64,000 nt of DNA from Lasiodiplodia sp. COLG20 (lineage: Eukaryota > Ascomycota > Dothideomycetes > Botryosphaeriales > Botryosphaeriaceae): the NCBI GenBank assembly GCA_009801085.1, contig VNWV01000003.1, positions 806,001 to 870,000 of the forward strand, read 5' to 3'. Every line of letters begins with the position of its first letter. Positions within the stretch are counted from its first letter, which is position 1. Positions 1-64,000 of this stretch are shown one piece after another. The notes below the pieces were generated by a model. That model made no database searches, was not told the DNA's origin, and saw only the letters and a program-made list of their open reading frames with translations. The translations under genes were made by a program, and so were the position numbers.

Positions 1-3000
1 GGAACAGCACAAACCATGTGGCGAGCAGGTTGGCAATGGAGCCCACCGACGCGGCTGCGGTCTTGAAGAGCTGGTCAAGTTGGTTGTTGCGGGGAATGAG
101 CAGAAGTGTGATCGAGACAAGGAAGAGCTTGTGGAGCTGGACGTATACACGCTCGTTGAAGTTTGTGAGGAGGAGAATCGTGGTAGCGAACGTTCCAAAG
201 ACAGCAAACAGGGAGTAGATATCCCAAGAGCTCCGACGAAATCGTGTCCAACCCAACCCGACAATCCGAACAGTGATGTTGGCGATGTAGATGAGGGTGA
301 GAATCAGGAACACGAAGTCTCGGGTGCGTCCCCACTGCCATGGTTCTGGGTAGTATTCCAGGCAAAGAAGAAGCAGGTGAAGGATGAGGATAAAGGTGAT
401 AAATCTCTGCCATCGACCGGTCTTCTTTACCGCGCGGCGATAGCACCATTCTTCCCATGTCTCTCGCTTCTTCGTCGACGATGGTCTCTTCGAGGGTGAA
501 ATCTGCCTGAGGAGCTTGCGCAATTCGAGCCATGAACGTTGGTCTGTCGTCAGATACGCAACCCCAGTCTGTTCAGTGTAGTTACGCATGAAGACGGACA
601 CGAACAGCGTCAACACGAAGACTGCACCGAGCAAGTTGAAGACGACGAAGTATACCGCATTTCCTTGAGCGGCAAAATCCTCAGGCTGCCGAAACACGCC
701 GGTGATCGCCTGCGCGGAATACATGACATCAATCCAACCTTCTTGGGAGACAATCTGGAACAGAATGAAGAGGGAATTTCCAAAGTTGTCGAAGTCGTAG
801 TAGGGGTTTGCGGCCTGCCGAGGTGCTAAGACGTCCCAGTTAAATGGCGAGCTGAGATACTCTCCAACGCAATCATCAAGATTCACAATATTCGAATCTC
901 CATCATTGCACGTGTACATACGGCCGTTGAAGAGGTTGAGTCCGTAGATGGCAAATGGGATAAGGAAGCTCAGGGAGACGAAAGCCGCCGACATGACCTT
1001 CCAACCGCCTCGAACAATGACGTGATGGAAAGTATTCCGAGCACTGTCACTGACGTTAAGCAACCTGAGAGCTCTGAGAGCTTTGAAAGCACCGACAGCT
1101 CGCGACACGTCTCCTTCGTTAAGCAGAAGGGTAGCAATGTTGATCCACAGCGTGATCAACACGATACCGTCGATGAAGCCCCAGGAGCTTCGGAAGTAGG
1201 CATTCGGCGTCCAGAAGAAACCGTCGGCGATGACTTTGATGAGCGCTTCGACCGTGAAGAGGAGAGCGAAACCCAAATCCGTGTACACGAACCAGTTGTA
1301 GACGCTGTAGCCATGTGTCTCGAAATACTCCTTTTGGTAGACCGGAGTGGTGATGCAAGCAAGAAGCACCATGGCAACAATCGCCGCGTAGATGAACGCT
1401 GAGAATGCGTACCAGATAGGAATCGAAGGCGTCACACCTTCGATACGGTCGTCACCACGTCCTGGTCCAACAATGCGTTGGCAAACCCTCCTGATGGGGT
1501 TGTGCGGCTTGAACATGAACAGTGAGACGTTGTACGAAGGATGCTTTTGCAGGTATTCTCTTTGCGCCTTCTTCCTGCGTTCGGTAGCTGACACGACCTC
1601 CTGTGCCATCGTCCGGGGGTCCAAATCTTCGTACGCTTTGGAGAATTCAAGCCGAGAGTAGAAAGGATTCGGTTCGCGGTGCCATACTCTGCGGACGAAA
1701 TGATCCCATAGCCTTGTCAGAACACCCACCTTCACTACGCCGGTTGCGCCGTTGTGTCGTGTGTCATGGTGGTGAGTGTCTGTGCCGGCGAGCAGGGGTT
1801 GTTCAGGCTCGTCAAGGAAATCCCGGACCACAGCATCCTTCAGCAACATTTCGGTGGCAGCAGTTCCATAGTCAAGGGGGTCCCTTTTCCTCCCAGCGGT
1901 CACTTTGAAGATGGTCGACAGTGCGAGATTGCCAGCCGTGGAACCTCCGAGCTCTTTCTGATGCAGGAAGGCCTTGACCTGCTGAAGCCGCTTTTCATCT
2001 TCTGACACATCAAAGTTCTCCTGAATAACAGCAATGAACATGTTCAAGACGATGAAGTTGGACAAGATGTACCAGATGATCAAGAAAGCGGCTCCGATCC
2101 AGGCGGTATTATAGCCGACTTCGAATTTCTGAACGGTGAAGAGAACATCCGTCCAGTTCTCGCTAGAGAGCAATTGATACATCCCAAGAAAAGAGTTGAA
2201 TAGAGAGGAAAACGTGACTCGAATTGCTTCGCCGTCGTCCTCTTCAGGTAGCTCGCCGCGGAAAATTTGAGCAGCAAAAAGAGCCGCCAAAAATGTCAGG
2301 AGGAACACGAACAGGATCAGATTCAGAAGACCGTAGACGTTGCCCAGGACGGTCATGATGAGTTCGCGGGTCAAAGAGACTGCCAGAACCACGCGATAGA
2401 AGCGAATGATCTGGAAGACAGTCATCCAGGCGTAGACACGCTCTTTGTTATTAATTGGGGGGAACTGCATGATGGTGGTGATGATTGCGAGAAAGAGATC
2501 CAGGAGATTTCTCCGGCGGCGATGAAAATGTCTCCAGTCTGCGACAAAGCGCCAGATGATTTCGAAGAGGAGGAACCCCGTCACGACGGTTTCCGTGTTA
2601 TTGATGAAGCGCTCGCGTCCCTCACTCATCTCGTGGCTCCGTAGAGCCTGAACAATGAGGTCGAAAACGATGAGTAGAACCCAAAAGGCTCTGGTTTTGA
2701 GATATACCCGGAGCATGGCGGGCTTGCGCCGTTTAGGCTCGACCTCTTCTTGTTTTTCATCCGGACCTTGCGCGACTTCTTGAGCCGTGAAAGCACTGGT
2801 CTTGCTCTCGTCTCTGATGACTTGGAACGACGAAGTGATCACAGCGATGAGCAAGTTGAGTAGCCACAGCGCCAAGATAACAATGCCAAAGGCAAAGTAG
2901 AGACAGGCGGCCAGATAGTCGCTGTCCGACAAATTGTACATGAGGTCGGAGAACGTATTGGAGGTCATGACAACAAAGACCAGTTCTAAAGACTGGAAAA

Positions 3001-5071
3001 TGTTATCATAGCTGACGGTGCCGTTGAACTGGTTTTCGCCTTCGATGCACTCCGCAGGATAGGGACAGAGAAAGCCTTTATGATAGTCCGACCCTTCAAG
3101 CCCGTTGAGACTGATCCATGGCATTGCGGTCCCGTTTTTAGTAAGATAGCCTCCGCAATATTGTTCGGTAGTGTAGTCTTCTTGTTCACCCGCTGGATCT
3201 TTCCAGACGCACGTTCGCCTGAGACTGGATTTGAAGCTCTGGACTCCGATGATGGCAAACAACAACCAGAAGAAACCCATGAGGAAACCGACGTTGACGA
3301 GTAGTGGTGCAGCTCTTTTCAAACTTCGCAGAATGACCGTTGTACCGCTAGTGAGACCCAGAAGACGAAGAATACGCAAGCAACTAAGCATGCGGAAGAC
3401 GTAGGCGTGGTTGTGCTCCTCGACACCGAACACACCAATGACGAAGCTAATCCAAAACGAGACAACGGCGACAAAGTCGAGTCGATTGAAAGAGTGACGC
3501 AAGAACGCTCGATGAGCGAGTCGAACTCTCTGCTGTTGCCGGGCATTCGCAGGGTCATCGACGTCCATTTGGTAGGTTGTGAAAGAGCGAAAGAGCACGG
3601 GCTGTTCCGGTGGAAGCGTCGTATCCGTTTTCTTAACCGAGGGTTGGCGTTGAGGCCCGGCAAACAGCTTTTTGCCCTTCTCTATCATAGCTTGCCGGAC
3701 GCCGATTTGACGGTTGATCGTACTGTACTCAACTGGGTTGATGATAAAGCCCGACACAATTATGCGTATTATAACCTCGATGGTGTAAATTACGAAAAGG
3801 GCCAATAGGAAATAGTCTATCCAGGTAGTACCCCAGTGACTTGACCGGGGATGCGTAAACACGCTGCGAGCCGAATCTATGGTGAGCAAAATGGTCTGCA
3901 TAATGATACAAAGAAGGAGAATGGGCTCGGTAGCGGGGTGTGTTAGAACATCGCAAAGCTTCATCCTAATGGGACTGTCCGGTGGAAAGATCCCTAAAGA
4001 TTTGCCTCTCAAAGGGTTTGCTTGGTATTTCCAGTTGAAATGACGCCGGTGCGTAGGCGACGGAAGCTTCTCCAACGGCGATCCAGGTGATATCGGGGAG
4101 CGCGGGGAGCGAGGAGACGGAGGCGGGCCATCGTTCCCGTACGCATCTGCTGAGGGCCACTCATCCTCCTCCAACTGTTGCTCTCCTTGCTTTTTCTGTG
4201 AAGACTTGCGGCGGATGGCTCGTTCAATAAGCTCAGGTTCGTTACTGATATTGACGACACGCTGAGAAATATTCCTCATCATAGTTCCAGCCCGCCGGAG
4301 AGGAGATTCTATTGCTGAAGGAGAGAGCGACCTTGTGCGGCCGCCTGAACCTGACCGTCCAAGAGTCTGAGTCGACAAGCGAAGACCGGCTTCGGCTTGG
4401 GCGAGATCATCTCCAAGTCGCATTTTCCCCGGAGAAGCCGAAGCTCGCTCTGGAGTCAGAAATTGTACGCTCTGGAAGCTAGAACGGCCGGTTTGCTCCA
4501 CAGGGGTCCTGGGTTCTGCGCCGGGCGAGGCAGGTGTAAGATGGCGAGTGCTGCTACTGGCTGCCGCGTCCGGGTCCGCAGACTTAAAGTAACCGGTGCT
4601 CTCATCTTCTGATATACGGCTGTCGTACGGCGTGCCATCGCTGGGGTGTAACCAGACGGGCGGGCTGCGAGGATTTCCAGGCGATACGACTGAAGGCTGG
4701 TCCCGGCGAGACGAGTCGCCTTCGAATGACAGACCTGCGAAACCAATGGCGTTCTGAAACGCCCCCACGTCTCCCACAGGGCTGATCGGCGAGGACGCGG
4801 GGCCACGGCCACTGTTATTTAGCCCTTGTGTTGACAGGTGGAGTGGCGACGGTCGACCAGCATCCCGCGGGGGACTGGATTCACTGAGCGGCGCATACCT
4901 GGCGTTTCGCGAGTCCCGGCCTCGTAACAAGCTCCTCCCACGGTCACTGAGGGTGCGGCGATGCGGGGATTCGGGGTTGTCGGTGTCAGGGGGCCGGTTG
5001 AGATCTTGCAGTGGTATCGACTGCGGCGTCGATTCGTCGCGATAGCGTTGGTTATTGTTGTGATCGGCCAT
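1..5071 (-). CDS. CCH1: Voltage-gated calcium channel alpha subunit Cch1, 5' part (runs off the window)
   Basis: This is the pore subunit of the fungal high-affinity Ca2+ influx channel of the plasma membrane, which works with Mid1. One open frame runs from ATG at 5071 to the left edge, 1690 codons with no stop and no intron. Residues 1-370 are polar and Ser/Pro-rich (cytosolic). Four-repeat channel architecture follows: repeat I S1 near residue 372, S4 with RMLSCLRILRL, pore near 700; repeat II pore near 970; repeat III pore near 1445; repeat IV S1 to about S5 at the truncated end. Filter regions read SNTFSDLM (I), SSENWTDVL (II) and SQEGWIDVM (III), so repeat I has Asn where animal channels have Glu. 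The repeat IV pore and the C-tail lie outside the window. Start choice: first ATG of the long frame, preceded by a stop-rich leader. The gene is divergent from the PHD gene. Confidence 0.95.
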   Translation of the reverse strand, partial: MADHNNNQRYRDESTPQSIPLQDLNRPPDTDNPESPHRRTLSDRGRSLLRGRDSRNARYAPLSESSPPRDAGRPSPLHLSTQGLNNSGRGPASSPISPVGDVGAFQNAIGFAGLSFEGDSSRRDQPSVVSPGNPRSPPVWLHPSDGTPYDSRISEDESTGYFKSADPDAAASSSTRHLTPASPGAEPRTPVEQTGRSSFQSVQFLTPERASASPGKMRLGDDLAQAEAGLRLSTQTLGRSGSGGRTRSLSPSAIESPLRRAGTMMRNISQRVVNISNEPELIERAIRRKSSQKKQGEQQLEEDEWPSADAYGNDGPPPSPRSPRSPISPGSPLEKLPSPTHRRHFNWKYQANPLRGKSLGIFPPDSPIRMKLCDVLTHPATEPILLLCIIMQTILLTIDSARSVFTHPRSSHWGTTWIDYFLLALFVIYTIEVIIRIIVSGFIINPVEYSTINRQIGVRQAMIEKGKKLFAGPQRQPSVKKTDTTLPPEQPVLFRSFTTYQMDVDDPANARQQQRVRLAHRAFLRHSFNRLDFVAVVSFWISFVIGVFGVEEHNHAYVFRMLSCLRILRLLGLTSGTTVILRSLKRAAPLLVNVGFLMGFFWLLFAIIGVQSFKSSLRRTCVWKDPAGEQEDYTTEQYCGGYLTKNGTAMPWISLNGLEGSDYHKGFLCPYPAECIEGENQFNGTVSYDNIFQSLELVFVVMTSNTFSDLMYNLSDSDYLAACLYFAFGIVILALWLLNLLIAVITSSFQVIRDESKTSAFTAQEVAQGPDEKQEEVEPKRRKPAMLRVYLKTRAFWVLLIVFDLIVQALRSHEMSEGRERFINNTETVVTGFLLFEIIWRFVADWRHFHRRRRNLLDLFLAIITTIMQFPPINNKERVYAWMTVFQIIRFYRVVLAVSLTRELIMTVLGNVYGLLNLILFVFLLTFLAALFAAQIFRGELPEEDDGEAIRVTFSSLFNSFLGMYQLLSSENWTDVLFTVQKFEVGYNTAWIGAAFLIIWYILSNFIVLNMFIAVIQENFDVSEDEKRLQQVKAFLHQKELGGSTAGNLALSTIFKVTAGRKRDPLDYGTAATEMLLKDAVVRDFLDEPEQPLLAGTDTHHHDTRHNGATGVVKVGVLTRLWDHFVRRVWHREPNPFYSRLEFSKAYEDLDPRTMAQEVVSATERRKKAQREYLQKHPSYNVSLFMFKPHNPIRRVCQRIVGPGRGDDRIEGVTPSIPIWYAFSAFIYAAIVAMVLLACITTPVYQKEYFETHGYSVYNWFVYTDLGFALLFTVEALIKVIADGFFWTPNAYFRSSWGFIDGIVLITLWINIATLLLNEGDVSRAVGAFKALRALRLLNVSDSARNTFHHVIVRGGWKVMSAAFVSLSFLIPFAIYGLNLFNGRMYTCNDGDSNIVNLDDCVGEYLSSPFNWDVLAPRQAANPYYDFDNFGNSLFILFQIVSQEGWIDVMYSAQAITGVFRQPEDFAAQGNAVYFVVFNLLGAVFVLTLFVSVFMRNYTEQTGVAYLTTDQRSWLELRKLLRQISPSKRPSSTKKRETWEEWCYRRAVKKTGRWQRFITFILILHLLLLCLEYYPEPWQWGRTRDFVFLILTLIYIANITVRIVGLGWTRFRRSSWDIYSLFAVFGTFATTILLLTNFNERVYVQLHKLFLVSITLLLIPRNNQLDQLFKTAAASVGSIANLLATWFVLF

Positions 5072-6610
5072 GGTAACGAGCGACACGTCCCTGAGTGACT
5101 ATGCGCACCAATGCGTCATCGGGACAGCGGGCGGTAGAGGGCGGCGGGAGCTGGTTGGGCGGGCGGCGGAGTTGGTATGCGATAATCTGGGGTAAACAGC
5201 ACTGCGGGCTTCACAGATCCGGGTGATCTGTGCGCCGCAGCGTGGTGTTGCGGTCGAACGGGGGGGCTTGGCGGCGCACGACGGGGGCTCGAGGCGACGG
5301 CGCAGAAGACGAGAGCGCGTGAAGACGGCGGGAGTGGTGTTGGTTGAGGTGTGGGCGAAATGTCTCGTCGCGAAGTACGGCGATCGTAGGCAGCTTGGCG
5401 CGGGATTGTGCATGCAATACGGGCTGGCGTCGGAAGCAGAAGCACGTCTGGCAGCTTCAGGGACTACGCCACGCGGTGGGCCAGAGCGCAGAGGGTACCG
5501 AATATTTTTAGCACCACCGCCACGCGTCGCAAACTCACACCCCCAGCAGCGATTTCGCAAAGTACTTCACGCGTTTGCTCGGCCTCCGCGGGCTGCTGTC
5601 CCTATTTGTGTGCACGTCTACTCCCGGGTCTCGGCATGCTCATCACTCACCAACGGAGGCGTTCCGGCAGGCACGGCATGCTCGGCGCGGCCGACCCCAT
5701 CGCCATCTGAAACGGCAAATGGCGGACCTGGCACATGCAAGGTCGAACTTTACCAAGTCGGGCTGAGGGCCCAAAGCTGCGCGCCTGTTTTGACCGTTTG
5801 ACGTCCAGCCTGCGGCGCAAGAAGGGGCGCGAGACGGAGCATTCCAGCGCCTGATTCCCTCATCTCGCGACGCGCGCTGTGCTGCCGCGCAATCAATGGC
5901 GCGCTGCAGCTGGGGCGGGTGGGTGTTACGAGATAAGGACCAGCCTTAATTGGTAGCTGTCATAGGGCTGACGCGGGATCTTCACGGCTCTCCGGCCCTG
6001 CCCTGCTGCTGCGCAGGTTTTCCCGCGTCGCTGCAGCGACGGCAGCCAGGCTGCAAACAGCCGGGGAGGTGCTCGAGGACTGATTCAAATGTGTTTGCAG
6101 AGGAATTCTGAGACGCGTCGATAGTATAATATGCTTTTCTTTTACTAAGGCCTCGTATAGTGCGGGCAAACGCCTGCCGAGGCACACGAGCAGCCAGCGC
6201 GCAAAAATTAATGGCGCGGTTGGATCGTGTTCAGTTTAATTTACACATCCACAGCTGTGCCTGGGCGAAATGCGCGAGCTGCGAGAGGATGGCAAGGGAT
6301 GGCCCTCGAAATGCGGCCACGACTTTGTGCTGGCGGCGGCCTGCGGAGCGGTGATGCCAAGAGCGCGCGCCGCCCCGAGTGACGCTGGATGTCTGTCGGC
6401 CCTCTCCAATTTCTACAGAGATCAGGTACAACTTCAGAATCACCCGCCAACTCTCACCCCACGCCCCGTCGCGCGTCGTGCACTGAACTGCGCGCTACCC
6501 TCGCTCCGCATCGCGCTACTCGACCGTTTCTCGCTCGAAGCCACGCCAATCGCGCAGTTTGCCCCCTCGCGCCTGCGCAACGCGTCGCCGCACGGCACGC
6601 TTCCGTCACC
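5072..6610. other. Divergent intergenic region between CCH1 and the PHD gene
   Basis: GC-rich 1.5-kb head-to-head spacer that must hold both promoters and 5' leaders. Several frames are open here (for example 5223-5801 plus), but their translations are Arg/Pro/Ala-rich compositional noise without a domain. An AT-rich patch around 6119-6132 is the only TATA-like stretch I see. No RNA gene recognised. Confidence 0.6.
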
Positions 6611-9495
6611 ATGCCTGCCAGGAAGCGCGGTCGTCAAGAAGTCGAGCAGGAGGAACAACCGCGCAAACAGGAGCCCACAAAGCTCGAGAAGCTGCGCAAC
6701 ACCTGGGAGTTCGCGAGCCTTGTGCAATACATCTACATCTTTGGTTCCGTGGTTAAGATCGACGAGGACATCGACGTCGACGTGAGCACTTCCCCGCGTC
6801 CATCGGCCGCCTGCACCTGGTGCACCAGCATGCTGGATCAATCTAACTCGGCGCAGGAACTCGAGGCAGAATGCCTAAAGCCCACACCCTCTGAAAAGCT
6901 TGCGCAAATCGGCCTAGCTCTACTCAAATACGTGTCGTCACACAAGGGACTAACGTGAGAGCTCCTACACGCGCATTAAATGGTCGCCTGCTGACTTTGA
7001 CCAGTTTGGAGATATTTGATGAGTATGCGCGCCGCCAGTACGTCGCCAAGGCGCCTCAGCGCAACCCCTTCGGAGTCGATGAAGAGCCCAAAAAGTTCAA
7101 CGACATGGACACTTTCACCAAAGTTCGCATTCTCCAGCAGCTTTCCACCTGGACCCTCGGCAATGCCGATCGCATACGTGAGAAGATGCCGGAGCAGAAG
7201 GACATTGACCAGACGAGCTGGGTAAGCGGTATTGCCTACCGGCATCCTTGGTCTCTGCTAACGTCCACCAGCGCGTCGAAGCGTTTGGATGGGATAAGGA
7301 GGACCGCACTTACTTTGTTCTTGATGACGATCGCCTATACCGTCGCACCGACCCGCCCTTGCCCGCAGCCCCGCCGCAAAAGTCCAAGCCGAAATCTAAA
7401 GCGAAGCCTAAGAAAACCAAGGGTACCCGAGCCAGCAAACGAAGGAGACTTTCCACGTCACCTTCAGAAAGTGATGCAGAACAGGAGGAAGATGGCGCCC
7501 AGGATGCTTCTGCGCCGGAGGAGGATACATTTGGCGGTATGACATGGGAGTGCGTTGCCGTCACGCTGGAAGACTACACCACTTTTGTGGATTCCATCCG
7601 CAAGAGCAGGGATCCAAACGAGAAAGAGCTCGTGAAGCGTCTGCAGGCCGATGTCATTCCCATTATCGAAAAGAGGGCTGAGCAACAGCGACAGAAGGCC
7701 CTGAGGAAGCAAAGGGAGCTGGAGAACCTTGAGAAGCTGGCGAATGCAAAGCGCTCCAGCAGAATCGCAGGCCGTTTGGAGAAGCAAAAGGAACAGGAGG
7801 CTGCTGTTGAAGCTGAACGCAAGCGTGTGTCTGACCTTGAAATGGCCAAGAAGGAGCAAGAGAAGCAGAAGCAGATGGAGGAGGTGCGTCCATCATCCGA
7901 GCACCCGCTGAAACGGTTTACTGACACCCTGAAGGCACGACAATCACGCATGATGACCCGCGAGCAGCGCTTGAAAGAGCGTGAAGTGAAACGCATACTT
8001 CACGAGGAGGAGCTAAAGAAGCTGCAGGAAAATAGCGAAAAGGCAGAAAACAACGAAATGCGGATGTCCGAACGCCACCTCAAAGCCGAGATGGAAAGGC
8101 GTCAAAAGGAGCTGGAGCAGATGGCCCAGGAAGAGGAAAACTGGATTTTCGATTGTGCCGTCTGTGGTGTTCATGGTGAGAACTTGGTACGGCATCCGAC
8201 ACTCGCGTTGTTTGGTTCGGCAGCTGACTTTGTGGCAGGATGATGGCTCGCACAGTATCGCATGCGAGAAATGCAATGTCTGGCAACACAGTGCGTGCCA
8301 TGGGATTGCTAAGGCAACAGCAGAGAGGGATGACTTCCACTTCGTCTGCTCAGATTGCAAGCAAAGGGCAGAAGACGCTGCAAGACCCAAGCTACCACCC
8401 CTTAAGTTCAAGGTTGGTGCTTCGCCTAAGCCGGACAGCTCTGCATCGTCGTTGGCGGCTGCACCTCCGCCAGCTCAGACTCAACCTTCCGGCACCGTGC
8501 CTCTTCCCGAGCAGCCGTTGCAGCCAGCACGGGCAGCACGGCCCCCGCAAACAGCCCCACTGCACCCACCGCCGGCAAATGGTATCCTGAATGGTCCAAG
8601 CCTATCGCCTCATGGCCAAACCTCTGGTCCACCCGGAATGATTCATGCGGTATCCAGTTATGGCTCCGCACACAGCACGCCCTCACACGCTCCACCAGCG
8701 CCGGTGCCATCATTATCAGCCGCAAATGCACCGTCCATTCCGCCACCACGTTTCATGGCCAGTGGCCAAAGTGGGCACCACGTTATGGCAGGTTCTCCTA
8801 ACTGGCACCACTCACATCCATCCCAGAATCCACCTCACGGGCAGTCAAATGGATACCCCTCGAATCCATCCGCCAACTCATCCCCGAGTCGGCCCTTGAC
8901 GTATAATCCGGCACCGAACAGCCCCAGTCAGCAACGTTCGCCTCCGTCGGGCTATGGAGCTCCATCACCGTCGAAGCCGAGCCCGGCTACGATTCAACAG
9001 CGTCCCATGTCTTCGGGATACGGCGCCCCGTCGCCATCAAAGCCTGCCCCCGCGTCTTCACCATACCAGACCAACGGCTACCCTACGACAGCCCCTTTCA
9101 CTAGCCCCGGTGCATCCTTCCCACCAGCACCAATCCAGCGTCCAGCATTTTCACCGGTCAAACAAGCCTCTTCCCCTCCTCAACCACACTCTTCCCCTTT
9201 CGTAGAGAACAACTCCCGCCTTTTGCCCGAGCCTTCAGCCGGCATCTCGCCGGAGAAGCATGATAGCGCACCGCCTACAGCCCAAGGCCTGTCTGAAGCC
9301 CCGAAGCTTCCCCCCGTCGCCCCGCTGGCGCCCAGCGCCAACCCTCCCATATTGACCCCGCCTAGCAAGAAAGCTCCAGAGGGCTCGCAGGCGGAGCAAA
9401 ATGAACAAGCCGCATCCTCGGCTACTGTTCCGCAAGCTGCGTCTGTCGGCCAAGCAGGCTTAGGTAGCGGGCCTAAGTCTTCGAATGGCCAGTGA
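6611..9495 (+). CDS. DDT/WHIM and PHD-finger chromatin-remodelling-type protein
   Basis: Nuclear protein with the layout of the RSF1/CECR2-like remodeller accessory family. Five exons: 6611-6781, 6857-6954, 7005-7221, 7272-8186, 8239-9495 (885 aa); all phases fit. A DDT-like helical domain lies near residues 25-90 (WEFASLVQYIYIFG). A WHIM-type segment follows at about 90-185 (FGWDKEDRTYFVLDDDRLYRR). A long Lys/Glu-rich coiled coil contains the KRSSRIAGR motif seen in RSF1-like proteins. A PHD finger sits near 460-515, with zinc ligands starting at CAVC and continuing CEKC, HSAC and CSDC. The last intron (8187-8238) falls inside the PHD finger; a GTACGG donor is the only one I found that keeps phase. 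About 390 C-terminal residues are Pro/Ser/Gln-rich and disordered. It probably binds histone tails. Specific complex membership is inference. Confidence 0.9.
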
Positions 9496-10600
9496 ATGTG
9501 CTGAAGACAGATGCTCAAAACAGTGTTTCTTTTTCAGGATAGATATCATGGCGCATGAAGCCGTTCGGATGACGATGGTATGAAGGGTTGGTACTCTGTC
9601 TTTTGCTGTTTTTTCGATCCACAAAAGGCAAGGGGGTCGAGCAATGAATAAATCTATTTTTTGAACATCAAACGCGTCAAGGCCAACATCTTTTGTTTTG
9701 GCGCGAAAAACGGCTTCGGGTCGGATTACGGGCGATAGATGCTGGTTGCGTGGTTTGCATGCAAGGTTATTCTTCTTCTTTTTCCCCATTTGATAGATGC
9801 GGGTTGCGTTGTGTGGGGAAGGCTTCTCTGTAATGCGTAGTGGCGAATGCCGGATACCATTGTTTTGATCGAAGAGATGATGGCTAGTTGGATTTCTAGG
9901 TCAGTGGTGGAATTTTGCTTCTCCGTGCATTAGGCAAGTCGGTCGATGGGCATGTCTTTGGGTTACACTCTTCCCTTTTCACTTCGGAATTACGTCCTTT
10001 CCGAGAAGCTCTTGTCGAACGCCCTGGGCTAGATTGCATCGCACACCCAGAGCGACGATGTGGTGGGATCCGTAATGGTTGGATTAATATAAGCTTAAAT
10101 AAACAACAAAGATACGAAGGAGACTTGAAGGACATGCTGGCAGCAGTGACAGTTGCGAGCCGTAGTGATTTATTATTGATGAAGGACATCCATACGGGAG
10201 TTGTGTACCAAGAGCGTGGTATTAGCCTAAATAATCTCTACTCGAGCCCTGATTTTGCCTAAATCTTTACGTGTAAATAATCTCCTGTAAGTAAGTGAAT
10301 AGCATGCTGAGACCTGAACGGAATAAGTACATCTCAGCTAACATGACCACACGGTGATTCTTTGACATTTCACTGTGAGCGTCATGTAGGCACCGCACCC
10401 CAATGAATCACCTATAAAATGTGCACGAAACATTCGAATATTCACAGGCTGCGGCAGCCGGTCGCTTCCGGAATGGCGCCCGGTGAATCCCATTACATTC
10501 TACAAGCGCTCGTAGCTTTCCAGCATGTCAAAACGCGGGAACAACCAGAAGTTGAAATATTTCTTTCTCAAATCTCTCCTGTCACAGCATAAATCACTTT
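9496..10600. other. Convergent intergenic region
   Basis: 3' flanks of the PHD gene and trpD meet here (1.1 kb). Short open frames such as 9915-10262 plus lack domain signal and good start context. No RNA gene or repeat recognised. Confidence 0.6.
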
Positions 10601-11975
10601 CTAGGCCTTGACCCTGTTCGTGACCTCGACAAAAGCCTCCCACTGCTTTAGCGCCTCACCGCTCTCGATGGCCCAGCGCGCTCTTCTGACGCCCTCCTTC
10701 CAGCGGCAACCGCCCGGACCGCGCTCGGTGATGACCTTGCCGTCGTCGCCGGGGCCCATGTTGCTCTCGTCGGCCTCGCAGATGCCGCTGACGACAAACA
10801 GCGCCGCCGTGTTGATAAGGACGAAGTGCAGGATAGGGTCATCACGCGGCAGCTCGTTACGGAGCAGCTTCATGAGGATCTCAGCGTTCTCGTGGGCCTC
10901 CTTGCCGGGGTTGACCTCGGACAGGGCGTGGCGGGGCAGGCCGAAGTGCTCGGGCGCGACCTCGAAGTGGTCGATGTCGACGAGCGAGCGGGGCGGGGCG
11001 TCCTCGTCGTCCGACGTCGTGTAGTCCTCGTCAGCCTCGTCCTTGGGGCCGCGGAAATCGGGATTCGGCCGCTCCTTGAGCATCCAGCAGTTGCTGGGCC
11101 CCGCGCAGCTCAGCTCGTCCAGGTCCTCGTTGCCGCAGATGACGAGGGCCTTGCGCGCGCCGGCCAGCTTGAGCACTTCGGCGAAGACGGGCCCCACGTC
11201 GCGGCGGGCGACGCCGATGACGCGCGCCTCGATCAGCGCCTCGACCGGGTTGGTCAAGGGCCCGAGCAGGTTGAAGATTGTGCGCCAGCCCAGCTCCTTG
11301 CGGATGGGCGCGACGTATTTCATGGCCGGGTGGAAGATGGGCGCGAAGAGGAAGGCGTAGTTCGTGCTGGCGTAGATCTCCTCAAGCGTCGCGGGCGTAA
11401 CGGCGCTGATGACGGGAGCGCGCGGCTGCGTGCTGTCAAGCAGATCGGCGGAGCCCGACTTGGAGGTTGACGAGCGGTTGCCATGCTTGCTCAGGCGAAG
11501 CAGCGACGAGGCCAGGATGGACGAGGTGGTGCTGACGTTGTACGTGTTGTGCGAGTCGCCGCCGGTTCCTACGATGTCACACTGCAGCGAGTCAATGGGA
11601 TGTTTCTCTTCGCAATTGAAGCTGAACTGCAAGCAGTAGCAATTGGGCATACCATACCAGTCCACCACGGTAGTTTCCTTCCTTCCGCACATTCTTCTTC
11701 AGGACCTCGCGCAGGGCTTTCTTATCGACCTGGGCGGCGGCGTCGCGCATTGCGCCGGCACACTTGAACAAGACATCGGCTTTCCGGTCGTACTCCTTGA
11801 AGTGCAAAGCGGTTAAGAGGGCGCCAGTCTGCACGGGAGAAAGGCTGTTGGTGAAGATGTGCGAAATGGCCAGAGCAATCTCGTTGGCGGTGATTGGCGG
11901 GGCATCGGGAATTGGCAGATCGGGCCAGAGCCGCTTGAGCAGCGGAGTGATGGAAATTTTGCCCTCCTGAGCCAT
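10601..11975 (-). CDS. trpD: Anthranilate phosphoribosyltransferase
   Basis: Second step of tryptophan synthesis: anthranilate + PRPP gives phosphoribosyl-anthranilate + PPi (yeast Trp4). Two exons, 11975-11658 and 11581-10601, joined over a 76-base phase-0 intron (GTATGG to TGCAG); 432 aa. The helical N-terminal domain (ITPLLKRLWP, ALLTALHFKEYDRKADVL) leads into the phosphoribosyltransferase core. The intron splits the PRPP loop region: GGL is followed by CDIVGTGGDSHNTYNVST. Further hallmarks are KHGNRSSTSKSGSADLLD and RTIFNLLGPLTNP (anthranilate site). An acidic insertion (about residues 300-325, DEADEDYTTSDDEDAP) follows CAGPSNCWML and is typical of filamentous fungal versions. The start ATG at 11975 is 272 bases from the divergent MAK21 start. 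Confidence 0.97.
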
Positions 11976-12247
11976 GGCTGTCTGGGGCGTTTTCAAGCGA
12001 GTGAGAGAAGGGCAATTGAGTTGTGAAGAGGGGAGCTTTGGGAGTCGCGAACAATATGACTGTTCGGAACTGCGCGCTCTGGCGGGGCGGCAAGCGGAGA
12101 CGCGGACCCATGGGTCGCGGCGACCCCTGCAACTGCCGATCGCCGACGTCTTGGCGCGAGTTTTTTCGAGAAACCCGCCGTCGCGACTTTCGACCGCGCG
12201 CGTTGTCGGGACCCGAGAGGCCCAGCTGCAAAAATCCATATCTCGCC
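11976..12247. promoter_or_regulatory. Bidirectional promoter between trpD and MAK21
   Basis: Only 272 bases separate the two divergent start codons, so both core promoters and leaders must lie here. No certain TATA box. The half nearer MAK21 is GC-rich (about 12080-12220). That this is a shared promoter is inferred from spacing. Confidence 0.6.
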
Positions 12248-15206
12248 ATGGGAAAGAAGCGGACTGCTTCCGAATCGCGCCATGGCGCCGAAAAGCCCTT
12301 CCAGAAGCACGAAAAGGGCCAAAATCAGTCCAAAGACAACCACCATGGCGGCCGCGGCTCCAAGTCTGCGCCGTCCGGCCAGAAGAGCTCTCTGGTAAGC
12401 ATTTCTACCTTCCTAGGTACTTGTCCCTGCTGAAATATATGCACAGACTTTCCAGCCTCGCCCCGACTGGCATGCCGCTGAGCTTCCCGCCATTTCGATT
12501 CCAGACGAGTTCGTCCCTGCGCCTCGCTATGTTCTCGACGATGTCTACCAGTATGCCGAGTCCCTTCTCGAGTCGGAGAACAAGACATATGCCGACAGCA
12601 ACATGTCTGCCGACTCGTCGCATAAGTTCTTGTCCACCATTATGGCTTCGGGTACTTTGGAGGATAAAGTTTCGGCCTTGACGCTGTTGATTCAGGAATC
12701 GCCGCTGCACACCATGAAGGCCTTTGAAAATTTGTTGGGACTGGCTAGGAAGAAGAGCAGGAACCAGGCACTTCTCGCGCTGGGCGCGCTCAAAGATTTA
12801 CTGGGCCAGGGTGTGGTATTGCCGCCTGATAGGAAATTGCGCTCCTTCGTCAAGCAACCGGCTGTGCTTGCTGCGTTCTCTGGACCCAACGCAAACTGGA
12901 AGAAGGGACAGCGCTTGCCTCCTGGGATTGAAATTGTCCATTTGATTTCCTGGGCGTATGAGGATTGGCTGAAGCGCACTTACTTCGAGATGCTAAGGAT
13001 TCTCGAGGGCTGGTGCAACGATGAGGTCGAATACTCGAGAAGTCGCGCCATCACCTTCGTCTACGAGCTGCTGAAGGAGAAGCCTGAGCAGGAGGAGAAC
13101 TTGTTGAGGCTGCTCGTCAACAAGCTGGGAGACAACGAGAAAAAGATTGCTTCTCGTGCCTCGTACCTTCTCCTCCAGCTTCAGAACTCGCACCCGGTTA
13201 TGAAGGGTATCATCATTGGCGCCATCGAATCCGAGTGCCTTTTCCGCCCGAACCAGAGCCCCCACGCCAAGTACTACGCCATCATCACTCTGAACCAGAC
13301 AATTCTGAGCGCAAAGGAGCCGGAGGTTGCGAACAAGCTGCTGGAAATATACTTTGCGCTCTTCTTGAGTCTGCTGAAGAAAGGACCCAAGTCAGAAGCG
13401 AAGGACGATAAGAAGGCGCAGGGAGGTGGCGGCCAGGCCGGCAAGAAGGCAAAACAGAAGGCGAAGGCGAAGGAGAAGGAGCAGGAAAAGGCTGCTAATG
13501 CGGAATCAGAGCTGAACGAAAAGCTCATCGCCGGTGTCTTGACCGGTGTAAACCGTGCTTTCCCATACGCCAAGACCGACGATGTTGCTTTCGAGAAGCA
13601 GCTCGACACCGTCTTCCGCGTCACCCATTCCTCAAACTTCAACACGGCCATCCAAGCCTTGCTGTTGATTCAGCAAATCTCGGCAACCAAGCACTACTCG
13701 ACCGACAGGTTCTACCGGACGCTATACGAATCACTACTCGATCCCCGCCTCCTGCACTCCTCGAAACAAGTCATGTACCTTAACCTCCTGTACAGATCAT
13801 TGAAGGCCGATGTCAGCATCAAGCGCGTCAAGGCTTTCGTTAAGCGTCTGCTGCAGGTCATCACTCTCCACGAGCCGCCCTTCGTGTGCGGTGTTCTGTA
13901 CCTAATCTACGAACTCACCAAGACGTTCCCCAGCATCAAGACAATGCTCGAGACGCCCGAGCTCGACGACGACGACGAAGAAGAACACTTCGTCGACGCA
14001 CCCGAAGAAGCCGACGACACCAACACCGCCGCCGCCGCCGCTGTCCCCGAACCCAAGCCCTCGACCACCACCACCGGCCCGCGCTACGACGGCCGCAAGC
14101 GCGACCCAGACCACGCGCACGCCGACCTCAGCTGCCTGTGGGACCTGACGCCGCTGCGCCTGCACTTCCACCCCAGCGTGTCGCTCTTCGCGTCGCGGCT
14201 GCTGTACGGCGCCGGCGCCGACATGCCGCCCAAGCCCGACCCGACGCTGCACACGCTGATGCACTTCCTCGACCGCTTCGCGTACCGCAACGCGCGCCAG
14301 AAGAGTTCGGCCCAGGGCGGCGCTACGAAAGGTGTCTCCATCATGCAGCCGATGGCTGGCAGCGCGACCAAGGCCGACCTGCTCGTGCGCGCGGGCGGCG
14401 ACGCGGCGAAGTTGGAGGCCCCGCTCAACTCGGAGGCGTTCTGGCGGAAGAAGGTCGAGGATGTGCCGGCGGATGAGGTGTTCTTCCACCAGTACTTTGA
14501 GAAGAGCGGTGCTGCGGCGCAGAAGAAGGGGAGGAGGCAGGGGAAGAAAGCTGGCGCTGCTGCGGAGGAGGATGAGGAGGGTGGCAGTGATGCCGAGGAA
14601 CAGGAGATTTGGAAGGCGTTGGTGGGGAGTAGGCCGGACGTGGCGGGCCCGGATGAGGAGGACGATGAGGATTTGGAGGAGTTGGATGAGTTGATGGATG
14701 ATGATGATGATGATGAGAGCGATGGGGAGGACGGGGATGGGGGTGTCGTCATTGCTGATGCGCCGGATGATGATGAGGAGGAGGATGAGGAGGAAGATGA
14801 AGACGAGGAGATGGTCGATGCGGAGGTGGAGACGAAGAAGAAGGAGAAGAAAAAGTCGAAGGCGAAGGACGAGGTCGAGGAGGATGAGGCCAGCGATGCT
14901 GGCTTCGACTTTGATGATGGCGATGAGGGCGCTTTCGTTGGCAGCGACGAGGAGCTGGAGCTGCCGAGCGATTTCGACTGGGAGGATGCGGAGGATGATG
15001 AGGAAGAGGTGCAAGAGGAGAAGTCGAAGAAGGGTAAGAAGGGCAAGAAGGGTGAGAAGAAGGCGGCGGCAGTGGAGGAAGAGGCAGGCGAGGAAGATGA
15101 CAAGGACAAGAGAGGGAAGAAGAGGAGGAAGCTCAAGCACTTGCCGACTTTCGCCAGCGTGGAGGACTACGCTAAGTTGCTGGGTGATGATAGCGATGGG
15201 TATTAG
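12248..15206 (+). CDS. MAK21: CBF/Mak21 family ribosome biogenesis protein (Noc1)
   Basis: Nucleolar factor for early 60S pre-ribosome assembly and export, partner of Noc2. Exons 12248-12394 and 12447-15206 (52-base intron, GTAAGC to GCACAG); 968 aa, close to yeast Mak21 (about 1025). The N-terminus is basic and disordered. The HEAT-like CBF/Mak21 core includes LLVNKLGDNEKKIASRASYL, HAKYYAIITLNQTIL, STDRFYRTLYESLLDP and HEPPFVCGVLYLIYEL. The conserved block WDLTPLRLHFHPSVSLFA follows near residues 620-640. Residues about 760-960 are extremely acidic, with Asp/Glu runs alternating with Lys clusters, as usual in this family. The start is the first ATG, 16 codons or more before any alternative. 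Strongly supported. Confidence 0.95.
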
Positions 15207-16283
15207 AGAGGAAGCATTCATGATAAAGCCCGGGGTTCTGCAAAATCAAAAAAGGGAATTATGGGATCTGTGTGCGCTATGGAGGCGGCGTTTGCTTTAG
15301 ACATTATTATACATATTCATTTTTGGTCGCGGACGTGAATAGCATGGGAGCTACTTAGCTCTGTTCAAAGGGGTCTTGTTCGGATACCTGTCGTAGGTAG
15401 ACTTGAGAAGAGCACTGTCATCTTGTTGTTGAGATATCTGCATGCACATTTCGTTATAGGGATCAATTGGGCATGCTAACTACATTGGAACTACGTATTC
15501 TATGAAAGGTAGGGATGCCTCCACTTGACAATGCTGTCATATAGACATGGTGGCATTGGAGTTGAAAAGCATGGTATATCACTTGTGTGTAACGTTGGCA
15601 GGCATATGAGTCACTTGATAAGCCTCTCAACGGCATGTACTGCGTGAGATGGCAACGGATAGCTACAGATTGACATTTTGTGGATGCAAGATAGCCATTG
15701 ACAACGGTATTCTTGATGTGGTCAAGGGTGGTGAGGCAGAGATAGCGAAGGGAGTCGAGGTTGGGTTAAATTAGGCGTACGAGGCTGCAGGATACGTATA
15801 CCGCATTGGGACAGCGATTGGCTGGGGTCTCGGTGGACGTCGGCGGTAATGGAGAGGGAGCGGAGCGGGGTTGGCAAGTCTTCTGCCGCGACAAGGCGAG
15901 CGTAGGGCCGGTTGCGGGCGGCGGGAAGCGATGGACGAGTTGGGGGTGGAGTTGGGCGGGAAAATCAGAGGTGGACGAGGCCGCCGGGTTCGCAATGCCG
16001 TTTCGGGGAGAATATTGACGATATCGTCATCGTCGGCCGGCGGCGCGTGGGGAGCGGGCAGGCATAAAAGGCAACGCGTCGTCCGCCTGTCGCTGCTCGA
16101 TCGTCGTCGTCCTAACGTCTCCCACCTCCACCGTTCTCCCCTCGTCCGAAATCGCAAGTGCAAGCCGACGGCAGAAAGCAGGCCGAAGAGACGGAAGATT
16201 GTGACATCGGCGGACTTTGCAGCGACCCGATCTCGCGCCGAGCGGCAAAGTGTGGGGCTCGACCTTCAACCGCGGGGTGCCAA
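15207..16283. other. Intergenic region with dehydrogenase 5' leader
   Basis: 1.08 kb between MAK21 and the dehydrogenase. The 3' half turns GC-rich (15780 onward) and probably contains promoter and leader of the downstream gene. No gene, tRNA or repeat recognised. Confidence 0.6.
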
Positions 16284-18924
16284 ATGACAACAGTTTCGCC
16301 GCTTAATATCTCTGCTGCTATTCGCTCGACCCGTCAGCTCAAGACTCCATTGTCCCTCGTCCGCTGCGCGCACTACTCGGCCGTTAGCTGTCCCACTTCC
16401 ACCGTCCGCCCCTCTGTATCACGGACGAACGGCTCGCGCATTTCCGTCGCGTCCATCCGGCCCAAATTCTTCCACTCAACTCCCTCCAACTTCTTCGCAG
16501 CAGCGCCGAAAATGGGCAAGCCTAAGGCTCTCCTGCTGGGCGAGATTGACCAGTGAGTTTTGGCCCCAAATCCACAGCGGGCCTCGAACCAGCAGGGAGC
16601 GAGCACCCTGCACGTCACCCGCATGAACCTGCAGCATCTTGCGTCCGCCGCTAGGCGTGCCTGCATGAAAGCCCGGCCCCTGCCTTGGTTTATAGACGCT
16701 GACGGGAATGCAGCGCCAAGGCGACTTGGGAAGGTCTCTCGGACATTGCCGAGCTGGTGCGGCCGACGGCGAAGAACCGCGCCGAGTTTATCGAGGAGTG
16801 CAAGGCTGGCAAGCTCGATGGCGTCGTGGCCGCCTACAGGACCTTTGGCAGCGTTGCCATCACCGGTCTGGTCGACGAGGAGCTCGTGAACGCCCTGCCC
16901 GAGAGCCTGAAGTTCCTGGCTCACAACGGTGAGTTTTGATCTGTGCATTTTATCAGCTATCGCCAGTGTTTTTCACGCTGCATTTCCCGCCGGCGGCACG
17001 GCCGTCTGATTCTTGCCTATGTCCTTGTTCATGGGCCTAGACAGCTATATCTGCTTGCAATTGTCTCAGCGCAGGACTGACAGCTATCAAGGTGCCGGCT
17101 ACGACCAGGTTGATGTCCACGCATGCAAGGCCCGCGGTATCCGTGTCTCCAACGTGCCGTCGATCCCTGACGACGCAACTGCCGATGTCAACATGTTCCT
17201 GATCCTGGGTGCTCTGCGCGGCTTCAACACGTCGATGCTGGCTCTGCGCGCTGGTCAGTGGCGTGGCAACCCGCCGCCGCCGCTCGGCCACGACCCTGAG
17301 GGCAAGGTTCTCGGTATTCTGGGAATGGGTGGCATCGGCCGCAACCTGAAGAAGAAGGCTGAGGTCTTTGGCATGTCCGTCATTTATCACAACCGCCGCA
17401 AGCTCAGTGATGAGCAGTCCGGCGGTGCCGAGTACGTGAGCTTCGACGAACTTCTCGCGAGAAGCGATGTCCTGAGCTTGAATCTGCCTCTCAACGTAAG
17501 TCTGAATTCCCTATCGCTCGCCAGTATCCACCTGCTGTACTCGCCGAACTCACCTTCGTCCCGTTGCCCCTTTCTCCTGGATCGTCCGCCTCCCTTCTCT
17601 CTGTTTTGCCGCTCGCTCGCTTCTTGGGCCTTCTCGCTCGCTTGCCGTTTTCGGTTATCTCACCAAAACGCCCTCGTCCCGGCAAGCGTGATTTGGAGAA
17701 GGATATCCGAGACTTCTCCCTTCCTTCCAGGCCCTCCACCTTTCCCCTGACACTTCCCTGTTCTCCCGCGATTCCAGAACACTTGCCGTCACATCTGCAC
17801 ACTGTCACACACCTCCCGATCATCCCCGAAATGTGCAATCTGCCGCCACTTACTCACACAACATCCTTCCCCGTCCCCATCCCACGCCCAGCGCTACACA
17901 GCCACAGGAGGAGATTGCGCTGTCTCTCGCCTCGCTCGAGAGTGCCGTCACACGCCCAAATATACTCCCATCACAAACACCCCCCTTCCCATGTCCAAAT
18001 ATATATGTCAAATTTTCCGGAATGCTCCGGCAAGGGCAAGAGAAAAGGCTCTCTCATTAACACATTATTTTAATATTATTAGAAAAACACACGCCACATC
18101 ATCTCGGCGCCGCAATTCGCCAAGATGAAGAAGGGCGTCATCATCGTCAACACGGCACGAGGGGCCGTCATGGACGAGGACGCGCTGGTGAAGGCGCTCG
18201 AGAGCGGCCATGTCGCATCCGCGGGCCTGGACGTCTACGAGGAGGAGCCCAAGGTGCACCCGGGCCTCGTCGCGAACCCGCACGTCATGCTCGTGCCGCA
18301 CATGGGGACGTGGACCGTCGAGGTACGTTATAAACTTTCCTCGAGCTTCTGATATACCCCAACTCCCTTTTTTACTTTCCTTCGATCTGCGCTTTCTCGC
18401 ATATTGCTTTTTCTTCTGGAACGCCGGTGGGTGTGGGTTGGTCCTGTGGGGAGTTTCACTGCCCTGAGAAGGGCGCGAGCGCCGCCGTTGGAAGCGGGGG
18501 CGAACTTCGAGACGAGGCTGTTCCTAACGGTCGCGTATCGTCGACTTTCGTGCGTAGCGAAAGGGGGGGCATAGTTGCTCCTTCTAATGCTCGCTCGCTC
18601 TCGCTCGGCTTGTCTCGCTCGTTCGCATCCCCCTCCCCTTTGGCGAGCGAGAGAAAGGAGAGAGAGCGTCGAGACGGAGTCGCCGAATGACCGACCCCCC
18701 ACCTTCTAGAAGGAAAGAGGGATCAACCCTACCCACGTGTTCGAATGTTCTTGACGATCCTTGTTCGCGGATGGTACGGATTTGCTGACGATCTCATTAC
18801 TTTTTTCCACGGCGGCACACAGACCCAAACGAAGATGGAAGAATGGACGATCGGGAACGTGCGCGCCGCGATCGAGAAAGGCAGGGTCAACAGCATTGTG
18901 CCCGAGCAGGAGGACATGCAGTAG
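16284..18924 (+). CDS. D-isomer-specific 2-hydroxyacid dehydrogenase (glyoxylate/hydroxypyruvate reductase-like)
   Basis: NAD(P)-dependent reduction of 2-oxoacids such as glyoxylate. Five exons: 16284-16552, 16714-16928, 17092-17495, 18083-18322, 18823-18924; 409 aa. Residues 1-76 are rich in Ser, Arg and Thr with no acidic residue, a typical mitochondrial presequence. Met77 (MGKPKALLLGEID) coincides with where cytosolic homologues begin. The Rossmann motif GILGMGGIGRNL is near residue 236. Catalytic Arg322 is in VNTARGAVMDE, Glu351 in DVYEEEP and His369 in VPHMG. Introns 3 and 4 are 587 and 500 bases, about ten times the local norm, and low in complexity. Substrate is not predictable from sequence alone. 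Confidence 0.93.
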
Positions 18925-20097
18925 AGGAAAGAAAAATCGCGTTTGGTGCGATCCAAAAGAAAGGGGTGGGGGAAGACAAGATCCGAGACATGCCTTGGAT
19001 AGATCGAGGGGAGGGGTTCCAGAAACCCTATTCCACTATGCTGTGCATCTCTCGGAGACGGGAACCGGGGACGGACGGAGAGAGTTCCTGGCTGCCGAAG
19101 GGTCCTCTAGCTGGTGCGAGCGTTCAAGATTTCCGCCCTTCTTTTCCTTCTTTTTCGCCCTTTTTTGTTTTCTAGAAGAGAAAGGGAAATGGGATAGAAC
19201 TCTAGAAGATTATGACCAGACATATTCTCACGACCATTCTGTTGATCCTCGTTGTGGAATCATTTTCCTGGCTTCTTCTTCGTGATATTCCTCTGCTCGT
19301 CCCTATTTCCTTGTTGTTGCTCTGTGTGGGTGAGCAGGTGACGCATGGTGGATTTAATGTCGATTTACGCTCCGCACGGCCGGTCATTCCGATATCTCAT
19401 CCGCACCCGCGCGCACACGCACACAACGGCTCATATCTCGCCGGCTGCCGTTTTCCCATGCCCTTCTTGCCTGCTTGGACCTTTTTCTCAGACGAGAGCG
19501 AGAGCGAGAGCAGAGCCCCGCCATCACCTGGCCAAAGTTCCACACCTTCGTTCCCCTCCTCCACCTACCCCTCTCTCTATGCCCAACACACACACGAAGC
19601 ACAGCCCAGCTCATCACCCCCCAATCACGCAATCACCGTTGGCCACTCCTATTCAATCTGCGTCTATCGTTCCCAGCCCAATGGCAAATTGCGGACGAGC
19701 GAGCGCATCAGCTACGCTTCCCATTCCACTCGGCTTACCGCAGTTACCGCGCGCGAAGAAGGATGGGGACGACGACGACGACGGCACACGCGGGTCAAGG
19801 ACCTGCATCTGGCCACCTCCCGACATTTGACAGTCTCCATTTCTTTACTTTCTGTCTTTCGACTGTGCCGCACTCAACCTCACATCACACACCAACAGCG
19901 GCGGTTACGTCACGAAACCCTGTTTGTTCTAGGCCATTTGCTTATTTCATTGGGGAAAAAGCCAATCTAGCTGCCCAACATCGGACATGACGTGCAGGGT
20001 AAATGAGATTATCAAATCAAACGTCAGCCCCAACGGGCGGGCGGCGGCTGCAAGCAAGCAGAGAAAGGTGGCTGGGGTTAGTGGGTTGGTAAAGTTG

Positions 20098-20118
20098 GGT
20101 GGTGGTGGTGGTGGTGGT
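20098..20118 (+). repeat. (GGT)7 microsatellite
   Basis: Seven perfect tandem GGT units in non-coding DNA. Confidence 0.95.
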
Positions 20119-20247
20119 GAGAGCCAACGGCCCTTACGCCGCAATTAGCGCCGCGCGGGCAAGGAAAGATTATGTATGTATGTACATCTAGGTACCCGTA
20201 CCGGCCCCGCGGGGCACAGCGACGGCGCTAAGATGTGGGCATGACGG

Positions 20248-20265
20248 GCATGCGCGCGCGCGCGC
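20248..20265. repeat. Alternating purine-pyrimidine (mostly CG) tract, 18 bases
   Basis: Uninterrupted purine-pyrimidine alternation, mainly CG, followed 12 bases later by a GAGC-type run. The sequence class can adopt left-handed DNA. Confidence 0.85.
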
Positions 20266-20788
20266 TATGGACAAGCGAGAGCGAGCGAGCGAGAGGTAGA
20301 AAGAAAAACGCAAATGAGTGGGTAGGTGAGGGGAAGGAAATTGCGAAATAAGTCATGATATGAACCAAGGGAATGGGTTTGGAAAGGGCCTGGCCAGGGT
20401 AGATGGGGGGGTAGTGTAATGGGCAAGGGCAGGGCAATAGCATGACAGCAAACATCGGGGCAAGGGAAACAAAGGTCAATACAAATGATAATGTATTGCC
20501 ATTTTGCTGTGGTGGTGGTGTGGGCCCCACGGGGCCTCTTACCAATTATATCCTTCGCAATATCATGCCCACACAAGGCAATAATGCCATTGCCCTGGTC
20601 GTTACCAACACTCTGTATGTACTCCACTGCTGCGTACTCTCTACGTCCTTCATTTTTACTTTCTTCCGTCTCCCCCGCTTAGCACGTGGATCGGGGGTCC
20701 ACTCGTGTCAATGAAATTTGCCGTGTAGGACATGGGGTAGTGTGTTGCATGACATTGATGTACGTGTATATACCTATATGTTAATGAG

Positions 20789-20820
20789 GCACGCGCGCAC
20801 GCGCGCGCGTGCACGTGTGT
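20789..20820. repeat. 32-base perfect purine-pyrimidine alternation (Z-DNA-prone)
   Basis: Strict alternation for 32 bases, CG-rich in the centre and GT-rich at the right end, in non-coding DNA. Confidence 0.85.
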
Positions 20821-23800
20821 TTGTGGAGAACACGCTTTCCCGCGTCGTCGTCGTTTGGCGAGGAAAGGATTCCAATAACGGGCCGCTTCCGATACTTAAT
20901 TTGGGGAGGATGGGAAAGAGCGTCGTGGGACAGGCCCGAAAAGTGGTCAGAGTGTGCAACGGTTTGGTTGTTTTATTGGGTTGCCTTAACCGCAAATCAA
21001 CAAACACAAACAAAACAACAAAGAAAACACGAAGGTAAAAAGAATTCTTATGACCTCATCGTGCAGTAGAAATACATGGAGATGTAGGATAGAAGATAGG
21101 CATGGGAAAGACACGTCTCAATCAAAGCTTCGAAGGGTTAAATTGCGCCCCGTGTTTGGACGATCGAAGCGCGGGTGCGGCGGGAAATGTACACCAATTC
21201 ACATTGGCGCCCAGACTTACCATCATATTCTGCATACCCACCGACATGAAGGGCCTACGCGTGCGCGTCGTGCCTTTCGTTGTTGCCTGCACGTCGCAAA
21301 ATGGAAGGCATTGCCGCCGGTGGCAGTGCTCACCGGCGAAGTTCTAGGTTCCAATGGAAGCCGTAGATTACAAGGCTGTCGAAAATCAATTCCCAAAGGT
21401 GACATGGTACTGGGGACTTGGGGAAGCGGCAAGTAAAAAGAAGTGCCCGTGTGCCCCGTGGTGGGTGGCGGGCGCGGCGCGTGCCGGCGCCGTTCGGTGA
21501 CCGAGCACTCTCGTTTGCTGCGCGACATATTGCAATATATGGCCCTTTTCGGCCCAAGACGAACTTTTTGCCACGCGATGATTGCCGACCGGGAGCTGCC
21601 GCTCGTACAAAATTTGAATAGGCTTGGTCAAGCGAGAGGTAGAAAATAGAAAAGAAGGGTGGCAGAAATTCTAAAGAAGGGTCATGAAGGAGGACCAACA
21701 TCACAAAACAACGAGGCGTGTGTGTCGTATCGGCGGTATGCCTCCGATACAAGACAGAAAGCGGTCAGGGCGGCACGTGGCCCCCGGTGCGACCGTATGT
21801 TAGCCAACGAGAAAAGGAACTCACCTGTATGGCTCTGATTGTCGTCCCGCATGAATGTAGTGACGAGAAAGAGCACATCATGTGCTCATCCAATCTCCTT
21901 TCCCTTCTGCTCTTCCCTATCGTGTCCTCCAGGGCCCAGTCTTCTCGCTCGCTCGCTCAACTCCTTCGCCGTCTCCGAAGAGACCACCGCGCGAACTGAG
22001 ATTGCACGGAGCGCGCTCCGCAGCAAGAGGTGAAAATCAAAGGGCACCGAACAGTAATGTAACGGAGAAACGGCCGTGTTTCGGGGAAATCGGAAGGATG
22101 GCTTTGGCCTGAGGAGGAGGTTGGGTTATGATTACCAGTCCACCTTGGGCAAATCCAGCCGTTCTTTTTTTGCCCTGACGTCCTGCTTTCGCGCCCGCCG
22201 GCCCCGCGCGGCGCGCCAGCGGGTGTCCGTCGGCTCGTTCCCTTCCCTCGGGCTCTCCGGCGTCCGGCGAGACGGAGGTCCAGACACGTTGCTCCTCGCC
22301 GCTCATACCATCGACGGAGGGCTTTCGCTGTCCGGGCTTTTGGACCGATAGCGGGGGCTGTGCAAGAGCTATTCAGGAAGTGGCATGCCATGTCAGGCTG
22401 TAAGCGCGTGAACTCAGGCTGTGTACGACCGTTTTGCTGGGAATATCCGTGGACTGTGGGTGGCCGGTCTGGCGGCAGCCGCTTCCCGTCCCCTTGGTAG
22501 GCTAACGAGCGCGGTGGAAGCCCGAGTAGCCAGGACTCGAGTCAAGGCAAAAGGGTGCAGTCGTGGCTGAACTTGTCCAGGCTGTGGCCGCTGACAGCCA
22601 GTTTGACAAATCGATAGGCACGATTTCCTTGTGCACAGAAGCCACCAGCTGTATTAAGGATCAAGGATTGTTGCCCTTTTTGGGAATCGACTCAGCCGTG
22701 AAGTATGATCCGGACCGACTACCGGCCCTACCGCCGACCACAGCGATTCAAGCTTCGTATGATCTGCAGGCTGTCTCATTCGCGGCCCCCTTCGACCCGT
22801 GCTGAGCTACTGCATGTGCCGACGTGAGCGTCCCACGCGTGTCGCGTGGCATCCAAGACGCCTGGAGGGAAGAGAAAACTGAATGGTAAATTTAGACGGT
22901 GAAATTTGGCGTACGCGTACGAGATGGGACAAGCGGACCTGAATCAATAAAAACTAATGAGTATGATGCAAATGACATTTCGCTTGATGCCAAGGAATAA
23001 ACGTCCCGTGGTCGCGGGTGCGCCTGAACGGCCCCAGGTATCGATTCTTTCTCACGTGTCAGAGGTGGCTCGTTTTCGGCTTCGCCTGCGGTCCGTGGGA
23101 GCGAGCTTGCCAGGTGGTGGGCAGCAGAGGCCGCCAACGGCGTGGCCTCATGGTGTCCCCCCGGCTCGTCGAACCCTCAGGCGCAAGGCCGCACCCTGCG
23201 AGTGGAATCCGTCAATCTCTTCGCCAATAGTTGCACAGCTTCACGTGCAACAACCCCCTGCCCTAGTCAGCAAATCTTCACGCTCTTGGACTTCTCCACA
23301 CAGGCGGGTGCGCCGAGGCGACGGACGAGTCGCAGGGAGGTCTGTGACCCCCACGTAGAACCTATCCAGGGTTCGCCGGGATTGGGTCGGTGGTTGGTGG
23401 AAAACGGGGCGGAGGCTTGGGAGCGCGTTCGTGCGTTGGTGTTGCTGCGCCCTCCTCTGCGAATGGCACGGCGGCTCGGTGCAGCCGGTGTGCTGGAACG
23501 GCTCTACAGGCCCACATGGAGGTTTGGGACAAGTCATATACAGCGCTCCCGGATGCGTGAGTGGTGGTGACGGAGGGATCGCCAGTCCAAGCGGCGGGGC
23601 GCGGTCTGTGGGCGCTGTATCAGGTTCTCAACCTCACCCCTCGCCCCTCCAGCTGCCCCTCCCTGGGAGGCACGGGCAGCCAGAAAGTCATTGAGCAGCA
23701 GCGCAGAACTCCCGCGGAGAGTCCGGCCGGGCGGAGCTGACGTCTACCATCGGCGCGCACGGCTGCCACGGCATGCCAATCCCGCCTCTACGCGCCTGCA

Positions 23801-26211
23801 CGCATGGCGGCCGCGGGAAGGATGGGCGGACGACCGGCGGAGTGGGTGGAGAGGCTGGCGGTGCCATTGGGCTGGCGGGAGGGCAGCGTCGTCGCACGGC
23901 TCGATCCCCACGGGCTGGATTCGCAAGCCGTTGGCCAAATGCGGGTGACTGAGCATTAGGGAGAGGGTATTGTCAGCGTATTGGGCAGGGGTGGAGTCAG
24001 CCGTCTGGCAGGCTGGGCCACTTAGCCGACAGCAAGATCTCGGCTGGCGCAGACAGTGAACGCTCGCTAGAACTGGTGCTCTCCTTCTCGAAGGCCAGGC
24101 TGCCAGGTCTGCCCCTGAAGCGGTGATCGAGATCGCCCGGCTGGTCCTTGTAATAATCCCGCCGCGAACTTGACCGGTTTGCCCGGGCGTGGTGTGCGGC
24201 GCGGCGCTTGGGGTCCGTTCCTGGAAGTTGGCAAGACGAATTCCAGCTGATAGCAAGACTCCACTACGCGCGTATGTGCGCTTCTGCTGAAACTGGCTGG
24301 CGGGGCGGCGGCCTTGCAGGGCAGTGATGGCCCAGAGTCAGCGCACACCGGTGTGGAGTGGAGGAGCGCAGCGTGCGGACAATAGCAGCCGTCTGTTAAA
24401 GCAGGCGGCCCCAGCGCCTGGTGGATTGCACCGGTGGGTGGTGCCCGGGCGCCGTTGACATGGCTTCGTGCAGCGCCGGCAGATGTGTCAAGAGAAACAG
24501 GAGAGCCACGAGGCGGTTCCTTGCGGATTGCCGTGGGCGCCGATGTTCCCCGAACGTGCGCGCGGGCGATCTATACAACCATGCAGGCAACAATTAACGT
24601 CCGTAAGCTTCACCACGCCGGATGAGGTATTTACGGCGCCGCAGGGACCACGCCAGACTGACTGGACGTCGCCGCCGCCGCCGCCAAGCTCCAGTGGGCG
24701 TTGCACCAGCAGCAGTAGCAGTCCCTCGCTCGGAGAACCGCGACGCCCAGCGGAGGGGATGGCGCGGTGGGTCGCGGGCGCAGGCGATTTCTGCCTTCTG
24801 GAAGACACCCTGGGTCAGATCGCCGCTCGAGGCTGGACATGGCAGTACGACCGGCGTCGCTTCCTGAAGCAAGCATGCTGGGCTAAGAACCGGAAAATAA
24901 CAGAATTGTGGATGCACGGCTAACAGCATGTCCTGGGCTAAGAATGGATGGCGGAGGAGGCTCTCACCGGCCGCGTCCAGCGCGGCGGGACGTGGTGCTG
25001 GGGGAGACGGCAGCCGGCGGGGGCGCAGTAATAATCGTCTGATGTGCCGCCAGCGCTGCTCCTCCTGGATCGCCGGGTCGCGCAGTGACGTGACGGCCTG
25101 TTGATGCGCTCGAGGGTGGCCGTGTTTGCGGATTGGATTCGCGGCACCGTTAGATGGGCGGGCGGGCGGGCGTTTGGACCGGCGGCAAGCGGCCGACTGG
25201 CGCTGGCCGGCTCAAGCTTTGCTTCTCGAAGCCGCGTCCCGGGGCGCGGTGCGTGAGCGGTGCGGTGCGGTTCCTCGATGCCCGCGAGAGCGGACCCTGG
25301 CCTCTGCCCGAAAAGCGCATAGCGCGGCGCGCACTTGGCGGCGCTCTGAAAAGCCGTGAGGCACACGCTGTGAATATTTTCTCCAGCCCCAGCACGCGCG
25401 CAGCCGCCGCCGCCCTGCCCTCTGCCTGCCTCTAACGTAGTCCTGCGTGCAAGCGCCGCAGCGGATCACCCAAGCGTGCAAGCCAACCCCAGCGCTGAAT
25501 CTCGCTTCTCGCTTCCATCCGCTCGCTTGGAGGGAGCTTCTACCGCCTCAGTAAGTGCGCGCCCCTTCAGCTGCCCGTCATCGCCCCTGCCCTCCCGGCG
25601 GCCTGAGCCTCTGCAAAGACCTGCCTCCTGCACGACCATGCACCCGCCCGCAGCGGCCGTGTGCCGTGCCCGCCGGTCTGCCATGCCCTGCCCAAGCCCA
25701 AGCGCACCACCCACGCCGTCGCTCAGCGCACAGCCACTGCTGCCGCCGCGGGAGAGCGCGCTGCCAGCCGCCCTTCCATCGCCCTGCCTCGCGCGCGCCG
25801 TTCCGAGGGATGCGGACGTTGCTGATCTGGGCAGCGCCCACTTTTTTCTGGACAGAGAGCACCAGCGCCCCCTGGCGCGCACGCGCAGTAGCTCGAGAGT
25901 GCTCACGTTGCGCCGATCTGAGCTGTGCCCCGAACCCGACTCAGCTCCCTGGAAGAGGCCCGTGTGATCTGCGGCCGGCCTGCCTTCTTTTCGCACTTGC
26001 GTCTTTCCGCTATCCGCTCCGGCAGCATCAAACCACCCGGACGCCTCGTCTCGCCGTACTCTGCCTAAGCGAAGCAACCTTCCTGGTGCCAATCAGCCCG
26101 TCGTGCGCGGGATCAGTTCCCCAAGGGACAGCGCAGCATCGGCCAGCTAGGAGGCTAATCTCGAATCTCACAGCCTTGCGCCATCGACGTGTGCTGGGTC
26201 TCTAATCAAAT

Positions 26212-28380
26212 ATGGCAGACCAGTCGCCTAACCCGCCGTCGCGGCAACCGCAGCAACAGCAGCCGGCTCAACAGCAGCCGCAACCGCAGCAGAATTCTCA
26301 GCCTCAGCAGCAGGCGCAGCAAACTCCCACCTCCTACCCTTCCCCTCACTCCTACCCGTCGCCGTCCATGCAACCCTCCTACACCTACCCGCCGCCCCAG
26401 GGCGCTCCAGGCAATGCCGAGCCCTATCGCGCCTCGCCCACCGCGTCGAGCATGTCGCTGCCGTCGCTGAACCTGCCGCCCATCCGCGCGCCCATTGATG
26501 GCCAGCAGCCCCAGCAGCAGCCGGGCCAGCCGCCAGCTGGCTCGCTGCCTCCGCCCGTCGCGCCCATGGCCTACTACCCGCCGCCCGGCCACGCCCCGCC
26601 CCAGCACCACCAGATGCACATGGCCGCGCCCATGGGCATGCCGCCGCAGGGCATGGGCATGCGCTACCAGCTGCCGCCGCAGGCCGACCAGAGGATCATG
26701 TCGGGAGGACGCCACAAGAAGGAGATCAAGCGTCGCACCAAGACGGGCTGCCTGACGTGTCGCAAGCGCAGGATAAAGGTGAGGACCGCAATTGCAAATT
26801 TTCTTCTCGCGATAGCGCGTCGGTCGGGATGAGGTGAGGTTGAAACGGCGAGGTAGCGCGATCGCGTCTTCGCGTCTCGCTCGCTTCTGTAGCCTGCCAC
26901 CTCCCGCCGCATGGGTGGAAGCGAGAACTTTACCTGTCGTCCGACCTCACTCGCCTACCGACGCGGCTTTCGCGAAAGCCTCGCTCTCCAAACCAACGCC
27001 ACGAACCCTACTTTGCTCACATATCGCAGTGCGACGAGGCGCACCCCACGTGCCGGAACTGCCAGAAGAGCAAGCGCGAGTGTCTGGGCTACGACCCGAT
27101 CTTCAAGCAACAGCCCGGCCCCGCTCAGATACAACCCGCACCCAGCGCAGCTCCGCCCGTCACCTCGACTCCCGCGACCGCTGCTCCTCCGCCCGCTCAA
27201 GTCGCCTATTCCCACGTCCCCCAGGGCTACGCGCCTGCAGCTCCCAACTACGCGCCTGTGCCCGGCCACAGCACGAGCCCGCCCGCACCTGCTCCCGATC
27301 CATCGTACGAGCTCAGTGCTGCCATTGACCCGGCGCTCGCTGGCGCTGATACCTCCGCCCCGATGTCGATCGCACCGGTCGCCTACGACCCGTCGACGCG
27401 TGTGTATGTGAGGAAGGAGGACAAAGAAGGTGCGACACCCCCGCCGCCGGAGGGTCAGCCGTTGAAGGGTGAGGCCACACTAGTGTGCAACGTTACGGCA
27501 ATTGCGTACTAACGGCACACCAGCTAAGCGCATCTACATCGACGAGCTTTTTGCGCTCCAGAACGTTCCCCCGCACGCTCAGCCGCCAACTCCTGGCCCG
27601 ATCAATCCCAATGTCGTCGAGGAGATCAAGATGCTCTATTCCAGAGACTACGCAATCAACATGGATCGCTGCATTGAGACGACCTGGTACACGACGAAGG
27701 GCTTGAATCGCCTTTTGAACGATCCAGCCACGATGGACCTTTTCGCCTTCTTCGTGTCCCAGATCCGGGTCAACCAAGACTACGAGATGCAGCGGAGGAC
27801 CACAAGCCTCGAGGCGAAGCTCGTCTGGAAGCTCTTGTGCCTGCCCCGTCAACACGGAGGCGTTGCGAACGGCGCCAACGGCACCAGTGAGCACGAGACC
27901 GATTTGTTGCAGAAGGAGGCTGCACTGCGTGTTGAGGTTCTTGAAGCGCTTCTCACCTACCAGGTCCTGCCATTCAACCCGCTTGCGGAACTCATCTACG
28001 ACCCTCAGGTCCCGCACTTGAAGCAGTACGAGGTGGATTTCTGGCGCCACCTGGGCACCTTTGTTACTTTCCGTGACGTGGACGACGAGTCCAACCGCAA
28101 CATCGAGGCTACGTTGAGCGCGTGCCGCAACATTCTCGGCATGATCGAATGCAGAGATGTCATCTACTCGATGATGATTGCGCGCCACTATGGTGGACGC
28201 TTCCCGGATCTTCCTGACAATGTCAGCCAGCAGCCGTACCCGCCGGACCAGGAGGACGACCGGTCGAAGATGGTGGTGGCTAAGAAGTTCCTTGAGGACG
28301 AGTCTCAGGGTCGTGGCATGTCTCAGGTGATCTTCCGTCTGGCCGGCATGGCCATTCGCTCCTGGTCTTTGGGCCAGTAA
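26212..28380 (+). CDS. Zn2Cys6 transcription factor with Gln/Pro-rich N-terminus
   Basis: Fungal binuclear-cluster DNA-binding regulator, nuclear. Exons 26212-26778, 27030-27468, 27524-28380; 620 aa. Residues 1-170 are Gln-, Pro- and Met-rich (activation-domain-like). The cluster CX2CX6CX6CX2CX6C spans residues 180-207 and is split by a 251-base intron between Lys189 and Cys190. The preceding basic stretch is RHKKEIKRRTKTG. After a Pro/Ala-rich linker, residues 335-620 form a conserved helical region (AKRIYIDELFALQ to the end). From memory, the cluster and the following LGYDPIF resemble the moc3 (fission yeast) and Ebr1 (Fusarium) group of growth and development regulators; I cannot verify this. 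A textbook TACTAAC branch site supports intron 2. The gene lies downstream of 7.3 kb without genes. Confidence 0.9.
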
Positions 28381-30142
28381 TTGCAGCTTCGTTTCGACTT
28401 CGCATGAGAAGGTGGAAGTTCTAGTTCGCAAGGGCTTTTATGGTTTTTTTCATCCTCTGTCAGGGTTGGACTACTGAAGTTTTCGGCATTCTGCTTTGTC
28501 AGAAGAAAATCATCGGCATGGGGTTGGAGGAGTCTGTGCTTGGCAAGTTTCGTATTCGCGGAACACTCAAGGTCTGCGGTCATTTTCGAGGGAGTTCTGT
28601 ATTTGTTTTCGGCAAGAAACTGGCGAACACTGGGCGGTTACTATCTGAGTAAAAAGAGCGGTCATTTCATCATTTCCTTCGGTTGCATCCCCCAAAAATT
28701 CCACTTTTCCTTATCCTTTCCTCGTTTCCTCGTTTCGTATTTCCTCGCCCCCTCAATTTTCCTTTCATACTTGGTGCAAGAGCAGGTAAAGCGGAGTAAG
28801 CATAGCAGTAGCCGCAGAGAGAGCTGGATAGCTGTACTAGTAGTTGCAATTCGCAGCGTTCGCAGCAGCAGCAAGATAGAGCTAGGAGCTAATCAACAAC
28901 AATCATCCCATGTGCACTTTTTGCGTGAAATGTTTTTACTTCCAGTTGAGAATAAAGGACTGGTTTCGCACCAGCATTAGAAGAATGAGAAGGGTGCTGA
29001 GACAGGACTCAGCAATCGCGGTGAAGAAGATACACTTGCACGGCTTCCTAAATATAATTTCTTGCCGTTATAAGCTGCTTTTTGCTCACGTTCATGCTGA
29101 TGCTGTGCTGGTATTCAGTACAAATGTTAGAACAGTTCTCAAACTCCCGCCTTTCTCACCAGATTGTAGAGCTAGGCCCTTCATCCTGAGGCGCTGTTAA
29201 CTCGAAACTTCATGAGTCGCGTCCAGCGAAATGGTTCAATGCGTACGAAATGCGACATCCGAAAAGCGCGCAGTGGCGGCTTCTCGCCCTGGAGAATCAC
29301 ACTGTTGGGAAACGCATAATCCTACATGCGGTCAAATTTCTGGTGTTAGATGGCAAAAGTCTCTCCTTATGACAAGTGACACTGATGTCTCGTTCGGTAG
29401 TGCTAGGCTTCAAACAAGTGGGTCATATCTCGAAGAGGCAGTTTATCAGTGTGTTTGAGGCGGCAGGACATTCTCATTCTGGTTAGACGATGTGCTCTCA
29501 CGTGGTGCTCATTGATCAGCGCTGGCCGGCTTGATGCAAAGGTGGCTGAGACTGAGAGGTGTGCATGAGCATGCAGGACACCAATCATAACAGTTGCGAG
29601 CTGTGGGGTCTTCGTGCACAAATTGTCGAATGTGGATAGCCGGCGGGTTTTACACTTCAACGTACATTCCTTTACAACAGCCAAAATTACAAACGCTTCG
29701 ATCGTCCAGACAGCCACCGTCGGCGGGAGAGTTTCAGCAGTCCAGGCATTGATGGCGACGGGTGCTAATGGCGTGATGAGATGAACAGATAGCAACAACG
29801 AAAATCCACTCCGCACGCATGAAGTGGCAGGCCCTCGCTTAGCGGAGCACGTCTACACGCCTCTTCCCTGGCGAAACGGAAGGGGCTTGGAGCCGCGGTT
29901 CGATACTTTGCTTGGCGTGCCAAGTGCTGACGTAGGGCTGAGGCCCGGGCCGGCCATTGGTTTGTCGATCGTGACCTCTGCCTGTCTGAGACATGACCGC
30001 GACCCGCACTTCACCTCCCCACCTTCTTGCTGCCCGATCCTAAACTTTTGCACTCCGTAGCCTTACCGCCGCTGCAGCCACACTTGCAACCCAGCACACG
30101 CCCACGCACCGCGCGCTTTGATCACACGCTTCGCCGAACACA
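28381..30142. other. Intergenic region
   Basis: 1.76 kb holding the 3' flank of the Zn2Cys6 gene and the promoter of the SUZ gene. A 137-codon minus frame at 29403-29816 starts with a hydrophobic stretch but shows no family motif. No RNA gene found. Confidence 0.55.
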
Positions 30143-31034
30143 ATGAGCGGATCCGCGAGAAACGTCCCCGACGCTTGGGACGACGATTGGGAGGCTATCG
30201 CCGACGTACGGCCCCTCCTGTGCTCGGGAATTCGGTCGCAAGCTAATACGTACTACAGAAGCAAGACGCCGCCCCGCCTGAGCCCCAGCCCCCGAAAAAG
30301 CTGACCAAGGCCGAGCGAAGGGCACAGCATGCTGAGTTCAATAGGCAGTTGTGGGAGGCGGCGTACGCTTCCCTGCGCCCTCATCACGCCATACGGAGCT
30401 GACGCGACTGCGCAGAGAAACCCCCAAAGAAACACCACTCTTCCTGCAAACCAAAGCCGACGTGCCGCTCAAGAACGACGTCAAGGCGCCCGTCAAGCTT
30501 CTGAGCCGAAAGCCCCCACCCAAGATTCTATCGCGAGGCGAAGATGACGAGGACAGCGAGGAGGAGGCGCGCAAGAAGTCGGAGCGGGAATTCGCAGAAC
30601 GCCAAGCTAGGGCGCAACAAGAGCGTGAAGAAAAACAACGCAGGTACGCGGAAGTGCGGGAGAGGCTGTTCGGCTCCTCCACGCCCGACAGCTCGCAGGA
30701 ACGGTCTGCGTCACCTCGTGGTAATGGTGGCAAGCAATTCAGAGGCAAGGGCAGGGGCGGCAGAGGCGGCGATCGGGGGGATTCTGATGCCAATTCCTCG
30801 GCGGATCAGTCACCTGCGCGTGGCCAAGGGACCCCCAAGCGGCAGCTATATGAGCCGGGTTACTCGGCTAAGCCGAACTCGTCCTACGTGCAGAGGCAGC
30901 AGGACGGCTCGTCACGGTCTCGGTCCGGGACGCCAGGGGTGGATCAGCCCATTCGTGCACCGCGTGGCCCTGATGGGGGTGGCAGGGGAGGGTTCGGCTT
31001 TGCTCCGAGAGGTGGACGCAAGTCCTCTTCATGA
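30143..31034 (+). CDS. SUZ/SUZ-C domain protein, SZRD1-like
   Basis: Exons 30143-30205, 30259-30362, 30416-31034; 261 aa, introns 53 bases each. The start MSGSARNVPDAWDDDWEAIA carries a short Trp/Asp motif like the WEEAAD near the start of animal SZRD1. A SUZ-type basic motif is at about residues 79-96 (APVKLLSRKPPPKILSR). An acidic segment and a charged helix follow (about 105-135, ending RRYAEVRERLFGSS, comparable to the SZRD1 block EAEYAEARKRILGSA). The C-terminus has a SUZ-C-like IRAPRGPDG followed by Gly/Arg-rich sequence. SUZ domains bind RNA, so a cytoplasmic RNA-binding role is inferred. The family match is from memory of SZRD1 and is moderate. Confidence 0.78.
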
Positions 31035-31849
31035 ACGCTTGCCCCTCTAACGACCAATACCCTAAATGCGGAAGCCCCTCCATCCGGGATCGACGTACTG
31101 ATGTGAAAAGTCCACTGCCAAATTCCTCCTGAAGTCATGCGTGTAAGGATTGGAACGAAACATCTGAACGAGGAATCCGCACAGAGAACACGATCCGGCA
31201 TGAACCTCCTGAGTCTTCGTGCCTGATGCTTGTTGTATCCCCGCAACCGTCAGACCTGCGATGGCGAAGCCCACGAGGTTCATTCTGACGCGATCACGTT
31301 AGGAACTATCCCAACTGGTCGCGGCAAGGAGTCGCGCTAAGCGGAAGCACCCGCCATCCCGCGTTCCACATACACGTCTGCATTCCACTTGCAAAAGCTA
31401 GAAATCCTACATACACGGTATACCAACCCCCAACAGGAGACTCCGTGATCCGCATAATGCCGTGCGGCCCGGCCTTCCGTTATCGGTATGGAATATTACA
31501 CCAAAAGTTGGACTTATGGAAAAGAGATGTCGACTCCATATTGATTTTGCTCCCTTTTTGCTGCGAAGAATGTCCGCTTGCCAATCTACTCGGTCGAAGC
31601 TTGATTTCTTGTGCTGTCTTGTCACGGTTACCATTGGTCTTCTCGGAATGTTTCAAGAGTGCGAACGGTCTTCTCCTTACTTTCAAATGTTTGGAATGCC
31701 CTATTCAAGCGGTTGGTGGTGTTTCAAGACGCACTTAATGCCGACAGTTTCTCTCCGCCAGACACCAAACAGTCGCTACAACCTCACCTCTCATTCACTC
31801 TTCCTCAGGTAGGAATTGAGACAGGATCTTTTCCTTACCAGCCTTCACC
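31035..31849. other. Intergenic region before secreted repeat protein 1
   Basis: 0.8 kb with no recognisable gene. It contains the 3' flank of the SUZ gene and the promoter of the secreted protein gene. Confidence 0.6.
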
Positions 31850-34800
31850 ATGGATGCCAGGGTGATCTTCTACCTCGCGGCTTTCAACGCCGTTGCGCCT
31901 GGCGCCAACGCAGCCCCAGCCCCGCAAGGAGCTCTCCAGCTTAATCAACCAGGTATTCTTCAACCGGGTGCTCTCCCATCACTCCTTTCCGCGGTTCTTC
32001 CGCTCAATGTCCTTCCATCGGTCGCTCCTTTACCCAACGCTCTTATCCCAAGCGCCGTCACGAGCGCCCTATCAACATCTCCAGCTCCTGCAAGAGCTCC
32101 CTCAACTGCGCCAGTCCCATCTGCGCCCTCCACTTCAGGTCCTCGAACACCAGCACCTACTTTCAACCGCGCTCTTCCCACTCTGAATACCTCTCACTCG
32201 CTATATTCGTTCGCCTTGCCCTCTACGTAAATCTGCTAACATCTGCATTAGAGCGCCGTGAGCCCCAGTTTCAGCCCCAGCTCCTCGGTCCGCAGCCGCC
32301 TATTGTGCCCGGACTGGGCCCCTTGCTCCAGTCCCCAAGTATCGCGGTTCCTGCCCTCACCCCCACGCAGGTCAACGTCAACAACCCACTTGGAGCTCCC
32401 GCTAGCAAGGACAACGGTCCGGCCGCTACCGGCGTGACGCTGCCAAAGGAGCTCGTTCAGCCTGTTACCAACACGCTCCTGCAGAACCCCATCCAGGCGT
32501 TTCAGCTAGCGCTCACATCCCTCCTGAATGCTATACTCGGTGGCCGTACGTCCCTCATCCCGGGAAGCCAGATCACCCCGCTGAGCGGCGTCTCGAACTC
32601 ATTGACGAATTCTCTGTCTGATGTGCTGGGGCCGCTACTCACCGGGTCCTTGGGGAGGAGGAAGAAGAGGCAGGAGGCGCCGTCGAGCGACTTCTTCCAG
32701 ATGCCCGAGCAGGTGCAGCCAGTCGATCAGCCGGTCGATCTGTTCGCCGACCAGCCGGTGACTCAACAGGTGGATCAACCGGCTATCCAGCCTGTTGACC
32801 AGCCCGTCAGCGTGCCTACGGATCAATCTTTCGCTGTTCCTTCGGACCAACCTGTCGATCAACCCATTACTGCGCCTTCGGACCAACCCGTTGATCAACC
32901 TATTACCGTACCTTCAGACCAACCTGTGGACCAGAACGTTGACCAGCCCATCACTGTTCCTGCGGATCAGCCTGTTGATCTGACCGTTAACCAGCCCGGT
33001 GACGTGCCCGTGGACCAGTCCGTTCAACCCATCAATATTCCTCAGGATCAGTCCGTCAATGTGCCTACGGACCAGCCCGTTGATTTGACTTCAGTCCAGC
33101 CTGTCGATCAGCCTGCAGTTCAGCCTGTGGACCAGCCCGCCATTCAACCTATCGACCAGCCTGTGGCTCAGCCTTCCGACCAGGTCGAAGCTCCGTCGTT
33201 TGATTGGTCTGCAATCCAGCAACCTCAGTCTGACCAGCCGGCAGCTCAGTCCTTCGACTGGTCTGCAGTTCAACCGGTTCAGTCTGACGAGCCGGCAGTT
33301 CCGTCTGTTGATTGGTCGGCAATTCAAGCACCTCAGTCTGTCGACCAGGCTGCGACCCCGTCTTTTGATTGGGTGGCGGTTCAGCCTACAGAACAGTCCA
33401 TTGAGCAGCCATCAATTCAGCCTATTGACCAGCCTGAGATCCAACCTGTTGACCAGCCTGCGATCCAGCCTGAGATCCAGCCTGAGATCCAACCCCTTGA
33501 TCAGACTACCGAGCTGCCTATTGACCAGTCTGTGCCTGAGCCGACGGATGCATGGGTTATTCCTTCGGATTACCCACTGTTTACGGATTCATTGGGTCAA
33601 CCTGACCAGTCGCCGACGGATGCATTCGCTCAGCCCACAAGCACGGATATGTTCGGCTTCCCTGCTGCTGCTCGTGCCGGCCGTAGAAACAGGAAACGCC
33701 AGGTTGTCCCGACTACCCTGATCACTGTCCCTACTCCGGCCCTTGTCCCTTCTGGTGTTACTGACGAAGTTGCTGCTATCGGATCATTTGCACCCCTGGC
33801 TGATGCTACGCCACTTGCGGCTGTTCCGTCTTCTCTGGCCGCGTTGGCTCCTAATGGCGGACCTGCATCTGCCTATGTACCACCGGTTCTTGCCAGCGCT
33901 CTTGCGGACCCGGACCTTAACAGCCTTGCGGCTGTCAGCTCGATCGATCCTCTTGCGCCCCTGCCAAGCGACTTGGTTCCATCGCAAGTTGCTGCTGCTG
34001 CTTCCGAGCTCCCGGAACCCGCTGTAAGTATAACCAGAGATAAATGGGATGGTAGTGTGCTGATTTTTGCAGAATGTGCAGAAACGGACTGTTGCCGAGA
34101 TCGCCAAGTCTAACGGTCTCAAGGTCCGCCAAGTCGAAGAGCTCAAGGCCGGTCTTGACGACGCAGTTGATCCGGCCGCTTTTGTCGCCCAATGGATCGC
34201 TGCTCAGGCCAAACCTATTCTGAACGAGATAGGCAACCAGATGCAGGCGGCCCCTTCCATTCTAGCTAACATCGCCGAGGCTCAAGTATCAATGGCCGCC
34301 GCGCCTGGACAAATTGTTGCTGCCCAGGTTTCTGCAGTACAACCTATTATCGACGCCATCCCGTCTATTGTTGAGTCTCAGCTTGCCGCTGTTCCCACTG
34401 CCGCTCTTCCAATCTTCTCGGCAGCTTCGAGTCTCCTTGACGAAATGGGAAATGCGACCGCCGCCACTGGCAACCCTCTTGCAGCCTTGATCCCTAACCC
34501 CACTGCAATTGCCAGCATCATTGCTGAGGCCCTCCCTGAAGTAACAGCAACATATGACGCCTCGTACTATCAGGTTTCGTCCACCGAAAGCGATATTATT
34601 GCAGCAGAAACTGCTGGTGCACTCCTTACTGGTGCTGTGACTGTTGGTCAAGAAACAATCACAGCTGCCGCCGTGCAGCCTGTGGTGGCCTCAGTCACAC
34701 CCCTTCCAACCATCTACCCTACTGTAGGTTCATCCATTAACCTGCAGTTATCTGTTCTTCAACTGCCTTCGCCCCTCGTTCAGCTGCCTTCAACTTTGAT

Positions 34801-35638
34801 TCCACAGCCTTCATCTCTTCTTCCGCCAGTCCAGCAGACTACGCCTTCCATTCAGCAGTATCCTTCTATATCAAGCCAGGATACTAACAGCGCGATAGGT
34901 CTGGTAAACGTGGAGAAGGCAGCAATGGCGATGGTAGTCCCAGCGTCCTCAACGCTGCCTGAGGTCCCAGAGATCCTCGCGCGTGAGGATGAACCGGCCG
35001 ACCCCGGCGCGTCCAGCAACAACATCTTGGATCTCCTAACTCAGCGTCTTTCTTCCGATGGATTTACCCGGTTGCTCGAGAATCAAATCTATCTTCAGCT
35101 CGCCCCCTTGTTCCTGATGCTACAGTCGCTTGCCGCGATATCCAACCCGACGTTCACGCTTTCGTCCCTTATGCAAGACCTTCTCGGATCTTCGTCTTCG
35201 TCGTCGTCGTCATCGAGCCATAGCAATCGTATTCTGGATCTTCTCTTCCCGGGCTCTTTCCCTGCTCCCTCATCACCAACGGCAACACCAAGTACGGCCC
35301 CTTCTCCTGCAAATGTCGTCGACGACCCCATTGCGAGCGCCTGGCTCGCTGGCGCGAAACTGTTGCAATCGAACTCGCTTGTCAACACTCGACTGCTGTC
35401 TCCCAACACCGACGGCAACAACAATCAACTGGTAGGCGGTGCTGGTGGCGCTACTGCCATCGTCGCCAATCTTCTTAACGGCATGCTTTCCTCGTCTGCG
35501 TCCGCGTCCTCGGAATTGACCAGGAACATGGTGCAGAAGCTGTCGGCCCTGGCTAAGTGGTCTGTGGAAACGCAAGTGGCGGCAACACGAGTGGGCATGG
35601 AGGCGTGGGAGGAGTTGGTCAAGGTGCTGGTTTCGTGA
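31850..35638 (+). CDS. Large secreted low-complexity protein with PVDQP-type repeats and Kex2-like sites
   Basis: No family recognised. Preferred model: exons 31850-32138, 32252-34023, 34073-35638; 1208 aa. The N-terminus is a signal peptide with likely cleavage after GANA. Dibasic sites occur at Lys235-Arg236 (RRKKRQEAP), Lys578-Arg579 (RNRKRQVVP) and Lys691-Arg692 (VQKRTVAEI), so Kex2 processing into about four chains is plausible. Residues about 250-530 are tandem short repeats built on DQPVDQP with variable Gln/Ile/Val/Pro/Ser spacers and a sub-block containing SFDWSAVQ. The last third is Ala/Ser/Pro/Leu-rich with amphipathic helices. The first donor is uncertain: GTCCTC at 32139 and GTATTC at 31952 both keep phase, with the same acceptor at 32251 (branch GCTAAC). 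A cell-wall, matrix or surface role is only a guess. Confidence 0.65.
32695..33540 (+). repeat. Degenerate tandem repeats coding DQPVDQP-type units
   Basis: Repeated GAYCAGCCYGTY-like codon blocks (Asp-Gln-Pro-Val) at irregular 12-36-base spacing inside the secreted protein gene, with a downstream variant coding SFDWSAVQ. All three frames of one strand are largely open because of the composition. Confidence 0.85.
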
Positions 35639-36013
35639 TGATGATTAATAAAAGTTGTTTTGGTTTTTGCTATTTTTTCTTTTCTGCTCTTTTTGGTTTA
35701 TCTCTCTCCTACTTGGCTTTGAAGGACTGGTCTCCTATAGGGAAAGCAATATCAATGAGGATCGTATCTCGTTTTTATCACTTGATACTTTGCGTGATGA
35801 CCGCAAGTGAGTGACGATATGTTTTTCACGAAAATCATGGACAAAAATTGATTGATAGATATGGGTGACGACTAAAAGGTGTGCTGAGTCATTAGCCGCA
35901 CACAGAAAAACACCCTACATCCAAAGACCGGAGTTCTTTTCCCTTGCAGGTTTGCTCTACAAAACATCAAGCGTCCACGTTTCTAAGTGAAGCGCCAAAC
36001 GGCAAAAAAGATG
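35639..36013. other. Intergenic region, 3' flank of secreted protein 1
   Basis: AT-richer than the gene. No coding signal. It ends in the tRNA-Ser 3' flank. Confidence 0.55.
36004..36009 (-). terminator. Pol III terminator of tRNA-Ser
   Basis: Six consecutive T on the minus strand, starting 5 bases after the tRNA 3' end. Confidence 0.85.
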
Positions 36014-36094
36014 CGACGCCGGCAAGATTCGAACTTGCGCTCCCGAAGGAAACAGATTTCTAGTCTGTCGCGTTAACCACTCCGCCACAGCGCC
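36014..36094 (-). tRNA. tRNA-Ser(AGA)
   Basis: An 81-nt cloverleaf on the minus strand. The 7-bp acceptor stem pairs GGCGCUG with CGGCGUC (including G-U pairs); discriminator G. The D-arm has GAGUGGUUAA. The anticodon stem ACAGA/UCUGU encloses loop CUAGAAA with anticodon AGA, which reads UCU. It has the long variable arm typical of serine tRNAs, and T-arm GCAAG/CUUGC with loop UUCGAAU. No intron. It ends in a T6 run. Confidence 0.97.
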
Positions 36095-39000
36095 TAGAAG
36101 GTACCGGAATTACCCGATTTCATGAAGTTTTCTTCAATCCGTTACATTATGATCTCTTTTTGTCAACCGACAGTCGTCTATTTGTCCATACTGAGTCAAA
36201 CAATCCCTGAGCTTTGGCGTCAAGGATTCTGTTTGGAAAAAAAAAAAAAAGACGGGGTGGTCAAGGCGCGGGAAACACTCCGACTGGTTGGCGACCGCCA
36301 AACATGGATAAAGCACCAACCATGTAAGGTTTGCTACAGGGCTAAAGTTGGTTAGAAACAACAACTGGCGTACATGTTTGGGTACATTCCCGACGGCATG
36401 TCCAGCACGTTCAATGTCGTACGACTTTGACAGCTAGTCAGAGTCATTTTCGGATATAGACAATGATGTTCTGCCCAGTCTGTTGGGGCTGCGCACAGCT
36501 GCCTTAAAACGGTGGTGAAGTGATGGGCCTGGGGATGTGAGCGCATGATTCAGATCTGCCCGGCCAGGGTAAAACAGCTACATCCAATTGCTTCTTCAAG
36601 TTTTGCTACGTCCAACAGTAATTATTTCCTGGGTTAGGTCAGAACCGGGGTAGGAACATATTGTATCCGAATTACCATTCTCAGTAGAGAGCATTATTGC
36701 CAATATATTGCACTGGATTTCCATTGGACCCTGCCCTAACACACACATGATGTCTTAGACACTGACAACAAACTCGCATGGCTGTGGTGCTTCCATGTGC
36801 ATCACGGAGTACACGTCGCCGTGGGCATGCATGGAAAAGGGATTAAGGCCCCCAAGACGCCGTATCGTACAGTCGACCCCAACGCATCTCCAGGCAGCAA
36901 TCAGGCAGCAACCAGGCCGAAATATGTCCATCAGGCCTCGGCGCAGCGCCGCGAACGGCATCGTGGACCAATGTCTGGGTTTCAAAACCAAGTGGTTGGT
37001 AATATTGAATCAAGTAGACGCGCATTGGCCCTCGGAAGAACGGTGCTGCGGGCCGGGTTGTCATGCGCTCCTCAGGTGACCTCATAGCAATATACGCAGC
37101 GCCCAAAAGCAGCTCCAATGCGAAACTCATTCAGAGACAGTGGAGACGGGGTCCGCGAAGGACTGCTGTGCAGGCGAAGGGGCCCCCGTTGGTGATTGCA
37201 TCGAATGGGAGTTGGGCCGTTGGCCCCCCCGCGCCTGCAGGAGTCGGGGATGGTATAATAGCGGGGCATGGTGGAGCGGAATCCAGATCTCCAGGGATGC
37301 TCGCAGTTCGGCTCAATGCGAAGGCGAAGCGCATGTGAAGGGACGTTCCCCCCCAACGGAGGAGGTGTACCCAAGAAGGGATACTCAAGCGGCGAGGATC
37401 ACTTCAGGTCCCCACGCTGCAGGGGTGCCTCCGCCGGAAATTCTTCACCCACGAGTCGTAGCCGCGGGCATTGAAACTGGCCGGCTGCGCCAGGAGCAAG
37501 TGCGGTTCCACTTTTGAAGCATCCCGCTAAAGTTGCTCCCGGGGTGTCGTATACGGTACGATCCCGGCGAGGGGTCGAGTGGCCGTTTGCCTGTTTGGGA
37601 AAGTACAGGAAGAGCTTACGACGCCGCTAGGCTTGGGCTTCTTGTCTATTGACGCTGATCTGCTCGTAACAGTCGCCGCGGTGTTCCGCATATAGGAGGC
37701 GATAATGGTCGTGGATGTCAAGGGCCAGGACAATTGCCACCAGAGGTTGCCCCGGCCGGTGACCGCCAACATACCATTGCTTTCGAGCTCGAACCAGGCT
37801 GCACTTGCCTACATGCTAGGCCCGAGTCCTTGACTGAAGCGCCGCATCTTGGTCAGAGTTGACAGCAAGCGAAGAATGGTCGAATTTCGAATGTTACGCG
37901 CCCCTTGCTCTTTTGCCTGCAGCTTGTTACCGTTTGAGGAATTCCAGCGCAGGGAGAATGATGGCGAAGCAGCGATCAGTGATTGTTTGGAGTGTTGATG
38001 AAAAATTGCTGCGAGGGCGCGTCAGGAACGCGGAAGTAGGCGCCCCGCCCTGCCGCCTGACAAATCACGTCACGTGCATTAGCGTCCGCGCTTGAGCCGG
38101 CCGGACTTGCCTCAACACCATTCCTTGCCATCAATATCCTGCTCAGCCACCTCGCGCATCATCCGTACGACGCTGGGTTGTCTCTCGCCAAGTTATCCCG
38201 AAATGGTTGGCGGCGTCGATTATGATCTTCGACCTCCACCACCATGACCACGACGCTTCGCTACAATCGAGCGCCGGCTGAGGCACCTCCATGACAGGCA
38301 CCTTGCAACGTGACACGCTAAAATGCAGTCCGACTGCCATCAACGAGCCGAAAGTTGGGTAGAACAACGATAGACTGTATCTGACACTGGCCTGCGCGCC
38401 ATTTCTCCAGCTATTCTATCGAGCATCACAGCTCCCGAGACAAACGGCACCTCAGACTGCTTCGGGATCAGCCATGACTGCGTCATCGAAGAAACCACCG
38501 TCTGTCGTCAAAGTAAAGTTGGCTTATCTGTGGTACGGCTGAGCCTTGTCTGAGACCTTGGCCGGGTTCCCAGCAACCTCATTCCGGGAGATCAATCGTG
38601 AAGCTTAAACCTTTATCTTAGTGTGTCGATTTAAAGTTCGAACCCCCGCCATTTCAGACAATAAGGCTCGGGCCTTGACGGCAACTCCGCCGCCGCTACC
38701 CGAAGCACCATCTATCTGCCTTACATTCGCGGTGTCCACGCTCATTCGGTAGTGAATTGTCTGAAAATGGTACTGAAGCTCTGATGGTACAGACCAGACT
38801 AGTTCAGGCTAAGCGTATTCAAGACACCTACAGCAACACCGGACGAGGTTTCTCTGATATTGCTCTAAAGACCTTAAAAGCGACAACACCCACGTGTTTC
38901 CGGGAGGATCGCTTCTGCCAACGCTTTGTGTAACACTCGGTAAATTCCTCCGCCTATCGGTACCCAACTGCACAGGCTAAGCTTTCGAAGCGAGAATCGC

Positions 39001-40027
39001 CCGCTACGAGTCTTGTTCCTGATCGCCGCCGGGATTTTGGTTTCAAGAAAGACGCTCGAGACGCGCTGTCCAAACTCGCAATGATCCCTTGCGTTTTTTC
39101 CTCGGCCGAAGACTGTGCACACCATACTTCACCAAGACTCGAGAATCAGAACAGCAGCCTGTTACACCAAAGACCCAGAGCCCTGGCGCATCTGTTTGCC
39201 TGCCTGAGCACGGTCAGCTCCCGTAGCATCTCACATCGTCTCATCCCCCTTGGTTCCAATCTCTGTCATGACATCCTCATGGGACAGGAGACATACCAAC
39301 GCAGCGCCACAATAATGAGTCGCCACACTGGTGATTCGTCGCGGATGAGGTAAGCGAGATGAGAACGATCCCAAAAATCCCCCAAAAATGCACGCCATGC
39401 CATTGCAACATCCACTATCGGGGCAATCCGTCAGTGCAGCCGATCGCACAGTCAGTTGCCGCACGAACAGAAATCAATGCTCTTTCCAAGAGGCACGGAG
39501 TCCAACAATCTGAGGAGCAAAGATGCAATGTCGTGGAGACCAACCTTGACGATTGCTGTATGAGGACATTGGAAAACTCCTGACCAAGAATGTGCCTCTA
39601 GGCTTGAGCGACTCTGAAGACACCAGCTTCCCTCCTAGCACATCCCTAAAAGGGCGAATCCCACCCGGAAGGCATCCCGTTCCCCCGCCAGATCGCATTC
39701 TCAGGGAAATGCATCGCAAGCCAGTTTGGAACAACTTATAGCCGCGGACATTCCGAGCCGATCTCTTGAGAATGTAACGCTTCTGCAGCTTCCGCTTCCT
39801 TTCCTTGTGGACCTGCTCGTGCATCTAAATTGCCGCAGGTGCCCCCGGAGAAGCTGTTTGATTTCGTCCATCTGCCTCGACGCTTCAGTCTCTCATTACA
39901 AGAAGTCTGGAAAAACCAGTCGAAGAGGGAGAAAGCAGAAGCTGAGCAGTGCTTTGCTTAGCCACTGCTTCCTTTCTCTCGTTTTCACTCTTTGTATCCA
40001 ACATCCGTTCATTACAAAACAACAGCC
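36095..40027. other. Gene-free 3.9-kb intergenic region
   Basis: No gene, transposase or RNA gene recognised on either strand. Open frames are all under 120 codons apart from the shadow of the downstream gene. It contains an A14 run at 36237-36250. The last few hundred bases are presumably the promoter of the giant secreted protein. Confidence 0.5.
36237..36250 (+). repeat. Poly(A) tract, 14 bases
   Basis: Homopolymer in intergenic DNA. It could be a retroposed 3' end, but no adjacent element or target-site duplication was seen. Confidence 0.9.
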
Positions 40028-43000
40028 ATGCATCTCCCAAGGAAGGTTCTCTTGGCCATTCTGGCCACCCTTATCCGGCAAGCAACGACTGCACCGACAT
40101 GTCCCGAGGACTATCCTGTCTTTAAAGAAGCGCAAGCCCGTGCTGCCGAGATCTTTCCTCGTCAGCTTGGTGCTGCGAATCCTCTTGGCACGCTTTGCCC
40201 ATCCCTCCCCCAAATCATTTCGCAGCTGCCTTCGGATGCGCAATCTATCGCACGCCAGTTGAACCAGGCCTTGTCGAGCGCCATTGCAAGCAATCCGGCT
40301 CTGATCCCGAGCACGACTCCCGCTGCCAGCGCGCCTACTGGCGGACTACCTGGTCTCGGCCTCCCGAGTTCCGCCCGGGCATCGAGTTCTGCCCGGGCAT
40401 CGAATTCGGCACCTGGGGCGAGCGCTCCGGCTGGTTCTCTGCCTGCTGGAGCACTCCCATCGGCTCTCTCGCAGCTTGGCCCTCTCCTCCCTAGCAATGT
40501 TGCGCCGTCTGTTCTCTCAAACCTGCAGAGCCAGCTTTCTACCAACCCTGCCGCTCTCGCATCCGCCCTCACAAACGTACCCTCAGCGCTCGTTCCCAGC
40601 GGCCTCGCCAATTTGGCATCGCAGCTGGGAAATCCTGGCGTGCCTTCAGCTGGCGTACCGTCTGGTGCAGCTCCGTCTGGCGGTTCGCCCGGCCTTCCAA
40701 CACCTGGAGGCCCTACGGCGCCGCCCTTGGGTCTTCCTTCAGTCGCTTTACCGAGCAACGTCCTCAATTCCATCATTGACAATGTTCCATCGAACATTGC
40801 TGAGGCACTATCGAATCCCGCAGCGCTTCCTTCAGCCCTCTCGGCTCTGCCGACCAACGAGCTACCCTCTGTTCTTTCTGAATTGGCACCGGTTCTCAGT
40901 GGTCTCCCCACCAACGGCATTCCTCCGATTGCTTTGCCGAGCGATGTCCTCGAGTCTATCATCCCTGATCTCCCATCCAACATTGCCAACGCGTTATCGG
41001 AGTTGCCGAGTAACCCTGGAGCTCTTCCTTCGGCTCTTGCGGCTCTTCCTACTAACGAACTTCCTTCAGTGCTGTCTGAATTGGCACCACTCAGCGGCCT
41101 ACCACTCAGTGGTCTACCAACCGGCGGACCGGGTGCCCCCGGTGCTCCCGGCCTGCCATCTGGTCTTCCTGTGCCCAGCAACGTGCTTAATTCAATTCTT
41201 CCTGACCTCCCGACGGATATTGCCAATGCACTATCGGAGTTACCATCGAATGCTGCCGCACTTCCTTCGGCCCTTGAAGCTCTCCCGTCTGACGTACTGC
41301 CGTCAGTTCTCTCTGAACTTGCACCAGCTTTCCCTAGCGGTGTTCCTGGGGTTTCTGGTCTTCCAGGCTTGCCATCTGCTGGCATCCCTCCGATTTCTCT
41401 GCCTAGCGATGTTATTGATAATCTGCCAACGAACATTGTCGACGCGCTATCGGACCTTCCCTCAAATGCTGCAGCACTCACTTCAGCTCTTGCTGCCCTC
41501 CCAACCAACGAGGTGCCTTCAGTCCTTTCAGAGTTGGGATCGCTTTTGCCTTCCGGCCTTCCTGGTCTGCCTGGCGGCCCCAGTGGTCTTCCCGGCGGCC
41601 CTAGCGGTCTTCCCGGTGGTCCGAGTGGTATACTGCCTCCTATCTCTGTGCCGGCTGATGTTCTCAGTGGCTTGCCGTCGGATATTGCTGATGTACTTAC
41701 CAACCCCGCGGGTCTGCCTTCAGCCCTCTCGGCTCTTCCAACCAATGAAGTACCCGCAGTGCTTTCGGACTTGGCACCTTTCCTGCCTTCCGGGGGTATT
41801 CCTGGTCTTCCCGGCGCTTCTGGGTTGCCTAGTGGACCTGGTGGACCTGGCGCGTCTGGTCTCCCGTCGGGTCTTCCCGGGCTGCCTCCAATCGCTCTGC
41901 CGAGCAACGTTCTCGATAGTCTGCCCACGGATATTGTTGACGCGCTGTCGGAGTTGCCGACTAATGCTGGGCCGCTCAACTCAGCTCTTGGGGCCCTGCC
42001 AACGAATGAACTGCCGTCAGTTCTCTCGGAGTTGGCGCCTGCTCTGACTGGCCTGCCCTCTGCCCTTGGCTCTGGCCTTCCAGCACCTGGTCTGCCGTCG
42101 GGTCTCCCTGCTCTGCCTAGCGACGTGCTCGACAGTCTGCCGTCGGACGTGGCGAACGCACTGTCTGAACTACCAACCAATGCAGGCGCGCTTTCTTCGG
42201 CTCTCGCAGGCCTTCCGACCAACGAAGTGCCATCGATCCTCTCAGAGCTGGGCCCTGTTTTGACTGGTCTCCCGAGTGGCGGCCCGAGTGGTCTTCCGGG
42301 TCCTGGTCTCCCCAGCGGCCTTCCTGCTCTGCCGAGCGATGTCCTTGACAATCTGCCTTCGAATGTCGTGGATGCTCTCTCAGATCTACCAACCAATCCT
42401 GGCGCGCTTTCGTCAGTTCTCGGTGCTCTCCCCAGCAACGAGGTCCCATCAATCCTCTCGGACCTAGGTCCTATCCTTACCGGCGTTCCTTCGGGTCTTC
42501 CTGGCGGACCTTCCGGTCTTCCTGGTGGCCCCTCTGGCCTTCCTTCTGGTTTGCCTTCTCTGCCAAGCAACGTCCTCGACGATCTTCCTTCAAATGTCGT
42601 CGATGCTCTGTCGGACCTGCCTACCAACCCTGGTGCGCTCTCATCGGCTCTTGGTGCTCTCCCGAGCAATGAAGTCCCATCGGTGCTCTCTGAGTTGGGC
42701 CCTGCCCTGACCGGTCTTCCCAGCGGTGCTCCTGGTCTCCCGTCGGGTTTGCCCAGCAGCATTCTAGACAACCTGCCATCCAACATCGTCAGCGCCCTGG
42801 ACGAACTGCCGACCAACGCGGCGCCGCTCTCGTCGGCTCTCGCGGCTCTGCCCAGCGCAGAGCTACCTCCGGTGCTTTCCAACTTGGCTCCCGTTCTGAG
42901 CGGACTTCCTACTAACGCTCCCAGCGCGCCTTCTGCTGGCCTGCCTTCTGCTGGCCTCCCTTCTGCTGGCCCAACTTCTGCCTCCGGCCCGTCCTCTCCT

Positions 43001-44878
43001 GGACTCCTCCCTTCGCCTGGCCTACCATCAGCTGGTTTCCCCTCCATTGGGCCTCTTCCTAGTGACGTCCTCAGCTCCATCGCCAACAACGTCCCCTCGA
43101 ACGTTGCCAGCGCGCTGGGCGAGCTGCCGTCGGACGTGGCGCCTCTCTCGTCGGTCCTCGGCGCCCTGCCGAGCAGCGCCCTGCCTTCGGTCCTCTCAGA
43201 GCTGGCTCCTATTTTCAGCGGCCTGCCTACAGGTACTCCTCCGTTCGGTCTTCCCGCTCCACCGACGGGTGCTCCCGGCCTGCCCTCGCCGGGTCTGCCC
43301 TCACCCGGTGCCCCAGGTCTGCCTTCAGGTGCTCTGCCCAGCAACGCCGTCAACTCCCTGATCGACGACCTCCCCTCGAACGTCGCCAGCGCCCTCTCCG
43401 CCAACCCTTCCAACCCCGCGCCGGCGCTCTCCTCCGCCATCGACGCCCTGCCCTCCGGTCTGCAGCCCTCGGTCCTCTCGCAGCTCAGCCAGCTCGACAA
43501 CGCCCTCTCCGGCCTCGCCCCCACCGCCCCTGGCCTCCCCGGCATCACCGGCGCCCCTGGTCTCCCTGGTCTCCCCAGCGGCGGTCTCCCCGGCCTCCCC
43601 GGCGGTCTTCCCAGCGCCGGTCTCCCACTGAACTCGGTCCTCCCCGCCCTGCCCTCCAACATCGCCAACGCCATCCCCCAGCTCTCGACCAACCCGGCCG
43701 CCCTGAACTCGGCGTTGGGAGCACTGCCGTCCGCCGCCCTGCCGTCGGTGCAGTCCGCGCTGCAGCTGGTTGCGCCGGCGCTGAGCAACCTTGCTGGGCC
43801 GCTGGCTGGTGGACTGCCGAATTTCTTGAATGGGCTGCCTGGTGGTGGGGCTGTGCCGACGCCGACGGCGCCCCCGGCGCCGAGTGGTGCGGTGCCGAGT
43901 GGTGCGGTTCCTTCGGGGGCTGGGCCGTCTGGTGGTTTGCCTTCGGGGGCGGTTCCTTCGGGGGCTCTACCTTCAGGTGCTGGACCGTCTGGTGGTTTGC
44001 CTACGCGTGTTCTGTCTGGTGCTGTGCCTTCGGGTGCTCTGCCTTCGGGTGCTCTACCTTCTGGGGCTGTTCCTTCGGGCGCTGTACCATCGGGTGCTCT
44101 ACCTTCCGGTGCTGTGCCATCTGGTGCTGTACCTTCAGGTGCTCTTCCATCAGGTGCTCTTCCATCAGGTGCTCTACCGTCTGGTGCTCTACCGTCGGGT
44201 GCTCTCCCCTCGCCAGGCTTGCCATCGCTGGGTCTGCCATCTTTGAACCCGTCTCTGAGCCTGAACGTCAACCTCGGCTTGAGCGCCAGTCTGCCCGGCC
44301 TTGGACTGCCGACTCCTGGTCTACCATCCGGTGCTCTGCCATCTGGAGCTCTACCATCAGGAGCCCTTCCATCCGGCGCCCTTCCATCCGGCGCCGTTCC
44401 ATCAGGAGCCGTCCCCAGCGCCAGCCGCCCGAGCGGCAACGGCGCGCCATCCATCAGCGTCCCCTCCGCCTCCGCCTCGGGTCCCAGCCTCGGCCTCCCC
44501 AACGTCAGCGCCCCGAGCCTGACCGCGCCCAGCGCCGGCGTCCCAAGCGCAGCGCCGTCATCTCTCGTCCCCTCGCGCACCCTCCCCGCCGCGCCCTCCG
44601 TGCCGTCCATCATCGCCGCCGGCACCGTCTACGGCCAGGTCTACAACTACGTCTTCTACGCCAACACGGTCGTCAGCGTTAACGGAGGGTTCTTGGACCC
44701 GCGCACCGGCGCTATTCAGGGCTTGCTCCCCGGCGGACAGCTGGTCGCGCTGCTGGCTGATGGGCTGCATATTGCGAATAGGCTCGTGCCGTATCCGCCG
44801 GCTTGGTTGGGCCTGATTAATGCGTTGGGGATTCAGTTGCCGATTATTAGTCGGTTGCCGAATTTGATTCCGGCGTAG
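40028..44878 (+). CDS. Giant secreted helical-repeat protein with PSGA-repeat tail
   Basis: No family recognised. Single exon, 1616 aa. ATG 40028 begins a signal peptide (LLAILATLIRQATTA, cleavage probably after TTA). A short Cys-containing segment follows (TCPEDYP, LCPSLPQ). About 13 tandem modules of 60-80 residues fill residues 240-1260. Each reads LPSNVLDxLPSNVVDALSxL, then PTNxGxLSSALGALP, then SNEVPSVLSELGPxL, followed by a variable Gly/Pro/Leu/Ser linker. The modules look like short amphipathic helices capped by Pro-Ser/Pro-Thr-Asn turns. Next come about 25 pentapeptides PSGA(L/V), and a unique C-terminal domain of about 80 residues (AAGTVYGQVYNYVFYANTVV to the end). Silk-like composition suggests an extracellular structural or surface-active protein (inference). 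A 1487-codon antisense frame is a by-product of the repeats. Confidence 0.78.
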   Translation: MHLPRKVLLAILATLIRQATTAPTCPEDYPVFKEAQARAAEIFPRQLGAANPLGTLCPSLPQIISQLPSDAQSIARQLNQALSSAIASNPALIPSTTPAASAPTGGLPGLGLPSSARASSSARASNSAPGASAPAGSLPAGALPSALSQLGPLLPSNVAPSVLSNLQSQLSTNPAALASALTNVPSALVPSGLANLASQLGNPGVPSAGVPSGAAPSGGSPGLPTPGGPTAPPLGLPSVALPSNVLNSIIDNVPSNIAEALSNPAALPSALSALPTNELPSVLSELAPVLSGLPTNGIPPIALPSDVLESIIPDLPSNIANALSELPSNPGALPSALAALPTNELPSVLSELAPLSGLPLSGLPTGGPGAPGAPGLPSGLPVPSNVLNSILPDLPTDIANALSELPSNAAALPSALEALPSDVLPSVLSELAPAFPSGVPGVSGLPGLPSAGIPPISLPSDVIDNLPTNIVDALSDLPSNAAALTSALAALPTNEVPSVLSELGSLLPSGLPGLPGGPSGLPGGPSGLPGGPSGILPPISVPADVLSGLPSDIADVLTNPAGLPSALSALPTNEVPAVLSDLAPFLPSGGIPGLPGASGLPSGPGGPGASGLPSGLPGLPPIALPSNVLDSLPTDIVDALSELPTNAGPLNSALGALPTNELPSVLSELAPALTGLPSALGSGLPAPGLPSGLPALPSDVLDSLPSDVANALSELPTNAGALSSALAGLPTNEVPSILSELGPVLTGLPSGGPSGLPGPGLPSGLPALPSDVLDNLPSNVVDALSDLPTNPGALSSVLGALPSNEVPSILSDLGPILTGVPSGLPGGPSGLPGGPSGLPSGLPSLPSNVLDDLPSNVVDALSDLPTNPGALSSALGALPSNEVPSVLSELGPALTGLPSGAPGLPSGLPSSILDNLPSNIVSALDELPTNAAPLSSALAALPSAELPPVLSNLAPVLSGLPTNAPSAPSAGLPSAGLPSAGPTSASGPSSPGLLPSPGLPSAGFPSIGPLPSDVLSSIANNVPSNVASALGELPSDVAPLSSVLGALPSSALPSVLSELAPIFSGLPTGTPPFGLPAPPTGAPGLPSPGLPSPGAPGLPSGALPSNAVNSLIDDLPSNVASALSANPSNPAPALSSAIDALPSGLQPSVLSQLSQLDNALSGLAPTAPGLPGITGAPGLPGLPSGGLPGLPGGLPSAGLPLNSVLPALPSNIANAIPQLSTNPAALNSALGALPSAALPSVQSALQLVAPALSNLAGPLAGGLPNFLNGLPGGGAVPTPTAPPAPSGAVPSGAVPSGAGPSGGLPSGAVPSGALPSGAGPSGGLPTRVLSGAVPSGALPSGALPSGAVPSGAVPSGALPSGAVPSGAVPSGALPSGALPSGALPSGALPSGALPSPGLPSLGLPSLNPSLSLNVNLGLSASLPGLGLPTPGLPSGALPSGALPSGALPSGALPSGAVPSGAVPSASRPSGNGAPSISVPSASASGPSLGLPNVSAPSLTAPSAGVPSAAPSSLVPSRTLPAAPSVPSIIAAGTVYGQVYNYVFYANTVVSVNGGFLDPRTGAIQGLLPGGQLVALLADGLHIANRLVPYPPAWLGLINALGIQLPIISRLPNLIPA
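40740..43800 (+). repeat. About 13 tandem coding modules of roughly 180-250 bases
   Basis: Recurring blocks coding LPSNVLD, DALSELP, SALGALP and PSVLSEL, separated by variable Gly-Leu-Pro-Ser linkers. Adjacent modules around 42120-42720 are the most alike, suggesting recent local duplication there. Confidence 0.85.
43880..44420 (+). repeat. 15-base repeats coding PSGA(L/V) pentapeptides
   Basis: Tandem 15-base units (CCN-TCN-GGT-GCT-CTN type) at about 43880-44215 and again at about 44325-44415, interrupted by a segment coding LSLNVNLGLSASLPGLGLP. Such units are prone to slippage. Confidence 0.85.
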
Positions 44879-44930
44879 GGGGGTAAAGGAGGGGAGAGGG
44901 GGGGAATGGGGGAGGGGGATTATGGGGGAG
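44877..44930 (+). repeat. G-rich purine tract directly after the stop codon
   Basis: Multiple runs of four to seven G within 54 bases, starting at the stop codon. This could form a G-quadruplex in the 3' UTR RNA. Confidence 0.7.
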
Positions 44931-45668
44931 TAATAAGGATTAACTTACTGTATTAGTCCGTGTCATGACTGTTGTTTCTCTCTTTTGCTTTGGATGGATG
45001 AGTGGGTAATTTTCGATTCTGGAATATCTCTAGGTATTTAGTTGCGCTTTGTGTTTGGTTTAGTTGAATTTGATTTCTTTGGATAACTTTTGATTGCTTG
45101 ATGACTCTACCGACGTGTTGCCTTGGTGTTTTATACATTTTCATCTCTAACTTTAGGAACACATGCAATGTGTAGGTATAGGCACTATTAGCTTGCACCA
45201 AGGCTGCACGGGGCCTGTTTATGAGTAATTAACATAAATCCGTGTATTGACTGGTTTATGTAGATTTATATTGGAAATATTAAAATTATGTCCCGTTAAA
45301 ACTGCTCGGAATTGTATTCTCTCAGATTGTTCAACTTATGGAATACACCAGAAAATTATTTTCAGTAATGCTGTCCAACTTGTGGACGTAGGCGTCGGTC
45401 GCCCAGTTTTCTTTAGCGCTTATTCATCTCAATCAAGCTCAACACATATTTTTCCTACCATCTGTCCATGATCAAGCGAGAATTTCAGATCACGGAGCGT
45501 TACATCGATACACTCTATTCTCTCCTCCGTAGCCAGATAGGTTTAGAGGTTTGTTTCTCATATTTACATTCCATCGAACTGAGAGAAGAAAAAAGAAAAA
45601 AGGGTACGACGCTGTTCTAATTTCAGGACTTGCTAATCGCCATAACATTGTCTAATACTTTCAGAAAA
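44931..45668. other. Convergent intergenic region
   Basis: AT-rich spacer between the giant secreted gene and the DUF2235 gene, both ending here. No gene recognised. Confidence 0.6.
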
Positions 45669-47964
45669 CTAGCGGTTCCTAAGTTTCTCAAGCTCTGACT
45701 GAATGAGGTAGATGAGTGATTTGTTTTGCTCGCAGCCTGGGACGTACTCCAATCCCAAGTTCTCAATGACATTCGACCAATTTATGAACCTACTACAGGC
45801 TTCACCACTGGACTCACCAATGGGCTCATCATCAGACTCACTACTGGATTCGCCAAAGAGCCCACTGAGGGAATTGCGGCCGGATCTGCCAAAGGGCCCG
45901 CTGAGGGAATTGCGGCCGGATCTGACAAAGGGCCCACTGAGGGAACTGCGGCCGGATCTGACAAAGGGCCCACTGATGGAATTGCGGCCAGATCTGACAA
46001 AGGGCCCACTGATGGAATTGCGGCCAGATCTGACAAAGGGCCCACTGAGGGAATTGCGGCCAGATCTGACAAAGGGCCCACTGATGGAACTGCGGCCGGA
46101 TCTGCCAAAGGGCCCACTGGGGGAATTGTGGCCGGATTCGCCAAAGGACTCACTGTGGGAATCGCGGCCGGATTCACCAGTGGACTCACCAGTGGGCTCA
46201 CTAGAGGACTCACTGGAGGATTCACCGCCATCTGGTTGCGCCCCTGTTTGACCACCTCCGTTTCTTTCATATCTCCACCAGCTTTCTGCTTGCTTTAGCC
46301 ATTTCCCCAAAAGTCTTATCTCGGTACGGTTCGCACTATCTTCTGAAAAATATGAAGAAGGATGCACTCTTTCGTTGCTGGAATCAAACTCTTGCGGGAC
46401 CCACCGGATAGATGACCCAGTCTTGTCCGGCCTGTATCTTTTAAAGAATCCACATCGAACCCGACGGCTTTCATCTTCGGCGATGAGCCGAGCTGTGAAG
46501 TGGATAGTGAGGCCACACTGAGCTAGCTGGTCAATCATAGCGTGACGCTCGCCTCGCCATAATCCTAGAGATAGGTACTTCGGTATCAACCAAAAGCCGG
46601 CAAGAGATTCGTGGACATGACCTTCATTGGTTGTAAATATATGGATCCTTAATAGCCTTTGTAACAATTGAACGTACCTTCTGTGGACGAGAGATTTTTA
46701 AGTTGCAACTTCCGGTTTTTCCCCGGTCCCACGGATCTTTCATTCCCAAGAAGCGAGGATTGAAGCGGGGTCAGGAATTGGAGCAATGCGGTATAGTCGA
46801 ACCGGGCATTGCATTTCGCACTGATCTGCGAAATCATCCATAGAAGAGATATCGTGGACAGCCCTGAGTCTGGGTTGCCACCTCCGATGTCCGAATGACT
46901 TCCTATGAAGCCACACTGCTTGACTGTAGTGTTCTGACCGTGCCCTGTCCACGGTAGTGGCTCGAAACTCGGACGCTTCTCATTGAGAGCAAGGGCAACA
47001 AATGCGTTGTCCACAACGTGTGGTACGACGTCGTTGACGAACGAAAACTCTCGTGTCCAGAATCCAAATGGCAGTCCCATCGCACTAACCGGATCCCATT
47101 CGGCGAGCACTTTGATTCTAACGTCACAGCGAAGGGGATCCAGGGCTTTGGTGAGTTTTTCCAATTGCTCCGTCTCTTGTCGCCGCCAATGGTCAAACAG
47201 TAGGCGAAGGAAAGGCAGGCCTTTTCTACGAAGCAAGCCAACTTTACCGATAAAAGCTGCCAAGCAACGAACGGTAAAAGCGCCTCTAGAAAATCCTACA
47301 AGGATTATGTCGTCCTTTGCAGATCCGAAATTGTAGTTGCTGCAGATGAAGCAGTAAGCGCTCAGGATATTCGCAGTGACGCCTGCCGGACTAGTTAGTC
47401 AGCTGTAGCGTTTTATTAAAAGTGAATTAGTTACATACCATACCCAGTAGCGCCCGAGATCCCACTGTCCATAGCGAGGGATGACTGAGTGCCCACGCCG
47501 CTTGAATAGTATACCAGTTGACGCACAATACCGAACCTTGTGCCTCGCTCTGATCTATTAGAGGGTTCGTTGGTGGGGAGGTCTAGTTCATCAAGCCCGA
47601 TCCGATCTACGCATCGTGCTAGCTTTCCCACGTTGGTCAAAGGTGCGATAGTACCCGATGCATTTTTCCACGTGCCATCGCAGCAGACAAACAGGCGTTT
47701 TTTTTCATGGCGTCCCACCAGTTTCTTCACGTAGTCGTCCACAGTAGCTGGTTTCCTGCCCCGAAGCACCATAGGGTCGCATAAGTGCAGGATGCTTGCC
47801 GTAAGCGTCTCCTGGTATTCACTCAATTCTTCTCGTATGAAACGGCGCCGGTGCTCATGTGACCTTCGGGAGGAACGGAGACACGCTCCGACCGACGTAT
47901 CTGACTCGGTACTAATTGAAGCACTTGGTGGCGGAGAGTAATTGGGTCCAGGCTGGTCTGCCAT
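45669..47964 (-). CDS. DUF2235 (Tle1-like) alpha/beta-hydrolase with repetitive C-terminal tail
   Basis: Three exons, 47964-47439, 47382-46678, 46621-45669 (introns 56 bases each); 727 aa. The DUF2235 entry motif LFVCCDGTWKN is at residues 91-101. The nucleophile elbow is GFSRGA with Ser207. Conserved later motifs include GSHSDIGGG and ending HVHESLAGFW. The fold is shared with bacterial type VI phospholipase effectors of the Tle1 type, so a lipid esterase activity is likely but unproven. After about residue 555 comes a Ser/Gly/Glu-rich segment, then nine units of 12 residues (SGPFVRSGRNSL type) coded by a 36-base minisatellite, then a short unique end (CSRFINWSNVIENLG). The neighbours are HET and DUF3176 genes on the same strand. 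Confidence 0.88.
45852..46175. repeat. 36-base minisatellite, nine copies
   Basis: Nine consecutive units in exact 36-base register, starting at 45852, 45888, 45924, and so on to 46140. They differ by few substitutions, mainly GCC/GAC and GAG/GAT changes. The unit length is a multiple of three and it lacks stops in several frames, so copy-number change keeps the host frame open. Confidence 0.93.
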
Positions 47965-49182
47965 GGTAAACGCGACGGGGTCTCGTGAGAATCGAAGTTA
48001 GAAAAGCAATACAGTAGCTAGGGCGAGTAGGAGAATGCGATGTAAGGTACGGCAATTAGAAAGCCAATCAAGAAATAAAGCTCAACAGGATGTAACTTGA
48101 TTTAGAGTACCTCGTAAAAAGGGGATAGAAGATGGAAAGATCTCAGTATCATCATCAAGACGTGATAAGAGCTGTAGATATATTAGAATCCTAAAGTTAC
48201 AAACCAGGGATTTCTACGCACACTTATGATATCTCATCTGATACTTGGCTGCTCATGGTTAGCAAGTCAAAAACCATTAGGTCGGATGCGGAATTGAGCT
48301 AATTTATACTGCATGCGGAGCGGAACTTCTCAGCTGTCAGGCTCACCCTGACTCAACTTGTCAGCTTCATTCCTCATCCCTTGCAACGACGTTATCTTCC
48401 CTCATCCAGTGTGATTCATTTCGTCAAGTCACGTAAGTATCGGACGCATAGATGATGAATTCTTCATCGTGCCCGTAAGCATGCGACTGACTTACCTTCG
48501 TATATGGGTTAAGGCAGTTAGCTGTGTTAAGGGAGCTTTTGCATATAATATCGCCCTGTTCTGCCGTTTTCGGGCACTCGCTTATTTCCAAGGGCGGAGA
48601 AAATGCGATAATACTTGCTCAGACCGGCGGAACTACCGGATACCTCAAGCGGATGATGCGCTAGAGATCTTGACGCATTGTTACAGATTAGGCCTAAATA
48701 GAAGTCAGCGAGGCTGCAGGAATGCAGCTTTACCATCGCGGGCGGCGTGACCCATACTTGGCCAATCCGACTGGTCGCACACAACGCTTCTATTCATACA
48801 AACCCCGCTCCTAAGCACTAAAACTCGTTGTTACATGGTACCTTTTCGCCATAACTGCAGCCTTCTCATTTCTTGTAGAGGAGTTCTATTTATCACGCCT
48901 TCTAATTCAATGAAGGTCCAGTGACAGACAGCATCACATGACCGGAGGCAGTGGAGACGGGGGGTCCGGTGACTGGATTGGCTGGAGTTCAGCACAGAGA
49001 CAGCTGGCTCTAACTGGCTTGACCGGCTCCAGTGGGAGGAGGAGGAAGCTGGGGAGGTGAATGTCCAAGTAGTGAATTGATGAGTCCCCAATGACCCCAA
49101 TTTTCTTTGAGCTTTGCGCCAGTGAAGCATGTACGCCCAACAGTCGCATCTCTGTAATCCATTCCCTCCCGTGTCATCCAAG
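47965..49182. other. Intergenic region between DUF2235 and HET genes
   Basis: 1.2 kb. It holds the DUF2235 promoter and the HET gene 3' flank. Minus frame 48831-49343 overlaps the HET last exon in another frame and is not supported. Confidence 0.6.
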
Positions 49183-51775
49183 CTAAGCCAAGACGAGGTC
49201 CTCGAATTTAGGCTGCAAGCGTGCCCATTGCGTAAGCAACACCGAGCCGAGTCCGATTCGAGTTGCAATACCACGCTCGTCTCTCCGAATCGCCAACACG
49301 TTGACAACTGGCGAAGGTAGGAGGGGCCTGCCGTCACAGTCATGCACAGTCATGTCGGTACTCATAAGCTTCCGTTTTTCTTTCTCGTCGAAGCCCACCT
49401 CTTCATGGGCGAAGATATCATCCGCGAACCTTTCAGTCCGGGGCGAGTCAGGGATGTTGTTGCAAGCCAAAGTTTTGTCATAGTTGAAAATTTGACGGAT
49501 TGTATGGCGGACTTCACGATATGCGCCCCTCGTCGTCTGTTATCTGTTAGTTAGCTACTGGTAGAATATGTGTTCTACGCTGCATTCCGTGGATCATCTT
49601 GCGCACCTTGTTTAGGATTTCTTCAGCTTCCCGAGGTTTTAGAAGCCCGACAGATAAAGCGATCAACTCCAACGGGGTATAAGCTGTTGGCGGTTTAAAT
49701 TCTTCATCGAGTTCGACTTGTCCGATGATGAATGTGTTTGGATCACACACGTGAAAGCGGCTCCACTGAGCGCCATAGCGATCATTGAATGCCTTGAAAC
49801 AGCCGCTTCCAACCATGGCTCTGACCGCCAAAGAGCTGGGAACAGACTTCAAATATTTGAGAAGATGTGGGTCTCCTTCAAGCCGAGTGGACTGATGATC
49901 TTGGTATCGGGATCCGTACATTTCTGCCCAAAAGTCCGAGTAGGATGGCCACCGCTTGCTCAAGAGCTTTTGTAACGATTTGAACGTCTGTGGTTGTTTA
50001 AGTTCCTCTGGGATTGTGCGCTCGAAAAGTCCAAGAGACCATGCTGCAGCGAGGAATACTTGAGGGGAATAGCGGCGGCGGATATTGGGGTCCGCGTCAT
50101 TATTAAGGATCCAGCCATGAGATGAGCCTGGGGCGGAAATTGACTGCATCCCAGCTCCTGCATGCCAGTACCTCGTATGTGTAAGTGCTCCGATAAAGGC
50201 TCGGTAATAGCGCGTTTCTCCCTTTGACCGAACCCATGACCAGCTTGGTAAGCCAATGTGTCCGTTCAAGTCACGCTTTGTTGATAGATAATCGAGAGAT
50301 GGGTCGAGGTATGTGTAAGAGAGTAACGCCTCATCAAAGTCGATGAGTGGGAGGCCGCAGTGAAATTGATCCAGTCCGCCATAGATCTTCTTGAAGATGC
50401 CCATGAAGGCGTTGTAGATGTCTGAATCTTTGCTAAGATTTCTGGTGTTGTATTCATTGATGACAGCCTTGTAATTGGCAAACGCACATTCGTCATCGAA
50501 GGCAGGGAAATCGTATGGCGACACATCATCTGTGGGGCCCTCGGTAAGAAGTCCTCGTGAACATTGAAATGAGACCTGGAATTGATTGAAGAGTAGCTTC
50601 CGTCCGGCCAACAGATACTCTTGACAAGTCCATCCGCGGCTCCACCACTTCTCCGGGCCCTGCAGTGGCCTTGGAAGCTCTGGTGCCAGGATAATTCCAG
50701 CAAAGTTGCATAATTCCTGGTTGAACGACCTTGGGGTGTTTTCAAGACCTACAAGTCCTGCTTCAGCATCATCGCCGTGGAGTGCGCATATCGTAAGGTA
50801 GGCTGAAGAGTATATGGAGTCCATAGCCTGGATCTGAGCCATCTTGTGGGGGTCATTTTCATCTTGGACGATGCAGAGTCGGTCAACCCAGAGGTATTGG
50901 ACGCCCAGCTTGGTACACACAGCCATGGCATCCTTGATGGTTTTGGTGAGAGGCATTGAATTGACGCCACTCCACCCGTCAGGGACAAGAACGGACTCAT
51001 GAGACTGTTCTTGTCCTGGGGTTTGCTGCCCCCAGACATAGCTCAGAGCAATGTATCGGCAGTTTTGGGGAGCTTCAACAACGCATGCTGCTTTGATATC
51101 CACGACCTTAAATCCTTGAGGCAGAACAGTTTTCTGTTCCATGTGGTCATGACTTTCGTCACACTTTAAGATCCACCGACGGATTTTCTCCCACTGCACC
51201 AACCGGGTTGCCCCGGAATTGGTCCAATTTGGCGTAGAAATACTTTGGTATCCGGACGTCACTCCTTTCTCACCAAAATATATCGTTCTGGCTCGGCCTC
51301 GGCTTACCCATGGTTTCACCCATTGAACCTGGAATGAGTTGCGGAAAGCGAATCCCCCGAACATCAACCTCACGCTGAAATAATTATCGTATGATGGTTG
51401 AAAATCCGGCTCGATTCCGTCTTCCATAACCTTCAGGTGTAGGGTTTGCGAAAAGATCCGACATAGATCGCAGTTTGGACGTTGTAGCAGCTCTTTCGGG
51501 AAGGAGTAATCGATTTCGAAACCGCCCTTCATGAATTCAGGAACGCATAGGAGTATGTGACGCAGCCGTAAATGCCGGCAACGGATGCAGATCTCCCCTT
51601 CGTACTCCAGCAGATCGCACTTTGCGCAATCTTGCGTGAAAATGAATTCATATTCTTCATTGGAGAGTGCCGACGTCTTGTAAAAACGGCGGACAGACTT
51701 CGGAGGGGGAAAGTATTCGCAGCCTGTTCGGCGACACCGCCGAAGGTCGTGCGCGGAATGATCATCCGATTCCAT
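49183..51775 (-). CDS. HET-domain (heterokaryon incompatibility) protein
   Basis: Exon 1 is 51775-49607 and exon 2 is 49536-49183, joined over a 70-base phase-0 intron (GTGCGC donor, GCTAAC branch, TAACAG acceptor); 840 aa. Reading exon 1 to its first stop would give a 742-aa protein lacking the family's C-terminal block. Exon 2 restores it: VVNVLAIRRDERGIATRIG and ending WARLQPKFEDLVLA, like other HET proteins. The HET domain starts at ALSYVWG (about residue 243), then KLGVQYLWVDRLCIVQDE and MDSIYSSAYLTICALHGDD. The N-terminus has CX2CX9CX2C (Cys50, 53, 63, 66) and Cys102/105, possibly zinc-binding. HET proteins trigger cell death on non-self fusion in filamentous fungi; the partner here is unknown. 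Confidence 0.92.
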
Positions 51776-52285
51776 GTCGTTTGTGGAAAGTGAACTTCAA
51801 ATTGGTTGGAGGAGATGGAAATATCATCAAAGTGGGGGTGCGAAATGTAGTTATCGGCAGCCGGTTAAATAGGGCACGCGTAAACCGCTGAGGTCAGCAA
51901 AGATATTTGGCCCCCAAAACTACGCTCATGATGCCGCGCTACTGAGTATCACCTGAGCTTACAGTGAACAGCAAATATTATTAATGGTAACGAATTTCTA
52001 TCCCCAAAGCCCTTGAAGTATTGGTTGTTTTGTGGAACTACCAAATGAACAAGTGTTACTACTCTTTGCATTTTGAAAGCTCGTTCAAAAACACTTCAGT
52101 GCATGTATTATTAGGATATTTGACGAACTCGATCGAATCTACTACCTGGATGCTTCTAAAAAAAAAAAAAAAAAACGCATGCTTGCACTAGTGAACCCTT
52201 TTACAACCTGACAGCATCGAGCTTTACATAGTGGCTGAAATATTTTAGCCTTCTTGAGCATAGGATATCCTCCCCGTTACCACCG
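51776..52285. other. Intergenic region with A18 tract
   Basis: HET promoter and DUF3176 3' flank. It includes an A18 run at 52158-52175. No gene. Confidence 0.6.
52158..52175 (+). repeat. Poly(A) tract, 18 bases
   Basis: Homopolymer about 110 bases beyond the DUF3176 stop codon. No flanking element recognised. Confidence 0.9.
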
Positions 52286-54418
52286 CTAAAGCACCACAAA
52301 GGCGGTACGGTCATCCTGATTCCGTCGCAAACGCACCTTCATGCGGGCCGCTTCCTCTTTCATCTCATCCCGCGTCTCAAGCCTTCTGTTTCGCTGGGGT
52401 TGCTGCTGTTGCTTATCCTGACCATCGAAACTCTGCTCCAAGCCGTGGAATAACAACGGTATCAGCCCGGACTTCCACAGCGGTGCGCCTTGGCTGCTAT
52501 TCGCGCAGATGACGAACGCAAGGAAAACGAAGTCAAGGACCACGAGCGCAATTGGGAGAATGAGCCAGTTCCATTTGACCAGTACGATAGTTTCCGGCTG
52601 GAGGACGACGCCCTTTGCCACGGTTGCGTTTCTGCCGTGGCGGATGCGGTTCGTCATGCTGGCGGTGATGTTGGACATGACTTCGCTGACGTTCTTTTTG
52701 TAGAGAGCGTGTCCGGGGGTAAATATGTATTGGTCCCTCGTGTCCGACGACGTAGTTTCGAAGTCGAACATGCTTAAGAGGAGTTTGAAGGTGCTCTCGT
52801 CATCCGGCCATTCGACTATGAAGGATTCGTTTCCCCAAGGTGGCAAGACTGGCTGATAAGTGTTGTTGCTGCCAGATGGAGACATTTTCTTGCCATACAT
52901 ACCGTCGGGACCATTCCAATCCTCCCCAGTTTCTTGCAGCGGAATATCTTCGATAGAGAAGTCGGCCAAACGGCCGTTGACCTGTTGGGTCGGCTGTCAG
53001 AGGCTGAAAAAAGACGGGGTTGTCTGAGGGATATACATACGGCTTTGACATCTTTGTATAACTTTGCGCACCAAGTGATATTGCATTCAGTGATTCGATA
53101 GGAGATGTTCGGGTTGGAGTAAGGATTATATGAAGGCTCGAATTCGAAGCCCACTCCTTCACCTTCAGCCTGGGCAATGGCAATAGCACTATGTGACCTG
53201 CTGTAGTTGCCACTAACAAGGCCGTATGATAGCCATTCCGGATCACTATCTCCACTCATTTTCACTTGGATACCTCCTGGCGTTTCAAACGTGAAGTTCT
53301 TACCAAACTCTCTGTCAATTGTTCCGTTTGAAACATTTTCGCAAGTATTACAAACTGCAAGAGATGAGAAGTCTGGCCACGTGCAATTTCCTGAAGGACA
53401 GAAAAAGTCGAATGGAGTGCCAAGGTTGAATAGACCATTGAAGATTGCACCGTGCATAGCTGCATCGGCGTTATTGGCTTTGATTGCATTATTAGTTTAG
53501 CGTATTGTATAAAAGTGGAAGGATTGACTTACGGTTTATTAAGTACACGGCTACATTTGGTATACCTGTGTCATATACCCTTGCAATTGGAATGGTAGAG
53601 TTGATATCAGGCTGTGGCACATTTTCCTGTTTTAAGGAAATGACCTGCTGGGCGAACGGCCCCATTGCGAGAGTGGCAATCATGATGAATGCTCCGAATA
53701 AAGCGAGCGGTGATCCCTGCTGAAAACCGATCCGACCGAAGATCAAGAGTGATCCCCATGGCCCTCGACTAGCGTTTTCAAAAGCTTCGATGTCACGTAG
53801 CTGTCGGTACTTGGAACGGCCGACCCAGAAATAAAGCCACTTTAGTTGGCTCAGACCCTCGGAGACCGGGAGCAGCATTGCTGTTTTGGCAATAGTGATG
53901 AAGATGGAGATCATGGTGCTTGGTCTTGGATTCAAAGGAAGCTTCCAGGCAGAGAGTAAGGTCTTGTTGATGTTGTTAGCCAAGATGACCACGGCTAAAA
54001 TGCATATAGCGCTCAGAATTGCGCCTGCAAGTTCCCAGAACCACCAATTATGGTAGTATTTGGACACCAGAGTGGAGAGTTGCTTAGGACTGGGATCGAT
54101 CTCTTGGAATTGCTGCTGTTCAGCACCGTCGCCAGGACGGGGGCCAGTGCTTTGTGATCGAAGCGGCGCCTCCTGCGCCAAGAGACTGGGAGCGGAGCTA
54201 TACGGAATATGCTTTGGAAGTGCGGAGACAGTAGCCGAAGGGTCAACGGCGCTTGCGTTCGGGTCGAGGCTAGCTGTGACGTCGTTTTCAAACCCATCTT
54301 CATGTTCTGTGGGTTGCCTGACGCTGTCGTATCCACTCGCCGATGGGATATTCCGAAGGCTGATGTCTTGACTGGTACGTTCGAAACCATGATCAAGCGG
54401 TTCGTTCTCTCTGGACAT
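52286..54418 (-). CDS. DUF3176 family four-pass membrane protein
   Basis: Exons 54418-53533, 53477-53041, 52981-52286 (introns 55 and 59 bases); 672 aa. A polar N-terminal region (1-115) is followed by transmembrane segments near 125-150 (WWFWELAGAILSAICILAV), 165-190, 235-260 (ALFGAFIMIATLAMGPFA) and, after a large Cys- and N-glycosylation-rich non-cytosolic domain, 575-600 (LILPIALVVLDFVFLAFVIC). The junction into exon 2 gives DAAMHGAIFNGLF, the usual DUF3176 sequence after the third segment. Motifs FDFFCPSGNCTWPDF and CNTCENVS are typical. Function of the family is unknown; it is expanded in filamentous ascomycetes. The same strand carries the HET and DUF2235 genes. Confidence 0.87.
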
Positions 54419-55125
54419 TGTTTATCTTTGTGAAGCGACAAAATTGGGTGAATCTGAGAAAATTCTGGAGTATATGCAATGTTCCTAAGGCTGATTTTAA
54501 GTACCATTATGGCCTATGTATAATAGCCACAGCCTCGCATACACCTAGGCTATACCAGGGCTAGTATGCAAGGTCAGCTTTTAGACTGTCTGTTTGCGGA
54601 CATGTGGTACCGTTATCAGTCAGTATCGTGCTAGTCTGAAATTTGGGTCTGTACAACCGCAACACTGTTACCAAAAAGACAAAGGTCGGGGTCGCTGCCA
54701 ATCAATTGTTCCAGACGAGTACCACATGCAAAGTAGGATGCCAAGGCATCCCAAATTTGCACTTGTACGGTACCAAGGTTTCTGCCTACATTCTTGTTAT
54801 GCGATCTTTCGGATGCTTAGAAAATGTGCATATAAATAGAAATTTCGGCGTCACTATTGACAATTGGTATTGTAAGAAAGACGAACTATGAATTTTACGA
54901 GATGGCATCTCAATGACAAATCTTTTTGAACCCGCGATGTTGTTATGACACTGATTGCGTCGCGTTCTTCCCAGCACGCCTGCGCGTACACACGTGATTC
55001 TCACGACAAGCCTACCCGACGCTCCAAGCTCCCCACTCTCCACCACACCCACCACAACCTCTCCACCGCACCGCGTGCGCCCATCCCTCTCGACACGCGC
55101 ATTCCGCGCACCCAATCGCGCAACC
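54419..55125. other. Divergent intergenic region
   Basis: 0.7 kb head-to-head spacer between the DUF3176 gene and the UPF0029 gene. The right end (54950-55125) is C-rich and open in frame with the downstream gene but has no earlier ATG. No RNA gene. Confidence 0.6.
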
Positions 55126-56190
55126 ATGTCCCTCAAACGCGGCGCCCCACCGCCCGACGCCGCCGCCGACCACCCTCGTCCCTCCAAAACCACCAAGCTC
55201 CACGCCGCCACCACCGAACAACCACCGCAGCAACAACAAGAACCCACCATCTACCGCTCCGCCCCCCTCACCGACCGCCGCTCCACCTTCCTCGCCTTCT
55301 TCGCGCCGGGCACCACCCTCTCCGCCCGCGCCCTCCAAGCGCACCCGGACTTTCGCACCGCGACGCACCGCATCGCCGCCTGGCGCCGGCCGAGCGCGCA
55401 GCGCAAACTGTCGCTGCTGCCCGCCAACAAGTCCTCCTCGTCTTCTTCCTCCAATAATGTTGTGGAAGCCGGCCACGACGACGACGGCGAATCTTACGCC
55501 GGCAAGCGGCTAGCGCGCGTGCTCGAAGCGATGGGCGTGGATGCCGGCGCCGTCGTCGTCGCGCGGTGGTACGGCGGGGTCATGCTGGGACCGGCGCGGT
55601 TCGCGCATATAGAGAATGTAGCGAGGGAGGCGGTGCGGGAGTGGCGGCGGGCGGTGGTGGCGGCGGAGGGGGAGAAGCGGCAGGCGGAGCTGCAGCGGCA
55701 GGCGGCGAGGGGGGCGGAGCGGAAGGAGGAGCTGGTGAGGGTTCTGGGGGAGAGGGATGCGAGTATTGAGGTGTTGAGGGGGTTGTTGGCGGAGAAGAAG
55801 GGGGTTGCGGGTAGGGGGGAGGGGGAAGCTGCTACGGCGACGCCGAAGAAGCAGATGGACTATGGGAAGATGCCGGTGCAGGTGTTGGAGAAGTTGGAGA
55901 AGGCGAGGGATGCGACGATTGCGTTTATTTTGAAGGAGTTGGATGCGGTTGAGGATGAGATTCTTAAGGGGATGGGTGATGGGGATGCGCTGGAGGAGGG
56001 TGATGAGGAGGTTGGAGAGACGGCTGATTCGGCGCGTCAAGATGAGAAGAATGGCAAGACTGTGGCTGATGACGCTCCTGAGGGGATTCCAGGTGCAGCG
56101 CAGGAAGAGAAGCTTGCTGAGCAAAAACAATGCGATTCGGCGGTAGAACATGAAAGTCCCGCAAAACAATCAAATCCAGATGCTGGCTAA
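55126..56190 (+). CDS. UPF0029 (IMPACT N-terminal-like) domain protein with coiled-coil tail
   Basis: Single exon, 354 aa from ATG 55126 (CAACCATGTCC context; no earlier in-frame ATG). Residues about 40-175 form a UPF0029 domain, ending in the diagnostic VVVARWYGGVMLGPARFAHI then NVAREAV. The RWD domain found before it in Yih1/IMPACT is absent; a short disordered, Pro/Gln-rich stretch replaces it. Residues about 180-300 are charged and probably coiled-coil (REWRRAVVAAEGEKRQAEL, then VLEKLEKARDATIAFILKEL), and the tail is acidic. Yih1/IMPACT bind Gcn1 to restrain Gcn2 through the part missing here, so that role cannot be assumed. It lies just upstream of the tRNA-Pro gene on the same strand. 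Confidence 0.82.
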   Translation: MSLKRGAPPPDAAADHPRPSKTTKLHAATTEQPPQQQQEPTIYRSAPLTDRRSTFLAFFAPGTTLSARALQAHPDFRTATHRIAAWRRPSAQRKLSLLPANKSSSSSSSNNVVEAGHDDDGESYAGKRLARVLEAMGVDAGAVVVARWYGGVMLGPARFAHIENVAREAVREWRRAVVAAEGEKRQAELQRQAARGAERKEELVRVLGERDASIEVLRGLLAEKKGVAGRGEGEAATATPKKQMDYGKMPVQVLEKLEKARDATIAFILKELDAVEDEILKGMGDGDALEEGDEEVGETADSARQDEKNGKTVADDAPEGIPGAAQEEKLAEQKQCDSAVEHESPAKQSNPDAG

Positions 56191-56453
56191 GGCATGATCC
56201 ACCTAAAAATGAAAAGCATGAAATCTTAAACACCTCCGACCCTACTGCTCACTCCGTCTAGCTCAACACAAAATGAAGCGGTCATGAAACGGTAGCAGAA
56301 CTGGTCTGAAGTCTTTATTGTTCTAAACACGCCGCTTCTCCCACGACTGAGCCTGATCTTCAACCTCCCGAGACTTCAAAGTTCAATATCCCGGCAGATC
56401 AAGGTCAATATATCATTGCATCCAGCCACCCTGCCCTCCATCAGCAAGGAAGA

Positions 56454-56599
56454 GGCCCAGTGGGTAAGTAATCGATTCTCTCCCTCTTCAACACCACGGC
56501 CATAACTGATACCCAATCCAGTCTAGTAGTTACGATTCTCACTTCGGGAGCATTCTCTTGGACTGTGAGAGGTCCCGCGTTCGACTCGCGGCTGGGCCC
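56454..56599 (+). tRNA. tRNA-Pro(CGG) with two introns, one of mRNA (GT-AG) type in the D-arm
   Basis: The downstream part is clearly a tRNA: anticodon stem CTCAC/GTGAG with anticodon CGG at 56545-56547, T-arm CCGCG/CGCGG with loop TTCGACT, acceptor 3' strand CTGGGCC (56592-56598) and T5 at 56609-56613. A 15-base intron (56549-56563) sits at the canonical position after base 37. The matching 5' acceptor strand GGCCCAG is not adjacent: it lies at 56454-56460. Between base 10 and base 11 is a 58-base segment (56464-56521) with donor GTAAGTA, branch CTGAT and acceptor CCAG. Removing both segments leaves exactly 73 nt with all four stems paired. The D-loop has AG where GG is usual. It could instead be a dead gene with an insertion. 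Confidence 0.75.
56464..56521 (+). other. Spliceosomal-type intron inside the tRNA-Pro gene (candidate)
   Basis: 58 bases, GT-AG, the same length class as introns of neighbouring protein genes (52-76 bases). Donor GTAAGTA, pyrimidine-rich middle, CTRAY-type branch CTGAT at 56506-56510, acceptor CCAG. The boundary is ambiguous by one base because G stands on both sides. It splits the Pol III A box (tRNA positions 8-19). Confidence 0.7.
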
Positions 56600-56608
56600 C
56601 ACCCGTTC

Positions 56609-56613
56609 TTTTT
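56609..56613 (+). terminator. Pol III terminator of tRNA-Pro
   Basis: T5, nine bases after the predicted tRNA 3' end, which supports Pol III transcription of this gene. Confidence 0.75.
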
Positions 56614-57116
56614 GCCTTGTGCCCAAACGTTTTGATAAATTTCTTTGCAGCCTTTGTTGCAATCGCGTCATGAAATTTCTCCGGGCAATACCAGAAAGCT
56701 CCGGCGGTCAAAACGAAGGATTTATACAGTTTTGAAGAGTGTTGAGAAGATGTGGGGCGGAGACTCAAGTACACAAAGTCATCGCGGGGTTATGCTTGGC
56801 TCTCGCACGACATTGGCCCGAGATGCAGGAAGCCAGCCCACCGGAGGTACCTGCTGCATGGTTACAACACTCCACGTCAGTAGTGCGGTGGGCTGGCTTG
56901 ACCGCGGGGTATGTCTCCAGACGACGTACCTTGGACTGCACCTATACATTGATCCTTCATTTTATTAGAGTGGCCATCCAAGCGGACCCATTGGACTGTA
57001 CACATCGAGCGAATTAGCCTGTAATTCGAGTTTGCTATCCGCGTTGGCGAGTCCTTTCTTTAACAAGCTGTGTTGGTCAGTCAGAATCCAGACGGGTCAC
57101 AGTTGGTGTCTTCAAG
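56614..57116. other. Intergenic region, GH31 promoter
   Basis: 0.5 kb between the tRNA and the glycosidase. No gene recognised. Confidence 0.6.
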
Positions 57117-59271
57117 ATGTTTTTCCAGGAAGACAACAAGCTCATCTTCCGCTACGATGCCGAGACCCTCTGGATCGAGCCCTGGGGACCCAACGCCCTG
57201 CGCGTCCGCGCCACCAAGAACCACCAGATGCCCACAGAGAATTGGGCCCTGGACGTCCCGCCCCCAGCTCTCCCAGCCCAGCCAACCATCTCCATCTCCG
57301 GCGACGGCGACGGCGCGACCATCACCAACGGCAAAATCCAAGCGTCCCTCACCCCGCGCGGCAAGCTCACCATCCGCAACGCCCACACCGGCACCATCCT
57401 GCTGGAAGAGTACTCGCGCAACCGCAAAGACGACACGGACCCAAAATGCAGCGCGCTCGAGATCGAGGCGCGCGAATTCCAGCCCATCCCGGGCAGCGAC
57501 GCCTTCCACCTGACCGCGCGCTTCGAGTCGCAGGACGCGCGGGAGCGCATCTACGGCATGGGCCAGTACCAGCAGGCGCTGCTCAATCTCAAGGGCGCGG
57601 ACCTCGAGCTCGCGCACCGCAACTCGCAGGCCAGCGTGCCCTTCGCGCTGTCCAGTCGCGGCTACGGATTGCTGTGGAACAACCCGGGCGTCGGGCGCGC
57701 CGTGTTCGGCACCAACGTTGCCAGCTTCGAGGCGCTGTCGACGAAGGCGCTGGATTACCGGGTCGTGGCGGGCGACGCGCCGCGCGAGATGGAGCGCGCG
57801 TACGCGGAGGTGACGGGGAAGGTGCCGATGATGCCCGAGTACGGGCTGGGGTTCTGGCAGTGCAAGTTGCGGTACCAGACGCAGGAGGAATTGCTCGAGG
57901 TGGCGCGCGAGTACAGGCGCAGGGAGCTGCCGATCGATTTGATCGTGGTCGACTTTTTCCACTGGCCGAAGCAGGGGGAGTGGAGGTTCGATCCGACGTA
58001 CTGGCCTGATCCGGACGCGATGGTCCGGGAGCTGAAGGAGCTGAAGATCGAGCTGATGGTGTCGATTTGGCCGACGGTCGACAAGCTGTCGGAGAATTAC
58101 GAGGAGATGGTCGAGCATGGCTACCTGATCCGGACGGACCGCGGTATCAGGACTGCCATGGACTTCATGGGGGATACGGTTCATGCGGACTTTACCAACC
58201 CTGGCGCTCGGGAGTACGTGTGGAAGAAAGTGAAGCAGAACTACTGGGACAAGGGCATTCGCGTTTACTGGATTGACGAGGCTGAGCCTGGTAAGTCAGC
58301 TCGACGGGGTGAAGGGGACGAAACCCCGTTCACCAACCTGGTGGTGACTCGCGTGCTTTCCACGCATGTCTTTTTCACGGGATACGCACTATTACCACCT
58401 ACCTTTCCCCCTAACTCCGTCAATGCCGAAAACTAACCAAGCCTCAGAATACACCGCCTACGACTTCGACAACTACCGCTACCACCTCGGCCCCAACCTC
58501 CAAATCGGCAACCTCTACCCCCTCCACTACGCCCGCGCCTTCCACGACGGCCAAACCTCCGCGGGGCAAGCATTCGTCGTCAACCTCGCCCGCTGCGCCT
58601 GGGCCTCGTCGCAGAAATACGGCGCCCTCGTCTGGAGCGGCGACATCGCGTCGTCGTGGCCCGTCTTCCGCGCGCAGCTGGCCGCGGGGCTGAACATGGG
58701 CCTCGCGGGCATCCCGTGGTGGACGACGGATATCGGCGGCTTCCACGGGGGCGATCCGACAGACGAGGCTTTCCGCGAGCTCTTCGTGCGCTGGTTCCAG
58801 TGGGGCGCGTTCTGTCCGGTCATGCGGCTGCACGGCGACCGCGAGCCGAGGCAGCCGCGGCACGGGACGACGGGCGGCGCGGAGTGCAGGAGCGGCGCGG
58901 CGAACGAGGTGTGGTCGTATGGAGAGAAGGTGTATGGGATTTGTAGGAAGTGGATGGGGGTTAGGGAGGGGTTGAGGGAGTACACGCGCGCGGTGATGCG
59001 CGAGGCGCACGAGAGGGGCGATCCGGTGATGCGGGCCTGCTTTTACGAGTTTCCGGAGGATAAGAGGGCGTGGGAGGTTGAGGATCAGTATTTGTTCGGG
59101 CACAAGTACCTCGTGGCGCCGGTGCTGTACCCGGGGGCGCAGACGAGGGAGGTGTACTTTCCGAAGGGGGCGACGTGGAAGGCGTTTGAAGGCGAGGCGA
59201 AGTTTGAGGGCGGGACGACGGCTGTGGTGGAGACTCCGATCGAGTCCATGCCGGTGTTTGTGAGGCAGTAG
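57117..59271 (+). CDS. Glycoside hydrolase family 31 (alpha-glucosidase/alpha-xylosidase type)
   Basis: Retaining alpha-glycosidase. Exons 57117-58290 and 58448-59271 with a 157-base intron (GTAAGT to CCTCAG); 665 aa. An N-terminal beta-sandwich (residues 1-220) precedes the TIM barrel. The nucleophile is Asp387 in VYWIDEAEP, and the likely acid/base is Asp457 in LVWSGDIASSW. Other GH31 motifs: MPEYGLGFWQCKLRYQTQEE, LPIDLIVVDFFHW, WWTTDIGGFHGG, CPVMRLHGDREP and RACFYEFP. No signal peptide is visible, so it is probably intracellular and resembles YicI/XylS-like enzymes, suggesting use of xylo- or gluco-oligosaccharides after uptake (inference). The start is the first in-frame ATG, with a compact leader. 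Confidence 0.95.
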
Positions 59272-60029
59272 GGGAATCGTTTCCGCATCAAGGGGAAATG
59301 GCCGGCATATATGCACCCCCCGGCAACTTGGCGAGTATGAGTCTTCATAGTGGCAAAATTGACGGGAGAACGCTGTCAGGGTCCTGGAGTGATTCAGATG
59401 ATCCGCGCGACATCAACAAAAAACTCCCGTATTGCACAGGGGCTCTTCGATCGGAATGTGGCTCATGTATAACTTCCAATAATAAAACTTGTTTTCGCAC
59501 AAGGCAGCCTCGGTGATTTGGTGTAGAAGTTCTGCCTACGTCATGTGGTGGTCAGCCTGGCCACGAGATGCATGACCCCGTCAGCAGCCAAATCCCACTT
59601 GATCTATCCACCTTACCGTTTTGGAAAATAGTCCAACAATCCAACCACCTTTATTTCTAAAGAATCATCAGCCTCCTCACGTGTGCTCGCATCAGATACC
59701 CAGTCATAAGGCCTTTTCTGTCCTCATGCGAAAGTCTGCACGAGGCCAGACCAATTTGTCAGACCGGCCTCTCTTGCGCGTCCCCGACTTGCCCAAGTCC
59801 GCCAAGCGTCTTGTGCCACATGAATACCTGTTTTAGCACTGATTGGGTAGAATCACCAGCATGAGGCGTCGAGGATCAGAAGGCTGGAAAAAAGCCACTG
59901 ACTCACTTGCGCAGGCTGCACTGAGATGATCAGCATCAAATGATCTTATATTATCAGTCTGCTCTCTGTAGAATTCAATCGTCTGGTTTCGCGCTTTACT
60001 CATTTTCATAGTGATTTTGGGCCTCCAAA
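59272..60029. other. Intergenic region
   Basis: 0.76 kb with the GH31 3' flank and the promoter of the disordered protein gene. No gene or RNA recognised. Confidence 0.6.
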
Positions 60030-62105
60030 ATGCCGCTTTTCTCCTCTAGGAGTTCAAGGACGTCCTCGAGGTCCAAGCCATCGGGAAGTTCATCAGGAGT
60101 AAAGACGCGATCGTCAGGAACAAGTTACGAAACGAGAGCGCACCCATCACCCCGTGATGAATACCGAGCGGGACGGACTTTGTCTCCACCGAGAAGATTT
60201 CGTCCATCTGAGCATGACAGCCATCCTCCAGCAAGAAGATTATATCCACCAGAACACGACAACCGACCTCCAAGAAGAGTTGCGCCATCAGAGCACGACA
60301 ACCGTCCTCCAAGGAGATTTCAGTCTTCAGACCATGACGACCATCGCCCCCCAAGACGATTTCAGCCATCACAACATGACGATTATCGCCCTCCAAGACG
60401 ATATTATGCATCAGAACACGACGACAACCGCCCCCCAAGACGAACCCAACCCCCAGAGCACGATGATCATCCTCGACGCGATTACTCTCGCCCGCCATCC
60501 GAACGTCCACCGCCACGTTTGGACAACTTCTTGAGACCCCCAGCTTCCAGTTCCTCCAGACCATCATCCCGGCCGCCACCGAGGGAGGATCATTACCCCT
60601 CAAGACCACCTACCCGCCCTCCAGCATCAAGAAGCCAGTCCTCCGCTCCAGCATACCACCAACCCTCTTCCTCAAGGTACCAGTCGCCTGCACCAGCATA
60701 CCGGCAAAGCGCCTCCGCAAACCAGTCCCCAGCCCCGCTGTACCGCCAACCCGTCCAAACAAGCTACCATCACCAACCAGCAGGCACGAACCACCCGCAG
60801 ACATCACCAACGGCCCGCTACGCCGTCCCAGCAACAAATCCGCACCCATATGGCGGGCGAGACGCAAGACCAACAATAGCAACGAGGAATAGCCAGTACC
60901 GCACCGATCACAGTAGCCACTACCCATACTCACCAACGCCGACGACGACGACGACGCACCCCGAACGATCACCGGTGCGCCCGCCAATGTCATCGACATA
61001 CTCCTCCGGAGCGCCGACGTCCAGATACGCTCCCGCCGCCGCCGCCGCCGCCGCTACCACCACCAGAGCCTTCGGCAACGGGGGCAACAACAACCACAGC
61101 AGCAGCAGCAGCACCAGCCCCATCGGCGCACACGGCCGCCCGCTATCCTCCCACCCTCCCCCGCAAACCTCGCCGTCGAGCTCCAGACCAACGTCGTCGT
61201 ACCGCCCCGCCGAACCACCCCATCTCTCGCCACGCACGTTCGCCGGACGGCACTATTCTACTTCGCCGACGCACTATCCCACTACCGCCGAGCATTACCA
61301 TCGGCAGCAGAGGCACGGCGAGCCGACGAAGCACGAGCACGAGCACGAGAACCACCCAGAGCCACCCGCCAGCAGCAGCGGCGGCAGCAGCAGCAAGCCC
61401 AAACTCACCAAAACCGAACGCCTCGCCGCCGCCGCCGTCTACGCCGACAACGCGCGCGCCATCTTCGACGGCGCCACGGCCGCGAAGAGCTTCTGGGACG
61501 CGCACATACAAGAGCACATCAACGCGCGGAAGCAGAAGAAGAGGGAGGCCAAGGCCCAGGCCCATGCCCAGGCCCAGGCTGAGGTGGAAGACGAGAAGGC
61601 GGACAGCGTTGTTTCTGGCGACGACGACCGGGAGAAGGGGAAGGACCACGGCCACGATCACGACCATCACGACGGCGGGAAGAGCGAAAGCAAGAAGAGC
61701 AGAGGCGGCACACCCTACCCGAGCGGATCGGAGGATGATGAGGCGGAGTACGACTCGGACCGCTACTACCACTATCGCGACGACAAAGATGCTAACGACG
61801 ACGGTGGCGGAAAAGATCACGATATCGACGGCGACAACGACACGTCCGATGGGAGTAGTGAGGGCGACGACGACGCTAGCGACGACGGCAACGACGACGA
61901 CGACGACGATTACGATGCTGGCCCCGCGCCTTTCGAGGTGGGCGATCGAGTGCGATTCCTGCAGGGAGGGAATGAGGCGGTGTTGGAAGTGTGCCGCGCA
62001 GACGCTGCGGCGGATGTGTATGATGTGAGGGTACCGGCGACGGAGCAGGTTGTGGGTAAGGGGGTGGCGGGAGATGCGTTGAAGTTTGTTTCGTTTGCTT
62101 CGTGA
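60030..62105 (+). CDS. Disordered repeat protein with C-terminal SH3/Tudor-like motif
   Basis: Family not recognised. Single exon, 691 aa. Residues 40-160 consist of about nine units of 12-14 residues based on PSEHDNRPPRRF. Residues 160-470 are Pro/Ser/Tyr/His-rich and disordered. Residues about 460-510 form a predicted helix (KLTKTERLAAAAVYADNA then FWDAHIQEHINARKQKKREA). Next comes an Asp/Lys/His-rich acidic segment. The last 60 residues (APFEVGDRVRFLQGG then VYDVRVPATEQVVGKGV) look like a small SH3/Tudor/KOW-type barrel. The continuous reading frame through low-complexity DNA, together with the structured ends, supports a real gene. Location and function are unknown; the motif could mediate chromatin or protein binding. 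Confidence 0.68.
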   Translation: MPLFSSRSSRTSSRSKPSGSSSGVKTRSSGTSYETRAHPSPRDEYRAGRTLSPPRRFRPSEHDSHPPARRLYPPEHDNRPPRRVAPSEHDNRPPRRFQSSDHDDHRPPRRFQPSQHDDYRPPRRYYASEHDDNRPPRRTQPPEHDDHPRRDYSRPPSERPPPRLDNFLRPPASSSSRPSSRPPPREDHYPSRPPTRPPASRSQSSAPAYHQPSSSRYQSPAPAYRQSASANQSPAPLYRQPVQTSYHHQPAGTNHPQTSPTARYAVPATNPHPYGGRDARPTIATRNSQYRTDHSSHYPYSPTPTTTTTHPERSPVRPPMSSTYSSGAPTSRYAPAAAAAAATTTRAFGNGGNNNHSSSSSTSPIGAHGRPLSSHPPPQTSPSSSRPTSSYRPAEPPHLSPRTFAGRHYSTSPTHYPTTAEHYHRQQRHGEPTKHEHEHENHPEPPASSSGGSSSKPKLTKTERLAAAAVYADNARAIFDGATAAKSFWDAHIQEHINARKQKKREAKAQAHAQAQAEVEDEKADSVVSGDDDREKGKDHGHDHDHHDGGKSESKKSRGGTPYPSGSEDDEAEYDSDRYYHYRDDKDANDDGGGKDHDIDGDNDTSDGSSEGDDDASDDGNDDDDDDYDAGPAPFEVGDRVRFLQGGNEAVLEVCRADAAADVYDVRVPATEQVVGKGVAGDALKFVSFAS
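60185..60500 (+). repeat. Coding tandem repeats (about 36-42 bases) of EHDxRPPRR units
   Basis: Recurring blocks of CAGAGCACGACRACCGWCCTCCAAG-like sequence in loose register, coding EHDNRPPRRF-type units. Because of the composition, other frames of both strands stay open too. Confidence 0.8.
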
Positions 62106-63687
62106 GGTGAGCCGTCTAATGTCTTTTACCTGTGGGGGTTTGAGAAACTGATGGTTGTTTGGAGCGGTCTAGCGAGTTATTTACTGCATGCGGCGTTGTA
62201 TTTATACGCTTTTCTCGTTCAGCGCATATTTCACCAGAGCGCTTTGATGGCTTTAATTGATCGGCGTTATACGATCTGGGAGTGGGAACCCCGGGGGATG
62301 TGTGAATGGTATTTTGCGTTGGATTTCGGTCTAGATCGCGGTCAGTTCAGATTTTGAATTCATTTCGGTACCATAATGAATTATTTGAGAGCCGGAAATG
62401 GATCTTTGACCCAAGTCTCCTGGAGTATGGCACACTAAGGGCCGACAATCCGAGCTTACCTGAGCACTTACCTGAAAAATAGGACACCAAGGGCCGGCAG
62501 ATACCCTGATAACCCGCGTCTCTTTAATTCCCAGGGCGGCACAAGGTGATTAGAGGACGTATCATGCTGTTTATTTTAAAAGCCTCCTTACCGAGTTGCT
62601 TTGTTTGCAAAGCACATTGTAAACATGCAGCCCGGCCCCAAGGACACCAGTTGCCCAACCAGGTAATCCGACGGCACACCCGCCGGGTACCTCCTCTGCG
62701 CATCCACACCCTGCTGCATCAACGCAACTATCGCTCTCCCAGGACATTGAAAATGGCATAACAGCGTCATGCAAGCCTCGCAGCCCTTTCAGCAGATGCA
62801 CGACACCGTCGACGACGCTCATCGAAGCTTTTTGGCGGGCGGTGCCAAGTGCGCCCCCCACCAGCGGCCCGCGGGGCTTGGTACGGCTTATCTGGCCTTG
62901 GAAAAGGCGGGGAAACGGCTGGCGGCGCGGGTCCTACCGGCGCGTCGACCACGGCTTTCTCTTCAACATGACGCTCACCTTATTTCCGGCTGCTTATCGT
63001 CGTACACACATGGGATCTTCCTTTTCGTGGCGGTCGCCCTCTCTTGGCAAGGCTGGATGTTGTTCCTGGGCAGGGTGAGCATGGTTGAGTGATGGTTGTC
63101 AGGACGACCGACAAGCTGGCTTCGCTCGTCTGGTTTAAGTCCGAGAGTCGTCATCATGCTGCAAATCGACAAAATAGAGCCGAAAGCCCCTGCCGCTGAT
63201 GGCAGTCGGCTTATCCTCCGCACGCGGCTCGTCCCCCCAAAAGAAAATCGATGATCCAATCACCCAGCTCCCCGAGCCAACACAGTCCTAGTCCCTTCCT
63301 GCCGTCCTACCCGTCCACGCGGCATCTTATCGACGGACGACATGCAGGATAGGGCTAGACGGATGCCCAGTACTGCCATGGCGCCGCCCAGGAAACCTGG
63401 CGAATCTTAGCCCTGCAGGGAATCTCACCTTTCTTTACCCCGGATACTCTCCACACACACAGCTTCACCAATGCCCCGTGCGTATGCGGGGAAGAAAGAG
63501 CAAGGATTTGAAATAAATTAAGCCCGATCAATGGACCGGCCGCCCTTCGTTATCGAGAGCCGGGCCCCGGTCCATGTCGGGGACGAATACTAATTAGGCC
63601 ATGGGGCTGACAGGTAGCTAATCGATGATTCTGTTTTTCCCGGACGCCGGTCACCGTCCCAGGTTTCGTATGCTGCTGCTTGCATAT

Positions 63688-63693
63688 TGATAA
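63688..63693 (+). promoter_or_regulatory. GATA-factor site (TGATAA)
   Basis: Fits the HGATAR consensus of AreA/Nit2-type nitrogen regulators, 108 bases before the transporter start. Short sites occur by chance, so support comes from clustering and gene identity. Confidence 0.4.
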
Positions 63694-63752
63694 GGGCGGG
63701 AGGTGGGAACCCTGAACCCTTCTCGACGGGTCGCTGCCCATTCCTCCGTCAC

Positions 63753-63758
63753 TTATCA
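63753..63758 (-). promoter_or_regulatory. GATA-factor site (TGATAA, minus strand)
   Basis: Second HGATAR element, 43 bases before the transporter start. Further matches occur at about 63328 and 63550 (CGATAA, minus strand). Confidence 0.4.
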
Positions 63759-63795
63759 CTTCACCCACAAGCGAATATACGTGCCATCATCCGAG

Positions 63796-64000
63796 ATGGG
63801 GCCTTCCCTCGTCAACGCCTACACGCCCAGCCAGGTGACCGAAATGGTTTCCCGGGCAGGCGTGTACAAGGGGCGCATGCACCCGCTAAAAGTGTTCCTG
63901 TCCTCCGTCAGCGCCGGCTGTCTCCTCTCCTTCGCCGCGGCCTCGTGCCTCACGGCCAATACGAGCACTTGGGTAGGTTCTAACCCTAACGATAATGCTC
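63796..64000 (+). CDS. Formate/nitrite transporter family protein, first exon only
   Basis: ATG 63796; exon 1 is 63796-63972 (59 codons, phase 0), followed by a GTAGGT donor; the rest is beyond the window. The peptide includes NAYTPSQVTEMVSRAGVYKG, then RMHPLKVFLSSVSAGCLLSF into the first membrane helix, and ends CLTANTSTW. This matches the N-terminus of fungal FNT proteins of the NitA nitrite-transporter type (A-Y-x-P-x-E/Q-V...A-G-x-x-K-x-R). It is a plasma-membrane anion channel/transporter. Promoter GATA sites suit nitrogen control. Whether the substrate is nitrite or formate cannot be told from this exon. Confidence 0.86.
   Translation, partial: MGPSLVNAYTPSQVTEMVSRAGVYKGRMHPLKVFLSSVSAGCLLSFAAASCLTANTSTWVGSNPNDNA

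Follow-up and report, generated by a model that had tools for sequence, protein, structure and literature searches.

The tRNA-Pro(CGG) gene in the window, by which we mean the whole stretch of 64,000 nt of DNA analysed here, is interrupted after nucleotide 10 by a 58-nt insert that is very probably a U2-type spliceosomal intron in a functional nuclear tRNA gene, and this gene would, as judged from sequence, belong to a spliceosome-dependent class of tRNA genes spread over the genome. At least 14 nuclear tRNA genes split by GT-AG inserts of 52–60 nt were read, which places the single odd gene of the initial annotation within a much larger group. The 13 others encode Pro(TGG), Ala(TGC) (two genes), Arg(TCT) (two genes), Arg(CCG), initiator Met (four genes) and Phe (three genes), and from their sequences split genes appear to be the sole source of initiator tRNA-Met and tRNA-Phe in this filamentous fungus.

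The acceptor strands, GTAAGT, CTGAT, CCAG, anticodon arm and terminator that had been read in the window gene were all found at the positions given for them, and the exons summed to 73 nt with seven of seven acceptor pairs, confirming the proposed 73-nt product with a perfect acceptor stem (Table 1). Spliced sequences were judged by ARAGORN together with a custom tRNA scorer. When the window gene was spliced in silico, ARAGORN recognized a normal tRNA-Pro(cgg) having the same canonical 15-base anticodon intron as had been predicted, while the unspliced gene was returned as tRNA-Glu(ttc), having an incorrect intron of 54 nt. The tRNA-Pro(CGG) was missed in the window both by default ARAGORN and by Rfam at gathering score, each giving only an uninterrupted tRNA-Ser(AGA) gene (36013–36094, minus strand). 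The D stem turned out not to be entirely normal, as it had been called, since it held three of four pairs, the same as in the normal Pro(TGG) gene of this genome, and the usually invariant G18 was replaced by A. The split Pro(TGG) paralogue keeps G18, and the window copy, with A at this position, may be a weak gene. With regards to its surroundings, the gene is adjoined by a GH31 gene (57117–59268, plus strand) with one 157-nt intron, encoding a protein 96% identical to its Lasiodiplodia theobromae homologue and 85% identical to that of Diplodia seriata, which makes an origin within the Botryosphaeriaceae likely, and the window also holds a HET-domain gene (49550–51796, minus strand).

Table 1. 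Anatomy of the tRNA-Pro(CGG) locus in the window, and position of the GT-AG insert in the split tRNA genes read.
Feature	Position	Strand	Basis or remark
5' leader, common to the other split Pro gene	56420..56453	+	BLASTN vs C1 copy L002: 160/182 aligned columns alike, beginning 34 nt upstream of exon 1 and reaching the acceptor end
Exon 1: 5' acceptor strand GGCCCAG (56454-56460) and nt 8-10 TGG (56461-56463)	56454..56463	+	7/7 pairs with 56592-56598
58-nt GT-AG (mRNA-type) intron	56464..56521	+	same site in L002, 54/60 alignment columns identical
5' splice site GTAAGT	56464-56469	+	sequence at coordinates
Branch motif CTGAT, branch A 56509	56506-56510	+	sequence at coordinates
3' splice site CAG (CCAG ends 56521)	56519-56521	+	sequence at coordinates
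Exon 2: remaining D arm and 5' anticodon arm; anticodon CGG 56545-56547	56522..56548	+	sequence, ARAGORN
Canonical anticodon-loop intron (37/38), 15 nt	56549..56563	+	ARAGORN, spliced sequence
Exon 3: anticodon 3' strand, variable loop, T arm with B box, acceptor 3' strand CTGGGCC (56592-56598), C73 (56599)	56564..56599	+	sequence, ARAGORN, stem pairing
TTTTT (T5), Pol III terminator-like, 10 nt past acceptor stem	56609-56613	+	T-run survey of split and uninterrupted genes
Pro(CGG), Pro(TGG)	insert after nt 10		
Ala(TGC), one gene	insert after mature nt 9		
Ala(TGC), second gene	insert after nt 54		inside T loop
Arg(TCT), two genes	inserts after nt 11 and after nt 13		
Arg(CCG)	insert after nt 25		
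Initiator Met, four genes	insert after nt 23		introns of 57, 59, 54 and 55 nt
Phe	insert after nt 30		anticodon stem, plus anticodon intron

The borders of the inserts were assessed by a deletion test, in which every deletion of 30–110 nt in each gene was scored as a tRNA while splice sites were ignored. Deleting the GT-AG segment reached the top score in all 14 genes (2142–6825 deletions each) and no deletion scored strictly higher; its product was the sole top in seven of them, with ties in the other seven, most often Phe. For the window gene, where 4375 deletions were scored, likewise none came strictly above the GT-AG deletion and one other product tied with it. The resulting scores of 58–65 equalled those of the genome's uninterrupted tRNAs (58–65), compared with –94 to 46 for the undeleted split genes, and where an uninterrupted gene carries a long anticodon intron (Gly, His, Ser and Ile-like), the best GT-AG alternative scored at most 47. 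ARAGORN gave the expected isotype for 13 of the 14 spliced sequences, with Arg(CCG) returned as tRNA-???, as opposed to a correct full-length tRNA for none of the 14 when unspliced.

The signals within the inserts were those of mRNA-type introns. The 5' splice sites were GTAAGT in six genes, GTAAGC in four, GTTAGT in three and GTATGT in one, the branch motifs were CTAAC in nine, CTGAT in two and TTAAC, CTGAC and CTAAT in one each, and the 3' splice sites were CAG in eight and TAG in six. Within a scan range that allowed 6–40 nt, the branch A was located 10–12 nt from the intron end in every one of the 14 genes. Mapping by homologues gave six introns for three of the window's protein genes; these introns had similar ends, and in four of them CTAAC or CTGAC lay within 22 nt of the 3' end. 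A coding-potential search for such mRNA introns had given mostly implausible candidates, and homology mapping was used in its place. The suggestion that the insert has the size of local spliceosomal introns was borne out by one of these six, being 56 nt compared with 52–60 nt for the tRNA inserts, but not by the others, at 157, 161, 163, 500 and 587 nt. When the intron middles of the eight groups were compared in search of an introner family, their similarity did not exceed that of shuffled sequences (best 2.5, against 3.0 at the 95% level of the shuffles).

The genome searched comprised 43.5 Mb in 88 contigs, and a search of it with the Pro(CGG) locus gave three places, these being the locus itself, a split tRNA-Pro(TGG) gene on C1 (L002) and an uninterrupted tRNA-Pro(TGG) gene. 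The two split Pro genes carry inserts of 58 and 60 nt with intron middles 86% alike, their anticodon introns were alike at 9 of 15 nt, and their distant flanks were unalignable at a background identity of 52–54% (54% far upstream). Since the two inserts as a whole are 90% alike, intron drift is not visible in this pair. The mature parts had four differences, comprising the anticodon, G18A and the compensated pair 30–40 in the anticodon stem. Exons and splice signals have accordingly been kept in both genes despite the unalignable distant flanks, which together with the compensated pair makes it unlikely that the window gene was newly killed, as had been one option of the initial annotation. 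The first of its three options, a spliceosome-dependent gene, was supported by the occurrence of this insert at the corresponding site of the second Pro gene, as well as by the initiator-Met, Phe, Arg and Ala inserts elsewhere. With a T-arm pattern and mature-Pro searches, Pro(CGG) was found in a single copy, Pro(TGG) once split and once normal, and Pro(AGG) in two copies; as for the possibility of intact Pro(CGG) copies elsewhere, the T-arm search and the best-scoring candidates of the mature-sequence search of the genome gave none beyond the split copy of the window.

In the complete set of split genes read, the inserts occupy eight positions (after mature nt 9, 10, 11, 13, 23, 25, 30 and 54), and nine of the 14 genes have two introns, i.e. 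the GT-AG insert and an anticodon intron (both Pro, both Ala, Arg(TCT)_b, Arg(CCG) and the three Phe). These genes were retrieved through several searches. The T-arm pattern GGTTCRANYCC occurred at 257 sites in the genome compared with 297 for the reversed control, so that most of the sites are not tRNAs; the sites with positions listed were GGTTCGANTCC (95), GGTTCAANTCC (71) and part of 91 others, with 30 GGTTCAANTCC sites left unread. Searched with the Rfam tRNA family, the genome gave 63 listed matches, including weak or partial ones. Genes with other T-arm sequences entered only via the locus, Rfam and mature-sequence queries, and the split Arg(CCG) and Phe genes were recognized by a scan demanding GT-AG. 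With this coverage, the 14 split genes represent a lower bound, and 14 versus 95 is no unbiased fraction. In the course of the survey an anticodon-loop intron was also seen in most of the listed uninterrupted nuclear tRNA sequences, even those for Gly, Asp, Glu and Val. Among other loci, L045 (C45:1062118-1062142, plus strand) had a tRNA-Ala-like 3' part with an inverted repeat replacing the 5' half, and L254 (C12:3365190, plus strand) and L258 (C18:151570, minus strand) resembled tRNA genes that are degenerate or unusual and contain long inserts.

A genome query with the mature initiator tRNA gave, among its best-scoring candidates, four genes, each on a contig of its own and each interrupted at nt 23, and no whole initiator-Met gene. 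Using mature tRNA-Phe, the best-scoring candidates were six genes matching at 1–30 and 38–73 with gaps of 91–100 nt, as expected from the presence of both introns, again with no whole gene among them; three of these six were read and the other three were classified as split by exon spacing only. The Ala(TGC) query found only the two split genes. With Arg(TCT) one split gene was found, while the second came from the genome-wide Rfam search. A tRNA-like family with nine read copies (L086, L100, L106, L202, L205, L211, L224, L227 and L231) was also encountered, having a strongly conserved 44–46 nt anticodon-loop insert, conserved flanks and an ambiguous anticodon register, and being called Ile(tat), Arg(tct) or Lys(ttt) by ARAGORN. 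As six of its copies are uninterrupted Arg(TCT) according to ARAGORN, we do not claim that the Arg(TCT) isoacceptor is always split, and in view of this family and of the normal Pro(TGG) gene, only initiator Met and Phe look strictly dependent on split genes. If these two tRNAs indeed come only from split genes, translation would depend directly on the spliceosome.

It could be argued that the split genes have died or are decaying, with a GT-AG-like sequence having landed in tRNA genes and no splicing taking place. Other eukaryotic tRNA genes with insertions in the D or T arm are regarded as probable pseudogenes (PMC4090602), and the A at G18 of the window copy would agree with decay. We nonetheless find this explanation quite improbable, considering the lack of any whole initiator-Met or Phe gene among the best-scoring query candidates and the state of the split genes themselves. 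After splicing, 290 of 294 stem pairs were formed, compared with 1500 of 1533 in 73 distinct uninterrupted sequences, and the six sites at which the two initiator isoforms differ make up three compensated pairs. Initiator genes of one isoform had identical mature parts (71/71) beside intron middles that were 61–67% alike, and between isoforms the intron middles were 54–58% alike; the flanks were 43–52% alike. The mature Phe parts were likewise identical (72/72) with intron middles 55–61% alike. With mature parts either identical or differing mostly in compensated pairs next to such drifted intron middles and flanks, exons and splice signals were thus kept while the remainder drifted. Runs of at least four T were furthermore found within 45 nt of 11 of the 14 split genes and 93 of 95 uninterrupted ones, against 10.9% of random window stretches; the three Phe genes, having no T run within 45 nt, showed T6–T7 at 45–47 nt. 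Left out of the terminator, start-word and stem counts were seven C47 loci (taken as mitochondrial, from their content), L145–L198, genes with scores below 58 and Phe genes read as Thr.

A different proposal, altering the transcription step only, is that the genes are also read by polymerase II and that only the long Pol II transcript is spliced, whereupon it would be trimmed to the tRNA. Pol II transcripts are the usual substrates of spliceosomes, the A box is interrupted by the insert in 5 of the 14 genes (both Pro genes, including the window gene for which this had been noted from the start, one Ala and both Arg(TCT)), and there was no clear upstream start motif: TCAA was present upstream of exon 1 in 7 of 14 split compared with 62 of 95 uninterrupted genes, and TCAAC in 1 of 14 compared with 37 of 95, with the last 40 nt of the introns holding such words equally often. 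We regard this proposal as conceivable but unlikely, as the A box was whole in the remaining 9 of 14 genes, a T run followed closely in 11 of the 14, and U6 offers a precedent for a Pol III transcript being spliced. In the Pro genes, moreover, 10 of 11 A-box positions matched at the end of exon 1 and also at the 3' splice site, and from these sequences such matches on both sides of the insert may have aided the survival of the Pro genes upon insertion. That the inserts would instead be excised by the tRNA-splicing endonuclease, acting on bulge-helix-bulge folds of the archaeal, nucleomorph and Cyanidioschyzon type, with GT-AG being incidental, must be considered highly improbable. Insertions at odd positions that are processed in this manner are known from algae and archaea (PMC4090602), and the three Phe genes can form a 4-bp central helix, but the standard motif (two 3-nt bulges flanking a 4-bp helix at the borders, scored as central 4, inner 3 and outer 3 pairs) was complete in none of the 14 genes in a simple ungapped test without positive control, initiator Met has only one of four central pairs, and the motif needs no GT...CTNAY...AG with a fixed spacing of 10–12 nt. 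The probability that a tRNA half came to lie by chance beside a matching acceptor strand and splice-like words is negligible; nothing beyond the small size of each motif speaks for it, and it is contradicted by the paralogues, with the same arrangement seen in 14 genes. A splice-and-score scan of both window strands (128 kb) furthermore gave no locus besides tRNA-Pro(CGG), and 256 kb of shuffled window sequence gave nothing at a score of 50 or more.

If the inserts are spliceosomal introns, as we believe, Pol III would transcribe the whole gene, from a presumed start upstream of exon 1 up to the T run seen beyond the acceptor stem. The spliceosome would recognize the GTAAGT, GTAAGC, GTATGT or GTTAGT, the CTNAY-type branch site and the YAG that the genes display, and would take out the 52–60 nt in between. 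The tRNA would thereafter fold and have its ends trimmed, and the anticodon intron, where present, would be cut by the tRNA-splicing endonuclease, with spliceosomal removal presumably preceding that cut. Taking the split genes together, we consider it likely that the spliceosome is an obligatory tRNA-maturation machine here, that initiator Met and Phe exist only as intron-split genes, and that every translation initiation would hence depend on mRNA-type splicing of Pol III transcripts, with at least eight separate entries of introns into tRNA genes having occurred, most simply through reverse splicing and copying back into the genome.

Introns of tRNA and mRNA are taught as separate, the former being handled by a protein endonuclease and a ligase and the latter by the spliceosome, and tRNA genes in need of the spliceosome would cross that line. 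Should our interpretation be true, the start of translation is tied to splicing and introns can repeatedly invade the most conserved of RNAs. Split genes of this kind would also explain tRNAs that are absent from annotations, in line with the failure of ARAGORN on all 14 unspliced genes, and they would offer a natural setting in which to examine how Pol III transcripts are dealt with by the spliceosome.

Comparing these inserts with other known introns, group I and group II introns occur in bacterial and organellar tRNA genes and share the use of non-canonical tRNA sites, but they are far longer and structured, as opposed to the 52–60 nt found here; in the window, no group I or group II intron matched at Rfam gathering score, where only tRNA-Ser did. 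The canonical tRNA intron, located at 37/38 and cut by the endonuclease, likewise interrupts nuclear tRNA genes, but the present inserts have GT-AG borders and a branch site and are found at eight other positions, rather than one nucleotide 3' of the anticodon. According to the tRNAscan-SE 2.0 paper (PMC8450103), a tRNA gene of a eukaryote has no more than one intron, whereas 9 of the 14 split genes here have two. Non-canonical tRNA introns of archaea, nucleomorphs and Cyanidioschyzon are removed through endonuclease motifs (PMC4090602); these bulge-helix-bulge introns, including those of Cyanidioschyzon merolae, resemble the present inserts in using D-arm, anticodon-stem and T-arm sites and in sometimes being accompanied by a second intron, but differ in that our inserts have spliceosomal signals and no complete bulge-helix-bulge at their borders, as far as the simple test described above can tell. 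The same source gives 3–24 nt for inserts in the Guillardia nucleomorph, compared with 52–60 nt here (PMC4090602). According to a 2026 review on non-canonical splicing, tRNA splicing does without the spliceosome (PMC13149111), and tRNA genes with spliceosomal introns were not encountered in the literature searched, which excluded bioRxiv preprints and most subscription journals. First scans for relatives in genome-contig and viral-contig collections gave 0 matches each and later ones 30 and 24, respectively; among these 54 matched contig stretches there was no eukaryotic-type initiator tRNA, and those that are tRNAs look prokaryotic.

The closest counterpart is found in U6 snRNA. The genome's own U6 gene (L049, C78:1858460-1858559, minus strand) matched the family over 1–105 and has no intron. 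Apart from fission yeast, mRNA-type U6 introns are present in some other fungi, and U6 of some fungi was the precedent in a Pol III gene to which the initial annotation had pointed. In Schizosaccharomyces pombe, U6 is a Pol III transcript carrying an mRNA-type intron, and this intron is thought to come from reverse splicing (PMC10484740). Both systems have, within a Pol III gene for a non-coding RNA, a short GT-AG intron that contains a branch site and that in S. pombe U6 is removed by the spliceosome (PMC10484740); the difference is that the host RNA here is tRNA, the inserts being spread over many genes and eight positions. Among tRNA introns, the proposed spliceosomal intron is outside all described classes, and its mechanism has one precedent, namely U6.
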